A model generated the notes under the pieces. That model saw only the letters and a program-made list of their open reading frames with translations, made no database searches and was not told the origin of the DNA. 51,667 nt of DNA from Anaerostipes hominis (ex Lee et al. 2021) (lineage in GTDB: Bacteria; Bacillota; Clostridia; Lachnospirales; Lachnospiraceae): NCBI RefSeq assembly GCF_002270485.1, contig NZ_NQOG01000020.1:1-51667 (forward strand), read 5' to 3'. The stretch's first letter is position 1. Every line of letters begins with the position of its first letter. This document shows positions 1 to 51,667 of the stretch, piece after piece. The position numbers and the translations under genes were made by a program.

Positions 1-102
1 CGTCTGCATTTCGGATTCAAAGTCGCAGCTTTGAATTTTCAAAAGCTATTGGATTATGAAAATAGCTTGGTTTATTGTGCCTCTGAAAAAGAGATAGCAT
101 AA
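1..102 (+). CDS. C-terminal end of an unidentified protein (cut by window edge)
   Basis: The reading frame is open from the first base and ends with TAA at 100-102, giving about 33 residues that end in ...EKEIA. No start is inside the window. The fragment is too short to assign to a family. A hairpin with a short T-tract further downstream could terminate this gene. It might equally be chance coding potential in a gap. Confidence 0.3.
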   Translation, partial: RLHFGFKVAALNFQKLLDYENSLVYCASEKEIA

Positions 103-345
103 TTAATACTCAAAACATCAAGCTCACTTTCTGTTGATTGTTCTAAATTTAATATTCTCAAACCAATTCGTGTTAAATTTTCAAGGTACAAACAAAATCA
201 GATATTTATTAATGTGTCTTTTGACACCCTAATCTTCTTAGGAAAGAAAAAAAGGCAGACTCAACATTGCCGTCTGCTTTCAGATAAAATGAAAATAAAA
301 ACCGGAAGCATATAAGATTTTTCCGGGAGGAAATTAGGAGGAACT
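103..345. other. AT-rich intergenic region before aroE
   Basis: No gene seen. It holds two hairpins: GCAGAC/GTCTGC at about 255-277 followed by TTT, which may end the upstream gene, and CCGGAA/TTCCGG at 302-326 just ahead of the aroE ribosome binding site (AGGAGG at 336-341). A TTGACA at about 217 has no convincing -10 partner. Confidence 0.4.
249..281 (+). terminator. possible terminator of the upstream gene
   Basis: GGCAGAC and GTCTGC form a short stem around an 11-nt loop, preceded by an A-run and followed by only three T's. It is a weak terminator by sequence. Confidence 0.4.
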
Positions 346-1215
346 ATGGACAGCAGAATTAAAGGAACAACAAGATTACTGGGACTGATCGGGTCACCGG
401 TGGGACATTCAGGATCACCGGCTATGCACAATTATGGATTTCAGAAACTCGGGATTGACGCAGCTTACCTGGCTTTTGATATCAAAGAAGATCAGGTAAA
501 GAATGCCATCAGCGCAGTGCGCACACTGAATATGCAGGGGATCAATGTGACCATGCCGTGTAAGACGGAGGCAGCAAAATATATGGATGAATTGTCTCCG
601 GCAGCCAGGCTGATCGGTGCGGTGAACACTGTGGTAAACAGGGACGGAAAACTTTACGGACATATAACAGACGGCGAAGGATTTGTGGCAAACCTTAAAG
701 ATCATGGGGTTTCAATCGAGGAAAAAGATATTGTGATTTTTGGCGCCGGAGGTGCCGCGACAGCGATTTTGGTACAGTGTGCTCTGGATGGAGCAAAATC
801 CGTCACGGTCATCAACCCCAGGGACGATTTCTTCGGACGGGCGGAAGAGATGCATAAAAAGCTCCGGGAAGAAACTTCAGACTGTGACATAACTTTGATC
901 GATCTGGATGACGAAGCTGCTGTGAAAGAAGCGGTATTAAAAACCGATATCCTCATCAACGGAACTCTTCTCGGGATGAAACCAAAAGAAGACACTTCCG
1001 TGATCCGGGATACCAGTCTGTTCCATAAAGATATGGTTGTGGCAGATGTCGTCTATAATCCGAAAGAGACGAAGCTGTTAAAAGAGGCTAAGGCAGCGGG
1101 CTGCAAGACTGTCCAGGGGGACGGAATGCTCTTATGGCAGGGAGTGGCTGCATTTAAACTGTTCACCGGACAGGACATGCCGGTAAAAGAAGTAAAGGAA
1201 AAGTTCTTTTCTTGA
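346..1215 (+). CDS. aroE: shikimate dehydrogenase (AroE/YdiB family)
   Basis: The product (289 aa) should reduce 3-dehydroshikimate to shikimate with NAD(P)H in the cytosolic pathway to aromatic amino acids. The N-terminal substrate domain carries GSPVGHSGSPAMHN (16-29) and NVTMPCK (67-73) with the catalytic Lys73. NTV (94-96) and TDG with catalytic Asp109 follow, then the nucleotide-binding loop GAGGAATA (133-140). Length is normal for the family. ATG at 346 has a strong RBS (AGGAGG, 5 nt away). The MPCKT variant and the long C-terminal half resemble the YdiB quinate/shikimate branch, so dual substrate use is possible. The gene is a single transcription unit here, with no other aro gene next to it and a terminator immediately downstream. 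Confidence 0.93.
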   Translation: MDSRIKGTTRLLGLIGSPVGHSGSPAMHNYGFQKLGIDAAYLAFDIKEDQVKNAISAVRTLNMQGINVTMPCKTEAAKYMDELSPAARLIGAVNTVVNRDGKLYGHITDGEGFVANLKDHGVSIEEKDIVIFGAGGAATAILVQCALDGAKSVTVINPRDDFFGRAEEMHKKLREETSDCDITLIDLDDEAAVKEAVLKTDILINGTLLGMKPKEDTSVIRDTSLFHKDMVVADVVYNPKETKLLKEAKAAGCKTVQGDGMLLWQGVAAFKLFTGQDMPVKEVKEKFFS

Positions 1216-1248
1216 AACAGAATACATAATCAACCAGTGATATAAGAG

Positions 1249-1282
1249 AAAAAGGATTGCCCGGGCAGTCCTTTTTTCTTTA
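1249..1282 (+). terminator. rho-independent terminator after aroE
   Basis: AAAGGATTGC and GCAGTCCTTT pair (one G-U) around a CCGG loop, followed by a run of T's. It separates aroE from spoIVA. Confidence 0.85.
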
Positions 1283-1287
1283 TTACA

Positions 1288-1317
1288 GTCATATCCTGCC
1301 AGAAGTCTGCATATACT
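1288..1317 (+). promoter_or_regulatory. SigE-type promoter for spoIVA
   Basis: GTCATAT at 1288-1294 and CATATACT at 1310-1317, 15 nt apart, closely match the mother-cell SigE consensus (GKMATATT, about 14 nt, CATACAMT). In Bacillus and Clostridia spoIVA is a known SigE gene, so position and target agree. No SigA-type promoter is seen in the same gap. Confidence 0.65.
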
Positions 1318-1343
1318 TTAACAGTCTATCGTAGGAGGATATT

Positions 1344-2816
1344 ATGGATTACTTTAATGTATATAAGGATATTATGGCCAGGACCGACGGAGAGATCTAC
1401 ATCGGTGTGGTAGGTCCGGTGAGAACCGGAAAAAGCACGTTCATCAAGCGGTTTATGAATCTGATGGTTCTCCCGAATATGGAAAATGAAAATGAAAGAA
1501 ACCGTGCCAACGACGAGCTGCCTCAGTCATCCAGCGGAAAAACCATCATGACAACGGAACCCAAGTTTGTGCCGAATGAAGCGGTGGAGATCAACGTGGA
1601 TGACGGCATCAGCATGAAAGTCCGTCTCATCGACTGTGTGGGTTACATGGTAAACGGAGCCGTGGGTCACATTGAGGGAGAAGAAGAACGGCTGGTAAAG
1701 ACACCGTGGTTTGATTATGAGATCCCATTTACAAAAGCGGCCAGCATAGGGACAAAAAAAGTTATCACGGAACATTCCACGATCGGGATCGTAGTGACCA
1801 CGGACGGTTCCTTCGGTGACATAGAGGCGGCCAATTATCAGGAGCCTGAAGAAGAGACAATCAAACAGCTTAAAGCATTACATAAACCATTTGTGGTACT
1901 TTTAAATACGAGCCGTCCATATTCTGAAGAAACCGTGAATCTTGCCAAAGAAAAAGAAGCCAAATACGGAGCAAAAGTGCTCCCGATGAACTGTGAACAG
2001 CTGAAAAAGGATGATATTTATTATATACTCAAGAGTGTACTGATGGAATTTCCGGTTTCTTCTATTGGCTTTTTTGTACCGAAATGGGTGGAGGTGCTTC
2101 CAAAAGACCACAAGATCAAACAGGAAATCATGGAGACTGCCCGAAGGATGCTCATGGAGAAGGATACCATGAAAGACATCTATGAGGAGGAAGATTACGA
2201 AAATCAATACATAAAACAGTGGAAACTGGATTCTGTCGCCATGGATACCGGAGTGATCCGGATCGCAGTGGATATGGATGATTCCTACTATTATGAATTT
2301 TTAAGTGATACGATCGGACTTCCGATCAAGAATGAGTACGAATTTATCTCTATCATGAGAGATCTTGCAAGACAGAAAAAGGAATACGAAGAAGTGGCCG
2401 ATGCCCTGAACGCAGTGAAACAGCGGGGATACGGTGTTGTGACCCCGACTAAGGGAGATATTGTGCTGGAAGAACCTAAGATCGTGAAGCACGGAAACAA
2501 ATACGGGGTGAAGATCAAGGCCAGCGCCCCGTCCATTCATATGATACGGGCCAACATCTCCACGGAGATCGCACCGATCGTCGGTGAAGAGTATCAGGCC
2601 AAGGATCTGATGGAGTACTTTGACAAGGGAAAGAGTGATCCTCAGGAAAGTATATGGGATATCAATATTTTCGGAAAGACACTGGAGCAGCTGGTCGGAG
2701 AAGGCATGCAGTCAAAAGCGCAGAAGATGACGGAAGAAAGCCAGCAGAAACTTCAGGATACTATGGAGAAGATCGTCAATGAGAGCAACGGCGGACTGGT
2801 CTGCATCATCATCTGA
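1344..2816 (+). CDS. spoIVA: stage IV sporulation protein A (coat morphogenetic ATPase)
   Basis: SpoIVA (490 aa) polymerises on the outer forespore membrane in the mother cell, hydrolysing ATP, and forms the base layer on which the spore coat assembles. The P-loop GPVRTGKST (24-32) lies in an N-terminal TRAFAC-type NTPase domain. The middle domain and a C-terminal region ending GGLVCIII follow. Length matches the family (492 aa in Bacillus subtilis). ATG at 1344 follows GTAGGAGG with normal spacing. The hydrophobic, Cys-containing C-terminus agrees with its role in membrane attachment through SpoVM. A SigE-like promoter lies just upstream. This is the clearest sign that the host makes endospores. 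Confidence 0.97.
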   Translation: MDYFNVYKDIMARTDGEIYIGVVGPVRTGKSTFIKRFMNLMVLPNMENENERNRANDELPQSSSGKTIMTTEPKFVPNEAVEINVDDGISMKVRLIDCVGYMVNGAVGHIEGEEERLVKTPWFDYEIPFTKAASIGTKKVITEHSTIGIVVTTDGSFGDIEAANYQEPEEETIKQLKALHKPFVVLLNTSRPYSEETVNLAKEKEAKYGAKVLPMNCEQLKKDDIYYILKSVLMEFPVSSIGFFVPKWVEVLPKDHKIKQEIMETARRMLMEKDTMKDIYEEEDYENQYIKQWKLDSVAMDTGVIRIAVDMDDSYYYEFLSDTIGLPIKNEYEFISIMRDLARQKKEYEEVADALNAVKQRGYGVVTPTKGDIVLEEPKIVKHGNKYGVKIKASAPSIHMIRANISTEIAPIVGEEYQAKDLMEYFDKGKSDPQESIWDINIFGKTLEQLVGEGMQSKAQKMTEESQQKLQDTMEKIVNESNGGLVCIII

Positions 2817-2832
2817 CAATAGCTGGGCGGCA

Positions 2833-2861
2833 TTGACAAATTGCGAAAAAAAGAATATACT
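2833..2861 (+). promoter_or_regulatory. SigA promoter for fabH
   Basis: TTGACA at 2833-2838 and TATACT at 2856-2861 with a 17-nt spacer form a near-consensus vegetative promoter. Transcription would start near 2868, which excludes the in-frame TTG at 2841 as a start codon for fabH. Confidence 0.85.
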
Positions 2862-2903
2862 TTGGTAAACAAAATATTAGGAAAGCGCAGGATAAATGAT
2901 AAG

Positions 2904-3866
2904 ATGTCGATTAGAATATTAGGTACAGGAAGTTATCTTCCGGAGACGATTGTTACAAATGATGATTTAGCAAAAGTGATGGATACCAGCGATGAGTGGA
3001 TCGCCAGCAGAACTGGAATCCGGGCACGTCATATTTCTGTGGACGATACAACATCCGGTATGGCAGTGAAAGCTGCGAAAGAAGCCCTGAAGGAAAGCGG
3101 AGTCGCTCCGGAGGAGCTGGACTGTATCTTTTTTGCGACATTGTCCGGTGACCGGGCCACTCCCAACGGGGCCTGTGACGTTCAAAAAGCCATCGGCGCC
3201 AAGAATGCGGTCTGTATGGATTTAAATGCGGCGTGTTCCGGGTTTGTCTATGCCCTGACCACTGCGATCGCATATGCAAAAGCAGGAATGGCGAAAAGGA
3301 TGCTCGTCATCGGTGTGGAAACCTTATCAAAGATCGTGGATTGGAGCGACCGCAGTTCCTGTGTCCTGTTTGGAGACGGGGCAGGGTGCGCAGTGGTGGA
3401 AGCGGATGATTCCAGAGAAGTATTTATTGATTACGGCTCTAATGGAAAACTCGGTGAAGCATTGACCTGCGGCGAGAGAAAATTAAATAACTTATTGGTA
3501 GAGAACCATGAGCCTTTGGAACAAGTCTTTATGGACGGACAGGAAGTTTACCGGTTTGCAGTAAAGACGGTTCCCAAGACGATTGAAAATGTATTGGAGA
3601 AAGCAGGAGTTTCAAAAGATGAGATCAAATACTACGTCCTGCATCAGGCCAACAAACGGATCATCGATTCGGCCGCAAAACGGCTGAAGCTTGACATAGA
3701 AAAGTTTCCGATGAACCTGGACCGGTGCAGCAATACATCTTCTGCAAGTGTCCCGATCTTATTGGATGAGATCAATAAAAAGGGCATGCTTGAGAGAGGA
3801 GATAAGATTGTCATGTGCGGATTTGGAGGAGGTCTGACCTGGGGAACAATTTATTTAGAATGGTAA
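2904..3866 (+). CDS. fabH: beta-ketoacyl-ACP synthase III
   Basis: FabH (320 aa) starts fatty acid synthesis by condensing acetyl-CoA (or a branched acyl-CoA) with malonyl-ACP. The catalytic triad is visible: Cys111 in NAACSGF, His247 in HQAN and Asn277 in NTSSAS. The glycine-rich end GFGGGLTWG (307-315) is also typical. The frame is open upstream to a TTG at 2841, but a near-perfect promoter covers that stretch, so the ATG at 2904 beginning MSIRILGTGSY is chosen; it also gives the usual family length. The rest of the fab cluster is not adjacent, so this is a stand-alone fabH, and a terminator follows. Confidence 0.94.
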   Translation: MSIRILGTGSYLPETIVTNDDLAKVMDTSDEWIASRTGIRARHISVDDTTSGMAVKAAKEALKESGVAPEELDCIFFATLSGDRATPNGACDVQKAIGAKNAVCMDLNAACSGFVYALTTAIAYAKAGMAKRMLVIGVETLSKIVDWSDRSSCVLFGDGAGCAVVEADDSREVFIDYGSNGKLGEALTCGERKLNNLLVENHEPLEQVFMDGQEVYRFAVKTVPKTIENVLEKAGVSKDEIKYYVLHQANKRIIDSAAKRLKLDIEKFPMNLDRCSNTSSASVPILLDEINKKGMLERGDKIVMCGFGGGLTWGTIYLEW

Positions 3867-3900
3867 GAAACAGCCGGAGATGATTCTGGTTTCATCTGAG

Positions 3901-3928
3901 AAAAAAGTAGGGCCTTCCTGCTTTTTTT
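3901..3928 (+). terminator. rho-independent terminator after fabH
   Basis: AAAAAAGTAGG pairs with CCTGCTTTTTT (one G-U) around a short loop and runs into seven T's. Confidence 0.85.
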
Positions 3929-3930
3929 GT

Positions 3931-4008
3931 TTATTTCTCAGGAAAGTTTTACGAGCTTCCCTATGGAATGAAAACGCTTCGCGGGTTGTGCACAGATGCG
4001 TGAGGATG
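3931..4008 (+). repeat. dispersed hairpin repeat, copy A (diverged)
   Basis: This stretch matches two other places in the window (47981-48062, inverted, and 50769-50850). The shared order is an AGGAAAGTT...CTTCCCTATG half-palindrome, then AAAACGCT, then the constant tail GCGGGTTGTGCACAGATGCG. In this copy the palindrome arms have decayed (TTTCTCAGG against CCCTATGGAAT), so it is probably the oldest of the three. It contains no reading frame. It sits between the fabH terminator and the alarmone synthetase promoter. Confidence 0.8.
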
Positions 4009-4031
4009 AACGTGCTTCAAATGTTAAAGTA

Positions 4032-4040
4032 TGATATAAT
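4032..4040 (+). promoter_or_regulatory. extended -10 promoter for the alarmone synthetase operon
   Basis: TGATATAAT is a perfect TATAAT with the extended TGn motif. No good -35 is seen 17 nt upstream. The conserved tail of repeat copy A ends about 25 bp before it, so the repeat borders the promoter. Confidence 0.6.
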
Positions 4041-4071
4041 ATAAGAATATAGATTAAAGGAGGTGTTGGCA

Positions 4072-4875
4072 ATGGAATTACAGATGTGGAGAGAGATCCT
4101 TTGCCCTTACGACTTAGCTGTGGAAGAATTAAAGCTGAAGTTCGTACACATCATGAATGAGTACAGGACCGCAGGCCGCTATTCACCGATCGAACAGGTG
4201 GATGGGAGAGTAAAGAGTATTTCCAGCATTCTTGACAAGATGCAGAGGAAAAAGATCAATATCAATGAGATAGAGACAGATCTGGAGGATATTGCGGGCA
4301 TCAGGGTTATTTGTCAGTTTGTTGAAGATATCGACCGTGTCGTAGAGATTATTGAACAGCGGTCTGACATGGAGATCAAGACAAAAAAGGATTATATAAC
4401 AAAAGCAAAGGACAGCGGATACCGGAGTTTTCACGTCATCATTTATTACGATGTCGATACGATCTACGGAAAAAAACGAATCCAGGCGGAGATACAGATA
4501 CGCACGCTGGCCATGAATTTCTGGGCAACAGTGGAGCATTCCCTTCAGTACAAGTACAAGGAAAATATACCGGAGCATATCACGGAAAAGCTCATGAATG
4601 CAGCGGATGCCATTGTGGTCCTGGACAAAGAGATGTCGATTGTCAGAGACGAGATCATGGATGCACAGAACTCTTTCAGGAAGAAAGCGAATATCGTTTC
4701 TGAGATTTTATCAACGATGCAGAATTTATATAAAGTTGCCAACAAACAGGAAGTCATCAAAATACAGGATGAGTTTTACAAAATATATGAGACAGGAGAT
4801 ATGGAGCAGCTGATCCATTTCAATAAGCAGCTGGACATCATTGCGGAAGGCTACCGCGCACAGAGCCTGTCATAG
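4072..4875 (+). CDS. small alarmone synthetase, (p)ppGpp synthase of the RelA/SpoT domain family
   Basis: This 267-residue protein has a synthetase domain only, with no N-terminal HD hydrolase and no TGS or ACT domain, so it is a small alarmone synthetase (RelQ/YjbM or RelP/YwaC type) that transfers pyrophosphate from ATP to GDP or GTP. Visible motifs are RYSPIE (36-41), EDIAGIRV (72-79), KDYI (106-109), GYRSFH (116-121) and AEIQIRT (139-145), ending in W151 and EHSLQYKY. Residues 170-265 are helical and charged, as in the oligomerising tail. It is longer than the roughly 210-residue Bacillus enzymes. In-frame GTG/TTG codons at 4063 and 4066 overlap the RBS (AAAGGAGG), so ATG 4072 is chosen. 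It leads a run of RNA-modification genes. Confidence 0.88.
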   Translation: MELQMWREILCPYDLAVEELKLKFVHIMNEYRTAGRYSPIEQVDGRVKSISSILDKMQRKKININEIETDLEDIAGIRVICQFVEDIDRVVEIIEQRSDMEIKTKKDYITKAKDSGYRSFHVIIYYDVDTIYGKKRIQAEIQIRTLAMNFWATVEHSLQYKYKENIPEHITEKLMNAADAIVVLDKEMSIVRDEIMDAQNSFRKKANIVSEILSTMQNLYKVANKQEVIKIQDEFYKIYETGDMEQLIHFNKQLDIIAEGYRAQSLS

Positions 4876-4883
4876 GAGAAGTT

Positions 4884-6245
4884 ATGGAATTACCACAATT
4901 ATTCGTTGAGAAGATGAAATCCTTTCTGGGAGAAGAATACAGCGATTATGAGGCGTGTTTAAAGCGGCCGAAGCAGAATGGCATCCGTGTCAATACATCA
5001 AAGATATCGGTGGAAGAATTTCAAAAGATTGCACCATTTGAGACCGAGCCGGTGCCGTGGACGGAAAACGGGTTTTTTGTCGGACCAAAAGAGCAGCCTG
5101 CGAAGCATCCGTTTTACCATGCGGGTCTGTACTATATTCAGGAACCGAGCGCCATGGCACCTGCGGCATTTCTTCCGGTAGAGCCCGGGGACAAGGTACT
5201 GGACCTCTGTGCGGCGCCCGGAGGCAAGTCCACAGAACTTGGGGCAAGACTCCGGGGAGAGGGGATTCTGGTGTCCAATGACATCAGCATTACAAGGACA
5301 AAAGCCCTTTTGAAAAATCTGGAGATGTTCGGCATCAGCAACAGCGTGATCGTAAGCGAGGAACCTAAAAATCTTGTTCCGGTCTTTTATGAATATTTTG
5401 ATAAAGTGCTTGTGGACGCGCCCTGTTCGGGAGAAGGGATGTTCCGCAAAGGCAGCAGTGAGATTAAAAACTGGGCCGAATACGGCATTGAACCTTATGT
5501 AAAGATCCAGAGGGAAATCATCCTGGATGCAGTAAAGATGCTGAAGCCTGGGGGATACCTTTTATATTCTACCTGCACCTTCTCTCCGGAGGAGGACGAG
5601 CAGCTGATAGAGTATCTGCTGGAACAGGAGCCCGGACTGTCCCTGGCGGATATGCCGGACTGTGAAGGGTTTGACAGAGGACACGCCGAGTGGACGGTGT
5701 CAGGACTTCAGGAGGTAAATAAATGCATCCGGCTCTGGCCGCACAGGATCAAAGGGGAAGGCCACTTTCTGGCTCTTTTGAAAAAGGACGGCTCTCCGGC
5801 TTCGGGCAGGAAGGAATCCAGACCTGCCCGTGCAGTGATCTCTGAGGAGGCAGAAGCCTTTTTGTCCGAGTGCAGGCTGGACCTCGACAGAGACCGGATC
5901 AAAGAACATAAGGGGAGACTGATCCTTATGCCGAAAGACCTGCCTGACCTTGGCAGGCTCCGGGTTTTAAGACACGGGCTGCTTCTGGGAGAGATGAAGA
6001 AGAAAAGATTTGAGCCAAGCCAGGTGCTGGCTATGGCACTATCCGACAGCGGATATGTGAGGACCCTGGATCTAAGCCTTTCAGATGACAGGCTCATGAA
6101 ATATTTGAAATGTGAAACGATACTTGCAGACGAAAAAGAAGACGGTATGTATCTGATCACCGTCTGCGGTTATCCTCTCGGATGGGGGAAACTGTCAAAG
6201 GGACGGATGAAAAATAAATATGCGCCGTCATGGAGATGGATGTGA
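4884..6245 (+). CDS. rsmF: RsmB/NOP-family rRNA (cytosine-C5)-methyltransferase, RsmF-like
   Basis: The protein (453 aa) should methylate C5 of a cytosine in 16S rRNA using S-adenosylmethionine. The SAM-binding loop LDLCAAPGGKST (106-117) is followed by the two cysteines of the family: Cys181 in DAPCSGEG, which releases the product, and Cys231 in STCTFSPEE, the nucleophile. A C-terminal extension of about 160 residues resembles the RNA-binding region of RsmF/YebU proteins. ATG 4884 has GGAGAAG upstream, 8 nt after the preceding stop. Its TGA overlaps the next ATG. The exact target base cannot be read from the sequence. Confidence 0.88.
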   Translation: MELPQLFVEKMKSFLGEEYSDYEACLKRPKQNGIRVNTSKISVEEFQKIAPFETEPVPWTENGFFVGPKEQPAKHPFYHAGLYYIQEPSAMAPAAFLPVEPGDKVLDLCAAPGGKSTELGARLRGEGILVSNDISITRTKALLKNLEMFGISNSVIVSEEPKNLVPVFYEYFDKVLVDAPCSGEGMFRKGSSEIKNWAEYGIEPYVKIQREIILDAVKMLKPGGYLLYSTCTFSPEEDEQLIEYLLEQEPGLSLADMPDCEGFDRGHAEWTVSGLQEVNKCIRLWPHRIKGEGHFLALLKKDGSPASGRKESRPARAVISEEAEAFLSECRLDLDRDRIKEHKGRLILMPKDLPDLGRLRVLRHGLLLGEMKKKRFEPSQVLAMALSDSGYVRTLDLSLSDDRLMKYLKCETILADEKEDGMYLITVCGYPLGWGKLSKGRMKNKYAPSWRWM

Positions 6246-6967
6246 TGAAGACACTGCGTTTGGACAAGTTTTTGTGCGATGCCCTGGGCTGCACCAGGAG
6301 CGAGGCCAGGAAAATGATCCGCCAGGGCAGAGTCCTGGCAGGAGACGAGATTATAAAGAAACCAGAGCATAAAGTAAACCCAGAAGAAGACGAGATCACA
6401 GCCGACGGACAAAAACTGAACTTCCGGGAATATGAGTATTTAATGATGAACAAGCCAAAAGGTGTGGTGACGGCAACAAAAGATGGAAGAGATAAGACGG
6501 TCATGGATCTGATTACCGGAACACACAGAAAGGGACTGTTCCCGGCAGGCAGGCTGGATAAGGACACAGAAGGCCTGCTTCTCATCACAGATGACGGAGA
6601 ACTGGCTCACCGTCTGCTGTCTCCGAAGCATCATGTCACGAAACGCTACTCTGTCACTGTAACAGGGGAAATCGGCAGAGAGCAGCAGGAGGTCTTTGAG
6701 TCAGGCATGGATATCGGAGATGATAAGCCTTTAAAGCCGGCGAGACTTGTCATACACAGATCAGGAGAAGTATCAGAGGCGGAAGTATGGATCACGGAAG
6801 GCAGATTCCATCAGATCAAACGAATGTTTGAGGCGGTGGGCAGCAAAGTTTTAGAACTCAAAAGACTTTCCATGGGAAGCCTTGTCCTTGACCCAAAACT
6901 TCTCCCCGGACAGGTAAGAGAGCTGACAGAAGAAGAAATCAGATGTTTAAAGGAGAACCAATGCTAA
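6245..6967 (+). CDS. RsuA/RluB/RluE-family rRNA pseudouridine synthase
   Basis: The product (240 aa) converts a specific uridine in rRNA to pseudouridine. An S4 RNA-binding domain occupies residues 1-60. The catalytic motif GRLDKDTEGLLLIT (102-115) contains Asp105. In-frame ATGs exist at 6230 and 6236, but 6245 makes a TGATG overlap with the preceding stop and has GGAG 9 nt upstream, indicating translational coupling. Whether the target is 16S (RsuA) or 23S rRNA (RluB/E/F) is not decidable from motifs. A second pseudouridine synthase of the RluA family lies three genes downstream. Confidence 0.9.
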   Translation: MKTLRLDKFLCDALGCTRSEARKMIRQGRVLAGDEIIKKPEHKVNPEEDEITADGQKLNFREYEYLMMNKPKGVVTATKDGRDKTVMDLITGTHRKGLFPAGRLDKDTEGLLLITDDGELAHRLLSPKHHVTKRYSVTVTGEIGREQQEVFESGMDIGDDKPLKPARLVIHRSGEVSEAEVWITEGRFHQIKRMFEAVGSKVLELKRLSMGSLVLDPKLLPGQVRELTEEEIRCLKENQC

Positions 6968-7626
6968 AAGATAAAAAAGCAGTTATTTTTGATCTGGACG
7001 GAACTCTTGTGGATTCCATGTGGATCTGGCGGGAGATCGACGAACGGTTTTTAGGACAGTATGGCCTTCAGGTTCCGGATGGACTGAATGATCTCCTGGA
7101 AGGTTTCAGTTTTAATGAGACGGCGGAGTATTTTAAAAATAATTTCCCGCTGCCGCTCTCCATACAGGAGATCAAGGATACATGGAACCGTATGGCTTTT
7201 GAGATGTATATGAATGAGATCCCTCTCAAGGAAGGGGCAAAGGAGTTCCTGGATATCCTGAAGGAGAAAAATCTTCCGCTTGGCATCGCTACAAGCAATT
7301 CCAGGGAGCTGACGAAGGCATGTCTCGATGCTCATGGGATCGGGGAATATTTTCAGTATATCTGTACTTCCAATGAAGTGCCGAAAGGAAAACCGGCGCC
7401 GGATGTGTATCTGAAGACCGCGGAGAAGCTTTCCGTGTCTCCGGAACATATTTTAGTGTTTGAAGATATTCCATACGGCATTATGGCCGGAAACAGAGCG
7501 AATATGACGACCTGTGCGGTCAGGGATTCCTACTCCCAGGCGGTAACGGAAAAGAAAAAGGAATTGGCGGACTATTACATTGAAACTTACTTTGATATCA
7601 TAAACGGAACCTATCAATCAGTTTAA
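6961..7626 (+). CDS. HAD-superfamily phosphatase (beta-phosphoglucomutase-like)
   Basis: The 221-residue protein has all HAD motifs: DLDGT (11-15) with nucleophile Asp11 and acid/base Asp13, TSNS (111-114), Lys144 in PKGKPAP and EDIPYG (168-173). A helical cap between motif I and II (about 20-90) marks subfamily I, the beta-PGM/phosphatase group. The substrate is unknown; sugar phosphates and pyrophosphates are usual. The start at 6961 is supported by AAAGGAG and a 7-nt overlap with the preceding gene; an upstream ATG at 6943 lacks an RBS. Confidence 0.87.
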   Translation: MLKDKKAVIFDLDGTLVDSMWIWREIDERFLGQYGLQVPDGLNDLLEGFSFNETAEYFKNNFPLPLSIQEIKDTWNRMAFEMYMNEIPLKEGAKEFLDILKEKNLPLGIATSNSRELTKACLDAHGIGEYFQYICTSNEVPKGKPAPDVYLKTAEKLSVSPEHILVFEDIPYGIMAGNRANMTTCAVRDSYSQAVTEKKKELADYYIETYFDIINGTYQSV

Positions 7627-7646
7627 GCGATACGAGAGGTGATAAC

Positions 7647-8405
7647 ATGAAGAAAGTAGCGATTATTACAGGTGCTTCCTCAGGTCTGGGAAGACAGTTC
7701 GTCATTCAGACGGCAAAGAGCCATGGATTTTTAGATGAGATCTGGGTGGTGGCGCGAAGGGCGGACCGTTTATTTGAACTTGGGGTGCTGGTTTCCAACA
7801 TCGTGATCCGGCCGATTCCACTGGATCTTGCGAAAAAAGACAGTGCCGAACGGATCAGAAATATCCTGGCAAAAGAAAAGCCGAGAGTCTATGGGCTGGT
7901 AAACTGTTCCGGACTTGGACTGGCCGGGAAGTTTGACCGGCAGGAGGAAGAGATGCTGGATCAGATGGTGAAAGTAAACTGTCTGGCACTCACAAGGATC
8001 ACCAGAGCCGTGCTGCCGTATATGCCCAGAAAGGCCTGTATCGTACAAGTGGCGTCCTCTGCGGCGTTTGTACCTCAGCCGGGATTTGCAGTCTATGCGG
8101 CAACAAAGTCCTATGTTTTGAATCTGAGCCTGGCATTGAGACAGGAACTGAAAAAGAGAGGAATTATTGTGACGGCTGTCTGTCCGGGACCGGTAAAGAC
8201 CGAATTCTTTGATACGGCCTATCAAAAAAAAGAAATGAAACTATATAAAAAGCTTGCAATGTCAAAGCCGGAAAAAGTAGTAAAAAAGGCTCTGAGGGAT
8301 GTAAAAAGAGGCAGGGCGGTCTCTGTCTACGGGCTTTCCATGAAGGCGGTGAGAGTCCTCTGCAAGCTGCTGCCGAGCGGTCTGATCGTCAGGCTGATAG
8401 GCTAG
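7647..8405 (+). CDS. short-chain dehydrogenase/reductase (SDR)
   Basis: A classical 252-residue SDR, an NAD(P)-dependent oxidoreductase of unknown substrate. The nucleotide loop TGASSGLG (8-15), Asn111, Ser137/138 and the catalytic pair Tyr150/Lys154 (YAATK) are all present. Arg residues after beta-2 (VVARRADR, 34-41) suggest NADPH preference. The C-terminus is basic with a hydrophobic end, as in the DltE/YqjQ-like group. It lies 20 nt after the HAD gene with its own RBS (GAGAGGTG) in the same operon. Its link to the RNA-modification genes is positional only. Confidence 0.88.
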   Translation: MKKVAIITGASSGLGRQFVIQTAKSHGFLDEIWVVARRADRLFELGVLVSNIVIRPIPLDLAKKDSAERIRNILAKEKPRVYGLVNCSGLGLAGKFDRQEEEMLDQMVKVNCLALTRITRAVLPYMPRKACIVQVASSAAFVPQPGFAVYAATKSYVLNLSLALRQELKKRGIIVTAVCPGPVKTEFFDTAYQKKEMKLYKKLAMSKPEKVVKKALRDVKRGRAVSVYGLSMKAVRVLCKLLPSGLIVRLIG

Positions 8406-8417
8406 AAGGGAACCTGT

Positions 8418-9407
8418 ATGAAAGAAATCAGAATCTCAGCCAGGGAAGAAGAACAGCGGCTGGATAAACTGCTAGCAAAATATCTGAACAAGGCTCCGAA
8501 AAGTTTTCTATATAAAATGCTCCGGAAAAAGAATATTAAACTGAACGGAAAAAAAGCATCAGGAAATGAAAAGCTGAAATCCGGCGATGTGGTGTGTATT
8601 TATATGGCGGACGCAACCATTGCCTCCTTCCGGAAAGAACCGAGGGCGGAGAGGAGAAAGGCGGATCTTTCTGTAATTTATCAGGACTCCAATGTGCTCA
8701 TCATTAATAAGCCTTACGGGATGCTGTCACAGAAAGCAAAGCCGTCGGATGTGTCAGTGAATGAGCTGATCGTCCCCTATTGTCTGGAACACGGCATTTT
8801 AAAGGAATCTGACCTGGAATTAATCCGTCCGTCTGTCTGCAACCGCTTAGACAGGAATACGACGGGGCTGCTGATCGCGGGAATCTCTCTGGAAGGGCTT
8901 CAGACGATGGCGGAAGTGCTGAGAGACCGTTTTGTGAAAAAATATTACTATTGTGTTGTAAAGGGCACGGTGAACGAAAAAGCAAGAATTTCCGGATATA
9001 TATATAAGGACTGCAGAGAAAACAAGGTTTCTTTTTCGGAGCAGAAGCTCGGCGAAGGCAGCAGAATCGAGACGGCCTATGAGCCGATGGCAGCCGGGCA
9101 CGGCTTTACGCTCCTGAGGGTGGAACTGATTACCGGAAAGACGCATCAGATCCGGGCCCATTTGGCCGGGATGGGATTCCCTCTGGCAGGGGATACCAAG
9201 TACGGAGACAGGGATGTCAATCTGTGGATGAAGCAGAAGTTCGGCGTAAAGCACCAGCTGCTGCACTGCGGCTGTCTTAAGTTTCCCGAAAAGATGGAAA
9301 GGTGCAGGAAACTGTCCGGCAGGACCGTTGCCGCAGAGCCTCCGGAAATATTTTTGAGGACAGCAAATGAATTGTTTGGGAGAGTCGTATGGGAACCTGG
9401 AATTTAA
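8418..9407 (+). CDS. RluA-family pseudouridine synthase
   Basis: The protein (329 aa) carries an N-terminal S4 domain (about 12-62) and the catalytic motif NRLDRNTTG (142-150) with Asp145. The later motif TGKTHQIRAHL and LAGDTKYGD are typical of RluC/RluD-type enzymes acting on 23S rRNA. The start ATG follows GGGAACCTGT at 12 nt from the preceding stop. Its 3' end overlaps recU by 19 nt, so the two are co-translated. The exact uridine modified cannot be told from sequence. Confidence 0.9.
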   Translation: MKEIRISAREEEQRLDKLLAKYLNKAPKSFLYKMLRKKNIKLNGKKASGNEKLKSGDVVCIYMADATIASFRKEPRAERRKADLSVIYQDSNVLIINKPYGMLSQKAKPSDVSVNELIVPYCLEHGILKESDLELIRPSVCNRLDRNTTGLLIAGISLEGLQTMAEVLRDRFVKKYYYCVVKGTVNEKARISGYIYKDCRENKVSFSEQKLGEGSRIETAYEPMAAGHGFTLLRVELITGKTHQIRAHLAGMGFPLAGDTKYGDRDVNLWMKQKFGVKHQLLHCGCLKFPEKMERCRKLSGRTVAAEPPEIFLRTANELFGRVVWEPGI

Positions 9408-9922
9408 AAGGACTGAGGGGATCGGTTCTGGAGGAATTGATCAACCACACAAATGAAAAATATAAGGAACAGGGGCTGGCACTGATCCAGAAGATCCCCA
9501 CCTCCATAAAGCCGGTCCGGTTTGACAAGACCACCCGGCAGATCACTTTAGCATATTTTGACCAGAAAAGTACGGTGGACTATGTGGGGGCTGTCCAGGG
9601 ATATCCCGTCTGTTTTGACGCAAAAGAGTGCGGAAACGACGTATTTCCCGTACATAATATCCATGAACACCAAATAGAATTTATGGAGAGGTTTGAAAAA
9701 CAGGGGGGCATAAGCTTTCTGCTGATTTATTTTACCCACAGGCAGGCCTGTTATTTCATGTCTTTTGAGGAGACGATGAAATACTGGAACAGGCAGTTAA
9801 ACGGCGGTCCGAAGCATTTTAAATTTGAGGAACTGGATGCAGGATTCTTTGTTCCCATGAAAAAAGGTATGATCCTGCATTATTTAGAGTGCCTGAATAA
9901 ACTATTGGCCGGGAGGCGTTGA
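9389..9922 (+). CDS. recU: Holliday junction resolvase RecU
   Basis: RecU (177 aa) cleaves four-way DNA junctions made during recombination and chromosome segregation in Firmicutes, where it replaces RuvC. The nuclease core is seen as STVDYVG (61-67) with Asp64 and CFDAKEC (75-81), where Asp77 and Lys79 fit the PD-(D/E)XK fold. Family members often have Glu in place of Asp77. Length is normal. It starts inside the end of the RluA-family gene. In Bacillus recU is paired with ponA; here the penicillin-binding protein gene is not adjacent. Confidence 0.9.
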   Translation: MGTWNLKGLRGSVLEELINHTNEKYKEQGLALIQKIPTSIKPVRFDKTTRQITLAYFDQKSTVDYVGAVQGYPVCFDAKECGNDVFPVHNIHEHQIEFMERFEKQGGISFLLIYFTHRQACYFMSFEETMKYWNRQLNGGPKHFKFEELDAGFFVPMKKGMILHYLECLNKLLAGRR

Positions 9923-9947
9923 CTTAGCCTGCTGTTTTTCGTATAAT
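9919..9947 (+). promoter_or_regulatory. SigA promoter for yicC-gmk-rpoZ
   Basis: TTGACT at 9919-9924 and TATAAT at 9942-9947 are 17 nt apart. The -35 overlaps the stop codon of recU. It gives the next three genes their own start. Confidence 0.85.
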
Positions 9948-10005
9948 AAAACATTGAAACAGCCGTTACGTCCGGCAAGTGAATACACAGAAAGAAGATA
10001 GACCA

Positions 10006-10887
10006 ATGATTAGAAGTATGACAGGATTTGGGCGCAGCGTCGTATCCAATGACAACAATCAGACGATCACCGTTGAGGTGAAATCAGTCAATCACAGATA
10101 CTGTGATATCTCATTAAAGATACCGAAAAAGTTTACTATGTTTGAGGCGGATGTCCGGAACCTGTTTAAACAGTATGCGAACAGGGGAAAGATCGATCTG
10201 TCCATATCATACGAAGACTTGTCCGAGACCAGCGTAGGTCTCCACTATAACCGAGCGATGGCAAAAGAGTACATGGATGCCTTTCATCAGATGGAAGAAG
10301 AGTTTGGAATTCCGGTGTCGGTCACGGCAGAACGCCTGGCTCAGTTTCCTGAGGTGCTCTCTCTCACAGAAGAGACTTTTGACGAGAGCCGGTGGTGGAG
10401 CCTGATCGAAGCAGCTGTCAGGGAAGCCGGCGGGAAATTCGTCGAGTCCAGAACAGTGGAAGGGAAAAGACTTTTGGAGGATATGGAAGGAAAGCTAGCC
10501 CGGATGGAAGAAGACATTGAGTTTATTGCCGAGCGTTCTCCGTCTATTATTCAGGAATACCGCACGAAACTGGAAGATAAGGTAAAAGAATTTCTAAATA
10601 ACGCCGGAATCGACGAAAACAGGATTGCGGCAGAGGTAACCTTATACGCAGACAAAATATCTGTGGATGAAGAGATCGTCCGCTTTAAGAGCCATATCAA
10701 GGCGATGCAGGAAGAACTCTATGAGAAAGAAAGCGTTGGAAGAAAACTGGATTTCCTTGCCCAGGAAATGAACCGGGAGGCCAACACGATCCTGTCCAAG
10801 TCCAGTGACGTGGAACTTTCCAACCACGCCATTGAGCTGAAGACTAACGTGGAAAAGGTCAGGGAACAGGTTCAGAATATCGAGTAG
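10006..10887 (+). CDS. YicC/YloC-family endoribonuclease
   Basis: The protein (293 aa) begins MIRSMTGFGR, the hallmark N-terminus of the YicC family, and ends with the DUF1732-type segment containing GRKLDFLAQEMNREANT. Members are ring-shaped endoribonucleases. A GTG at 9979 is in frame, but the conserved N-terminus begins at ATG 10006. The gene leads yicC-gmk-rpoZ. In many Firmicutes a small remA (DUF370) gene sits between yicC and gmk; here only 13 nt separate them, so remA is absent from this locus. Confidence 0.88.
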   Translation: MIRSMTGFGRSVVSNDNNQTITVEVKSVNHRYCDISLKIPKKFTMFEADVRNLFKQYANRGKIDLSISYEDLSETSVGLHYNRAMAKEYMDAFHQMEEEFGIPVSVTAERLAQFPEVLSLTEETFDESRWWSLIEAAVREAGGKFVESRTVEGKRLLEDMEGKLARMEEDIEFIAERSPSIIQEYRTKLEDKVKEFLNNAGIDENRIAAEVTLYADKISVDEEIVRFKSHIKAMQEELYEKESVGRKLDFLAQEMNREANTILSKSSDVELSNHAIELKTNVEKVREQVQNIE

Positions 10888-10900
10888 GGAGGATAAAACG

Positions 10901-11515
10901 ATGAAAAAAGGTGCGTTGGTCATCTTATCCGGCTTTTCCGGCGTTGGAAAAGGTACAGTCGCAAAGCGCCTGGTGGAGAAATACGGATACAGTCTGTCGG
11001 TTTCCGCAACGACCAGGCAGCCCCGGGAAGGGGAGGTGGACGGAAGAGACTATTTTTTCAAGACGGAAGAAGAGTTCCGAAACCTGATTGACTACAACGG
11101 ATTTATAGAATATGCTAGATATGTTGAAAATTTTTACGGCACGCCGCGGAAGTTCGTGGAAGATGAGCTCAATGCGGGGCACAATGTCATTCTGGAGATT
11201 GAAGTACAGGGGGCGTTTGCCATTAGGGAACAGTATGAAGATGCTCTTTTGATCTTCATCACGGCTCCCAGTGCCAGGGAGATCAAAAACCGCCTGATCG
11301 GAAGGGGAACCGAGTCTGAGGAAGTCATAGCGAAGCGGCTTTCAAGGGCGGTGGAAGAGTCCGAGGACATGTGTCAGTATGATTATATTATCGTCAATGA
11401 CGATCTGGAAGTGTGCGTCGGCCAGGTGCATGCGGTGGTCACTGCACAGTCCTGTGAGCGCAGACACAACATGGATCTGGTAAAAGAAACAATGGAAGGA
11501 TTAAAAACCTTATAG
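10901..11515 (+). CDS. gmk: guanylate kinase
   Basis: Gmk (204 aa) phosphorylates GMP to GDP with ATP. The P-loop GFSGVGKGT (11-19) is followed by the GMP-binding region (TTRQPREGEVDGRDYFF and the FIEYARYVENFYGT segment). Length is normal. The RBS GGGAGGA precedes ATG 10901. It is co-transcribed with yicC and rpoZ, and its product feeds the GTP pool used by the alarmone synthetase and FolE encoded elsewhere in this window. Confidence 0.95.
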   Translation: MKKGALVILSGFSGVGKGTVAKRLVEKYGYSLSVSATTRQPREGEVDGRDYFFKTEEEFRNLIDYNGFIEYARYVENFYGTPRKFVEDELNAGHNVILEIEVQGAFAIREQYEDALLIFITAPSAREIKNRLIGRGTESEEVIAKRLSRAVEESEDMCQYDYIIVNDDLEVCVGQVHAVVTAQSCERRHNMDLVKETMEGLKTL

Positions 11516-11529
11516 GAGGAATCATATTT

Positions 11530-11769
11530 ATGCTACACCCATCATATTCAGAATTAATGCAGGTCATCAACGGAGATGACGAAGACAAGAATATCATCAC
11601 CAGCCGCTACTCACTTGTCATTGCCAGTGCCAAGAGAGCGAGACAGCTGATCGGTGGAGATATGCCCCTTACGGAAGACGCAGACGAACAGAAGCCTCTT
11701 TCCACGGCGGTTGAGGAGATACGGAGTAATAAAGTAAAGATTCTTCAGGATGGAGAAGACGAAGAATAG
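11530..11769 (+). CDS. rpoZ: RNA polymerase omega subunit
   Basis: A 79-residue omega subunit that binds beta-prime and helps RNA polymerase assembly. The core motif SRYSLVIASAKRARQL is clear. It lies 14 nt after gmk with AGGAGG upstream, the usual gmk-rpoZ arrangement, and a terminator follows. Confidence 0.95.
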   Translation: MLHPSYSELMQVINGDDEDKNIITSRYSLVIASAKRARQLIGGDMPLTEDADEQKPLSTAVEEIRSNKVKILQDGEDEE

Positions 11770-11778
11770 AGAAAGCAC

Positions 11779-11814
11779 GAAGGGTGAATAGGATTTTTTC
11801 TAGTCACCCTTTTA
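11779..11814 (+). terminator. rho-independent terminator after rpoZ
   Basis: AAGGGTGA and TCACCCTT pair, extended by TAG/CTA, around a T-rich loop, then TTTT. Confidence 0.85.
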
Positions 11815-11839
11815 AAATATCATCTTGAAAGGAACAGAA

Positions 11840-12667
11840 ATGGATCTTATATTAATCTTAAAAACCGTTATTTTAGGAATTGTGGAGGGCATTACGGAGT
11901 GGCTTCCCATCAGCAGCACCGGTCACCTGATTTTAGTAGATGAGTTCATAAACTTAAATGTCTCGGCAGCATTTAAAGAGATGTTTGACGTGGTGATCCA
12001 GCTGGGCGCCATCATGGCAGTGGTCGTGCTCTATTTTCACAAGCTGAACCCGCTCTCGCCAAAAAAGAACCGGAAGCAGAAACATGAGACTATGGTACTC
12101 TGGTACAAAGTAATCTTTGCGGTCCTTCCGGCAGCCGTCATCGGCATACTGTTTGACGATGCCATTCATGACAGATTTTTTAATCCGGTGGTAGTTGCGG
12201 CTACCCTGATCATCTACGGTGTCTTATTTATCGTCATTGAAAATCATAACGAGAGAAGCCGGAGAAGAGGGATGGATTCTCTCTCGGGCCTTACATACCG
12301 GATGGCCTTTATCATAGGAGTGTTTCAGGTATTGTCTCTGATTCCGGGTACGTCCCGTTCCGGAGCTACCATTGTGGGCGGAATCCTGATCGGATGTTCC
12401 AGGACCGTGTCGGCAGAATTTTCGTTTTTCCTCGGAATACCGGTCATGTTCGGAGCCAGTCTTTTAAAAATCTTAAAATTCGGTCTTTCCTTTACCGGCA
12501 CAGAGCTTGTGGTGCTGGCCATAGGGATGATCGTTTCGTTCCTTGTATCCATTGTTTCGATTAAATTTTTGATGGGATACGTAAAACGGCATGATTTTAA
12601 GGCGTTTGGAGTGTACAGGATCATACTTGGTATCCTGGTCATCGGATATTTTATGTTTTTAAAATAG
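11840..12667 (+). CDS. uppP: undecaprenyl-diphosphate phosphatase
   Basis: UppP/BacA (275 aa) is an integral membrane enzyme that recycles undecaprenyl pyrophosphate to the monophosphate carrier for peptidoglycan synthesis; its activity affects bacitracin tolerance. The two active-site segments are present: [15 protein letters not shown] (16-30) with Glu16 and Glu20, and PGTSRSGAT (169-177) with Arg173. Several hydrophobic helices follow. ATG 11840 with AAAGGA upstream is preferred over the in-frame TTG at 11825, which lies within the RBS region. Confidence 0.95.
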
Positions 12668-12676
12668 GAGAATTAC

Positions 12677-13426
12677 ATGGAGAAAGAATTATTTTTAAAA
12701 GGGATGCAGGAGCTTTTAGAGGTCGCAAAGGCCGGGGGCGACAAGATCCGGAAGGAAGATATTTTATCGTATTTCGGAGGAATGAACATTACAGATGAGA
12801 TCGAGACCATGCTCTGCGACTATTTTGTGGAAGCTGGAGTGCAGGTGGAGGGGTATGAAAAAAGCCCGAAAAAGAATACGCAGAAAGAAGATACAGATCC
12901 GGGAGTGATCCGGTTTTATGAGGAGGAACTTGCAGAGCTGGGAGGCTCTGATCCCGAAAAAGTACGAGAATTCATTGTCCGGCTGGCAGACGGGGAAGAC
13001 GTCCAAAATGAACTGATCGAGAGTATGCTCGCCGATGTGGCGCTGGCTGCCAAGAATTACACGGGGCACGGTGTTTTGCTCGGAGATCTGATCCAGGAGG
13101 GCAATATGGGCCTTATAGAAGCTGTATTTGAACTTGGAGACAAAGAGCCGGAGGAAGCCGAGATATTTTTACGGGAAGCAGCGGAGTCGGCAATGAAGAA
13201 GGCCGTTTCCGAGCAGATGAATACGGACTCGGTGGGAGAACAGATGGCAAGGCAGGCCAACCGTCTGGACGAGGCAGCCAGATTTCTGGCAGAAAACCTT
13301 GGAAGAGAGGCAACTGCCAAAGAGCTTGCGGATCACCTTAAGATGACAGAAGAAGAAGTAAAGGAGATCATGAAGATGTCGCTTGATGCGATCTCTGTCG
13401 TTGAGACAGACATTACCCGGAAATAG
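12677..13426 (+). CDS. sigma-70-like protein lacking promoter-recognition regions
   Basis: The 249-residue protein looks like a reduced paralogue of the RpoD encoded 3 kb downstream. Residues 1-60 match RpoD region 1.1. Residues 118-150 match the core-binding region 2.1-2.2, including LLGDLIQEGNMGLIEAV against [17 protein letters not shown] in RpoD. Where RpoD has the aromatic DNA-melting segment [15 protein letters not shown], this protein has an acidic EPEEAEIFLREAAESAM. Residues 183-240 resemble region 3. Region 4 (-35 recognition) is missing, and the protein ends normally with TAG. It starts 10 nt after uppP with GGAG. It could bind core polymerase without reading promoters, but the function is not known. 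Confidence 0.8.
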   Translation: MEKELFLKGMQELLEVAKAGGDKIRKEDILSYFGGMNITDEIETMLCDYFVEAGVQVEGYEKSPKKNTQKEDTDPGVIRFYEEELAELGGSDPEKVREFIVRLADGEDVQNELIESMLADVALAAKNYTGHGVLLGDLIQEGNMGLIEAVFELGDKEPEEAEIFLREAAESAMKKAVSEQMNTDSVGEQMARQANRLDEAARFLAENLGREATAKELADHLKMTEEEVKEIMKMSLDAISVVETDITRK

Positions 13427-13468
13427 GCCGGAATTTCCGGCCGCCCATATGCAGGAAGAGGTGGGGCA

Positions 13469-14476
13469 ATGAACATCAGAGAAAAGCAGGAACAGACAGA
13501 GCTTAAGCTGCTGAGTCCATATGCGACGCAGAGCAGCCGTTCAAAGGGGAGAGAAAAGCCTGAAGTGGAGTGCGAACTTCGGACCTGTTTCCAGAGGGAC
13601 AGGGACCGGATCGTCCACTGCAAGGCTTTTCGGCGTTTAAAGGACAAAACGCAGGTGTTTTTGTCTCCGAAAGGGGACCACTACCGGACGAGACTTACGC
13701 ACACCCTGGAGGTGGCGCAGAATGCCAGGACCATAGCCAGGGCGCTGAACTTAAATGAACTGCTGACGGAAGCTATTGCCCTGGGGCATGACCTGGGACA
13801 CACGCCGTTCGGCCATGCGGGGGAGAGGACGCTGAACGAATTAAATCCCGAAGGCTTCCGCCACAATCTTCAGAGCGTCAGGGTGGTAGAGTGTCTGGAA
13901 AAGGACGGAAGGGGGCTGAACCTCACATGGGAAGTCCGGGAGGGAATGAAAAATCATTCCACCCACAGCATTTCCTCCACTCTGGAAGGAAAGATCGTGC
14001 GTCTGGCCGACAAGACCGCCTACATCAACCACGATATCGACGATTCTATACGGGCAGGAGTCATGAGGGAATCAGACATTCCGGCTGAATATACGGATGT
14101 GCTCGGACATACGGTGAGGGAGAGAATCAACACGATCATCCGGGATATTGTAAAGCACAGCGAGAACCGGAGTGATATCCTGATGTCCGAGGAAGTGCAC
14201 AAGGCCATGTTTGGGCTCAGGAGATTTATGTTTGACCATGTGTACTTCAATCCTCAGACGAAAAAAGAAGAAAGAAAAGTGCACCACATCATTGAACCGC
14301 TGTTTGAATATTATGTCCGCCACACCGACCTGCTTCCTGCTTACTCTAAAGAGAGAATCGGGGTGACCGAGTCCAAAGAACAGGCTGCCTGTGACTATAT
14401 TGCGGGAATGACGGACCATTTTGCCATCGAGACATACAAAGAAATCTTCATTCCGAAGTTCTGGCTGGAAAAGTGA
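13469..14476 (+). CDS. dgt: deoxyguanosinetriphosphate triphosphohydrolase-like HD protein
   Basis: The protein (335 aa) belongs to the dGTPase-like HD phosphohydrolases, which split dNTPs into deoxynucleoside and triphosphate. The metal-binding HD residues are visible: His78 in LTHTLEV, His107-Asp108 in GHDLGH and His116 in PFGH, with the later Asp in YINHDIDD. It is the shorter type common in Firmicutes rather than the 500-residue E. coli Dgt. ATG follows AGGAAGAGG. The order dgt-dnaG-rpoD is conserved in many Clostridia. Confidence 0.9.
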   Translation: MNIREKQEQTELKLLSPYATQSSRSKGREKPEVECELRTCFQRDRDRIVHCKAFRRLKDKTQVFLSPKGDHYRTRLTHTLEVAQNARTIARALNLNELLTEAIALGHDLGHTPFGHAGERTLNELNPEGFRHNLQSVRVVECLEKDGRGLNLTWEVREGMKNHSTHSISSTLEGKIVRLADKTAYINHDIDDSIRAGVMRESDIPAEYTDVLGHTVRERINTIIRDIVKHSENRSDILMSEEVHKAMFGLRRFMFDHVYFNPQTKKEERKVHHIIEPLFEYYVRHTDLLPAYSKERIGVTESKEQAACDYIAGMTDHFAIETYKEIFIPKFWLEK

Positions 14477-14557
14477 GAAAAATAAAAAGGAATGAATCAG
14501 TTTATGTAGAATAATATATATAGAGGACATTTATCACACAGATAGGAGGACAGGCTG

Positions 14558-16315
14558 TTGTTATACGGAGATGACATTATTGAAGAGGTCAGAAGCCGCA
14601 ATGACATCGTGGATTTGATTTCTTCCTATGTACCGCTCAAGCGGAAGGGCAGTTCTTATTTCGGACTCTGTCCTTTCCATAATGAAAAATCACCGTCGTT
14701 TTCTGTCAGCAGGGACAAGCAGATGTATTACTGTTTCGGATGCGGGGCCGGCGGCAATGTCTTTACTTTTATTATGGAATATGAGAACTTTACATTTCCG
14801 GAAGCCGTGCGGTATCTGGCAGAGCGGGCCGGGATGGAACTTCCGGAACAGGAACTCAGCGCAGAAGCAAAGCAGCAGGCAGACGCCAAGGTAAAATTAA
14901 AAGAGATGAATAAGATGGCAGCCAATTATTTTTATATCCTCCTTCACAGCAAAAGAGGGGAAAAAGGACTTGCATATCTTACAAGACGCGGGATTACCGA
15001 GGAGACGATCAAAAAGTTCGGCCTTGGATACGCAGATATCTATCAGGATGACCTCTATCGGTTTTTAAAGAGCAAGGGCTTTTCCGACGAAGAACTGAAG
15101 GATTCCGCACTGGTCACCATTGATGAGGCCAGGGGAGGCAGTGATAAGTTCTGGAACAGGGTCATGTTTCCGATTCAGGATGCCAACAGCCGTGTTATAG
15201 GATTCGGGGGACGGGTCATGGGAGACGGAAGCCCTAAGTATTTAAATTCCAGGGAGACGAAGCTGTTTGACAAGAGCAGGAATCTTTACGGGCTGAATTT
15301 TGCCCGGAGTTCCAGAGAGAAATTTATCATTTTATGTGAAGGATATATGGATGTCATTTCCATGCATCAGGCCGGATTCACCAATGCGGTGGCGGCTCTG
15401 GGAACGGCGTTTACTGAAGGGCACGGGATGCTTCTCAAACGTTATACGAACGAAGTGATACTTTCCTTCGACAGCGACGAGGCCGGTCAGAGGGCGATTT
15501 TAAGGGCGATTCCCATCCTCAAAGGTGCAGGTCTCACGGTCAGAGTCCTTAACCTGACTCCGTACAAAGATCCGGATGAATTTATAAAAGAACTGGGAAG
15601 CGAAGAACTTAGAAACCGTATACAGAAAGCCAGGAGCAGCTTCATGTTCCAGGTATCGGTGGCGGCAGGAAAGTACAATCAGGATGACCCGGAGGAAAAA
15701 ACCAAGTTCCAGCACGAGGCGGCAAAACTCTTGTCCGGTATAAGGGAACCTCTGGAGAGGAATAACTACTGTGAAGCCGTATCCAGGGAATTTTTTATGG
15801 GCGTAAAGGAACTGAAAGATCTGGTGGAGTATTACGGCACCAGCGGATATGTTCAGGAGAAACCAAAGGAACAGGAACGAAGACCGGCGGAAGTTAAAAA
15901 AGAAGAAAAAAGGCAGGAGCCTCAGAAACTGCTGCTCACGTGGCTGGTCAATGAGCCGGTTCTTTTTCAGAAGCTTGCCGGGATCATCGGACCGGACGAT
16001 TTTATCGAACCGATCTATCACGGCGCTGCCATGCTGCTCTTTGAAGAATACGAGAGGGACGGCAAAGTGACGCCGGCTAAGATACTGAATCAGTATACGG
16101 ACATGGAAGACCAGAAGAAAATTGCGGAGCTGTTCAACACGACGCTGAAATTAAAGCCTCTGCCCGAGGACAATGACAAGGCTTTGACCGATATTGTCCG
16201 GAAAGTAAAGGAAGACAGCATTGAACACAAGATGAATGAATCCAACGACATCATGAAATGGCAGGAGCTGATCCAGGAGAAAGGCAGACTGGCAAAGCTG
16301 CATATTTCGATTTAG
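14558..16315 (+). CDS. dnaG: DNA primase
   Basis: DnaG (585 aa) makes RNA primers for DNA replication. The N-terminal zinc ribbon has Cys38, His41, Cys59 and Cys62. The RNA polymerase core holds Glu261 in CEGYMDVI and DSDEAG (305-310), the metal-binding Toprim acids. A basic linker (about 430-460) leads to the C-terminal helicase-interaction domain. Translation starts at a TTG 8 nt after AGGAGG; there is no nearby ATG, and this start gives the normal N-terminus [17 protein letters not shown]. Confidence 0.96.
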
Positions 16316-16349
16316 GTTGGTTAAAATAGGTATGAGAGGAAGGAAATTA

Positions 16350-17444
16350 ATGGACGAAACAATGTTACAATTCAGCGAGAAGCTGGCAGGTTTAGTAGAA
16401 CTGGGGAAGAAAAATAAAAATTTTCTGGAGTATGCCCAGATCGAGACATATTTTAAAGATTTTAAGCTGACGTCGGATATGATGGAGGCAATTTTTGATT
16501 ACCTGGAACAAAACGGAGTCGATGTGCTTACGATTCCTGAGGGAGAGGACGACGAAGATCTGGAGATCAAGGAAGAGATCGAAGAAGAAGCGGACCTGAC
16601 GATCCCGGACGGAGTCAGCATCGAGGACCCGGTGCGCATGTATTTAAAGGAAATCGGAAAGGTACCTCTGCTGAGTGCGGATGAGGAGATCCGTCTGGCC
16701 CAGAGGATGGAGGAAGGCGACGAGGAAGCCAAGAAAAAACTTGCGGAAGCCAACCTGCGTCTCGTAGTCAGCATCGCCAAGCGCTATGTGGGACGGGGGA
16801 TGCTGTTTCTGGATCTGATCCAGGAGGGAAATCTGGGTCTTATTAAGGCAGTAGAAAAATTCGATTACAGGAAGGGTTATAAGTTCAGTACGTATGCCAC
16901 ATGGTGGATCCGCCAGGCCATCACCAGGGCCATTGCCGACCAGGCAAGGACAATCCGTATCCCTGTCCATATGGTGGAGACGATCAACAAGCTGATCCGT
17001 GTATCCAGACAGCTCCTGCAGGAACTCGGAAGAGAGCCGCTTCCGGAAGAGATCGCCGAGGAGATGGATATTCCGGTGGACCGTGTGCGGGAGATTTTAA
17101 AAATTTCCCAGGAACCGGTATCTTTAGAGACACCGATCGGAGAGGAAGAAGACAGCCACCTCGGAGACTTTATCCAGGATGACAATGTGCCGGTGCCGGC
17201 GGATGCGGCGGCATTTACGCTGCTGAAAGAACAGCTGAGCGAAGTGCTCGGAACATTGACGGAGAGAGAGCAGAAGGTGTTAAGGCTGCGCTTCGGACTG
17301 GATGACAGCCGTGCAAGGACATTGGAAGAGGTAGGAAAAGAGTTCAACGTCACCAGGGAGAGAATCCGCCAGATCGAGGCCAAGGCCTTGAGAAAGCTGA
17401 GACATCCGAGCCGCAGCAGAAAATTAAAAGACTATTTAGATTGA
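16350..17444 (+). CDS. rpoD: RNA polymerase primary sigma factor SigA/RpoD
   Basis: The housekeeping sigma factor (364 aa). Region 1.1 (about 1-60) and an acidic linker (64-84) precede region 1.2 (92-130). Region 2 includes [18 protein letters not shown] (154-171) and the DNA-melting and -10 contact segment [13 protein letters not shown] (177-189). Region 3 follows at about 200-260. Region 4 ends with [20 protein letters not shown] (334-353), the -35 helix-turn-helix. The frame extends upstream to 16317, but ATG 16350 has GAGAGGAAGG before it and gives the conserved start. It is coupled to dnaG, as in the classical macromolecular synthesis operon. Confidence 0.97.
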
Positions 17445-17455
17445 TCGGGTGAGAT

Positions 17456-18151
17456 ATGGAACTGTCATCACGGTTAAAAACAATTGCTTCTTTTGTGTCC
17501 GAAGGGATGTGTGTCGCCGATATAGGAACAGATCATGGATACATACCCATTTATCTGACCTCCGAAGGGATGACGGACAAAGCATATGCCATGGATGTCA
17601 ATCGGGGACCGCTTGAAAGGGCCGGGGAGAACATAAGAAAAGAAGGTCTTGACGGCAGGATCGAGTGCATCCTTTCGGACGGCATGGAAAAACTTCCGAT
17701 AGATGCGGACAGTGTGGTGATCGCCGGAATGGGCGGAGACCTGATGGAACAGATCTTAATGGGGGGAGAGGACAGGCTTTTTCGGCTCTCAGAGCTGGTC
17801 CTCTCACCACAGTCCCACTGGGAGAAGGTCAGGAGATTCCTGCACAGCCATGGATTTGCCATCGAAAAAGAAGCACTGATAAAAGAAGACGGGAAATATT
17901 ATATTGTCATAAAAGCTGTCAGGGGCCGGGAATCTTACCGTGAGTCGTGGCAGTATTCTTACGGTACTTATCTTACGGGATTAAAAAATCCTCTGATGAA
18001 GGAGTATCTGAAAAAAGAGCTGAAGGACAAACAGAAGATCCTTGACTCTTTTGAGGGAAAGGATTCAGAACATCTAAGGCGCAGGGCAGGAGAACTGTCC
18101 TGTATCCTCAGAGAGATAAAGGAGGCACTGAAGAACTATGAAATGCAGTGA
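17456..18151 (+). CDS. trmK: tRNA (adenine22-N1)-methyltransferase
   Basis: TrmK (231 aa) methylates N1 of A22 in the D-loop of tRNA with SAM. The Rossmann-type SAM site ADIGTDHGYIP (21-31) and the conserved IAGMGG (89-94) identify the family (PF04816). A helical C-terminal extension of about 60 residues is also typical. It overlaps the next gene by 14 nt. The rpoD-trmK-nif3 order is conserved across Firmicutes. Confidence 0.93.
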   Translation: MELSSRLKTIASFVSEGMCVADIGTDHGYIPIYLTSEGMTDKAYAMDVNRGPLERAGENIRKEGLDGRIECILSDGMEKLPIDADSVVIAGMGGDLMEQILMGGEDRLFRLSELVLSPQSHWEKVRRFLHSHGFAIEKEALIKEDGKYYIVIKAVRGRESYRESWQYSYGTYLTGLKNPLMKEYLKKELKDKQKILDSFEGKDSEHLRRRAGELSCILREIKEALKNYEMQ

Positions 18152-18920
18152 ACTGACGGAGATATTAGAAGATTATGTGCCGGCACGTTATGCCATGGAG
18201 TGGGATAATGTGGGACTTCTTACAGGGAGAAGAGACAGGAAGATCCATAAGATCATGGTCGCATTGGATGCGGACAACGGGGTGGTGGAAGAAGCAGTCA
18301 GACAAAAGGTGGAATTTCTGCTGACTCACCACCCTCTTATTTTTTCTCCGCAAAAGAGTATCACCGATGAGTCGGGCACACAAAAAAAGCTTCTGAAGCT
18401 GATAGAAAACGGCATTAATTGTTTTGCCATGCATACGAATTTCGACGTGGTGCATATGGGAAGAATCGTCTGTGAGGCGCTGGGACTTAAGAGTCTGGCT
18501 CCGGCAGAAACGACGTGTACAGAAGACGGGATTCCGAAAGGGATCGGTACAGTATCAGAACTTGAGTGTTCTATGACAGCAGGGGATTTTGCAGAACTGG
18601 TAAAAAATACGTTTGATATTGAACATGTCCTGCTTTTTGGAGATGAAAGAAAAGAAATCCATAAGGTTGCTGTTGTTCCGGGGTCCGGAAGACATATGGA
18701 ACAGCAGGCGGCCGAGACGGGAGCAGACTTATTTTTAACCGGAGATATCGGACATCATGAAGGGCTGGACGCCATGGAACTGGGGCTTACGGTCATCGAC
18801 GCAGGCCATCACGGACTGGAAAAGATCTTCGTAGATTTTATGGGTAAATTTCTCGAACAAAAAGTGCCGGAGTGTGAGATCATCCTGAGTCATACAAAAT
18901 GTCCGTTTGACGTAAAATAG
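18138..18920 (+). CDS. Nif3-like dinuclear metal centre protein
   Basis: A 260-residue protein of the NIF3/YqfO family, which forms toroidal hexamers with a two-metal centre. The metal ligands are seen as HHP (64-66), HTNFD (99-103) and the C-terminal DAGHHGLE. The EWDNVGLL motif (21-28) is diagnostic. It lacks the middle PII-like insertion found in the longer Bacillus YqfO. The biochemical function of the family is debated (possible GTP cyclohydrolase IB-like or hydrolase activity), so none is assigned. Confidence 0.9.
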   Translation: MKCSELTEILEDYVPARYAMEWDNVGLLTGRRDRKIHKIMVALDADNGVVEEAVRQKVEFLLTHHPLIFSPQKSITDESGTQKKLLKLIENGINCFAMHTNFDVVHMGRIVCEALGLKSLAPAETTCTEDGIPKGIGTVSELECSMTAGDFAELVKNTFDIEHVLLFGDERKEIHKVAVVPGSGRHMEQQAAETGADLFLTGDIGHHEGLDAMELGLTVIDAGHHGLEKIFVDFMGKFLEQKVPECEIILSHTKCPFDVK

Positions 18921-18945
18921 AGCAGAGAGGAGTTGATGGCTGAAT

Positions 18946-20601
18946 ATGCTGCATGTATCAGTAGAAGGAGCAAAGATCAGTGTAAAAGAGGGCACGGCCC
19001 TGGAGGAACTTGCGAAAAGGTTTCAGAGGCCGGGCGCCCCTGTTATTTTGCTCGCCTATACGGGAGAGAAGCTGAGAGAGCTTCACCATACGATTGATGA
19101 AGACTGTGATATTCGGTTTGTGACGAATGAGGAGCAGACTGGATATATGACTTATAAGAGGACGGTTAATTTCGTGTTTTTAAAAGCCTGTGAGGAAGTG
19201 CTGGGAGAAGGGTGCACCAACCGAATTACGATGAATTACTCCATCGGCAACAGTACCTTCTGTGAATTTTCTCTCGATGATCTGGAAGTGGACGATGAGC
19301 TGGCAAAAAAAATCCAGAGAAAAATGCGGGAATTGGTGAGACAGGATTTAAAGATCAAAAAAATTTCCTACAATACGTTCGAGGCAAGGAAAAGGTTTGC
19401 GGGGCAGGGGATGAAAGAAAAAGTGAGACTCTTTCGGTTCCGCAGGGTTTCGAGGACCAATGTCTATTCGCTGGACGGATATGAAAATTATTTTTATGGC
19501 TATATGGCGCCCAGTACGGGATATATCCAGGATTTTTATGTAGATGCGTATCAGGGAGGAATTGTTCTTCAGATCCCGAGACGGGATCATCTCCATTCCG
19601 TCTCAAGATTTACGCCTCAGCCAAAGCTGTTTCATGTGATGCAGAGGTCCAGATCCTGGAGCAAGCTTATGAGAGTGGACACGGTCGGGGCTCTCAACGA
19701 AGAGATCACCAACGGCGATATCAATAACCTGATTCTCGTGCAGGAGGCCCTTCAGGAGAAGCTTCTGGCTGATATTGCTTCAAAGATCGTGGACGACGGG
19801 AAAAAGGTTGTCCTGATCGCAGGTCCGTCTTCTTCCGGGAAGACGACATTCTCCCACCGCCTTGCCATTCAGCTTCAGATCGACGGGCTCACTCCGCACC
19901 CAATTTCTCTGGATGATTATTTCTTAGACAGAGAGCTGTCTCCCAGGGACGAGGAGGGCAACTATAATTTCGAGACGATCGCATCTCTTGATCTGGAATT
20001 GTTCAACGAAGATATCAACTGTCTTTTGGCCGGGAAGCAGGTACAGCTCCCAACCTATAATTTCGTTTCAGGAAAACGGGAATACAAAGGGAATTATAAA
20101 AAGATCGGACCGGATGATGTGCTGGTCATCGAGGGAATCCATGGCTTGAACGGGATGCTGTCCAGTGAGATTTCGGAAGAAGACAAATATAAGATTTATG
20201 TCAGCGCGCTGAGTCAGATCAATATAGATGAACACAACCGGATACCCAGCTCCGACGGCCGTCTGTTGAGAAGGATCGTGAGGGATGCAAGGCACAGGGG
20301 AACGGATGCAAAGACGACCATCGGACGGTGGGAATCTGTGCGCAGGGGTGAGGAACTGAATATTTTCCCTTATCAGGAGGAGGCAGATATCATGTTTAAT
20401 TCTGCCCAGATTTATGAGCTGGCCGTGTTAAAACAGTATGCAGAGCCACTTCTGTTCCAGATCAGCCCGGGCTGTCCGGAATATCAGGAATCCAAGCGCC
20501 TGCTGAAGTTTTTGGACTACTTCCTGAGTGTTAAAAGCGAGGATATACCGAAGACGTCTCTTATCAGAGAGTTCATCGGGGGAAGCTGCTTTGAGACTTG
20601 A
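18946..20601 (+). CDS. nucleoside (uridine) kinase with N-terminal TGS and tRNA-synthetase-like domains
   Basis: The 551-residue protein joins three parts: a TGS-like domain (1-65), a region like the editing/SAD portion of threonyl-tRNA synthetase (about 70-240), and a C-terminal uridine-kinase fold. The kinase P-loop is GPSSSGKTTFS (293-303), with LDDYF and RIVRDARHRG motifs following. It should phosphorylate uridine or cytidine, as the kinase domain of its family does. The architecture is common in Clostridia and absent from short Udk proteins; the role of the N-terminal domains is not established. It ends the long housekeeping run. Confidence 0.88.
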   Translation: MLHVSVEGAKISVKEGTALEELAKRFQRPGAPVILLAYTGEKLRELHHTIDEDCDIRFVTNEEQTGYMTYKRTVNFVFLKACEEVLGEGCTNRITMNYSIGNSTFCEFSLDDLEVDDELAKKIQRKMRELVRQDLKIKKISYNTFEARKRFAGQGMKEKVRLFRFRRVSRTNVYSLDGYENYFYGYMAPSTGYIQDFYVDAYQGGIVLQIPRRDHLHSVSRFTPQPKLFHVMQRSRSWSKLMRVDTVGALNEEITNGDINNLILVQEALQEKLLADIASKIVDDGKKVVLIAGPSSSGKTTFSHRLAIQLQIDGLTPHPISLDDYFLDRELSPRDEEGNYNFETIASLDLELFNEDINCLLAGKQVQLPTYNFVSGKREYKGNYKKIGPDDVLVIEGIHGLNGMLSSEISEEDKYKIYVSALSQINIDEHNRIPSSDGRLLRRIVRDARHRGTDAKTTIGRWESVRRGEELNIFPYQEEADIMFNSAQIYELAVLKQYAEPLLFQISPGCPEYQESKRLLKFLDYFLSVKSEDIPKTSLIREFIGGSCFET

Positions 20602-20832
20602 CGGATCAGTTTTTTTATCTAACTAATCGGGATGAACCCCTATCTTAATTAATGAGAGAGAATTTTTTTACGAAGAATTATAGAATATATTCGGCTTTGC
20701 TGCAGCCGCAGACAGATAAGAACAGAAAAAAGGCGGCACAGCTGCAGGGCTCATATACGGCAGAGCATACTTGGCTGCTGGCTCTGGCTCAGAAATGTTA
20801 ATGACCTTTGATACGGAACAGGAAATTAATAG
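20602..20832. other. gap with no recognisable gene
   Basis: No open frame of useful length and no clear terminator. The sequence leads into the decayed surface-protein remnant and is probably part of the same eroded locus. Confidence 0.4.
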
Positions 20833-21340
20833 AAATTAAAGGGATTTGAGTTAGATCAAATCGTCTCTGACAAGCAGACCCAAGGCAGTTCAAGGGGAAG
20901 AAAAAACGCGGAGGGAAGAGTACAGTCCACCGCAGAAAAAGAACAGACTCTTTTAGATGTCAGAGAGGGAGATATTCGGATTAAAAAGACAGGTGCCACA
21001 GTCGGAGGAGTATCTAAAGACGGCGGCATTCTGCATCCTAAAGGCTATTGAATTACCGGAACGACGACGGAACACAACATTGTGGTCGAAAAAGAGGTAA
21101 GAACAGAGCTTACCTTGTGTGTCAAAGGAGGAAACATAAATGAAAATGGAGAAGAAACGAAATGGAATTATCAGGAGATCCAGAGAGGAGAGGATCAGCT
21201 GCGGCGGAAAAAAAACAGGCGAGGCTTCAGCAGCATCGGCGAAAACAGGGCAGGTATCGAAATTTGGCTGGGTACTTATAAGCCTTCTGGGTGCCTCAGG
21301 GATCATAATTGATATTAAGACGAAGAAAAGGAATCCCTAA
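20833..21340 (+). pseudogene. remnant of a cell-wall-anchored surface protein
   Basis: In one frame from 20833 the translation includes DVREGDIRIKKTGATVGG, then HPKGY, a TGA at 21049-21051, then ITGTTTEHNIVVEKEV. This resembles a repeat of clostridial surface proteins in which the stop replaces the Trp of a GYWITGT motif (TGG to TGA). A second frame (21140-21340) then reads AKTGQVSKFGWVLISLLG followed by a charged KTKKR tail, like a degraded sortase sorting signal. One nonsense codon and at least one frameshift separate the parts, and no start codon or RBS is seen. It is the 3' end of a once longer gene. Confidence 0.6.
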
Positions 21341-21345
21341 ATCGT

Positions 21346-21375
21346 TTGACGGAACATACAAGAACATGGTATAAT
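21346..21375 (+). promoter_or_regulatory. SigA promoter for rnpB
   Basis: TTGACG at 21346-21351 and TATAAT at 21370-21375 are 18 nt apart, with a TGG extended -10. The predicted start (about 21382) coincides with the 5' end of the RNase P RNA. Confidence 0.88.
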
Positions 21376-21382
21376 TCCACTC

Positions 21383-21726
21383 GGAATTTAGTTAACCGAA
21401 TGATCGCGCCAAAGTATTTTGGTGAGGAAAGTCCGGGCTTCGCAGGGCAGGATGCCGGATAACGTCCGGTAGGGGTGACCCTCAGGCCAGTGCAACAGAA
21501 ATAAACCGCCGGCGATCGCCGGTAAGGATGGAAAGGCGGGGTAAGAGCCCACCGCTTGGCTGGTAACAGGCAAGGCACATGTAAACCCCATCCGAAGCAA
21601 GGCAGGAGAAAAGCTATGGGCTTGCCCGGTCCGCTTTTCGGTGTGCCGCTGGAGCTTGCTGGCAACAGCAAGTCGAGATAGATGATCATTTAAGACAGAA
21701 CCCGGCTTACAGATTAACTAAATTCC
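21383..21726 (+). ncRNA. rnpB: RNase P RNA
   Basis: The catalytic RNA of RNase P, which trims the 5' leader from tRNA precursors. The ends pair as stem P1: GGAATTTAGTTAA (21383-21395) with TTAACTAAATTCC (21714-21726). The conserved core GAGGAAAGTCCGGGCT follows P1, and AGAGCCCACCGC, GGTAACAGGCAAGGC and the 3' ACAGAACCCGGCTTA element are all present. The length of about 344 nt is usual. It has its own promoter and overlaps no protein gene; the long open frame on the opposite strand is incidental. Confidence 0.96.
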
Positions 21727-22159
21727 ATTTTTATTGAAATAGAAATTTTTCAGACAAGACATCAGAATCCAGGGATGAAAACACAGTGGAGCCTAAGACG
21801 AACGAACAGATTGGAGCAAATCATATTATAAGTAAAACTGGAGGAAACGGATTTACATATAAGCAGTTAAAACACCTTACGAAAGATCCAAAGACAGAAA
21901 AAATAAGAATTAGAAATATAAAGAGATCAAGAAAAATGGACAGACAGCGAAGAAAGGAGAAGACTCTAAAGCTGTATGGATGATGCTGAGAGGATTGTTG
22001 TACAGCCTGAACAGGAGAATGTAGCGTCCTGCGGTTTGCTGCTGTCCTGTGGATTTGATTTAAATACAGAAAATGACATATATGTTATGACGATATAAAT
22101 GCTGCTATGTAAAAGAATGTAGATGTATCTGAAATTGGACTTAAATTTTACAAAAGTGT
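21727..22159. other. AT-rich stretch without an identifiable gene
   Basis: A 65-codon frame (21786-21983, +) starts with GTG, lacks a good RBS, is Lys/Arg-rich and resembles nothing I know. The rest has no longer frame. It may be eroded coding sequence. No terminator with a T-tract is obvious after rnpB. Confidence 0.4.
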
Positions 22160-22187
22160 GAATAATGTTTCAAAAATGTCATACACT
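22160..22187 (+). promoter_or_regulatory. SigE-type promoter for the SleB-like hydrolase
   Basis: GAATAAT (22160-22166) and CATACACT (22180-22187) lie 13 nt apart. The -10 matches the SigE consensus CATACAMT exactly and the -35 fits KMATATT with one change. The motif CATAnnnTA is also SigK-compatible, but no AC -35 is seen at the SigK distance. Confidence 0.6.
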
Positions 22188-22204
22188 ATATTAAAGGAGT
22201 GTAT

Positions 22205-22840
22205 ATGACATTGAAGAAAAAATGGAAAGTAGCAGCCATATCTTGTGCGATTGGCTTATGCAGCGTAGGGCAGCAGGTCTTTGCAAGTGATACTTTATTT
22301 CAGCCGCCGCAGGGCGAAAATGGCGTTGATCAGCTTATCCAGAGGAAACTGTTGGAAGAACAGAAGCAGTTTAAAGAGCGAAAAGCACTGATTAAAAAGT
22401 TAAATATAGAACGTCAGATTGAAAAAGTACAGGATGTCAAAGGCCTCAAAGGAAAAATATCTACAAGAGAGAAAGCAATCCTTACTAGGATCGTGGAAGC
22501 AGAAGCTACTGACAAAGACATGAAGAGTAAAATCTTAGTCGCAAATGTGATAATAAACAGGGTCCGTTCCAAGGAATTTCCAAACACCATCGAACAGGTC
22601 GTGTTCCAGAGGACCAATGGCAGCGTACAGTTTTCTCCGACAGCCGACGGACGGTATAATTCGGTGACGATCAAAGCGTCTACACGAGAAAGTGTGGAGC
22701 GGGCGCTGGAAGGAGAAGACTACTCAGAGGGCGCGTTGTATTTTGTGGAAAAGACAATGGCGAATCCAAGAAATGTGTCCTGGTTTGACAGGGCTCTGAC
22801 GAAACTATTCACTTATCAGGGACATTCTTTTTATAAATAA
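22205..22840 (+). CDS. secreted SleB/CwlJ-family cell wall hydrolase
   Basis: The 211-residue protein has a signal peptide (basic MTLKKKWK, hydrophobic core, cleavage near FAS at 26-28), a Lys/Glu-rich coiled linker (about 45-88) and a C-terminal Hydrolase_2 domain. The lytic transglycosylase motif TRIVEAEA (94-101) with likely catalytic Glu98, then VIINRV and GSVQFSP, marks the SleB/CwlJ family that degrades spore-cortex muramic-delta-lactam peptidoglycan. The usual N-terminal peptidoglycan-binding repeat of SleB is missing. ATG 22205 follows AAGGAG at 5 nt; a GTG at 22199 overlaps the RBS. A SigE-like promoter suggests mother-cell expression. Confidence 0.88.
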   Translation: MTLKKKWKVAAISCAIGLCSVGQQVFASDTLFQPPQGENGVDQLIQRKLLEEQKQFKERKALIKKLNIERQIEKVQDVKGLKGKISTREKAILTRIVEAEATDKDMKSKILVANVIINRVRSKEFPNTIEQVVFQRTNGSVQFSPTADGRYNSVTIKASTRESVERALEGEDYSEGALYFVEKTMANPRNVSWFDRALTKLFTYQGHSFYK

Positions 22841-22856
22841 GAGTTAAAATTCGGGG

Positions 22857-22885
22857 TTGACACGAAAAAAGAAAAGTATTATCAT
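22857..22885 (+). promoter_or_regulatory. SigA promoter of the T-box leader
   Basis: TTGACA (22857-22862) and TATCAT (22880-22885), 17-nt spacer. The predicted start near 22892 precedes stem I of the T-box. Confidence 0.85.
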
Positions 22886-22891
22886 TCTATC

Positions 22892-23157
22892 ATATAGTGA
22901 TAAACCGATGAGAAAGAGTAGTAGTCAGGATCAGAAGGATTTTAAGAGAGCTGCAGATGGTGGGATTGCAGCATGAATTCCCTGATGAATGGACTTTCGA
23001 GGGCAGTTCTGAACCACAGTAGGAGTTGCCGGGCACCCGACCCGTTACACAACAGGGCATATATGATGGTATATGAAAAGAGTGGGCATTTTTTATGATG
23101 TCAATTTGAGTGGTACCGCGGATATCCGCCTCAAGCATTAGCTTGGGGCGTTTTTTA
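22892..23157 (+). promoter_or_regulatory. T-box leader, tryptophan-specific (UGG specifier)
   Basis: Uncharged tRNA binding to this leader favours antitermination. Stem I shows GATGAGAAAGAGTAG (22908-22922), the distal-loop motif AAGAGAGCTGC (22944-22954) closed by GCAGC, and ATCAG/CTGAT flanking a specifier loop GAATGGA in which TGG (22990-22992) is the codon for Trp. The T-box TGGTACCGCGG (23111-23121) can pair into the antiterminator with CCGCCTCAA (23126-23134). The competing terminator is CGCCTCAAGC/GCTTGGGGCG plus T's. The downstream genes form a TrpXYZ-like transporter, which agrees with the Trp specifier. Confidence 0.93.
23128..23157 (+). terminator. T-box-controlled terminator
   Basis: CGCCTCAAGC (23128-23137) pairs with GCTTGGGGCG (23141-23150) around ATTA, followed by seven T's. 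Its 5' arm is shared with the antiterminator. Confidence 0.9.
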
Positions 23158-23271
23158 TTCCACAGGAAAGTTCTGAGAACCTTTCTGCGGAGAGATTCGC
23201 TCCTGCCACTACTATGAATGTTTATCTCTATAAGTGCAAAAAATCAATTGTAGAGAAAAGGAGAAGAAGTT

Positions 23272-24279
23272 ATGAAAAAGAGATTATTAGCAGCAGGATG
23301 CAGCGCAGTATTGGCAGCAACATTATTATTTGCCGGATGTTCAAAAAAAAGTGAGGACAAAAGCTATCAGATCGGGATTCAGCAGTTTGCAGAGCATGAA
23401 TCTTTAAATAACTGCCGCAAAGGTTTTATCCAGGGGTTAGAAAAAGAAGGAATCAAGGAAGGAAAAAATTTAAAGATTACTTATAAAAATGCTCAGGCTG
23501 ATACCGCTGCCGATAACCAGATCGCTTCAAACTTTGCTTCCAAGAAGATGGACCTGATCTGTGCCATTGCGACACCAAGTGCCCAGAGCGCATACAATGC
23601 AGCTTCTGATTCTAAGACACCGGTTATCTACACTGCGGTTACATCACCGGAACTGGCAGGATTCGTAGACAAGGACGGAAAAAATGTAGGGGAAGTTACA
23701 GGAACTTCTGATCTGATCCTTGCAGATAAACAGCTGAAGCTGATCCGTAAAGTGCTTCCTAAGGCAAAAAATGTAGGAATCCTGTACAGCACAAATGAGG
23801 TTAACTCTAAAGCCGGAATTGAAGCTTATGAGAAAGTAGCTGAGAAGAACGGTTTCAAGATTGTTACTCAGGGAATCAGTGCGGCGGCAGATATGCCGAT
23901 GGCGGCGGATAGCCTGATTAAAAAAGTAGACTGTATTACAAACCTTACAGATAATCTGGTCGTAAGCTCAATGCCGACTTACCTGGAAAAAGCTAACAAG
24001 GCAAAGATCCCGGTATTCGGTTCAGAGATCGAACAGGTGAAATTAGGATGTATTGGATGCGTGGGAATTGACTTCGTAAAACTTGGAGAACAGACAGGAA
24101 AAATGGCTGCCAAAGTATTAAAGGGAGAGAAGAAAGCATCCGAAATTCCGTTTGAGACGTTTAATCAGGGAGACATCTACCTCAATGAAAAAACGGCAAA
24201 AGACCTTGGAATTAAATTACCGTCAGATGTAAAGAAAGAGGCTGTAGAAACATTTACAGAAATTAAAGCAAGCAAATAA
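23272..24279 (+). CDS. trpX: ABC transporter substrate-binding lipoprotein, probable tryptophan (TrpX)
   Basis: A 335-residue lipoprotein: basic start, hydrophobic core and lipobox LFAGC with Cys23 as the lipidation site. The rest fits the ABC_sub_bind family (PF04392), with an IGIQQFAEHESLNNC start of the mature fold. It would capture the ligand outside the membrane and deliver it to the permease encoded next. The Trp-specific T-box upstream and the order substrate-binding protein, permease, ATPase match TrpXYZ systems of Firmicutes. Ligand identity is inferred from regulation, not from binding residues. RBS AAAGGAGAAGAA is close to the ATG. Confidence 0.88.
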   Translation: MKKRLLAAGCSAVLAATLLFAGCSKKSEDKSYQIGIQQFAEHESLNNCRKGFIQGLEKEGIKEGKNLKITYKNAQADTAADNQIASNFASKKMDLICAIATPSAQSAYNAASDSKTPVIYTAVTSPELAGFVDKDGKNVGEVTGTSDLILADKQLKLIRKVLPKAKNVGILYSTNEVNSKAGIEAYEKVAEKNGFKIVTQGISAAADMPMAADSLIKKVDCITNLTDNLVVSSMPTYLEKANKAKIPVFGSEIEQVKLGCIGCVGIDFVKLGEQTGKMAAKVLKGEKKASEIPFETFNQGDIYLNEKTAKDLGIKLPSDVKKEAVETFTEIKASK

Positions 24280-24292
24280 ATAGGAGCAAAAA

Positions 24293-25174
24293 ATGGAACA
24301 ACTGATCATTGGCGTCTTCGAGCAGGGATTCATCTATGCGGTGATGGCTCTGGGCGTATACATTACTTATAAAATACTGGACTTTCCGGATTTGTCTGTG
24401 GACAGTACCTTTCCGTTAGGTGCTGCCATCACCACGGTACTGTTGATGAATGGGTTCAATCCGATACTTTCGCTGATCCTTTCAACAGCGGCGGGAGCGG
24501 CAGCAGGGGCTTTGACCGGGATCATCCACGTGAAGTTCAGAGTCAGGGATCTGCTTTCAGGTATCATTATGATGACGGGACTTTATACGATCAATCTGCG
24601 GATTACCGGGGGAAGTGCCAATGTGCCTCTGTTCAATTACAATACGATTTTTAACAATGATTTTATCAACAAATTATTTCCGGAGGCGCTTGAGCCGTAT
24701 AAGACACTGATCATCATTACACTGATCATGCTGATCGCAAAACTCCTCCTGGACTTGTACTTAAAGACAAAATCCGGATTTCTGCTCAGAGCCGTGGGGG
24801 ACAATGAAAAAATTGTTACGTCACTGGCTAAGGACAGCGGGTCTGTAAAAATAGTCGGACTTTCCATCGCTAACGGGCTGGTAGCTTTGGCAGGCAGTGT
24901 CATGTGCCAGCAGCAGAGATTTTTTGAAATCTCGATGGGTACCGGGACTATCGTCATTGGCCTTGCCAGCGTTATCATCGGGACGAACATTTTTAAAGGA
25001 AATATTCTGAAGGCTACAACGGCTGTTATCATCGGATCTGTCATTTATAAGGCATGCGTGGCAGCAGCCATCGAGATCGGACTGGATTCCCAGGACCTTA
25101 AACTGATCACTGCGATCCTGTTTCTTGTGATCCTGATCATCAGTATGGACCGGAAAAAGAAGGTGAAAGCATGA
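24293..25174 (+). CDS. trpY: ABC transporter permease, probable tryptophan (TrpY)
   Basis: A 293-residue membrane protein of the branched-chain/autoinducer-type permease superfamily (BPD_transp_2), with about eight hydrophobic segments and the cytoplasmic EAA-like region AVGDNEKIVTSLAKDSG. It starts 13 nt after trpX with an AGGAGC RBS and overlaps trpZ by 4 nt (ATGA), indicating tight coupling. Confidence 0.87.
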   Translation: MEQLIIGVFEQGFIYAVMALGVYITYKILDFPDLSVDSTFPLGAAITTVLLMNGFNPILSLILSTAAGAAAGALTGIIHVKFRVRDLLSGIIMMTGLYTINLRITGGSANVPLFNYNTIFNNDFINKLFPEALEPYKTLIIITLIMLIAKLLLDLYLKTKSGFLLRAVGDNEKIVTSLAKDSGSVKIVGLSIANGLVALAGSVMCQQQRFFEISMGTGTIVIGLASVIIGTNIFKGNILKATTAVIIGSVIYKACVAAAIEIGLDSQDLKLITAILFLVILIISMDRKKKVKA

Positions 25175-25944
25175 TTGAACTTAAAAATATTGACAAATAT
25201 TATAACATCGGAACGGTGAATGAAATCTGTCTGTTTAAAGATTTTAATTTAAAGATTCAGAACGGTGATTTCGTTTCTGTGATCGGCAGCAACGGATCAG
25301 GGAAGACATCAATGCTGAACCTGATCTGCGGAAGTCTCCAGCCCGAGAACGGATCAATCAGCCTTGGCGGTGAGGATATCACAAAGCAGAAGGAGTTTGT
25401 CCGTCAGAGAAAGATCGGAAGGGTATATCAGGACCCGGCCATGGGAACATGTCCTTCCATGACAATTCTTGAAAATATGTCTCTGGCAGACAATAAAGGC
25501 AGGGCGTATGGACTCGGACTGGGCACAAATAAGAGAAGGATCAGCCATTACCGTGAAATGCTTTCCCAGCTGGGGTTAGGGCTCGAAGATATGATGGGAA
25601 CAAAGGTCGGCGCCCTGTCAGGGGGACAGCGGCAGGCAATGGCACTTCTGATGACCACAATGACGCCGATTGAGTTTTTGATCCTGGATGAACACACGGC
25701 GGCGCTGGACCCAAAGACGGCGGAACTGATCATGCAACTGACGGATAAGATCGTCAGGGAGAAAAACTTAACGACTGTTATGGTCACGCACAATCTCAGG
25801 TTTGCCGTGGAATATGGAAACCGTCTGATCATGATGCACCAGGGACAGGCAATTTTAGACAAGGCAGGAAAAGAAAAAGAAACTTTAGCTATAGAAGATT
25901 TGCTGGATCAGTTTAATGAGATCAGCATAGAGACCGGGAATTGA
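25171..25944 (+). CDS. trpZ: ABC transporter ATP-binding protein, probable tryptophan (TrpZ)
   Basis: The 257-residue ATPase has Walker A GSNGSGKTS (39-47), Q-loop Gln87, signature LSGGQRQ (149-155), Walker B FLILDEH (169-175) and switch His207. It powers import with TrpX and TrpY. The start overlaps the trpY stop. A strong terminator follows, so the three genes form one T-box-controlled operon. Confidence 0.9.
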   Translation: MIELKNIDKYYNIGTVNEICLFKDFNLKIQNGDFVSVIGSNGSGKTSMLNLICGSLQPENGSISLGGEDITKQKEFVRQRKIGRVYQDPAMGTCPSMTILENMSLADNKGRAYGLGLGTNKRRISHYREMLSQLGLGLEDMMGTKVGALSGGQRQAMALLMTTMTPIEFLILDEHTAALDPKTAELIMQLTDKIVREKNLTTVMVTHNLRFAVEYGNRLIMMHQGQAILDKAGKEKETLAIEDLLDQFNEISIETGN

Positions 25945-25993
25945 GTGAATATATACAGATGTTTGGTGATGTTTAACAGGGATATATAACCCA

Positions 25994-26037
25994 GAAAAAA
26001 TCGGCATAGTCGTGATTATCGGCTATGCCGATTTTTC
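25994..26037. terminator. bidirectional terminator after trpZ
   Basis: AAAAAATCGGCATAG pairs with CTATGCCGATTTTT around a 10-nt loop. A-rich 5' and T-rich 3' flanks let it work on both strands. On the minus strand it overlaps the stop of the EamA remnant. Confidence 0.88.
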
Positions 26038-26193
26038 TTTTGTAATAATTCACTTGCAACAGCACCTCCCAAAATAAGAACAGCACCCAGAAGCTGTACA
26101 GCCGACAGGCGCTCTCTGAGAAAGAATGCTGAGAATATGAGTGCCGACAGTGGTTCGAGATATCCACATAAAATGGCCAAAAACCGTGGATGT
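26016..26193 (-). pseudogene. 3' remnant of an EamA/DMT-family transporter
   Basis: On the minus strand the frame ending at 26016 reads YLEPLSALIFSAFFLRERLS and then LLGAVLILGGAVASELL, the last two helices of an EamA-type drug/metabolite transporter. Upstream coding sequence is missing: the frame is lost near 26193, where unrelated sequence begins. No start codon or RBS is present. Confidence 0.65.
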
Positions 26194-26283
26194 TAACTTT
26201 AGTTGACATATTTCCAACGGCATTTGGTGGAAAAAAGAGCCACAGTTCTTATGATATATATAAACAGACAGAGGAGATAGCCT

Positions 26284-26402
26284 ATGAAAATTCTATAAAA
26301 ATTTAAATCGTTTAAGAAAAGAGAAAGACTGGTCACAGGAAGAATTGGGAAACCAGCTGTATGTATCCAGGCAGACCGTATCCAAGTGGGAACTGGGAGT
26401 TT
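26284..26402 (+). pseudogene. 5' half of a disrupted Xre-family regulator gene
   Basis: ATG 26284 follows GGAG. After MK an extra A in a four-A run (26287-26290) shifts the frame; from 26291 it reads FYKNLNRLRKEKDWSQEELG, then YVSRQTVSKWELG, a complete HTH_3 DNA-binding domain. The homology stops at 26395-26400 and continues at 30854 with TTTPEMKKLMELS. The gene has thus been split by about 4.4 kb of mobile-element DNA. Nothing functional is expected from it. Confidence 0.75.
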
Positions 26403-26475
26403 CCCAAACAAAAAGATATTGAGAAATAGCCTGTGTTTACCTGCTTGTAAATAAAAAAATATTGTTACTAAGCTT

Positions 26476-26511
26476 AGAGATACTACATAAGCGTGTTAGT
26501 ATCTCTTTTTC
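26476..26511 (+). terminator. rho-independent terminator inside the island
   Basis: AGAGATACTA (26476-26485) pairs with TAGTATCTCT (26497-26506) and runs into T's. It could be the last part of the element inserted in the xre gene. Confidence 0.75.
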
Positions 26512-26712
26512 GTTGCGGTAAAACAGCAGACTATTTCATTTCCACTTGATTATCCTAAAGCTTATTGGTCTATAGTTTGTCAAGGGCTTGTTGCATGAGT
26601 AATGCTGAATAGCACCCTTTACAAAGCACAGGCTGATAAGTAACTTTTCAAAAACAGAAAAGAAATGACGATATTGAAGTATCATGCTATAATGTACACA
26701 AAGACAAATTCT

Positions 26713-26806
26713 TTAGGTTAGAATCGATGATGGGGTAAACGAAAAAGCAGTTTTGGCATTCCAGTGAACTGCCCCTTCGTTTACACCATTTTCGATTTGG
26801 CCTAAT
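26713..26806. repeat. 94-bp imperfect palindrome
   Basis: The left arm (26713-26752) and right arm (26768-26806) are nearly reverse complements. Matching blocks in order are TTAGG, AATCGA, ATGG, GTAAACGAA and GCAGTT, separated by short mismatches, around a 15-nt loop. It could be a miniature transposable element or a large RNA hairpin. It lies directly beside the IS91-type element. Confidence 0.75.
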
Positions 26807-26814
26807 TGAACAAA
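26802..26814 (+). repeat. 13-bp inverted repeat, left copy
   Basis: CTAATTGAACAAA, exact reverse complement of 29238-29250. Confidence 0.75.
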
Positions 26815-26985
26815 GTGAGTGTCCAGATAACCACTACCTATGGACTTTCAATCTTTTGCCCTTACCCGTGATTATACAGGATTTTCTGTACAGAAGCTAC
26901 AGAAATCAAATATTTTCAGATAAATAGGTACGACAACAAAACCTCAAACTTTGAGGCTTCAGAAAAAATATGGAAGAATAAGGCT

Positions 26986-28137
26986 TTAACATCTTTGTGG
27001 TTTTCGGAACTGTGGTTTTCCAAGATGGCCGCCACAGGCTTTACATACACAGACATTTATCCCATAAAGCTGCTTTAGTATCTCAGGCATCTCCTTGTCC
27101 CGGAGTTTTGAGAGATACTTTTTGCATCCAAGGATATTCCGGCATAAAGTAAGCTTCTTTCGTTTGCTGCGGGAACAAAGAAGTCCGTAATGCCGAATCC
27201 TGACAAAACGTTTTGGCGGTACATGCATTAGAAACCGCCGTATGAATTCAACTCCGGAAAGGGTCAGTTCTTTCCATTGTCCTTTGTTCCGGTAATCTTT
27301 TATAGAAAAAGTGACGTTTTCATCATCCATGCAGATGATGCGGTGATTGCTGATAGCAATTCTGTGGGTATACTTTCCAAGGTAATCAATCACAGACTGT
27401 GCTCCATTAAAAGTTTTCTTGCAATAAGGAACCCATTCCGCATCATAACAGGAATCAATCAGTTCCTTGAATGCATAATGGTTACGGTATTTTTCGGCAG
27501 TTCTATGAAACTTAAGCTGGTTCGTATTCCAGAGATTTTTCAACTCCTCCATATATTTTTCACGAAAAACCTTGGAGATGACCCATATGGGAAGAAAAAA
27601 CTCAGTACCATTGTCTTTCCATTCGTTTTTAGGTGTCAGACCATCACCAAGCAGTATTGTATGGATATGAGGATGAAAGTTCATTTCAGAACCCCATGTA
27701 TGTAAGATACAGATATATCCAACAGTAGCTCCCAGATACTTTGGATCAGTAGCCAGTTCACTGATTGTAGCAGAAGTAGCATGATACAGGGTATCATATA
27801 ATAGTTTCTGATTACTGTAAATGATTGGATTCAGAACATCCGGCACTGTAAATACTATGTGGAAGTACGGGGCATCAAGGACATCCTCTCTGCGGGCATC
27901 CATCCACATTTCCTTTGGAACAGCCTGACACATAGGGCAACAACGGTTACGGCAGGAATTATAATGAATCTGAACAGCACCACAGTCTTCGTATACACTG
28001 ACATTCGCACCGTAAGCCCCTGTTTTGCAGTTCAAGATGTTTCGGGCAACTTTTGCCTGTTCCGGAGAAGGAGAATGCTTTTCAAGATATGCTGGATAAA
28101 AACGAAGAAAGATATCCTGCACGGTTGGTTTATTCAT
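26986..28137 (-). CDS. IS91-family transposase
   Basis: A 383-residue rolling-circle-type transposase. The N-terminal zinc-binding domain has a Cys cluster (NSCRNRCCPMCQ), followed by the HUH region (FHPHIHTILLGDG, two His of the metal site) and later Tyr residues of the Y1/Y2 active site. A C-terminal CVCKACGGHL may bind zinc. The frame extends to 28161, but AGAAGGTG before the ATG at 28137 and an 8-nt overlap with the integrase stop favour that start. No internal stop is seen. Confidence 0.87.
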   Translation of the reverse strand: MNKPTVQDIFLRFYPAYLEKHSPSPEQAKVARNILNCKTGAYGANVSVYEDCGAVQIHYNSCRNRCCPMCQAVPKEMWMDARREDVLDAPYFHIVFTVPDVLNPIIYSNQKLLYDTLYHATSATISELATDPKYLGATVGYICILHTWGSEMNFHPHIHTILLGDGLTPKNEWKDNGTEFFLPIWVISKVFREKYMEELKNLWNTNQLKFHRTAEKYRNHYAFKELIDSCYDAEWVPYCKKTFNGAQSVIDYLGKYTHRIAISNHRIICMDDENVTFSIKDYRNKGQWKELTLSGVEFIRRFLMHVPPKRFVRIRHYGLLCSRSKRKKLTLCRNILGCKKYLSKLRDKEMPEILKQLYGINVCVCKACGGHLGKPQFRKPQRC

Positions 28138-28981
28138 GGACAGCACCTTCTTTCCTGTCAAATGGACTTTGGATTCCCATCAGGGATTTATTGCTGACAT
28201 GAAGATAAACTTCCGTGGATTTTGGATCACGGTGTCCAAGCAGTGCCTGAATATTTTGCCGTTCTATCCCCTGCTCCATCAGATGAGTTGCAAAGCTATG
28301 GCGAAGACAGTGGGGAGTTGCCTTCTTGGGAAGTCCAGCATCAGATACTGCCCGACGCATCACCTGCTCCAGTGTACTGACTGTCAGGTAATTGCCAGTG
28401 AATTTATTAGGAAACAGGATTCCGCGGGGACGTCCTTTCTCAAACCAGTATTGTGTAAGGATATCCAGGCACCGCTTGGAAAGGATTGTATAGCGATCCA
28501 TCCGGTTCTTTGTATCCCGGACATGGATCTGCATATTTGAGCGGGAAATGTCATCATAATGCAGGTGAATCACTTCGGAAACCCGCATTCCGGAAGAATA
28601 CATTATTGCAAACATAGCCTTATATTTGATATCATCGACAGTTTCTAATTGACGGTCGATTTCATCAATAGTCAGTACTATTGGAAGCTTGTGTTCCAGA
28701 ATCATCCGTGGGACCATGATGTCATCCCAAAGGATGTGCAGGACATTCCGATAGAAAAAACGGATGGCAGAATTATAAAGATTCAGGGTTGTGGCTTTCA
28801 GCCCTTCATCTATTTTAGCAAGCAAAAAAGTCCTGACATCCTGACAGGTAAGTTCCTCCGGATTCTTACCCTGATATTTCAGAAAGTAAGAGACATAGTT
28901 TTTATAACAGTTGATGGAACGTTCTTTAAGATTCCGGATTTTTGCGGCTTCCTCAAGTTTTTCTAAGTATTTTTCGTACAT
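28130..28981 (-). CDS. tyrosine-type recombinase/integrase
   Basis: A 283-residue site-specific recombinase with an N-terminal SAM-like core-binding domain (1-90) and a catalytic domain. Visible active-site residues are the Arg in SSGMRVSEV, HCLRHSFATHL (His-x-x-Arg), His in LGHRD and Tyr in STEVYLHV. The ATG at 28981 has GGAGG 8 nt upstream and is preferred over 28996. Its 8-nt overlap with the IS91-type transposase gene suggests the pair move together. Confidence 0.88.
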   Translation of the reverse strand: MYEKYLEKLEEAAKIRNLKERSINCYKNYVSYFLKYQGKNPEELTCQDVRTFLLAKIDEGLKATTLNLYNSAIRFFYRNVLHILWDDIMVPRMILEHKLPIVLTIDEIDRQLETVDDIKYKAMFAIMYSSGMRVSEVIHLHYDDISRSNMQIHVRDTKNRMDRYTILSKRCLDILTQYWFEKGRPRGILFPNKFTGNYLTVSTLEQVMRRAVSDAGLPKKATPHCLRHSFATHLMEQGIERQNIQALLGHRDPKSTEVYLHVSNKSLMGIQSPFDRKEGAVHE

Positions 28982-29355
28982 AATAAAATCCTCCATGTAA
29001 AATCAGTAGTATCAAAAAGTCACTGCTTTACACGGAGGCGCATTTGGGTCATAAAACCGCTTGCCAACCAAGCGGAAGGGTGTTATTCTTTTCATAGGCA
29101 GTGGGAAGGTCGATCCTGTTTGATTGTTTGGTGTGGTAACTTAACAATACTACTTTTAGGACTTGCTTTCCACTGTTTTTATTACAGAAAACAGAAAATC
29201 GCTATGTCACAGCCTTGGTAGGCCATCGCGCAGCGATTTTGTTCAATTAGAATTTGGAGTGATAAACAATGAAATTATTTAACTGGGGTGGAAGAGAATA
29301 AACACATACTTCTTCGATTTAACAGACTATGAATATTTAAGGAGAACAATGAAGT
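28982..29355. other. gap between integrase and acetyltransferase
   Basis: No gene seen. It holds a CCGCTTG/CAAGCGG hairpin (29057-29075), an ATCGC/GCGAT hairpin near 29225-29237 and the right 13-bp inverted repeat at 29238-29250. Confidence 0.5.
29238..29250 (-). repeat. 13-bp inverted repeat, right copy
   Basis: TTTGTTCAATTAG, exact reverse complement of 26802-26814. An ATCGC-GCA-GCGAT hairpin lies immediately inside it. Confidence 0.75.
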
Positions 29356-29883
29356 ATGAGTAAATTGATTTTATTTCCTGTTGCAGAGCAAGAAAAGCCG
29401 CTCTTTATTAAACAAGTCCAAGAAGCATTCCAAGTTGGATATGAGTCTGAATATGGCTTATGCGATGACATAATTCTTCCGGAAAAAGATATTGAAGAAT
29501 CTTTCACAGCGAAAGGAGCAGAGACATACTTTGCTTTGATTGACGGCGAAATTGTAGGTGGAGCTGTAATTGTAATCAATACTGAGACGAGAAAAAACTA
29601 TCTGGATTTGTTATATGTAAAGGTTGGTTGTCAGAGCAAAGGCACGGGACAAGCCCTTTGGAAGACAATCGAAGAACTTCATCCTGAGACGGAGGTTTGG
29701 GAAACACATACGCCTTATTTTGAAAAAAGAAACATCCACTTTTATGTGAACAGATTAGGATTTCATATCGTAGAATTTTATAATCAATATCACAAAGACC
29801 CTCATCAAAACGGAGAGCCTGCCGGCGGAATGCCGGAAGAAAGAGGATATGATTTTTTCAGATTTGAGAAGATAATGAAATAG
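29356..29883 (+). CDS. GNAT-family N-acetyltransferase
   Basis: A 175-residue acetyltransferase. The acetyl-CoA motif is VGCQSKGTGQALW in the expected place after the LDLLYVKV strand, and FYVNRLGFHIVEFYN matches the C-terminal GNAT strands. The acceptor substrate is unknown. ATG 29356 has GGAGAA about 10 nt upstream. It is an intact cargo-like gene within a damaged mobile island, outside the IS91-type repeats and 14 nt before a group II intron fragment. Confidence 0.85.
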   Translation: MSKLILFPVAEQEKPLFIKQVQEAFQVGYESEYGLCDDIILPEKDIEESFTAKGAETYFALIDGEIVGGAVIVINTETRKNYLDLLYVKVGCQSKGTGQALWKTIEELHPETEVWETHTPYFEKRNIHFYVNRLGFHIVEFYNQYHKDPHQNGEPAGGMPEERGYDFFRFEKIMK

Positions 29884-29896
29884 ACAACTTCCAGTT

Positions 29897-30485
29897 GTGC
29901 GCCCAGCAAAGGGCAATTAACCCAGCAGGTGCAAATCCTGTCTGCGAAGGTCCAGCCAACCAGCAGTAGCCAGAACTGTTCGGCACTGCGGGGTCAAAGA
30001 GCCAGTCATGCTTGACATTGTGGTTAGTTGTCAACTGGGGAGAGCCTGACACTTCTTGGAGACAAGTACGTCCTATCAACTAGAAGATGGAGATGGACGG
30101 ATGGGCGGCAGGCAGTCGGATAGCTTCATAGTACCGGGGAGACCGGGTAATGCCGGTGGAGGGAAGGGGGCTACATAGTAACGGTCTTTCTGAGGACACA
30201 TCAACCGTGCCCAGGAACGGAGGTATTGATGGGAACGAAATTAGAGAGAATAGCAGAAATATCGGAGACAACGCCGAAGCCGGAGTTCACGTCTCTATAT
30301 CACTTGATAAATGCTGAAATGTTAAAACAGTGTCATAAATAATTGGATGGAAACAAGGCAGTAGGCATAGACAAAGTGACGAAAGAAGAGTATGGGGAAC
30401 ATCTGGAAGAAAACATTACAAATCTTGTAGAGCGGCTGAAGAACAGGGCATATAAGCCACTGCCATCGCTAAGAGCATTATACCT
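29897..30485 (+). mobile_element. 5' fragment of a group II intron
   Basis: The sequence starts GTGCGCCC, the usual 5' end of bacterial group II introns, and continues through the domain I-III-like region into the beginning of a reverse transcriptase gene at 30229. The rest of the RT, domain V and domain VI are missing: the sequence changes near 30485. It therefore cannot splice or move on its own. Confidence 0.78.
30229..30483 (+). pseudogene. N-terminal fragment of a group II intron reverse transcriptase (LtrA-like)
   Basis: From ATG 30229 the translation MGTKLERIAEISETTPKPEF is the standard LtrA-type start. A TAA at 30340-30342 replaces a sense codon in the KQCHK-LDGNKAVGID region; the frame then continues to YKPLP and stops resembling RT. 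Both truncated and nonsense-mutated. Confidence 0.8.
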
Positions 30486-30489
30486 TACA

Positions 30490-30819
30490 AAAGGCTTTAA
30501 ATTGGCTGCAACGACAGGTAGCACCAACCATAAAAATGGTACAGGAACTGGACAAGGAAAACCATACAACGACACTGAAAGATATGATAGAACAGGCAGA
30601 ACTGAAAGACAAGCACTAAGTAAAATGGAACAGGACATGGTAGGTGCTGAAAAGTGGATTGAGTTAATCAAGGAATATTCCGTACCAAAGGAACTGACAG
30701 CACCATTATTAAATGCAATGATAGAAAAAATCCTTATTCATGACGCAACAACGAATGAGGATAACGAAAGAATACAGGAAATAGAGATATATTACCGATT
30801 TATTGGAAAAGTAGACTGA
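30490..30819 (+). pseudogene. 3' end of a large serine recombinase (DUF4368-type tail)
   Basis: From about 30622 the frame reads KMEQDMVGAEKWIELIKEY, then APLLNAMIEKILIHD and ends EIEIYYRFIGKVD. This is the conserved C-terminal tail of serine recombinases of conjugative/mobilisable elements. The catalytic N-terminal domain is absent. Between 30490 and 30620 the sequence matches no family I know; a second frame gives APTIKMVQELDKEN. The tail ends 34 nt before the 3' half of the split xre gene, the place expected for the recombinase end of an inserted element. Confidence 0.75.
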
Positions 30820-30853
30820 TAATGAGGGTTCATATCTTTAACTAAGGGAAAGC

Positions 30854-31280
30854 GGGACTACAACACCGGAGATGAAGAAACTGATGGAATTGAGCAGAAT
30901 TTTTCATATCAGCATGGATGAGTTGGTTGGAAATTCTGGTGCATCGGGAGAAAAGGAAGCAGTCTATGTGACTGTGAATCTCCACTATGAATAATAAAGC
31001 AAAAGGAATCATAGCCATTGGAAACTTTGCTGCTGGTCTTTTCTCCGTGGGTCTGCTCTCTGCGGGGCTGATTTCCATAGGAGAATGTGCTTTAGCCACC
31101 CACATTGCTGTGGGAGGTTATGTCAATGCACACATAGTCATCGGAGGAGCTGCTGACGGAACATTTACTTTCACAGAAAAAGGGACGGCAGCCTGCGAAG
31201 AAATCAGACAAACGATCCTGAGGGAATATCCCCGTATATGGAAATTCTTGATCCGGTTATTTTCAGCAGCCATGAGGTGA
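30854..31280 (+). pseudogene. 3' half of the disrupted Xre-family regulator gene
   Basis: From 30854 the frame reads TTTPEMKKLMELSRIFHIS and MDELVG, the direct continuation of the HTH domain that breaks off at about 26400. It ends at TAA 30992. A second frame from 30987 then gives KAKGIIAIGNFAAGLFSVG and further IG-rich hydrophobic repeats to 31280, the membrane-repeat C-terminus seen in such regulators. The two parts are out of frame and the segment between them seems deleted. Confidence 0.72.
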
Positions 31281-31334
31281 AACAGAAGATAGAGAAGAAA
31301 ACTTGGAATTTTTATTCCCTATTAATGAAAAGTG

Positions 31335-31343
31335 TGTTATACT
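31335..31343 (+). promoter_or_regulatory. extended -10 promoter for the que operon
   Basis: TGTTATACT: TATACT with the extended TGn. The -35 is weak. The start (about 31350) would precede the riboswitch. Confidence 0.6.
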
Positions 31344-31361
31344 CATTTAGTTATTGTAAAT

Positions 31362-31410
31362 ATGTCAGACAGTTCATTCGTACCATCCTGTCTTTAAACA
31401 AAACTAGGAC
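31362..31410 (+). promoter_or_regulatory. preQ1 riboswitch, class I-like
   Basis: AGACAG (31367-31372) pairs with CTGTCT (31388-31393) around a loop TTCATTCGTACCATC. An A-rich tail AAACAAAACTAGG (31396-31408) follows, as in preQ1-I aptamers (stem P1, loop starting UUC with ACC, tail AAAAAACUA). A strong terminator 55 nt downstream can serve as the expression platform, and the operon it precedes makes preQ0, the precursor of preQ1. Ligand-induced termination is expected. Confidence 0.75.
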
Positions 31411-31461
31411 AAAATAAGAGGATATGATCAGACATATTTCTTATGTCTTAGATGAATGCTT

Positions 31462-31498
31462 AGAGACACGGACACCGCGGGTGGCGTGTCTTTTACTG
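31462..31498 (+). terminator. attenuator terminator of the que operon
   Basis: AGACACG (31464-31470) and CGTGTCT (31485-31491) with inner CACC/GGTG form a strong stem followed by TTTT. It lies between the riboswitch and queD. Confidence 0.8.
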
Positions 31499-31567
31499 TT
31501 TCATGGGGTTCTTTTCGGAAGAAGGCCTGAAACAGCGGGAAATAGAAAACGAGAGAAAGGGATAAAC

Positions 31568-31987
31568 ATGTACCAGTTAAATACACATGCGTCTTTTGAC
31601 TCCGCACATTTTCTGGCGGGATACGAGGGCAAGTGCAGAAATCTGCACGGACACCGGTGGAAACTATCGGTGACGATCCAAAAGGAAAAAGTAGAAGAAC
31701 AGGGCCAGACCAGGGGGATGGTCGTAGACTTCGGCGAATTAAAGGACAAGGTAAAAGAAATCGCAGACGAGTTTGACCATGCTCTGATCGTGGAAAAAGA
31801 CACACTGAAGACCAAGACGATAGAAGCACTGAGAGAAGAAGATTTCCGGATTATTGAAGTTAAATTCCGCCCTACGGCAGAGAATTTTGCCAGATATTTT
31901 TATGACCGGATCAAACAGGACGGCTATGACGTTTCTTATGTGGAAGTATATGAGACGCCGAATAACTGTGCCATTTACGGAGAATAG
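31568..31987 (+). CDS. queD: 6-carboxy-5,6,7,8-tetrahydropterin synthase
   Basis: QueD (139 aa) turns dihydroneopterin triphosphate into 6-carboxytetrahydropterin, the second step to preQ0. Zinc ligands His14, His27 and His29 (HFLAG and NLHGHRW) and the catalytic Cys23 are in place. The frame runs back to 31424 through the attenuator, but ATG 31568, preceded by AGAAAGG, gives the conserved start MYQLNTHASFDSAH. It is followed at 2 nt by queE. Confidence 0.94.
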   Translation: MYQLNTHASFDSAHFLAGYEGKCRNLHGHRWKLSVTIQKEKVEEQGQTRGMVVDFGELKDKVKEIADEFDHALIVEKDTLKTKTIEALREEDFRIIEVKFRPTAENFARYFYDRIKQDGYDVSYVEVYETPNNCAIYGE

Positions 31988-31989
31988 CG

Positions 31990-32658
31990 ATGGAAGTTTT
32001 TAAAATAGCAGAAAGCTTTGTGAGTATCAACGGCGAGGGGAAGAAGGCGGGCCGGCTTTCTATGTTTATTCGCCTTCGGGGATGTAATTTAAACTGTTCC
32101 TACTGCGATACCAAATGGGCCATCAGCAAAAAAGGTGAGGCGGATCTCATGACGGCTGCGGAAGTGGCGCAGATGGTAAAGGAGTCAGAAGCAGATCTGG
32201 TAACATTGACCGGGGGAGAACCTCTGCTGGATGAAAATATCAGCGAATTGATTGGAAGTATTTTGTCACTTCCAAAGACAGAACTGGAAATTGAAACGAA
32301 CGGAAGTATTCCCATCCGCCCATGGAGAGAGCGGGATGCGAGATTTTCGATGACGATGGACTATAAACTGCCCTCCAGCGGCATGGAGGAGTCCATGTAC
32401 CTTGAAAATATGGAAGAATTAAAGCCGTGGGATGTCGTAAAGTTTGTGATAGGGACAAGAGAAGATCTGGAGAAGGCAAAAGAAGTTATCGAACGGTTTT
32501 CTCTCTGTGAAAAGGCGATCGTGTATTTCAGTCCGGTTTTCGGTGCCATACCTCCGGATGAGATCGTGGAGTTTATGAAAGAACACAGGATGAATAAAGT
32601 CAGGTTTCAGATCCAGATCCATAAAGTTGTCTGGAATCCGGAGCGGAAGGGAGTCTAA
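31990..32658 (+). CDS. queE: 7-carboxy-7-deazaguanine synthase
   Basis: QueE (222 aa) is a radical SAM enzyme that rearranges carboxytetrahydropterin to 7-carboxy-7-deazaguanine. The [4Fe-4S] motif is Cys32-x3-Cys36-x2-Cys39 in GCNLNCSYCDTKW. GGEP (TLTGGEPLL) and a glycine-rich N-terminal SINGEG are also present. It sits 2 nt after queD, so translation is coupled. Confidence 0.94.
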   Translation: MEVFKIAESFVSINGEGKKAGRLSMFIRLRGCNLNCSYCDTKWAISKKGEADLMTAAEVAQMVKESEADLVTLTGGEPLLDENISELIGSILSLPKTELEIETNGSIPIRPWRERDARFSMTMDYKLPSSGMEESMYLENMEELKPWDVVKFVIGTREDLEKAKEVIERFSLCEKAIVYFSPVFGAIPPDEIVEFMKEHRMNKVRFQIQIHKVVWNPERKGV

Positions 32659-32664
32659 GAAGCT

Positions 32665-33252
32665 ATGGCAATCGATAAAGAAGCAGTCAAAAAACATATC
32701 AGAGGTATCCTGGAAGCGCTGGGGGATAATCCGGACCGGGAGGGTCTTAAGGAGACGCCGGACCGTGTAGCCAGGATGTATGAAGAAGTGTTTGAGGGGA
32801 TGAATTACAGCAATGACCAGATTGCAGAAATGTACTCTAAAACCTTTGAGGACGATCTGTCTGTAAAAAATCATAAGGATATGGTCGTTGTAAAAGACAT
32901 CGATATATTCAGCTACTGTGAACACCATCTGGCCCTTATGTACAATATGAAAGTCACTGTGGCATATCAGCCGAAAGAAAAGATTCTGGGACTGAGCAAG
33001 ATCGCAAGGATCTGTGACATGGTCGGCAAAAGGCTTCAGCTCCAGGAACGGATCGGGTCAGATATCGCAGAGATCATCTCCAAAGTGGCAGGGACAGAGG
33101 ATGTAGCTGTGCTCATCGAAGGAAATCACAGCTGTATGAGCGCCAGGGGCATTAAGAAAAATCAGGCAAAGACCATTACATCTACGTTGAGAGGGAAGTT
33201 TGAAAATGACTCTGCCATGGAGAACCGCTTTTATATGCTCGCAGAAAGATAA
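32665..33252 (+). CDS. folE: GTP cyclohydrolase I
   Basis: FolE (195 aa) opens GTP to dihydroneopterin triphosphate, feeding both folate and queuosine. Zinc ligands Cys85 and His88 (YCEHHLALM) and Cys157 (NHSCMSARG) are visible, as is the LQLQERI motif. In this operon its evident job is supplying QueD. No other folate gene is adjacent. Confidence 0.95.
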
Positions 33253-33269
33253 GAGGAGGAAAGAAAACT

Positions 33270-33932
33270 ATGTCAAAACCGACAAAAGCAGTTGTAGTAT
33301 TCAGTGGGGGACAGGACAGTACCACCTGTCTGTTCTGGGCAAAGAAAAAATATGAAGAAGTTATCGCGCTTTCTTTTAATTACGGACAGAAGCATTCGGA
33401 TGAATTGATTTGTGCCAAAGAAATCTGCAAAAAATATGGCGTAGAGCATCATATTCTGGATATGGCCCTCTTAAACCAGCTGGCGCCCAACTCATTGACG
33501 AGGGCAGATATTGAGGTGGACAAAGAGGCGCCTGAAACGGGTACGCCGAATTCCTTTGTAGACGGAAGGAATATGCTGTTTCTTACCTTTGCGGCAGTAT
33601 TTGCAAAGCAGAGAGATATCCATGTACTGGTGACCGGCGTGTCCCAGAGCGATTTCAGCGGATATCCGGACTGCAGACATGTATTTATTACGTCTCTGGA
33701 AACGACGCTGACTCTGGCGATGGATTACGAGTTTGAAGTGATTACGCCTCTCATGTGGATCGACAAAAAAGAAACATGGAAAATGGCCGATGATCTGGGA
33801 GTATTTGATGTGATAAGACATGAAACACTGACCTGCTATAATGGAGTCAGGGGGGACGGATGCGGAGAATGTCCTGCGTGCAGACTCAGAAGGCGGGGGA
33901 TGGAAGCCTATCTTTCGGAGCGAAAGAAATAA
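33270..33932 (+). CDS. queC: 7-cyano-7-deazaguanine (preQ0) synthase
   Basis: QueC (220 aa) converts carboxydeazaguanine to preQ0 using ATP and ammonia. The PP-loop SGGQDS (12-17) binds ATP. The zinc site is the Cys cluster [11 protein letters not shown] near the C-terminus with the earlier TCYNG. RBS GAGGAGG. It is the last gene of queD-queE-folE-queC; queF and tgt are not in the window, so the later steps are encoded elsewhere. Confidence 0.95.
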
Positions 33933-34003
33933 AGAACAAATGTCAATGTCATATAGTCAATATTAGAACATTTGTGTGAGTGTGTTTTTGTTGCAGATTT
34001 TTA

Positions 34004-34032
34004 TTGATAAAACATTAACAAAGCAGTACAAT
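34004..34032 (+). promoter_or_regulatory. SigA promoter of adh overlapped by a Rex-like operator
   Basis: TTGATA (34004-34009), 17 nt, TACAAT (34027-34032). The same -35 begins the palindrome TTGATAA-AACA-TTAACAA (34004-34021), which matches the Rex operator form TTGTTAA-N4-TTAACAA with one mismatch. Rex senses NADH/NAD+ and represses fermentative genes. A site on the -35 of an alcohol dehydrogenase fits that role. Confidence 0.75.
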
Positions 34033-34095
34033 AAGAATGTAACCATTGGTCAGGGTTGTCAACATTTCAATCCTCTGCAGCAAAGGAGATAACGT

Positions 34096-35271
34096 ATGGG
34101 AAGATTTACACTACCTAGAGATTTATACTTTGGAAAAGGATCACTTGAGTCACTGAAGACATTGGATGGAAAAAAAGCTGTTTTGGTACTCGGCGGCGGT
34201 TCTATGAAACGTTTTGGATTTGTAGACCAGGTTGTCGATTATTTAAAAGAAGCAGGAGTTGAGACAAAATTAATTGAAGGTGTAGAACCGGACCCTTCTG
34301 TAGAGACTGTGTTTAAAGGCGCAGAGGTCATGAGAGACTTTGAGCCGGACTGGATTATTGCGATGGGAGGAGGATCTCCGATCGATGCTGCGAAGGCAAT
34401 GTGGATCTTCTATGAGCATCCGGAAACTACATTTGACGATGTAAAAGATCCGTTTACAGTTCCTCCGCTCAGGAATAAAGCCAAATTCCTTGCGATCCCG
34501 TCAACATCAGGAACAGCTACCGAAGTGACGGCATTTTCTGTTATCACAGATTACAGTTCAGGAATCAAATATCCGCTGGCAGACTTTGAGATCACACCGG
34601 ATATTGCAATCGTAGATCCTGCATTGGCGGAGACGATGCCTCCGAAACTGACTTCCTATACAGGAATGGATGCACTGACTCATGCCATTGAAGCATATGT
34701 GGCAGGACTTCATTCTCCGTTCTCAGATCCGCTGGCATTAGAAGCTATTGAGATGGTGTTTGACAACTTAAAAGCTTCCTACGAAGGGGATATGACAGCC
34801 CGTGAGAATATGCACTATGCACAGTGCCTCGCAGGAATGGCATTCTCCAATGCACTTTTGGGAATCGTACACTCTTTGGCTCATAAGACAGGAGCCGTCT
34901 TTGACACCGGACATATCACACATGGATGTGCAAATGCCATCTACCTGCCGTATGTGATCCAGTTTAACGCGAAGGTTTGTGAGGAACGCTATGCAGCTAT
35001 CGCAAGAAGGATCGGCCTTCCTGGAAATTCCGATAAGGCATTGACTCTTTCACTGATCGAGGCCATCCGCGAGATGAATAAGAAATTAAACATTGTTTCC
35101 AATCTGAAAGATTTTGGAATTAATGAAGAAGAATTTAATCAGAAGAAGAGGATGATCGCAGAGCGCGCCGTGGCAGACGCATGTACGGGATCTAATCCGA
35201 GAGAGACTTCCACAGATGACATGGAAAAAGTTTTGGAATGCATCTACTACGGAAAAGATGTAACATTTTAA
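34096..35271 (+). CDS. iron-containing alcohol dehydrogenase
   Basis: A 391-residue group III alcohol dehydrogenase, NAD(P)H-dependent, converting an aldehyde to an alcohol (or the reverse). The dinucleotide loops LGGGS (32-36) and GGGSPIDAAK (91-100) are present. Iron ligands are Asp192 and His196 (MDALTHAIEAY), His263 (HSLAHKTG) and His276 (HITHGCAN). The true substrate (ethanol, butanol or a diol) cannot be read off. It is a single-gene unit between a Rex-like operator/promoter and a strong terminator. Confidence 0.92.
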   Translation: MGRFTLPRDLYFGKGSLESLKTLDGKKAVLVLGGGSMKRFGFVDQVVDYLKEAGVETKLIEGVEPDPSVETVFKGAEVMRDFEPDWIIAMGGGSPIDAAKAMWIFYEHPETTFDDVKDPFTVPPLRNKAKFLAIPSTSGTATEVTAFSVITDYSSGIKYPLADFEITPDIAIVDPALAETMPPKLTSYTGMDALTHAIEAYVAGLHSPFSDPLALEAIEMVFDNLKASYEGDMTARENMHYAQCLAGMAFSNALLGIVHSLAHKTGAVFDTGHITHGCANAIYLPYVIQFNAKVCEERYAAIARRIGLPGNSDKALTLSLIEAIREMNKKLNIVSNLKDFGINEEEFNQKKRMIAERAVADACTGSNPRETSTDDMEKVLECIYYGKDVTF

Positions 35272-35289
35272 TAAATATACATAATCGAG

Positions 35290-35323
35290 GCCGGGACAGT
35301 TTATGTCCCGGCTGTTCCTTTCC
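35290..35323 (+). terminator. rho-independent terminator after adh
   Basis: GCCGGGACA (35290-35298) pairs perfectly with TGTCCCGGC (35304-35312) around GTTTA, followed by a T-rich run. Confidence 0.88.
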
Positions 35324-35343
35324 TTGTAAGAAGAAGCTGGGCA

Positions 35344-35580
35344 GCAAACATAATTTGTGATGGAGAATCAGTCAATTCTATTCTTGCATCTGATAAAATA
35401 ATATTGGCTGCGCCCATTTATAGTTGGTCGTGTCCAGCACCTGTGAAAGCCTTGCTTGATCGGCTTGTATACGAAGGTATGCTGTCAGAACGTGATTTGG
35501 GATACAATAGTGGATTTATCAGTGATAATAAAACTGATAGAGCAAGAGCATTTGCCAAAAATTTATTGAATAGATGTTAG
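35344..35580 (+). pseudogene. remnant of a flavodoxin-like NAD(P)H-dependent oxidoreductase
   Basis: An uninterrupted frame ending with TAG at 35580 reads ASDKIILAAPIYSWSCPAPV and KALLDRLVYEG, the FMN-binding and following helix of flavodoxin-fold reductases. It then jumps to a short C-terminal part, so the middle is deleted. There is no ATG with an RBS at the 5' end; the sequence begins right after the adh terminator. Confidence 0.65.
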
Positions 35581-35738
35581 TGATTCTTATTGCAGCAAAA
35601 CGGCGCTGTGCTGCGATTGTTTACTGAACAGACCTTCTTTTCAGTCTTGAACTGGAGATTTTATTTTGTAGAATAATCTGATAATTATAGATTGTAATTT
35701 AAATTTTCAAATAATCAGAAAACTTAAGAAAAAAATGC
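35581..35738. other. AT-rich region upstream of gltB
   Basis: No gene. Very AT-rich with ATAATC/GATTAT repeats around 35670-35720; could hold a regulator site for gltB, but no known operator is recognised. Confidence 0.35.
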
Positions 35739-35767
35739 TTTACAAGTTAGATATATTTTTGTATGAT
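35739..35767 (+). promoter_or_regulatory. SigA promoter for gltBD
   Basis: TTTACA (35739-35744) and TATGAT (35762-35767), 17-nt spacer. It shows that the upstream in-frame ATG at 35735 is not transcribed and cannot be the gltB start. Confidence 0.82.
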
Positions 35768-35833
35768 AGATTCCAACAAAGAAATTCTACAAAAAATAAC
35801 ATTTCGAAACTGCTGAATGAAAGGAAGAGATTT

Positions 35834-38800
35834 ATGACGATCAAAAGAGACAACACACCCGGGTTATACGATTCCAGCTTTGAGCATGACAACTGCGGGA
35901 TCGGTGCCTGTGTCAATATCAAGGGAATCAAAAGTCATACTACAGTCGACAATGCATTAAAGATTGTTGAGACACTGGAACACCGGGCCGGAAAAGATGC
36001 GGCAGGGGAGACCGGAGATGGTGTCGGCATTATGCTCCAGATTTCCCATAAGTTTTTTGAAAAGGCATGTAAAGAGTCCGGCATCGGAATCGGAGGAGAG
36101 AGGGAATATGGAGTTGGAATGTTCTTTTTTCCCAATGATGAACTGAAAGTACAGCAGGCCAAAAAGATGTTTGAGATCATCGTGGAAAAGGAAGGCATGA
36201 AGTTCCTCGGATGGAGAGAAGTGCCGACCGACAGCACGGTTTTGGGCAAAAAAGCCATTGAATGTATGCCGAAGATTCTCCAGGCATTTATCGAAAAGCC
36301 GGAGGATGTGGAGAAAGGATTAGAGTTTGACCGCAGGCTGTACATTGTCCGGAAAGTATTTGAACAGAGTAATGAAGAGACCTTTGTGATTTCCCTGTCC
36401 AGCAGGACTATCGTATATAAGGGAATGTTCCTTGTGGGACAGCTCAGAACATTTTTTAAAGACCTTCAGGACCCGGGCTATGAATCTGCAATCGCCCTCG
36501 TTCATTCACGTTTCAGTACGAACACGACTCCGAGCTGGGAGAAAGCGCATCCGTACCGGTTCATCGTACATAACGGTGAGATCAATACGATCCGCGGAAA
36601 TGCAGATAAGATGCTGGCCAGAGAGGAAAATATGGAGTCTAAGTTCCTGAAGGGCCAGATGCATAAGGTAATCCCGGTGGTCAATCCAAACGGGTCCGAC
36701 TCCGCACGGCTTGATAATACCCTGGAATTCCTTGTGATGAGCGGAATGGCCCTGCCGCACGCGATCATGATCACGATACCGGAACCTTGGGAAAACAATA
36801 AAGTCATCAGCCAGAAGAAAAGGGATTTTTACCAGTATTATGCGACGATGATGGAGCCGTGGGACGGACCGGCCTCCATTCTGTTCACCGACGGTGACCA
36901 GGTAGGAGCCGTGCTCGACCGAAACGGCCTGCGCCCTTCCAGATACTACATCACAGATGATGATCAGCTGATCTTATCTTCTGAGATCGGAGTCCTGGAT
37001 ATCGACCCTACCAAGATCCTCGTGAAAGAACGGCTTCGTCCCGGAAAGATGCTCCTGGTGGATACGGTCAGGGGCGAAGTCATCGATGATGATGTGGTTA
37101 AGGAATCTTATGCGGGAAAAGAGCCGTACGGAGAATGGCTTGACAGTAACCTCACAGAACTCAAGGATTTAAAGATCCCAAATCTTCCGGTGCCGTCTTA
37201 TGAGACAGAGCAGAGAGAAAAACTTTTAAAGGCATTCGGATATTCTTATGAGGAAGTAAAAACTGCCATTCAGCCTATGGCGTTAAGCGGCTCAGAGGCT
37301 ATCGCGGCCATGGGTACGGATTCTCCGCTGGCGGTTCTCTCAAAGAAGCATCAGCCTCTGTTTAACTATTTTAAACAGCTGTTTGCACAGGTAACCAATC
37401 CGCCGATCGACGCGATCAGAGAAGAACTTGTGACTTCCACCACTATTTATGTCGGAAAAGACGGAAATATCCTGGAAGAGAAACCGGATAACTGCCAGGT
37501 GCTGAAAGTCCACAATCCAATTCTTACGGACACAGATCTGCTGAAGATCAAATATATGAAGAGAGAAGGCTTTCAGGTAGCGGAGCTTCCGATCGTTTAT
37601 TATAAAAATACATCCCTGGAGAAGGCTCTGGACCGCTTGTTTGTTGAGGCAGACCGTGCTTACAGGGACGGAGCAAATATCATTATCCTGTCTGACAGGG
37701 GAGTAGATGAAAACCATGTGGCGATCCCATCCCTGCTTGCTGTATCTGCCATGCACCAGCATCTGATCAAGACAAAAAAACGGACTTCCGTGGCTCTGAT
37801 CCTTGAGAGCGGAGAGCCGAGAGAGGTTCATCATTTTGCCACGCTGCTCGGATATGGAGCTTGTGCGGTGAATCCATATCTGGCACTGCAGGCCATCCGG
37901 AAGCTGATCGACGATGACCTGCTTCACAAGGATTATTATGCGGCTGTGGAAGACTATACAAACGCAGTCCTTCACGGAATCGTAAAGATTGCATCCAAGA
38001 TGGGGATCTCCACGATCCAGTCTTATCAGGGATCTCAGATTTTTGAGGCCATCGGCATTGACTCTAAAGTGATTGATAAGTATTTTACCAATACAGTCAG
38101 CCGCGTGGAAGGAATCACCCTAAAGGATATCGAAGAAGATGTAGACATCAGACATTCATCTGCATTTGACCCGCTGGGACTGGAAAATGACCTGATGCTG
38201 GAGAGCACAGGCAGCCATAAATTCAGAAGCGGAAAGGAACAGCATCTTTATAATCCGCAGACGATCCACACGCTCCAGATGGCGGCGAGAACAGGAAATT
38301 ACGAGACCTTTAAAAAGTATACCCACATGATCGATGAGGAATTAGAGCCCGGAAATTTAAGAGGCCTGATGGAGTTTAACTATCCCTCAAAGGGAATACC
38401 TATGGATAAGGTTGAGAGTGTGGATTCCATTGTAAAGAGATTTAAGACAGGAGCCATGTCTTACGGTTCTATCTCAGGAGAGGCCCATGAGACACTGGCT
38501 ATCGCCATGAATATGCTGGGCGGCAAGTCCAACAGCGGAGAGGGTGGTGAACGCCCGGAACGGCTGGCTGTGGGAAGAGACGGAAAGAACCGCTGTTCTG
38601 CCATCAAACAGGTGGCATCCGGAAGGTTCGGAGTGACCAGCGAGTACCTTGTAAGTGCGAAGGAAATCCAGATCAAGATGGCCCAGGGAGCAAAACCGGG
38701 AGAAGGGGGGCACCTCCCCGGAAAGAAGGTTTACCCGTGGATTGCAAAGACCCGTCATTCAACGGCGGGAGTGGGGCTGATTTCACCTCCGCCGCATCAC

Positions 38801-40366
38801 GATATTTATTCTATCGAGGACTTGGCACAGCTGATCTATGACTGCAAAAATGCCAACAGAGATGCAAGGATTTCCGTGAAGCTTGTTTCCGAAGCGGGAG
38901 TCGGTACGGTCGCATCTGGTGTCGCAAAGGCCGGGGCCCAGGTTATTCTGATCTCCGGTTATGACGGAGGTACGGGAGCCGCACCGAGAAACTCTATTTA
39001 CAACGCCGGGCTTCCGTGGGAGCTGGGGCTTGCTGAGGCGCACCAGAACCTGATCATGAACAATTTAAGGAACAAGGTTGTACTGGAAACAGATGGAAAG
39101 CTTATGAGCGGAAGGGATGTGGCCATCGCCGCCATGCTTGGGGCAGAAGAGTTTGGGTTCGCAACGGCGCCGCTTGTGACGCTGGGATGCGTAATGATGC
39201 GTGTCTGCAATCTGGATACCTGCCCTGTGGGTGTTGCGACACAGAATCCGGAGCTCCGTAAGCGGTTTGCCGGTAAACCGGAATATGTGGTCAATTTCAT
39301 GCGGTTTATAGCACAGGAGCTGAGAGAATATATGGCGAAACTGGGCGTGGCCACCATCGATGAGCTGGTTGGACGCACAGATTTGTTAAAGCCGACAAAA
39401 GAGACACAAGACAGACACATTGATCTGTCAAGAATCCTGGATACTTCCTATGCCAAGGCAGAAAAGATTGATTACACCCATAAGAAAGTCTATGATTTTA
39501 AGCTGGATAAAGTGGCGGACGAGACGGTTCTTCTGAAAAAACTGAAACCCGCACTTGAGAAAAAACAGAGAAAGAGCATCGAACTGGATGTCACAAACAT
39601 CGACCGTACGTTTGGTACGATCTTCGGGTCCGAGATCACCAGGCGATGGGGAGAAAACACGCTGCCTGACGACATGTACACGGTAAAATGCAGTGGTGCG
39701 GGCGGACAGAGCTTCGGGGCATTTATCCCGAAAGGCCTCACACTGGAACTTGTCGGGGACAGCAACGACTACTTTGGAAAAGGGCTGTCCGGAGGAAAGC
39801 TGGTGGTATATCCGCCGGCCGGCGTCAAGTTTAAACCGGAAGAAAACATCATTGTCGGAAATGTGGCCCTCTACGGGGCTACCAGCGGCAAAGCATTTAT
39901 CAATGGAGTCGCGGGAGAGCGGTTCTGTGTCAGAAATTCCGGGGCTGCTGCCGTAGTGGAAGGCGTGGGTGATCACGGATGTGAATATATGACCGGAGGC
40001 CGTGTCTTAGTCCTGGGTGAGACAGGAAAGAATTTTGCGGCAGGCATGAGCGGTGGTATCGCCTATGTCTTAGATGAGGACAGTTCCCTTTATATGAATG
40101 TCAACAAGGAGATGGTGACCATCGAAAATATCACCTCCAAATACGATGTGCTTGAAGTCAAAGAAATGCTGAAAGAACATGTGGCTTATACCAATTCCGA
40201 AAAAGGAAAGAAGATCCTCAGAAACTTTGAAGAATTCCTGCCGAAGTTTAAAAAGATCATGCCGGTAGACTATAAACGGATGCTGAATCTGATCGTACAG
40301 ATGGAAGAGCGGGGACTCAGCAGTGAGCAGGCGCAGATCGAAGCATTTTATGAGAACGCTAAGTAG
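35834..40366 (+). CDS. gltB: glutamate synthase large subunit
   Basis: GltB (1510 aa) takes ammonia from glutamine and adds it to 2-oxoglutarate, making glutamate. The N-terminal amidotransferase nucleophile is Cys21 in HDNCGIGA, exposed after removal of a 20-residue propeptide. The FMN-binding synthase domain contains GGKSNSGEGGE and KPGEGGHLPG. The [3Fe-4S] ligands are Cys1119, Cys1125 and Cys1130 (CVMMRVCNLDTC). A C-terminal GXGXG beta-helix ends the protein. ATG 35834 with AAGGAAGAG upstream is used rather than 35735, which lies before the promoter. It is followed at 12 nt by gltD. Confidence 0.97.
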   Translation: MTIKRDNTPGLYDSSFEHDNCGIGACVNIKGIKSHTTVDNALKIVETLEHRAGKDAAGETGDGVGIMLQISHKFFEKACKESGIGIGGEREYGVGMFFFPNDELKVQQAKKMFEIIVEKEGMKFLGWREVPTDSTVLGKKAIECMPKILQAFIEKPEDVEKGLEFDRRLYIVRKVFEQSNEETFVISLSSRTIVYKGMFLVGQLRTFFKDLQDPGYESAIALVHSRFSTNTTPSWEKAHPYRFIVHNGEINTIRGNADKMLAREENMESKFLKGQMHKVIPVVNPNGSDSARLDNTLEFLVMSGMALPHAIMITIPEPWENNKVISQKKRDFYQYYATMMEPWDGPASILFTDGDQVGAVLDRNGLRPSRYYITDDDQLILSSEIGVLDIDPTKILVKERLRPGKMLLVDTVRGEVIDDDVVKESYAGKEPYGEWLDSNLTELKDLKIPNLPVPSYETEQREKLLKAFGYSYEEVKTAIQPMALSGSEAIAAMGTDSPLAVLSKKHQPLFNYFKQLFAQVTNPPIDAIREELVTSTTIYVGKDGNILEEKPDNCQVLKVHNPILTDTDLLKIKYMKREGFQVAELPIVYYKNTSLEKALDRLFVEADRAYRDGANIIILSDRGVDENHVAIPSLLAVSAMHQHLIKTKKRTSVALILESGEPREVHHFATLLGYGACAVNPYLALQAIRKLIDDDLLHKDYYAAVEDYTNAVLHGIVKIASKMGISTIQSYQGSQIFEAIGIDSKVIDKYFTNTVSRVEGITLKDIEEDVDIRHSSAFDPLGLENDLMLESTGSHKFRSGKEQHLYNPQTIHTLQMAARTGNYETFKKYTHMIDEELEPGNLRGLMEFNYPSKGIPMDKVESVDSIVKRFKTGAMSYGSISGEAHETLAIAMNMLGGKSNSGEGGERPERLAVGRDGKNRCSAIKQVASGRFGVTSEYLVSAKEIQIKMAQGAKPGEGGHLPGKKVYPWIAKTRHSTAGVGLISPPPHHDIYSIEDLAQLIYDCKNANRDARISVKLVSEAGVGTVASGVAKAGAQVILISGYDGGTGAAPRNSIYNAGLPWELGLAEAHQNLIMNNLRNKVVLETDGKLMSGRDVAIAAMLGAEEFGFATAPLVTLGCVMMRVCNLDTCPVGVATQNPELRKRFAGKPEYVVNFMRFIAQELREYMAKLGVATIDELVGRTDLLKPTKETQDRHIDLSRILDTSYAKAEKIDYTHKKVYDFKLDKVADETVLLKKLKPALEKKQRKSIELDVTNIDRTFGTIFGSEITRRWGENTLPDDMYTVKCSGAGGQSFGAFIPKGLTLELVGDSNDYFGKGLSGGKLVVYPPAGVKFKPEENIIVGNVALYGATSGKAFINGVAGERFCVRNSGAAAVVEGVGDHGCEYMTGGRVLVLGETGKNFAAGMSGGIAYVLDEDSSLYMNVNKEMVTIENITSKYDVLEVKEMLKEHVAYTNSEKGKKILRNFEEFLPKFKKIMPVDYKRMLNLIVQMEERGLSSEQAQIEAFYENAK

Positions 40367-40378
40367 GAGGACAGACGA

Positions 40379-41863
40379 ATGGGAAAACCAACTGGATTTA
40401 TAGATTACGAGAGAAAAGACGCGAGGGCGGAGGAGCCCAGAGAGAGAATCAAACATTATAATGAATTCCACATTCCTCTCCCGACTGAAGAGCAGCAGAG
40501 ACAGGGAGCCAGATGCATGGACTGCGGTGTACCGTTCTGTCAGTCAGGACTGATGCTTGGCGGCATGGCGTCCGGGTGTCCGCTGAATAATCTGGTGCCG
40601 GAGTGGAACGACCTGATTTATACAGGAAACTGGGAACAGGCATTTGAGAGGCTTAAGAAGACCAATCCGTTTCCGGAGTTTACAGGCAGGGTCTGTCCTG
40701 CTCTCTGTGAGGCGGCCTGTACCTGCGGCCTCAACGGGGAGCCAGTCTGCTCCAAGCAGAATGAGCTGAGCATTATTGAATACGGCTATGCCAACGGACT
40801 TGCGGATGCAAAACTGCCAAAGAGCAGGACCGGGAAAAAGGTTGCTGTAATCGGTTCCGGACCCGCCGGGCTTTCGGCGGCCAATTCGCTGAACAAGAGA
40901 GGACATCAGGTTACGGTCTATGAACGTTCAGACAGGGTCGGCGGACTGATGATGTACGGTATTCCAAATATGAAGCTGGAAAAGCAGATCGTGGACCGGA
41001 AGATCAAAATCATGGAGGAAGAAGGCATTATATTTAAGACGAATACGGATGTGGGAAAGGATGTCAAGGCGGAACAGCTGAAAAAAGAATACGACAGCAT
41101 TATCCTGGCATGCGGTTCCTCCCATCCGAGAGACATCGAAGTTCCGGGAAGGGATGCCAAAGGCATTTATTTCGCCGTAGACTTCCTGAAATCCACCACG
41201 AAAGCACTGCTGGACAGCGGACTGAAAGACAACACTTACATCAGTGCCAAAGGGAAGAACGTCATGGTCATCGGAGGCGGCGACACGGGAAATGACTGTG
41301 TGGGAACATCCATCCGCCACGGGGCCAAGAGTGTCATCCAGCTGGAGATGATGCCGAAACTCCCGGATGAGCGCACAGAGAACAATCCGTGGCCGGAGTG
41401 GCCGAGAGTCTGCAAGACAGACTACGGTCAGGAGGAAGCCATCGCTTTATTCGGCCATGATCCGAGAACTTATCAGACAACAGTGAAAGAATTTAAGAAA
41501 AACAAAAAGGGTGATGTATCGAAAGCCGTTATCGTAAAGCTTGAAAGTAAAAAGGATGAGAAAACCGGTCGGATGACAATGGCGGAGGTCCCTGGAACAG
41601 AGAAAGAAATTTCGGTGGATCTTGTGCTGATCGCTGCCGGGTTCCTCGGAAGTGAATCCTATGTGACCGACGCATTCGGCGTAAAACTCAATGAACGTAC
41701 CAATGTAGCCACAGAGCCGGACTCTTTTTGCACCAATGTTAAAAATGTATTTACCGCGGGAGATATGCACCGGGGCCAGTCACTGGTCGTGTGGGCAATC
41801 CGCGAAGGACGGGAAGCGGCGAGAGAAGTCGACCTTCAGATGATGGGATATACAAACCTGTAA
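40379..41863 (+). CDS. gltD: glutamate synthase small subunit
   Basis: GltD (494 aa) brings electrons from NADPH to GltB through FAD and two [4Fe-4S] clusters. The N-terminal cysteine-rich region has Cys46, 49, 54 and 67 and a second group at 106, 110, 114/116 and 124. The FAD loop is VIGSGPAGLSAA (about 148-159) and the NADPH loop VIGGGDTGND (about 297-306). RBS AGGAGG. A terminator follows. No gltC-type LysR regulator is adjacent. Confidence 0.97.
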   Translation: MGKPTGFIDYERKDARAEEPRERIKHYNEFHIPLPTEEQQRQGARCMDCGVPFCQSGLMLGGMASGCPLNNLVPEWNDLIYTGNWEQAFERLKKTNPFPEFTGRVCPALCEAACTCGLNGEPVCSKQNELSIIEYGYANGLADAKLPKSRTGKKVAVIGSGPAGLSAANSLNKRGHQVTVYERSDRVGGLMMYGIPNMKLEKQIVDRKIKIMEEEGIIFKTNTDVGKDVKAEQLKKEYDSIILACGSSHPRDIEVPGRDAKGIYFAVDFLKSTTKALLDSGLKDNTYISAKGKNVMVIGGGDTGNDCVGTSIRHGAKSVIQLEMMPKLPDERTENNPWPEWPRVCKTDYGQEEAIALFGHDPRTYQTTVKEFKKNKKGDVSKAVIVKLESKKDEKTGRMTMAEVPGTEKEISVDLVLIAAGFLGSESYVTDAFGVKLNERTNVATEPDSFCTNVKNVFTAGDMHRGQSLVVWAIREGREAAREVDLQMMGYTNL

Positions 41864-41877
41864 TATGTTTTACATTT

Positions 41878-41918
41878 CCGGAGACGAAGCCAGTTTGGTT
41901 TTGTCTCTGGTTTTTTTC
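41878..41918 (+). terminator. rho-independent terminator after gltD
   Basis: CCGGAGACGAAGCCA pairs with TTGGTTTTGTCTCTGG (several G-U pairs) and is followed by seven T's. Confidence 0.85.
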
Positions 41919-41972
41919 GCATTTTTTCCGTATAATAAAAAGAAAACTTAATGGGAAGGACGGATCAGCGAG

Positions 41973-42524
41973 TTGAAAGAATATAAAGAACTGTTTTTAA
42001 CCTTTTTTAAAATGGGTGCATTTACATTCGGCGGAGGCTACGCCATGCTCCCGATGATCGAACGGGAGGTTGTTCAAAATAAAGGCTGGGCGACGAGTGA
42101 AGAAGTCATGGATTATTTTGCGGTAGGACAGTGTACGCCCGGAGTCATCGCTGTCAATACCTCCACGTTTATTGGATACAAACTGAAGGGTATCAGAGGA
42201 GGTATCACGGCGACATTAGGGTTTACAGCCCCATCATTGATTATTATCATGCTCATCGCAGCTTTTATGACCAATTTCAGTGACCTAAAAGCGGTGCAGA
42301 GTGCATTTTGGGGCATTCGGGTCTGTGTCTGTGTTCTGATGATCAACAGTATCAAGAAGATGGTAAAAGGCGGAGTCGTGGACTGGCTGACGGGTATGAT
42401 ATTTGCGGCCACATTTTTCGGCATGGTATTTTTCATGAGTAATCCTGTGATTTATGTAATCATCGGCGCTGTTTTAGGACTTTTGCTCTGCGGGAAAGTG
42501 CGGAGAGGAGGAGATAGAAAATGA
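41973..42524 (+). CDS. chromate transporter family protein, first half (CHR domain)
   Basis: A 183-residue membrane protein with one CHR domain. The motif FTFGGGYAMLPMIE and QCTPGVIAVNTSTFIG are diagnostic. About five to six hydrophobic segments are seen. Short CHR proteins act as pairs, so this and the next gene probably form one heterodimeric transporter. Chromate is the namesake substrate, but the physiological ion in gut-type anaerobes is unknown. TTG is the start, with GGGAAGGA 12 nt before it. A TATAAT at 41931-41936 may be its promoter (weak -35). Confidence 0.86.
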   Translation: MKEYKELFLTFFKMGAFTFGGGYAMLPMIEREVVQNKGWATSEEVMDYFAVGQCTPGVIAVNTSTFIGYKLKGIRGGITATLGFTAPSLIIIMLIAAFMTNFSDLKAVQSAFWGIRVCVCVLMINSIKKMVKGGVVDWLTGMIFAATFFGMVFFMSNPVIYVIIGAVLGLLLCGKVRRGGDRK

Positions 42525-43099
42525 TCCTTCTAAAGCTGTTCATTGAATTTTTTAAGACCGGACTCTTTGCGCTTGGGGGCGGGCTTGCCACACTTCCGTT
42601 CCTTTACAGCATGGCGGACCGTTTTCACTGGTTTACCCACGCAGATATTGTAAATATGCTGGCAATTTCCGAGTCTACGCCGGGAGCCATCGGCGTCAAC
42701 ATGTCGACTTATTCGGGATTTCATATCGCAGGTATCCCCGGAAGCCTGATCGCCACATTCGGCCTTGTGCTGCCGTCGGTGGTCATTATCATCCTCGTTG
42801 CCAGAGTGCTGGAAAGTTTTAAAAACAACCGTCTTGTGGAGGCAGGATTTTACGGCATCCGTCCGGTGGTGGCCGGATTAATCTGCGCGGCGACTCTGTC
42901 TGTGTTTCAGGTGGCGTTTTTAAAAGATGGTGAACTGGATCTTCATAAAATAGTTTCTTCCATTGACTTTAAATCTGTGATTCTTTTTGTTATATTATAT
43001 ATGATAAATAAAGTAGCAGAGAAACGTGGGAAATCCATACATCCGATTTTCCTGATCGTGTTGTCGGGATGTATCGGGATTGCCGTGCTGGGAGCTTGA
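42521..43099 (+). CDS. chromate transporter family protein, second half (CHR domain)
   Basis: A 192-residue CHR-domain membrane protein, paralogous to the preceding one: FALGGGLATLPFLY and ESTPGAIGVNMSTYSGF align with its motifs. It overlaps the first by 4 nt (ATGA) and so is co-translated. The inside-out difference between halves is typical of split CHR pairs. Confidence 0.86.
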   Translation: MILLKLFIEFFKTGLFALGGGLATLPFLYSMADRFHWFTHADIVNMLAISESTPGAIGVNMSTYSGFHIAGIPGSLIATFGLVLPSVVIIILVARVLESFKNNRLVEAGFYGIRPVVAGLICAATLSVFQVAFLKDGELDLHKIVSSIDFKSVILFVILYMINKVAEKRGKSIHPIFLIVLSGCIGIAVLGA

Positions 43100-43101
43100 T
43101 T

Positions 43102-43692
43102 ATGCATATTTTAGGACACTTTAAGACAATTACAAAACATAAAATCCTTGTGGCCAAAGGCTGTTTTAAGGTGGGACTTTACTACCAGGGTATCATGCAC
43201 GATATGTCAAAGTATTCTCCGACGGAATTTATTCCGGGGGCGAAATACTACCAGGGAAATCAAAGCCCTAACAACATCGAAAGAAGAAAATATGGGATAT
43301 CCAGGGCATGGCTGCACCATAAAGGGAGGAACAGGCATCATTTTGAGTATTGGATCGATTACAGCCTGAATCCTGACGCTAAGGGCCTGGTAGGAATGAA
43401 AATTCCGAAAAAATATATGGCGGAAATGTTAGTGGACAGAATCAGCGCCGGGAAAATCTACAAAAAGAATGATTTTACGAAAGAGAGTCCTCTGGAGTAT
43501 TTTAATAACGGAATCGGGGCATTGATCATGCATGAGGCTTCCAAAGATTATCTGATGATGCTGTTGACAATGTATGCTGAAAAAGGAGAGAAGGAGACAT
43601 TTCGCTATTTGAAAAGAGACTTGAAAGAGGACATCAGCGGCTATGACCGCATTTCTCCTTTTGAGAAAACAGGCCCGGTGCCGATTGGCTAG
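43102..43692 (+). CDS. DUF5662 family protein
   Basis: A 196-residue soluble protein matching DUF5662, common in Lachnospiraceae and of unknown function. It has conserved His/Asp-rich motifs: GIMHDMSKYSP (30-40), AWLHHKGRNRHHFEYW (69-84) and a later MHEASKDYLMMLLTMYAEKGE. HD (33-34) and HH (72-73, 79-80) look like metal ligands of a helical, HD-like hydrolase, but that is inference. The frame extends upstream to 43069 inside the transporter gene; ATG 43102 follows GGGAGC. It is 2 nt after the CHR gene, so it may be co-transcribed. Confidence 0.8.
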   Translation: MHILGHFKTITKHKILVAKGCFKVGLYYQGIMHDMSKYSPTEFIPGAKYYQGNQSPNNIERRKYGISRAWLHHKGRNRHHFEYWIDYSLNPDAKGLVGMKIPKKYMAEMLVDRISAGKIYKKNDFTKESPLEYFNNGIGALIMHEASKDYLMMLLTMYAEKGEKETFRYLKRDLKEDISGYDRISPFEKTGPVPIG

Positions 43693-43711
43693 AATTTCAT
43701 GTATGTACTTC

Positions 43712-43740
43712 TTGAAACTCTCACATACTTCATGTATAAT
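43712..43740 (+). promoter_or_regulatory. strong SigA promoter for the structured RNA
   Basis: TTGAAA (43712-43717), 17 nt, TATAAT (43735-43740). Start near 43747. No coding sequence follows for over 800 nt, so it drives an RNA gene. Confidence 0.85.
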
Positions 43741-43746
43741 AACTTG

Positions 43747-43940
43747 TAAAGAAACGGAATAAACGGCCTGGGGTGTTCGATAACGCCTGCTATTTTGAAC
43801 CTACAACTATTTGAACGGGATTCCGAATATCCGGCTGGATATCAAGCCACAACACGGTGGAAGGTAGAAGGCAGGATGAGGAAACCCACCTAGCTGTGGC
43901 TAGGAGTCAAAATTGCGGGGAACGGCATCTTGGGCATAAC
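43747..43940 (+). ncRNA. ssrS: probable 6S RNA
   Basis: A non-coding transcript with its own strong promoter and terminator. Its ends pair over a long, bulged rod: GCCTGGGGTG near 43768 with CATCTTGGGC near 43926-43935, then GTTC/GAAC, then ATTTTGA/TCAAAAT. Inside are hairpins ATATCC/GGATAT and CCTAGC/GCTAGG. The rod shape, the GGTGTTCG 5' motif and the length are those of 6S RNA, which binds the SigA holoenzyme and holds it in stationary phase. Assignment is by structure and motif recall, not by a covariance search. Confidence 0.62.
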
Positions 43941-43951
43941 AAAAGATAAGT

Positions 43952-43988
43952 TAAAGAGACTGCAGGCTGAGCCGGCAGTCTCTTTTGA
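43952..43988 (+). terminator. terminator of the 6S-like RNA
   Basis: AAAGAGACTGC pairs with GCAGTCTCTTT around a 10-12 nt loop and ends in TTTT. The group II intron starts immediately after it. Confidence 0.88.
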
Positions 43989-44588
43989 GTTTGCGCGCCA
44001 TGGGCGCACTCTAACGGGTGAAAGTCCCGAACATGCCCGGGTAGTGGGAAATGTATAGCCGAACAGCAAGGGTGTCCATCGTGAGATGGAATCTGAAGGA
44101 AGCTGAAAGCAAACCTCCGGTTCGACGGACAGAAATCGCATATAAGGCTGGACTCTGAGAGATAAGTTGGCTCAAAGCAACAAAGTCTAATAACTATCAC
44201 ATTTGTAGGAGTAAAGTAAATGCGGCGGATATATGGAGGGAAAGAGCATGCACCTTAAGCATGGAGGTCTCACAGAGGTTTCATTAGCCTAATAACAACG
44301 AACTGTGAGAAGTCAGCAGAGCCCATAGTAGTGAAGAAGTTTCTGTAACGGAAATGGAGCGAAGGGGTGAACAGTCAATCAGTTTTAGTAGAGTCTGGAT
44401 TGCAGAAGAGACAACATCTGCCGTAACCAATCGGGGAAAGGGTGGTCAATTCAAGCGAGACGGGAATCTGTTTGCGCACTGGAAGTTTGGAATACTGCCA
44501 TCGGCCGGATAATGGGAGCTGTATGAGCTGAGAGGTTCACGTACAGTTCTGAGAGGGACTTAGGGGGAGGTTCCCTGGGTCTACTTAC
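43989..44588 (+). mobile_element. ORF-less group II intron
   Basis: About 600 nt with the features of a group II ribozyme and no reverse transcriptase inside. The 5' end (GTTTGCGCG, then CTAACGGGTGAAAGTCCC) is of the usual type with a changed first motif. Domain V is a 34-nt hairpin at 44516-44549 (GAGCTGTATG...GTACAGTTC) carrying the AGC triad. Domain VI follows, and the 3' end is CTACTTAC. It abuts a rho-independent terminator, the preferred site of class C introns. Mobility would need an RT supplied in trans. Confidence 0.8.
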
Positions 44589-44852
44589 TGTATTGTTATG
44601 GTAGGAAGTGAAATGTCGGCAAAGCGAGTAATGAGAAATCTCACAAAGTTTATTGAAGAGAAACTAGGGCTTAAATACCTCGGCTTTGGGTTCTGCTTTG
44701 ACAGCAGGGCACATCAATTCAAGGCAAAACCACACGCAAAATCGATAGCAAAGTTCAAGGCGAGCATGAAGAAACTGACTTGCCGTAGTTGGGGAGTAAG
44801 CAATTCCTATAAGGTGAAGAAGCTCAATGCAGAGAGTCCTGACATATCGTGA
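44589..44852 (+). pseudogene. internal fragment of a group II intron reverse transcriptase
   Basis: The frame reads CIVMVGSEMSAKRVM directly after the intron end, then KYLGFGFCFDSRAHQFKAKP and LTCRSWGVSNSYKVKKLN. This is the palm/thumb part of LtrA-type RTs starting right after the YADD motif. About 16 residues are deleted between EEKLGL and KYLGFGF, and homology ends at about 44830. N-terminal and C-terminal parts are missing, and it lies outside domain IV, so it comes from another intron copy or a rearrangement. Confidence 0.78.
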
Positions 44853-44909
44853 TCCGCGCAGGCGGCAATATTGATGATCATAAGACTTAAAACAGGGCGT
44901 CATCATATA

Positions 44910-44960
44910 AACAGGACTTTTGTACATTGTTAAGATAAGGGTGCAAAAGTCCTTGTTTTA
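44910..44960. terminator. bidirectional terminator
   Basis: ACAGGACTTTTGTAC pairs with GTGCAAAAGTCCTTGT; flanking A- and T-runs allow use on either strand. It most likely ends the minus-strand LytTR operon. Confidence 0.75.
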
Positions 44961-45701
44961 TTTGACAGACAGACTGGAAGAATTGATGGAAAAAAACGGA
45001 TAAGTCTCCCTGCGAACATGGTCAAGATAAATCTGGCCGATGGGGACGGGAGTTTCGTGGCCTGTCAGGAAGATATTTTCCTTATCCGCATCTAAAATAT
45101 AGGAGAGGTTTACGATGTAAGAACGGTGGACACGGATAAAACCTTTGTTTTTAACAGACTGTTCTATGATATTGAGTTTGGAATAGAATTCAAAACTCCG
45201 GTCTTTAAAATGTACAACCACGAGGCGTCCGAGAGTCTCAAAATGAGAAATATCGGAAAGCTGAATGCACTGGAACGTGGTCCGGTTTTTACAGACGATA
45301 TACGGCTTCTTTTTTTGCTTGAAAACCGAGTAAGCATTGAGAAAGACAGATTCGCCCCTGATAAAGTTCAGCTTTGACTTGATGATGTAATTGAAAGGGT
45401 AAGCGGCAAAGCAGTCACTGGCACATTCCGCGCGGACTCCGAGAAAGATCACGAGTCCCCACGGATCATACTCGTGGATACGGAGAACCGTGTCAATCCC
45501 GCTTATGTCTTTCAGTCCGGCTTCAACAAAATAAAGATCAAAAAAGTGGTTTGGGTTCTCTAAGTAAACAAGAAACTCCTCACCCGAAGAAAATGCCCGA
45601 ATACTGACAGGGATCTGATGTCTCTCGGCGATCAACTCAAAAAGTTCTATGTACTTATGCAGTGTTGCGGGAGTATCATCACAAAAGCAGATTGAAAACA
45701 T
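44958..45701 (-). CDS. LytTR-family regulator with altered receiver domain
   Basis: A 247-residue protein with a CheY-like N-terminal domain and a C-terminal LytTR DNA-binding domain (about 140-240; FIRVHRSYIVNLSYI is the core). The acidic pocket CDD (7-9) remains, but the phosphoacceptor position in DLYFVEAGL carries Glu60 instead of Asp, a change that can mimic the phosphorylated state. Lys in YIIKSKL is kept. RBS AAGGTGAT. It is the downstream gene of a two-gene operon; no histidine kinase is nearby. Confidence 0.85.
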   Translation of the reverse strand: MFSICFCDDTPATLHKYIELFELIAERHQIPVSIRAFSSGEEFLVYLENPNHFFDLYFVEAGLKDISGIDTVLRIHEYDPWGLVIFLGVRAECASDCFAAYPFNYIIKSKLNFIRGESVFLNAYSVFKQKKKPYIVCKNRTTFQCIQLSDISHFETLGRLVVVHFKDRSFEFYSKLNIIEQSVKNKGFIRVHRSYIVNLSYILDADKENIFLTGHETPVPIGQIYLDHVRRETYPFFSINSSSLSVK

Positions 45702-45720
45702 AATATCACCTTCTTAATTC

Positions 45721-46455
45721 TTATAGGGTGTAGATTTTAAGCTGTGACAACATTTTTCGTACCTGACTTAAATAGGTGGTTCCTATGGGCAGAGTAAATC
45801 CATTCGTCAGCCGTACCGTGCGGTCAGTAATCTGGTCAATATGGCGCATGTTGATGAGAAAGGATCTGTGAATGCGCAGAAATCCTTTCGGTGTTAATTC
45901 TTTTTCCAGCCTGGACATGGACATATAAAACGAAAAGCTGGTGTTGCTGTGGTATACAGTTGTAATCCTCTGAAAGATTTCAAAGTAGTAAATATCACCC
46001 AGAGGTATGTAATGTTCATGCGCGCCGCTGCCGCACTGGAACAGGTTGTTCCGCCTCCTTTCGGCCAGTGAAAGAGCTTTTAAATATACAGGTTTGAATT
46101 GTTCCAGAGTCAGATATTTGAGATAGAAAAAGTAAAAAGGAAACGTAGGGAAAGTATTTGCAGCAAGCTGTTTATTGGCAGAGATAAAAATAAGCAGGGC
46201 ATGACAGCAAAGCTTGCGGAGACTTTTGGCCGCTTCAAGACCGACAATCTCATCGTCTTTGCTTTTTGATATTCTCAGGAAAATAATATCTGCCCGTTCC
46301 GGATGAGATGACAGATCAAATAATAATTCGTCTTTATTGGTGTATTTAAATATATGGATGTTAAAGTGGTGCTCTGAAGCAATGTCTTTCAATGTTTTTA
46401 TATGATCTTCGGAGGAGTTCCGATTATTGTTAAAAGTGTAAATGTTCATTGGCAT
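45721..46455 (-). CDS. LytTR-family regulator with degenerate receiver domain
   Basis: A 244-residue protein of the same architecture as its downstream neighbour. In the N-terminal domain the phosphoacceptor position in ADIIFLRIS is Arg61, and the acidic pocket at the N-terminus is also lost (NIYTFNNNR), so it should not be phosphorylated. The LytTR core FLRIHRSFLINMRHI (about 190-205) is intact. Three in-frame ATGs are possible (46473, 46455, 46449); 46455 has GGAG at 5 nt. 19 nt separate it from the next gene. Confidence 0.83.
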   Translation of the reverse strand: MPMNIYTFNNNRNSSEDHIKTLKDIASEHHFNIHIFKYTNKDELLFDLSSHPERADIIFLRISKSKDDEIVGLEAAKSLRKLCCHALLIFISANKQLAANTFPTFPFYFFYLKYLTLEQFKPVYLKALSLAERRRNNLFQCGSGAHEHYIPLGDIYYFEIFQRITTVYHSNTSFSFYMSMSRLEKELTPKGFLRIHRSFLINMRHIDQITDRTVRLTNGFTLPIGTTYLSQVRKMLSQLKIYTL

Positions 46456-46605
46456 ATACTCTCCATTTCGCATTTTGTACTTCTCTATTTTACCATGGAA
46501 AAAGTTAGAAGCACAACAAGAAACCGAATCTTTTTAAATATGTCTGGATATCTGTTTTTATTTTCGGTATAATTATTTAATATCTTTTAAAAGGAGCAGT
46601 ATCAT

Positions 46606-47745
46606 ATGAAATTTTATAATAAAAACACACAGGGATTCTTTGGACTTGTGGCGTTTGGAGTACTTCTCTATTTGGGTGTCAGCAATATAAGCTACATATT
46701 GAAGGCATTCTCCTATTTAGTCTCAGTGATTTTCCCGTTTATTATCGGAGGATGTATGGCATTTATTATCAATGTGCCAATGAGATTTTTTGAAACAAAG
46801 CTGTTTTCAAAAGTGAAAAAAGGAAAGCGGGCACTGAGCCTGATCCTGGCTGTCGTATGTATTATCAGTGTTCTGGCGCTGATCAGTTTTCTCATTCTTC
46901 CGGAACTTGCCAATACACTTTACAGCCTGGCATCCAGCATTCCGGGATTTGTGAACGAGATCAAAGAATTTTTACAGAATGTATCCAACAATCCTCTGTT
47001 CACCAAACAGAATCTGATGAAGATCGACTTAGATTGGAATAAAATCAGTACAGAACTGATGGGATTTTTCCAGTCCGGCGCCAGCAATATTCTGGGCTCC
47101 ACGGTATCTGTCATCAGTTCGGCAGTACAGACCGTAGTGACATTTTTGCTTGGCATTGTTTTTGCAGTTAATGCACTGCTGAAAAAGGAGAAGCTGGTAC
47201 TTCAGACGAAGAAACTTCTATACTCTTATCTGAAAGAAGCATATGCGGACCGTATCATATACATTGGAAACATGTGTAATCTGGCATTTTCAAGTTTTTT
47301 GTCCGGCCAGTGTACGGAAGCCGTAATCCTGGGCACGATCATTTTTATCTGCATGAATATACTCGGTCTGCCTTATGCCATGCTGATCGCCATGTTTATC
47401 GGCGTGACTTCGCTGATCCCTATTTTGGGAGGATTCATCGGAAGCACTCTGGGGGCGGTTCTGATTTTTATGGTAAGCCCGTTTAAGATGGTTATTTTTG
47501 TTATCATGTTTGTTGTAGTACAGCAGATTGAAGGGAATCTTATTTATCCTCATGTTGTGGGAAATTCAGTGGGTCTTCCTGCCATCTGGGTCTTAGTTGC
47601 AGTGACCGTCGGCGGCAATCTGGCCGGAGTAGCCGGAATGTTTATCAGTATCCCGGCCTGTTCCGTTATTTATGCGCTTTTAAGGGATGCAGCCAACGAA
47701 AGACTGAGGAAAAAAGGGCTGCTTGAGAAAGTTCAGAATAAATAG
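46606..47745 (+). CDS. AI-2E family transporter (PF01594)
   Basis: A 379-residue membrane protein with N-terminal hydrophobic helices (about 10-50 and 60-90), an extracellular/peripheral segment (about 100-150) and a C-terminal bundle with PYAMLIAMFIGVTSLIPILG and GNLIYPHVVG, family signatures. Members export AI-2 or other small solutes or act as antiporters; the substrate here is unknown. RBS AAAGGAG. A TATAAT lies at 46568-46573 with a poor -35. It is divergent from the LytTR pair, which may regulate it. Confidence 0.87.
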   Translation: MKFYNKNTQGFFGLVAFGVLLYLGVSNISYILKAFSYLVSVIFPFIIGGCMAFIINVPMRFFETKLFSKVKKGKRALSLILAVVCIISVLALISFLILPELANTLYSLASSIPGFVNEIKEFLQNVSNNPLFTKQNLMKIDLDWNKISTELMGFFQSGASNILGSTVSVISSAVQTVVTFLLGIVFAVNALLKKEKLVLQTKKLLYSYLKEAYADRIIYIGNMCNLAFSSFLSGQCTEAVILGTIIFICMNILGLPYAMLIAMFIGVTSLIPILGGFIGSTLGAVLIFMVSPFKMVIFVIMFVVVQQIEGNLIYPHVVGNSVGLPAIWVLVAVTVGGNLAGVAGMFISIPACSVIYALLRDAANERLRKKGLLEKVQNK

Positions 47746-47805
47746 TGTATATTCCGCGGAATTTAGGTCCATAATACTCCTATATTATTTATGGAGGTGG
47801 AAGGA

Positions 47806-47985
47806 ATGGACCGTGACGATATTATCTGTCCATGTGTCGATGTGACCGTGGGAGAAATTATGGATGCCTATGAAGAAGGTGCCACAACAGTGGATGCAGT
47901 CAAAGACGCAACCGGCGCAGGAAGCATCTGCGGGGCTTGTCTTGACAATATTGAAGAATTACTTACAGAGTTAAAATCCAAATAA
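47806..47985 (+). CDS. BFD-like [2Fe-2S]-binding small protein
   Basis: A 59-residue protein whose four cysteines (Cys8, Cys10, Cys42 and Cys45 in CPCVDVT and SICGACL) form the BFD-like [2Fe-2S] site. Such domains are found in bacterioferritin-associated ferredoxin and in the ends of larger oxidoreductases; here it stands alone. An ATG at 47791 is in frame but has no RBS, whereas 47806 has GGAGG 8 nt upstream. Its partner is unknown. Its last codons overlap a hairpin repeat. Confidence 0.83.
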   Translation: MDRDDIICPCVDVTVGEIMDAYEEGATTVDAVKDATGAGSICGACLDNIEELLTELKSK

Positions 47986-48062
47986 TTTCCTTACGCATCT
48001 GTGTACAACCCGCGGAGCGTTTTTATTTCATAGGGAAGGTCGTAGAACTTTCCTATGAAATA
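47981..48062 (-). repeat. dispersed hairpin repeat, copy B
   Basis: The reverse complement is almost identical to copy C (50769-50850): TTATTTCATAGGAAAGTTC, ACGACCTTCCCTATGAAATAA, AAACGCTCCGCGGGTTGT, then ACACAGATGCGTAAGG. The first two blocks form a stem of at least 12 bp. It starts within the last codons of the BFD-like gene, so that gene's stop is inside the repeat. Confidence 0.88.
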
Positions 48063-48063
48063 A

Positions 48064-48116
48064 CAAAAGGCCGGAGAATTGATGAGATATCACTTCTCCG
48101 GCCTTGACTTTTTTTA
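48064..48116. terminator. terminator between the ferredoxin and tetR genes
   Basis: AAAAGGCCGGAGAA (48065-48078) pairs with TTCTCCGGCCTT (48094-48105), followed by TTTTTTT shortly after. The tetR -35 lies in its 3' flank. Confidence 0.82.
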
Positions 48117-48132
48117 TGGGAGATTCTAAAAT
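48104..48132 (+). promoter_or_regulatory. SigA promoter for tetR
   Basis: TTGACT (48104-48109), 17 nt, TAAAAT (48127-48132). The operator begins on the next base. Confidence 0.78.
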
Positions 48133-48148
48133 GAAAGTAAATACTTGC
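48133..48148 (+). promoter_or_regulatory. TetR operator, site 1 (tetR promoter)
   Basis: GAAAGTAAATACTTGC differs by one base from the reverse complement of site 2 (48798-48813). It covers the transcription start of tetR, which suggests autorepression. Confidence 0.75.
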
Positions 48149-48170
48149 ATTACAGAGAGGGATGATACAT

Positions 48171-48749
48171 ATGGACGAGACCGGTCAAAAAATTATAGAT
48201 GCGACTATGTCTCTGGTAAGGGATAAAGGCTACGTGGCAACGACTACAAAAGATATCGCAAATTCCGCAGGGGTGAATGAATGCACCCTGTTTCGGAAGT
48301 TTCAGAATAAGAAAAGTATCGTTATGAGCGGTATCGAGCAGGAAAAGTGGCGGGCGGATTTTACGCCGGATGTATTTCAGGATGTCCGGTGGGAGCTGCA
48401 GTATGATCTGGAAATGTATATGAGAGAGTATATGAAGAGGATTACCCCTGACTTTGTGAGACTCTCCATCGGCCTGCGGGCTCCGCAGATTTATGAGGAA
48501 ACAGCGCCGTTTATTATGAAAATCCCTCAGGCGTTCCTCTCATCGTTGATTTCTTACTTTGAACAGATGGCGCAGAGAGGTAAGCTTCCCAGGTCGGATT
48601 TTGAGATTTTGGCTATGACGCTTTTTTCCAGCGCTTTTGGTTATACGTTTTTAAATGCGTCGTTTGAAGAAAAGCTTACGGAGGTTGGGAGAGAAGACTT
48701 TATTAAAAAAACAGTTGCCGCATTCCTGTATGGAATTACGGCAGAGTGA
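48171..48749 (+). CDS. TetR/AcrR-family transcriptional regulator
   Basis: A 192-residue regulator. The N-terminal HTH is clear: IIDATMSLVRDKGYVATTTK followed by DIANSAGVNECTLFRKFQNK (about 8-47). The C-terminal ligand domain is helical and of unknown specificity. ATG 48171 with GAGAGGG upstream is preferred over 48162, which overlaps the RBS. Matching 16-bp palindromic sites in its own promoter and in the promoter of the acetolactate synthase gene make both likely targets. Confidence 0.88.
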   Translation: MDETGQKIIDATMSLVRDKGYVATTTKDIANSAGVNECTLFRKFQNKKSIVMSGIEQEKWRADFTPDVFQDVRWELQYDLEMYMREYMKRITPDFVRLSIGLRAPQIYEETAPFIMKIPQAFLSSLISYFEQMAQRGKLPRSDFEILAMTLFSSAFGYTFLNASFEEKLTEVGREDFIKKTVAAFLYGITAE

Positions 48750-48767
48750 AGAAGGCGGCATTGTCTT

Positions 48768-48797
48768 TTGACGGTGCCGTATAAATATAACTAATAT
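48768..48797 (+). promoter_or_regulatory. SigA promoter for the acetolactate synthase gene
   Basis: TTGACG (48768-48773), 18 nt, TAATAT (48792-48797). The operator follows immediately, as in the tetR promoter. Confidence 0.7.
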
Positions 48798-48813
48798 GCA
48801 AGTATTTACTTGC
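48798..48813 (+). promoter_or_regulatory. TetR operator, site 2 (acetolactate synthase promoter)
   Basis: GCAAGTA-TT-TACTTGC is a perfect 7+2+7 palindrome placed directly after the -10, in the same relative position as site 1. Confidence 0.8.
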
Positions 48814-48840
48814 TTTATGAAGTGAATGGAGGAATATTAC

Positions 48841-50565
48841 ATGGAGATTACAGGAGCACAGCTGGTTGTGAAAGCGTTAAAGGCGGAAAAAACAGATACT
48901 TTGTTTGCGTATCCGGGAGGTCAGGTAATTGATTTATTTAACGAGCTTTATGATGAGAAGGAGATCAGAGTCATTACGCCGCGCCATGAACAGGGACTAG
49001 TGCATGCGGCAGACGGATATGCCAGGGCTTCGGGAAAAACAGGAGTCTGTATTGTGACCAGCGGACCTGGGACGACCAATCTTGTGACCGGCATTGCCAC
49101 TGCAAATATAGACAGTGTTCCACTTGTTTGTTTTACGGGACAGGTTTCTTCAGGGCTGATCGGGAGAGAATCTTTTCAGGAAGTAAATACGATTAAGATC
49201 ATGAAGAGTATATGTAAATATGTAGTGACTGTACGTGACCGCAGTGAACTGGGGAAAGCGATCCGCAGTGCCTTTCAGGCAGTCCGGTCAGGAAGGCCCG
49301 GAGCGGCAGTCGTTGATCTGCCGAAAGACATTCAGCAGGAAATGGGTTCTGACTTTTATCCGCTGTGCACAGACGATAAACCTGAAGTGCCTGTGCCACA
49401 GGAAGTAATAGACCGCTGTCTGGAAGCTTTAAGGGCAGCCCGAAAACCTCTTTTTTTGCTGGGAGGAGGTGTACATATTGCAGGGGCGGAAAAAGAAATG
49501 GCCAGTCTGGCAGAAAAGACCGGGATACCGGTTGTCACGACCATTATGGGGAAAGGGGTCCTTCCCTCAGATCATCCGCTGTATATGGGGAATCTGGGTA
49601 TTCACGGAAGTTTCGCTGCAAATATGGCCACCAGTGAGTGTGATGTTCTGTTTGCCATCGGCACCCGGTTTAACGACCGCATAACAGGAAAAACGGACAG
49701 CTTTGCAGACAAGGCAGTTATTATCCATGCAGACATCGAGCCGGATGTGATCTCGCGAAATGTACCGGCAGATATATCGGTTGCCGCAGATGCAGGGAAA
49801 CTGATCAGAATTCTTCTTGAAAGAGCAAAGCCGTCTGCGGCCGGGGAGTGGGTCAGCCGTCTGAAACTGTGGAAACAGCGGCATCCGGTCACTTTAAAGA
49901 AAAGCACATCTGGAGAAATGAGCGCACAGAATGTGATAGAATACATCAATGATCTGTTTGACAGTGCCGTGATCACAACGGATGTGGGACAAAATCAGAT
50001 GTGGGCGTCACAGTTTTTGAAACTGTCGGAGAAGAGAAAAATGCTCACCTCCGGAGGTATGGGAACAATGGGCTATGGTTTCCCTGCTGCCATAGGTGCT
50101 AAATTAGGAGTACCCCGAAAAGATGTTATAGCCATCTGCGGAGACGGCGGATTTCAGATGAATATTCAGGAACTTGCCACGGCAGCGCTCTATGAACTCC
50201 CCATTATCATCTGCATCTTCAACAACGGTTATCTGGGCAATGTCCGGCAGTGGCAGGAGATGTTTTATGACAGGCGTTATTCTGCCACATGTACCTGCCG
50301 CAGAGAAAGCTGTATGAAAGAATGCAAAAGTGCGTCTGCACACTGTCTATCCGGTTATATCCCTGATTTTGTCCATTTGGCACAGAGTTACGGGGCAGAA
50401 GGGATTCGTGTCCGGGAAGTGAAAGACATTCGGAGCGCTCTCCTGAAAGCCAAAGAGAGCAAGAATGTCCCTACGGTTATTGAGTTTATAATAGGCAGAG
50501 AACAGAATGTACTTCCAATTGTACCTCCGGGAAATTCACTGGAAAATATGATCGGCGGAGAATAA
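48841..50565 (+). CDS. ilvB: acetolactate synthase large subunit-like ThDP enzyme with Cys-rich insertion
   Basis: A 574-residue ThDP enzyme that should condense two pyruvates (or pyruvate with 2-oxobutyrate). Catalytic Glu50 (RHEQG), GPGTTN (75-80), the FAD-type middle domain and the ThDP motif GDG...NN (434-462) are present. Between MFYDRRYSATC and YIPDF is an insertion with five cysteines (484, 486, 491, 495, 502), a possible metal or redox site. No ilvN small subunit follows, so it is an orphan. ATG 48841 has GGAGG 8 nt away; ATG 48826 overlaps that RBS. It is probably repressed by the adjacent TetR protein. Confidence 0.87.
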   Translation: MEITGAQLVVKALKAEKTDTLFAYPGGQVIDLFNELYDEKEIRVITPRHEQGLVHAADGYARASGKTGVCIVTSGPGTTNLVTGIATANIDSVPLVCFTGQVSSGLIGRESFQEVNTIKIMKSICKYVVTVRDRSELGKAIRSAFQAVRSGRPGAAVVDLPKDIQQEMGSDFYPLCTDDKPEVPVPQEVIDRCLEALRAARKPLFLLGGGVHIAGAEKEMASLAEKTGIPVVTTIMGKGVLPSDHPLYMGNLGIHGSFAANMATSECDVLFAIGTRFNDRITGKTDSFADKAVIIHADIEPDVISRNVPADISVAADAGKLIRILLERAKPSAAGEWVSRLKLWKQRHPVTLKKSTSGEMSAQNVIEYINDLFDSAVITTDVGQNQMWASQFLKLSEKRKMLTSGGMGTMGYGFPAAIGAKLGVPRKDVIAICGDGGFQMNIQELATAALYELPIIICIFNNGYLGNVRQWQEMFYDRRYSATCTCRRESCMKECKSASAHCLSGYIPDFVHLAQSYGAEGIRVREVKDIRSALLKAKESKNVPTVIEFIIGREQNVLPIVPPGNSLENMIGGE

Positions 50566-50595
50566 GGGGAGAGATGAAAAACTTGGGTTTTCTTG

Positions 50596-50624
50596 TTGAC
50601 ATTCCATGACAGAGATGATATTAT
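50596..50624 (+). promoter_or_regulatory. SigA promoter for tRNA-Leu
   Basis: TTGACA (50596-50601), 17 nt, TATTAT (50619-50624) with a TGA extended -10. Near-consensus, as expected for a tRNA gene. Confidence 0.88.
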
Positions 50625-50644
50625 ATTCAAGGTCGTCAAGACAA

Positions 50645-50728
50645 GCCGGCGTGTCGGAATTGGCAGACGAGACAGACTCAAAATCTGTTGTCCTTACGGG
50701 CGTATGGGTTCGAGTCCCATTGCCGGCA
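50645..50728 (+). tRNA. tRNA-Leu (CAA)
   Basis: The acceptor arms GCCGGCG and TGCCGGC pair (last pair G-U) with A73 at 50728; CCA is not encoded. The anticodon stem ACAGA/TCTGT encloses the loop CTCAAAA, so the anticodon is CAA, reading UUG. A long variable arm (TGTCCTTACGGGCGT) marks a class II tRNA. The T-arm GGGTTCGAGTCCC is perfect. It stands alone with its own promoter and terminator. Confidence 0.95.
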
Positions 50729-50736
50729 TAGTAAAG

Positions 50737-50770
50737 AACAGCTGAAACCAATAAATTCAGCTGTTTTTTT
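50737..50770 (+). terminator. terminator of tRNA-Leu
   Basis: AACAGCTGAA pairs with TTCAGCTGTT around a 9-nt loop and continues into T's, the last of which begin repeat copy C. Confidence 0.88.
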
Positions 50771-50850
50771 ATTTCATAGGAAAGTTCACGACCTTCCCTA
50801 TGAAATAAAAACGCTCCGCGGGTTGTGCACAGATGCGTAAGGAAATTATT
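50769..50850 (+). repeat. dispersed hairpin repeat, copy C
   Basis: TTATTTCATAGG and CCTATGAAATAA flank a short centre, followed by AAACGCTCCGCGGGTTGTGC and ACAGATGCGTAAGG. It is nearly identical to copy B in inverted orientation and clearly related to copy A. It directly follows the tRNA terminator. Confidence 0.9.
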
Positions 50851-50989
50851 TGCCTGCGGCAAATTGCATCAGGCACGCAAAGTTGTCAAGCCCCTCAAAG
50901 AGTGAGGGAGGGGTTGGGGCGTTGAAGTGGGCTTGCCCACTTTGTTCCTTGCTTAAATAGTTTGTTTTTTATATTCCTGTTAAAGGGGT
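50851..50989. other. non-coding stretch after repeat C
   Basis: No gene. Contains CCCCTC...GAGGGAGGGG and GTGGGC-TT-GCCCAC (centred near 50934) hairpins with no T-tract of terminator quality. These may extend the repeat unit in this copy. Confidence 0.45.
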
Positions 50990-51018
50990 TTGACAGAAAG
51001 AGCCGGATTCTTTACAAT
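50990..51018 (+). promoter_or_regulatory. SigA promoter for the Rrf2 regulator
   Basis: TTGACA (50990-50995), 17 nt, TACAAT (51013-51018). Confidence 0.87.
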
Positions 51019-51061
51019 AGTGATATAACATAGTGAAAAAGTAGGAATGAGGAGGGAACCC

Positions 51062-51499
51062 GTGAAGATTTCAACCAAAGGGAGATATGCGGTCCGCTTA
51101 TTATATGATCTGGCACAGCACAATACGGGAGAATGGATTTCACTGAAGGATGTGTCAAAGAGACAGGGTATTTCCATAAAATATCTGGAGCAGATCGTAA
51201 GACAGCTGAGTATATGCGGATATTTAAAAAGCCTGAGAGGTCCGAGAGGAGGATATCAGCTTTCTAAAAAACCTTCGGAATATACGATCGGAGATGTACT
51301 GGAGATTACAGAAGGTAGCATTGCCCCGGTTGCGTGTCTGGACGATGAGACCAATCAGTGCGAACGTTATTATGATTGTCCGACAATTTTTGTATGGGAA
51401 GGACTGGATAAAGTTGTGAGGGATTATCTGGGCAGTGTGACGATACAGGATATTTTGGACCGTGCCGCTTCAAAAGGCGGAAATGATTTTGTAATATAG
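51062..51499 (+). CDS. Rrf2-family transcriptional regulator (IscR-like)
   Basis: A 145-residue Rrf2 protein. The winged HTH spans about 1-70 (MKISTKGRYAVRLLYDLA, then ISIKYLEQIVRQL and GPRGGYQLSK). Three cysteines, Cys92, Cys100 and Cys106, lie where IscR binds its Fe-S cluster, though spacing differs slightly. It likely senses iron-sulfur status or redox. The start is a GTG at 51062 with GGAGGG 5 nt upstream; the ATG at 51047 overlaps that RBS. The usual downstream cysteine desulfurase gene is not seen before the window ends. Confidence 0.9.
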   Translation: MKISTKGRYAVRLLYDLAQHNTGEWISLKDVSKRQGISIKYLEQIVRQLSICGYLKSLRGPRGGYQLSKKPSEYTIGDVLEITEGSIAPVACLDDETNQCERYYDCPTIFVWEGLDKVVRDYLGSVTIQDILDRAASKGGNDFVI

Positions 51500-51510
51500 A
51501 TAGATTCAGC

Positions 51511-51540
51511 AGGCTTCCCGGAATTTCGGGAAGCCTTTCA
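51511..51540 (+). terminator. terminator after the Rrf2 gene
   Basis: AGGCTTCCCG pairs with CGGGAAGCCT around GAATTT, followed by a short T-tract. Confidence 0.82.
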
Positions 51541-51545
51541 ATTAT

Positions 51546-51667
51546 GGGTCGTGACCCTGTTGAGCACGCAAAGCGTGCGAAATAGAAACCACCCGCTATG
51601 CGGGTGCGCGGTGATAGTTATACAAAAAAATCACCTTTCCGTTATAATGAGGTTGTTCAAGCCAATA
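51546..51667 (+). mobile_element. probable left end of an IS200/IS605-type element (cut by window edge)
   Basis: Three compact hairpins in a row, GCACGC-AAA-GCGTGC (51564-51578), ACCCGC-TAT-GCGGGT (51591-51605) and GGTGAT/ATCACC (51610-51635), are followed by TTATAATGAGG near the edge. Subterminal hairpins and a leader of this form precede tnpA in IS200-type elements of Firmicutes. The transposase itself would begin just outside the window, so this is inference. Confidence 0.5.

Follow-up and report, generated by a model that had tools for sequence, protein, structure and literature searches.

What does a sigma factor do once it has lost the parts that read a promoter? The question is raised by a frame in a 51,667-nucleotide contig of Anaerostipes hominis (called the window below), where a gene related to rpoD lies on the forward strand at 12677..13426. 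Its product, referred to here as the sigma-like protein (SLP), is made of regions 1.1, 2 and 3 of a sigma-70 factor without region 4, as judged from the frame, Pfam scans, BLASTP and the scores of its relatives. The usual picture of a sigma factor is that of an initiation factor, and the non-initiating sigma look-alikes that we know of either target anti-sigma factors, as PhyR does, or need a partner to initiate, as RsoA does. No published description of the SLP family was found among the open-licence full-text papers listed. The evidence below points to a sigma-70 paralogue that has turned into a putative non-initiating ligand of core polymerase.

The gene and its domains

The SLP frame is intact. 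It starts with ATG, codes for 249 amino acids and has its own AGGAG ribosome-binding site (12666..12670, +, read from the sequence), which overlaps the stop codon of the upstream neighbor uppP (11825..12667, +; real start probably the ATG at 11840). A gap of 42 bases separates it from dgt (13469..14476, +), with dnaG and rpoD next in line. The names uppP and dgt are those of an earlier note on this DNA, whose description of an intact frame on the same strand as both is accurate. The rpoD gene itself (16317..17444, +, starting at TTG 16317 or further in) codes for an intact sigma factor of the parent type. Seven promoter-like sites (6.6 expected) and 10 terminator-like sites (5.2 expected) were counted, and the idea of a promoter or terminator specific to SLP was dropped. 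Elsewhere in the genome, at C1:321434-322171, there is a second RpoD-type sigma factor of 340 amino acids, group 2-like, with its melting residues intact and region 4 present.

Residues 6-246 of SLP align with residues 9-264 of the window's RpoD, with 78 of 262 positions identical (30%, E 4e-23, BLASTP). The N-terminal domain (residues 3-58; 12683..12850, +) is 1.1-like according to BLASTP against RpoD, to two predicted models in which the order of helices and strands is the same, and to Pfam in relatives; at an E value of 0.01, Sigma70_r1_1 matches 26 of 52 members, and for the window SLP alone Pfam makes no region 1.1 call. Regions 2.1-2.2 (residues 105-150; 12989..13126, +) are placed by the alignment and by the fit of the model to 1sig, and they include the core-binding motif DLIQEGN, aligned without a change at residues 137-143 (13085..13105, +). 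Both RpoD alignments proposed earlier, to region 1.1 (residues 6-57) and to 2.1-2.2 (about 105-150), were thus recovered. The former regions 2.3-2.4 (residues 151-187; 13127..13237, +) have lost the DNA-melting and -10 residues and have reversed their charge, so the melting segment has indeed been substituted by unlike, acidic sequence. A single helix is predicted across 2.3-2.4-3.0 (residues 158-208; 13148..13300, +), where RpoD has RTIRIPVH.

Sigma region 3 follows at residues 193-241 (13253..13399, +) and is the best Pfam match of the protein (Sigma70_r3, PF04539, E 1e-13, over the cut-off). The match to Sigma70_r2, at 23.3 bits, falls just below the cut-off of 24, and homology to sigma-70 in regions 2 and 3 is present both by sequence and by fold. 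The sigma finger and region 4 are absent from SLP, and the weak region 4 match in Pfam (17.2 vs a cut-off of 24.1) only overlaps region 3. The earlier claim that the promoter-reading regions had gone is therefore right for 2.3-2.4 and for region 4, but it overlooked region 3. Other scans added little to this picture. NCBIfam gives generic sigma models only, none of the 25 matches listed reaching the cut-off, and the PADLOC hits on MzaA (E 1.5e-6) and PDC-S01 are weak and probably reflect sigma homology. No receiver domain family was seen in the window SLP or among the 18 Pfam families listed for 52 members.

Distribution, descent and constraint

A frame was called SLP when it scored higher with a model of 52 SLPs than with a model of 27 RpoDs; the final set holds 78 SLPs, of which 52 trained the SLP model and 26 lay outside training. 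Searching with the single protein found SLP in 11 of 11 genomes of Anaerostipes, at 45-100% identity. With the profile of 52 members (A2), it was found in at least 41 of 60 Lachnospiraceae genera, a lower bound because the count does not reach frames scoring below E 1e-17 in strength; in one positive genus (G063, locus L108), the SLP is cut by the contig end inside region 2.3. No SLP was counted in 19 of the 60 genera, and the protein may therefore be dispensable in the family. When 47 genomes of the order were searched, SLP was found in none of the 42 from other families, where all matches at E 1e-25 or better are in frames of at least 361 residues and one genome has no match. The five Lachnospiraceae in that search comprise the genome studied here and G176, each with an SLP-like frame, G186 and G198, with none, and G209, with a match of 306 amino acids. 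SLP is apparently a coherent family confined to Lachnospiraceae. In named genomes 570 stretches were confirmed; of the best 80, eight score as SLP, and these eight records are named Anaerostipes, Lachnospiraceae, Merdimonas or Eubacterium sp. The plasmid search returned 149 records, all below 60% identity, and among the matches listed, three of eight are annotated rpoD. A phage origin was considered and rejected, as none of the best 80 of 430 confirmed viral stretches scores higher as SLP than as RpoD; the three among these 80 without a region 4 match score far higher as RpoD.

Relatives truncated in the same way, for which the earlier note suggested a search, do exist, and the truncation is shared by the SLPs of 68 genera. 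Pfam region 3 is found in 49 of 52 family members, the sequence past region 3 has a median of five residues in the 78 SLPs, and 76 of the 78 frames close with a stop codon while two run off the end of a contig. The longest tail found, 101 very acidic C-terminal residues, belongs to the SLP at L081:4705-5775 (G017). The 1.1-like domain is missing in 13 of the 78 (L047, L049, L056, L058, L062, L063, L071, L075, L106, and four others). Nine of these 13 form one clade, and the eight clade members whose context was examined all lie beside a LysR-like regulator and a helicase-like protein of 800 amino acids, names that come from reading the sequences rather than from a family scan.

A tree of 110 rows places all 78 SLPs, drawn from 68 genera, to one side of a single branch (SH-aLRT 99) that separates them from 31 RpoD-type sigmas. 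The branch is found again (SH-aLRT 100) in a tree without the 2.3-2.4 columns and six long rows (73 SLPs, 31 RpoD-type sigmas); both trees are quick, unrooted searches without bootstrap. The position of the SLPs on one side of a well-supported branch suggests an old split rather than a recent local duplication, and one old origin is the simplest reading. Among the loci examined, SLP lies near rpoD in Anaerostipes only, in 11 of 11 genomes. The local tandem duplication of the neighboring rpoD, which the earlier note had proposed as duplication followed by loss, was abandoned, given the single branch between SLP and RpoD and the absence of a true rpoD from the stretch fetched at any of 45 SLP loci from other genera.

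The order uppP-SLP-dgt is kept in 11 of 11 Anaerostipes genomes but fails in other genera: at none of the 45 loci does uppP, dgt, dnaG, or a true rpoD lie beside SLP within the fetched stretch (about 5 kb on each side where the contig allowed). The contexts examined outside Anaerostipes vary by clade and have no common theme. Some SLPs lie by a membrane protein and an M16C-like peptidase, some by a LysR regulator and a helicase-like protein, some by ilvC and a mutY-like gene, and there are further arrangements; all these names come from our own reading of the sequences rather than from a family scan.

Against the relatives G008 and G009, the dN/dS of SLP is 0.106 and 0.099 (Nei-Gojobori). The same comparisons give 0.014/0.036 for gmk, 0.016/0.055 for uppP, 0.048/0.049 for dgt, 0.028/0.034 for dnaG, 0.000/0.007 for rpoD, 0.102/0.089 for trmK, and 0.152/0.099 for nif3. 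SLP is thus constrained yet fast for its operon, like trmK and nif3. For the SLP pair L004-L005, dN over dS is 0.017/0.204, and in the remaining SLP pairs synonymous sites are at or near saturation, with dS above 1.3 or infinite. Relaxed selection was looked for and not seen, with dN/dS at about 0.1. For Anaerostipes this ratio contradicts decay, against which the earlier note had also argued, but the open frame on which that note relied is no evidence here, since an open frame was a condition for collecting an SLP. In one Anaerostipes clade of six members, dN is lowest in region 3 (0.100) and higher in 1.1 (0.193), 2.1-2.2 (0.222), and 2.3-2.4 (0.340).

Residues kept and lost, and the predicted fold

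For the comparison of residues, the 78 SLPs were scored at the 80 columns within RpoD 94-262 that are conserved in 30 or all 31 RpoD rows. We take DLIQEGN to correspond to residues 403-409 of E. coli sigma70, with a role in core binding, and D403, Q406, E407, and N409 (E. coli sigma70 numbering) to be the contacts to the beta-prime clamp helices. Thirteen of the positions conserved in RpoD are assumed, from work on E. coli sigma70, to be DNA contacts; F427, T429, Y430, W433, W434, Q437, and T440 are presumably the residues of -10 melting and recognition. The four beta-prime contacts are kept at a mean of 92% and rank 2, 3, 4, and 16 of 80, while the 13 DNA contacts are kept at a mean of 9% and all 80 columns at a mean of 34%. 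The difference between the two sets of contacts has a Mann-Whitney p of 0.002, to be read in the light of the fact that the sets were named after the columns had been seen.

The core contacts have thus been selectively kept and the promoter-reading residues selectively lost, as the earlier note had supposed from the window alone. D403 is kept in 77 of 78 SLPs and E407 in 76. Both melting tryptophans, W433 and W434, are gone from all 78. Retention is also poor at T429 (1/78), T440 (1/78), R441 (1/78), P453 (0/78), H455 (5/78), E458 (7/78), and Q437 (8/78), one of the 78 rows (L108, G063) stopping at the contig end inside region 2.3, before W433 and the columns after it. Some positions do not follow the trend. 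Q406 has become glycine in 18 of 78 SLPs, which counts against a simple core-binding reading, and the DNA-contact positions F427 (22/78), R436 (21/78), and Y430 (12/78) are partly kept, which counts against a protein that binds core without initiating.

The net charge of 2.3-2.4 goes from a mean of +5.6 in 27 RpoDs (range 5 to 6) to a mean of -4.8 in 52 SLPs (range -9 to +4). All 31 RpoD rows have a proline at RpoD 180-225 and all 31 have the IRIP proline, and no SLP row has a proline at RpoD 198-212 (77 of the 78 rows have sequence there). The AlphaFold2 model of the window SLP, made with A2 (mean pLDDT 85.9, pTM 0.50), has one helix at residues 158-208 across 2.3-2.4-3.0, with the junction block 181-190 at pLDDT 74. 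A second SLP, from a Merdimonas record and 25% identical to the window protein (pLDDT 81.5, pTM 0.52), is also modeled with one helix, at 170-217, with block 191-200 at 76. The sigma-2 part of the SLP model fits known structures, with 1.6 A over 72 residues to 1sig (residues 109-180) and 2.1 A over 89 residues to 7xya, and all 50 Foldseek matches listed are sigma factors. Alignments that span sigma-2 and sigma-3 fit mostly at about 9-10 A (6.6 to over 20 A), and on the models the angle between the two domains would have changed. The fused helix, as predicted, would displace sigma-3 from its place in the holoenzyme, which argues against core binding.

Compared with RpoD/SigA, the group 1 sigma-70 factor, SLP has the same 1.1-2-3 domain order, detectable homology, the core-binding motif, and the sigma-2 fold. 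It differs in having few DNA-reading residues, no sigma finger or region 4, an acidic 2.3-2.4, and a predicted single helix across 2.3-2.4-3.0.

What the protein may do

The reading preferred here is that SLP is an old, Lachnospiraceae-specific paralogue of RpoD that binds core polymerase, does not initiate, and competes with RpoD; its chances of being right seem to us about even. The retained sigma-2 surface would grip the beta-prime clamp helices, and SLP would take the place of RpoD on the core. NusG-type factors are other ligands of these helices, and SLP may displace them as well. The protein keeps a 1.1-like domain and region 3 and has lost the extended -10 contacts besides the residues for -10 recognition and melting, and its acidic surface would hold or shield the DNA channel. 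The pool of polymerase competent for initiation would be lowered or retuned. From the residues kept we infer the binding to core, and a consequence for initiation would follow from it; we are less sure that SLP works by competing or holding and not by modulating elongation. DLIQEGN also helps to build the sigma-2 fold, which weighs against core binding as the reason for its retention. A fuller picture, in which a "blank" sigma sits on the clamp helices with its acidic surface facing DNA and 2.3-2.4/3.0 as one helix, and serves as a global brake, a parking factor, or an elongation-phase substitute for sigma, is offered tentatively, with the balance tilted against it.

One alternative, which we think unlikely, makes SLP a sigma mimic: by titrating an anti-sigma factor, or another ligand of sigma region 2, it would free RpoD or another sigma, much as PhyR frees EcfG in Alphaproteobacteria. 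The sigma-like domain of PhyR, the alphaproteobacterial sigma mimic, cannot initiate, as is predicted for SLP. In the published account PhyR is ECF-like, carries a receiver domain, titrates NepR, and has lost promoter-reading residues, as SLP has, but its core-contacting regions appear degenerate (PMC8103513), whereas those of SLP are among its best-kept parts. SLP is also unlike PhyR in being RpoD-like, in having kept the core motif, and in having no receiver domain in Pfam scans. The idea stays alive because residues within region 2.2, or close to it, are needed by CsfB, an anti-sigma factor (PMC4383634), and the region 2.2 surface where CsfB acts on SigG is kept in SLP. Against it, among 41 loci with an SLP cluster member, no neighbor is common to all contexts as a candidate cognate anti-sigma.

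It is similarly improbable, in our judgment, that SLP is mainly a protein-protein adaptor working through region 3 and the long helix, with the sigma-2 motif kept for folding. Region 3, rather than 2.1-2.2, is the slowest-evolving part in the Anaerostipes clade, so the main partner of SLP may sit elsewhere than on the clamp helices, and region 3 would have a conserved job that the plain loss of promoter regions does not explain. The single predicted helix across 2.3-2.4-3.0 fits such a role too, but the near-constant D403 and E407, which we assume to be core contacts, are hard to explain by folding alone.

Less probable again is a split sigma, with SLP as one of the subunits and region 4 in another protein. 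SigO-RsoA of Bacillus subtilis is the model for this, sigma-4 and sigma-2 being split over two proteins that initiate together (PMC8103513). RsoA, like SLP, is a separate sigma-2-bearing protein without region 4 (PMC8103513). The genome studied here has region 4 matches in short frames of 94, 123, 126, and 131 amino acids, so partners could exist. However, SLP has mostly lost the residues for melting and reading the -10 element, and no sigma-4 partner was found near it with an RpoD-based model; on the fetched loci, that region 4 model picks out only RpoD-type sigmas and the protein of L117 described below, a divergent region 4 being able to escape it. Decay of a functionless rpoD copy is scarcely credible as an account of SLP: the protein diverges much faster than RpoD and none was counted in 19 of the 60 genera, but its dN/dS near 0.1 within Anaerostipes resembles that of trmK and nif3, its truncation and residue loss are common to 68 genera, and it has its own ribosome site.

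The competitor reading has a possible counterpart in the delta subunit RpoE of Bacilli, which is acidic, binds core, and limits unproductive complexes. SLP is acidic as well, and the effect proposed for it is of the kind ascribed to delta. The HARE-HTH domain of delta has no match in SLP up to E 1 and none in the genome studied here. Replacement of delta by SLP was considered and set aside as uninformative, since HARE-HTH is absent from 59 of 60 Lachnospiraceae genomes, SLP present or not, and the one match is a 685-amino-acid frame barely at the cut-off. If the competitor reading is true, Lachnospiraceae, which rank among the most abundant families in the human gut, would set the amount of polymerase free to initiate in a new way, through a sigma derivative that is stable, lineage-wide, intact in its core grip and blind to promoters.

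Some other RpoD-like genes also depart from the usual form. Short ones at L045:4726-5643 (G091) and L066:5028-5867 (G168), of 305 and 279 amino acids, lie in a dgt-dnaG-rpoD operon and apparently lack region 1.1. Another, at L117:5077-6081 in G097, which belongs to the 19 genera with no counted SLP, codes for a 334-amino-acid protein that scores higher as RpoD than as SLP and groups with RpoDs on a long branch. Its melting segment is partly degenerate (still ...YALYWIRQ...) and its region 4 is kept, and it may represent an independent loss of this kind at an earlier stage.
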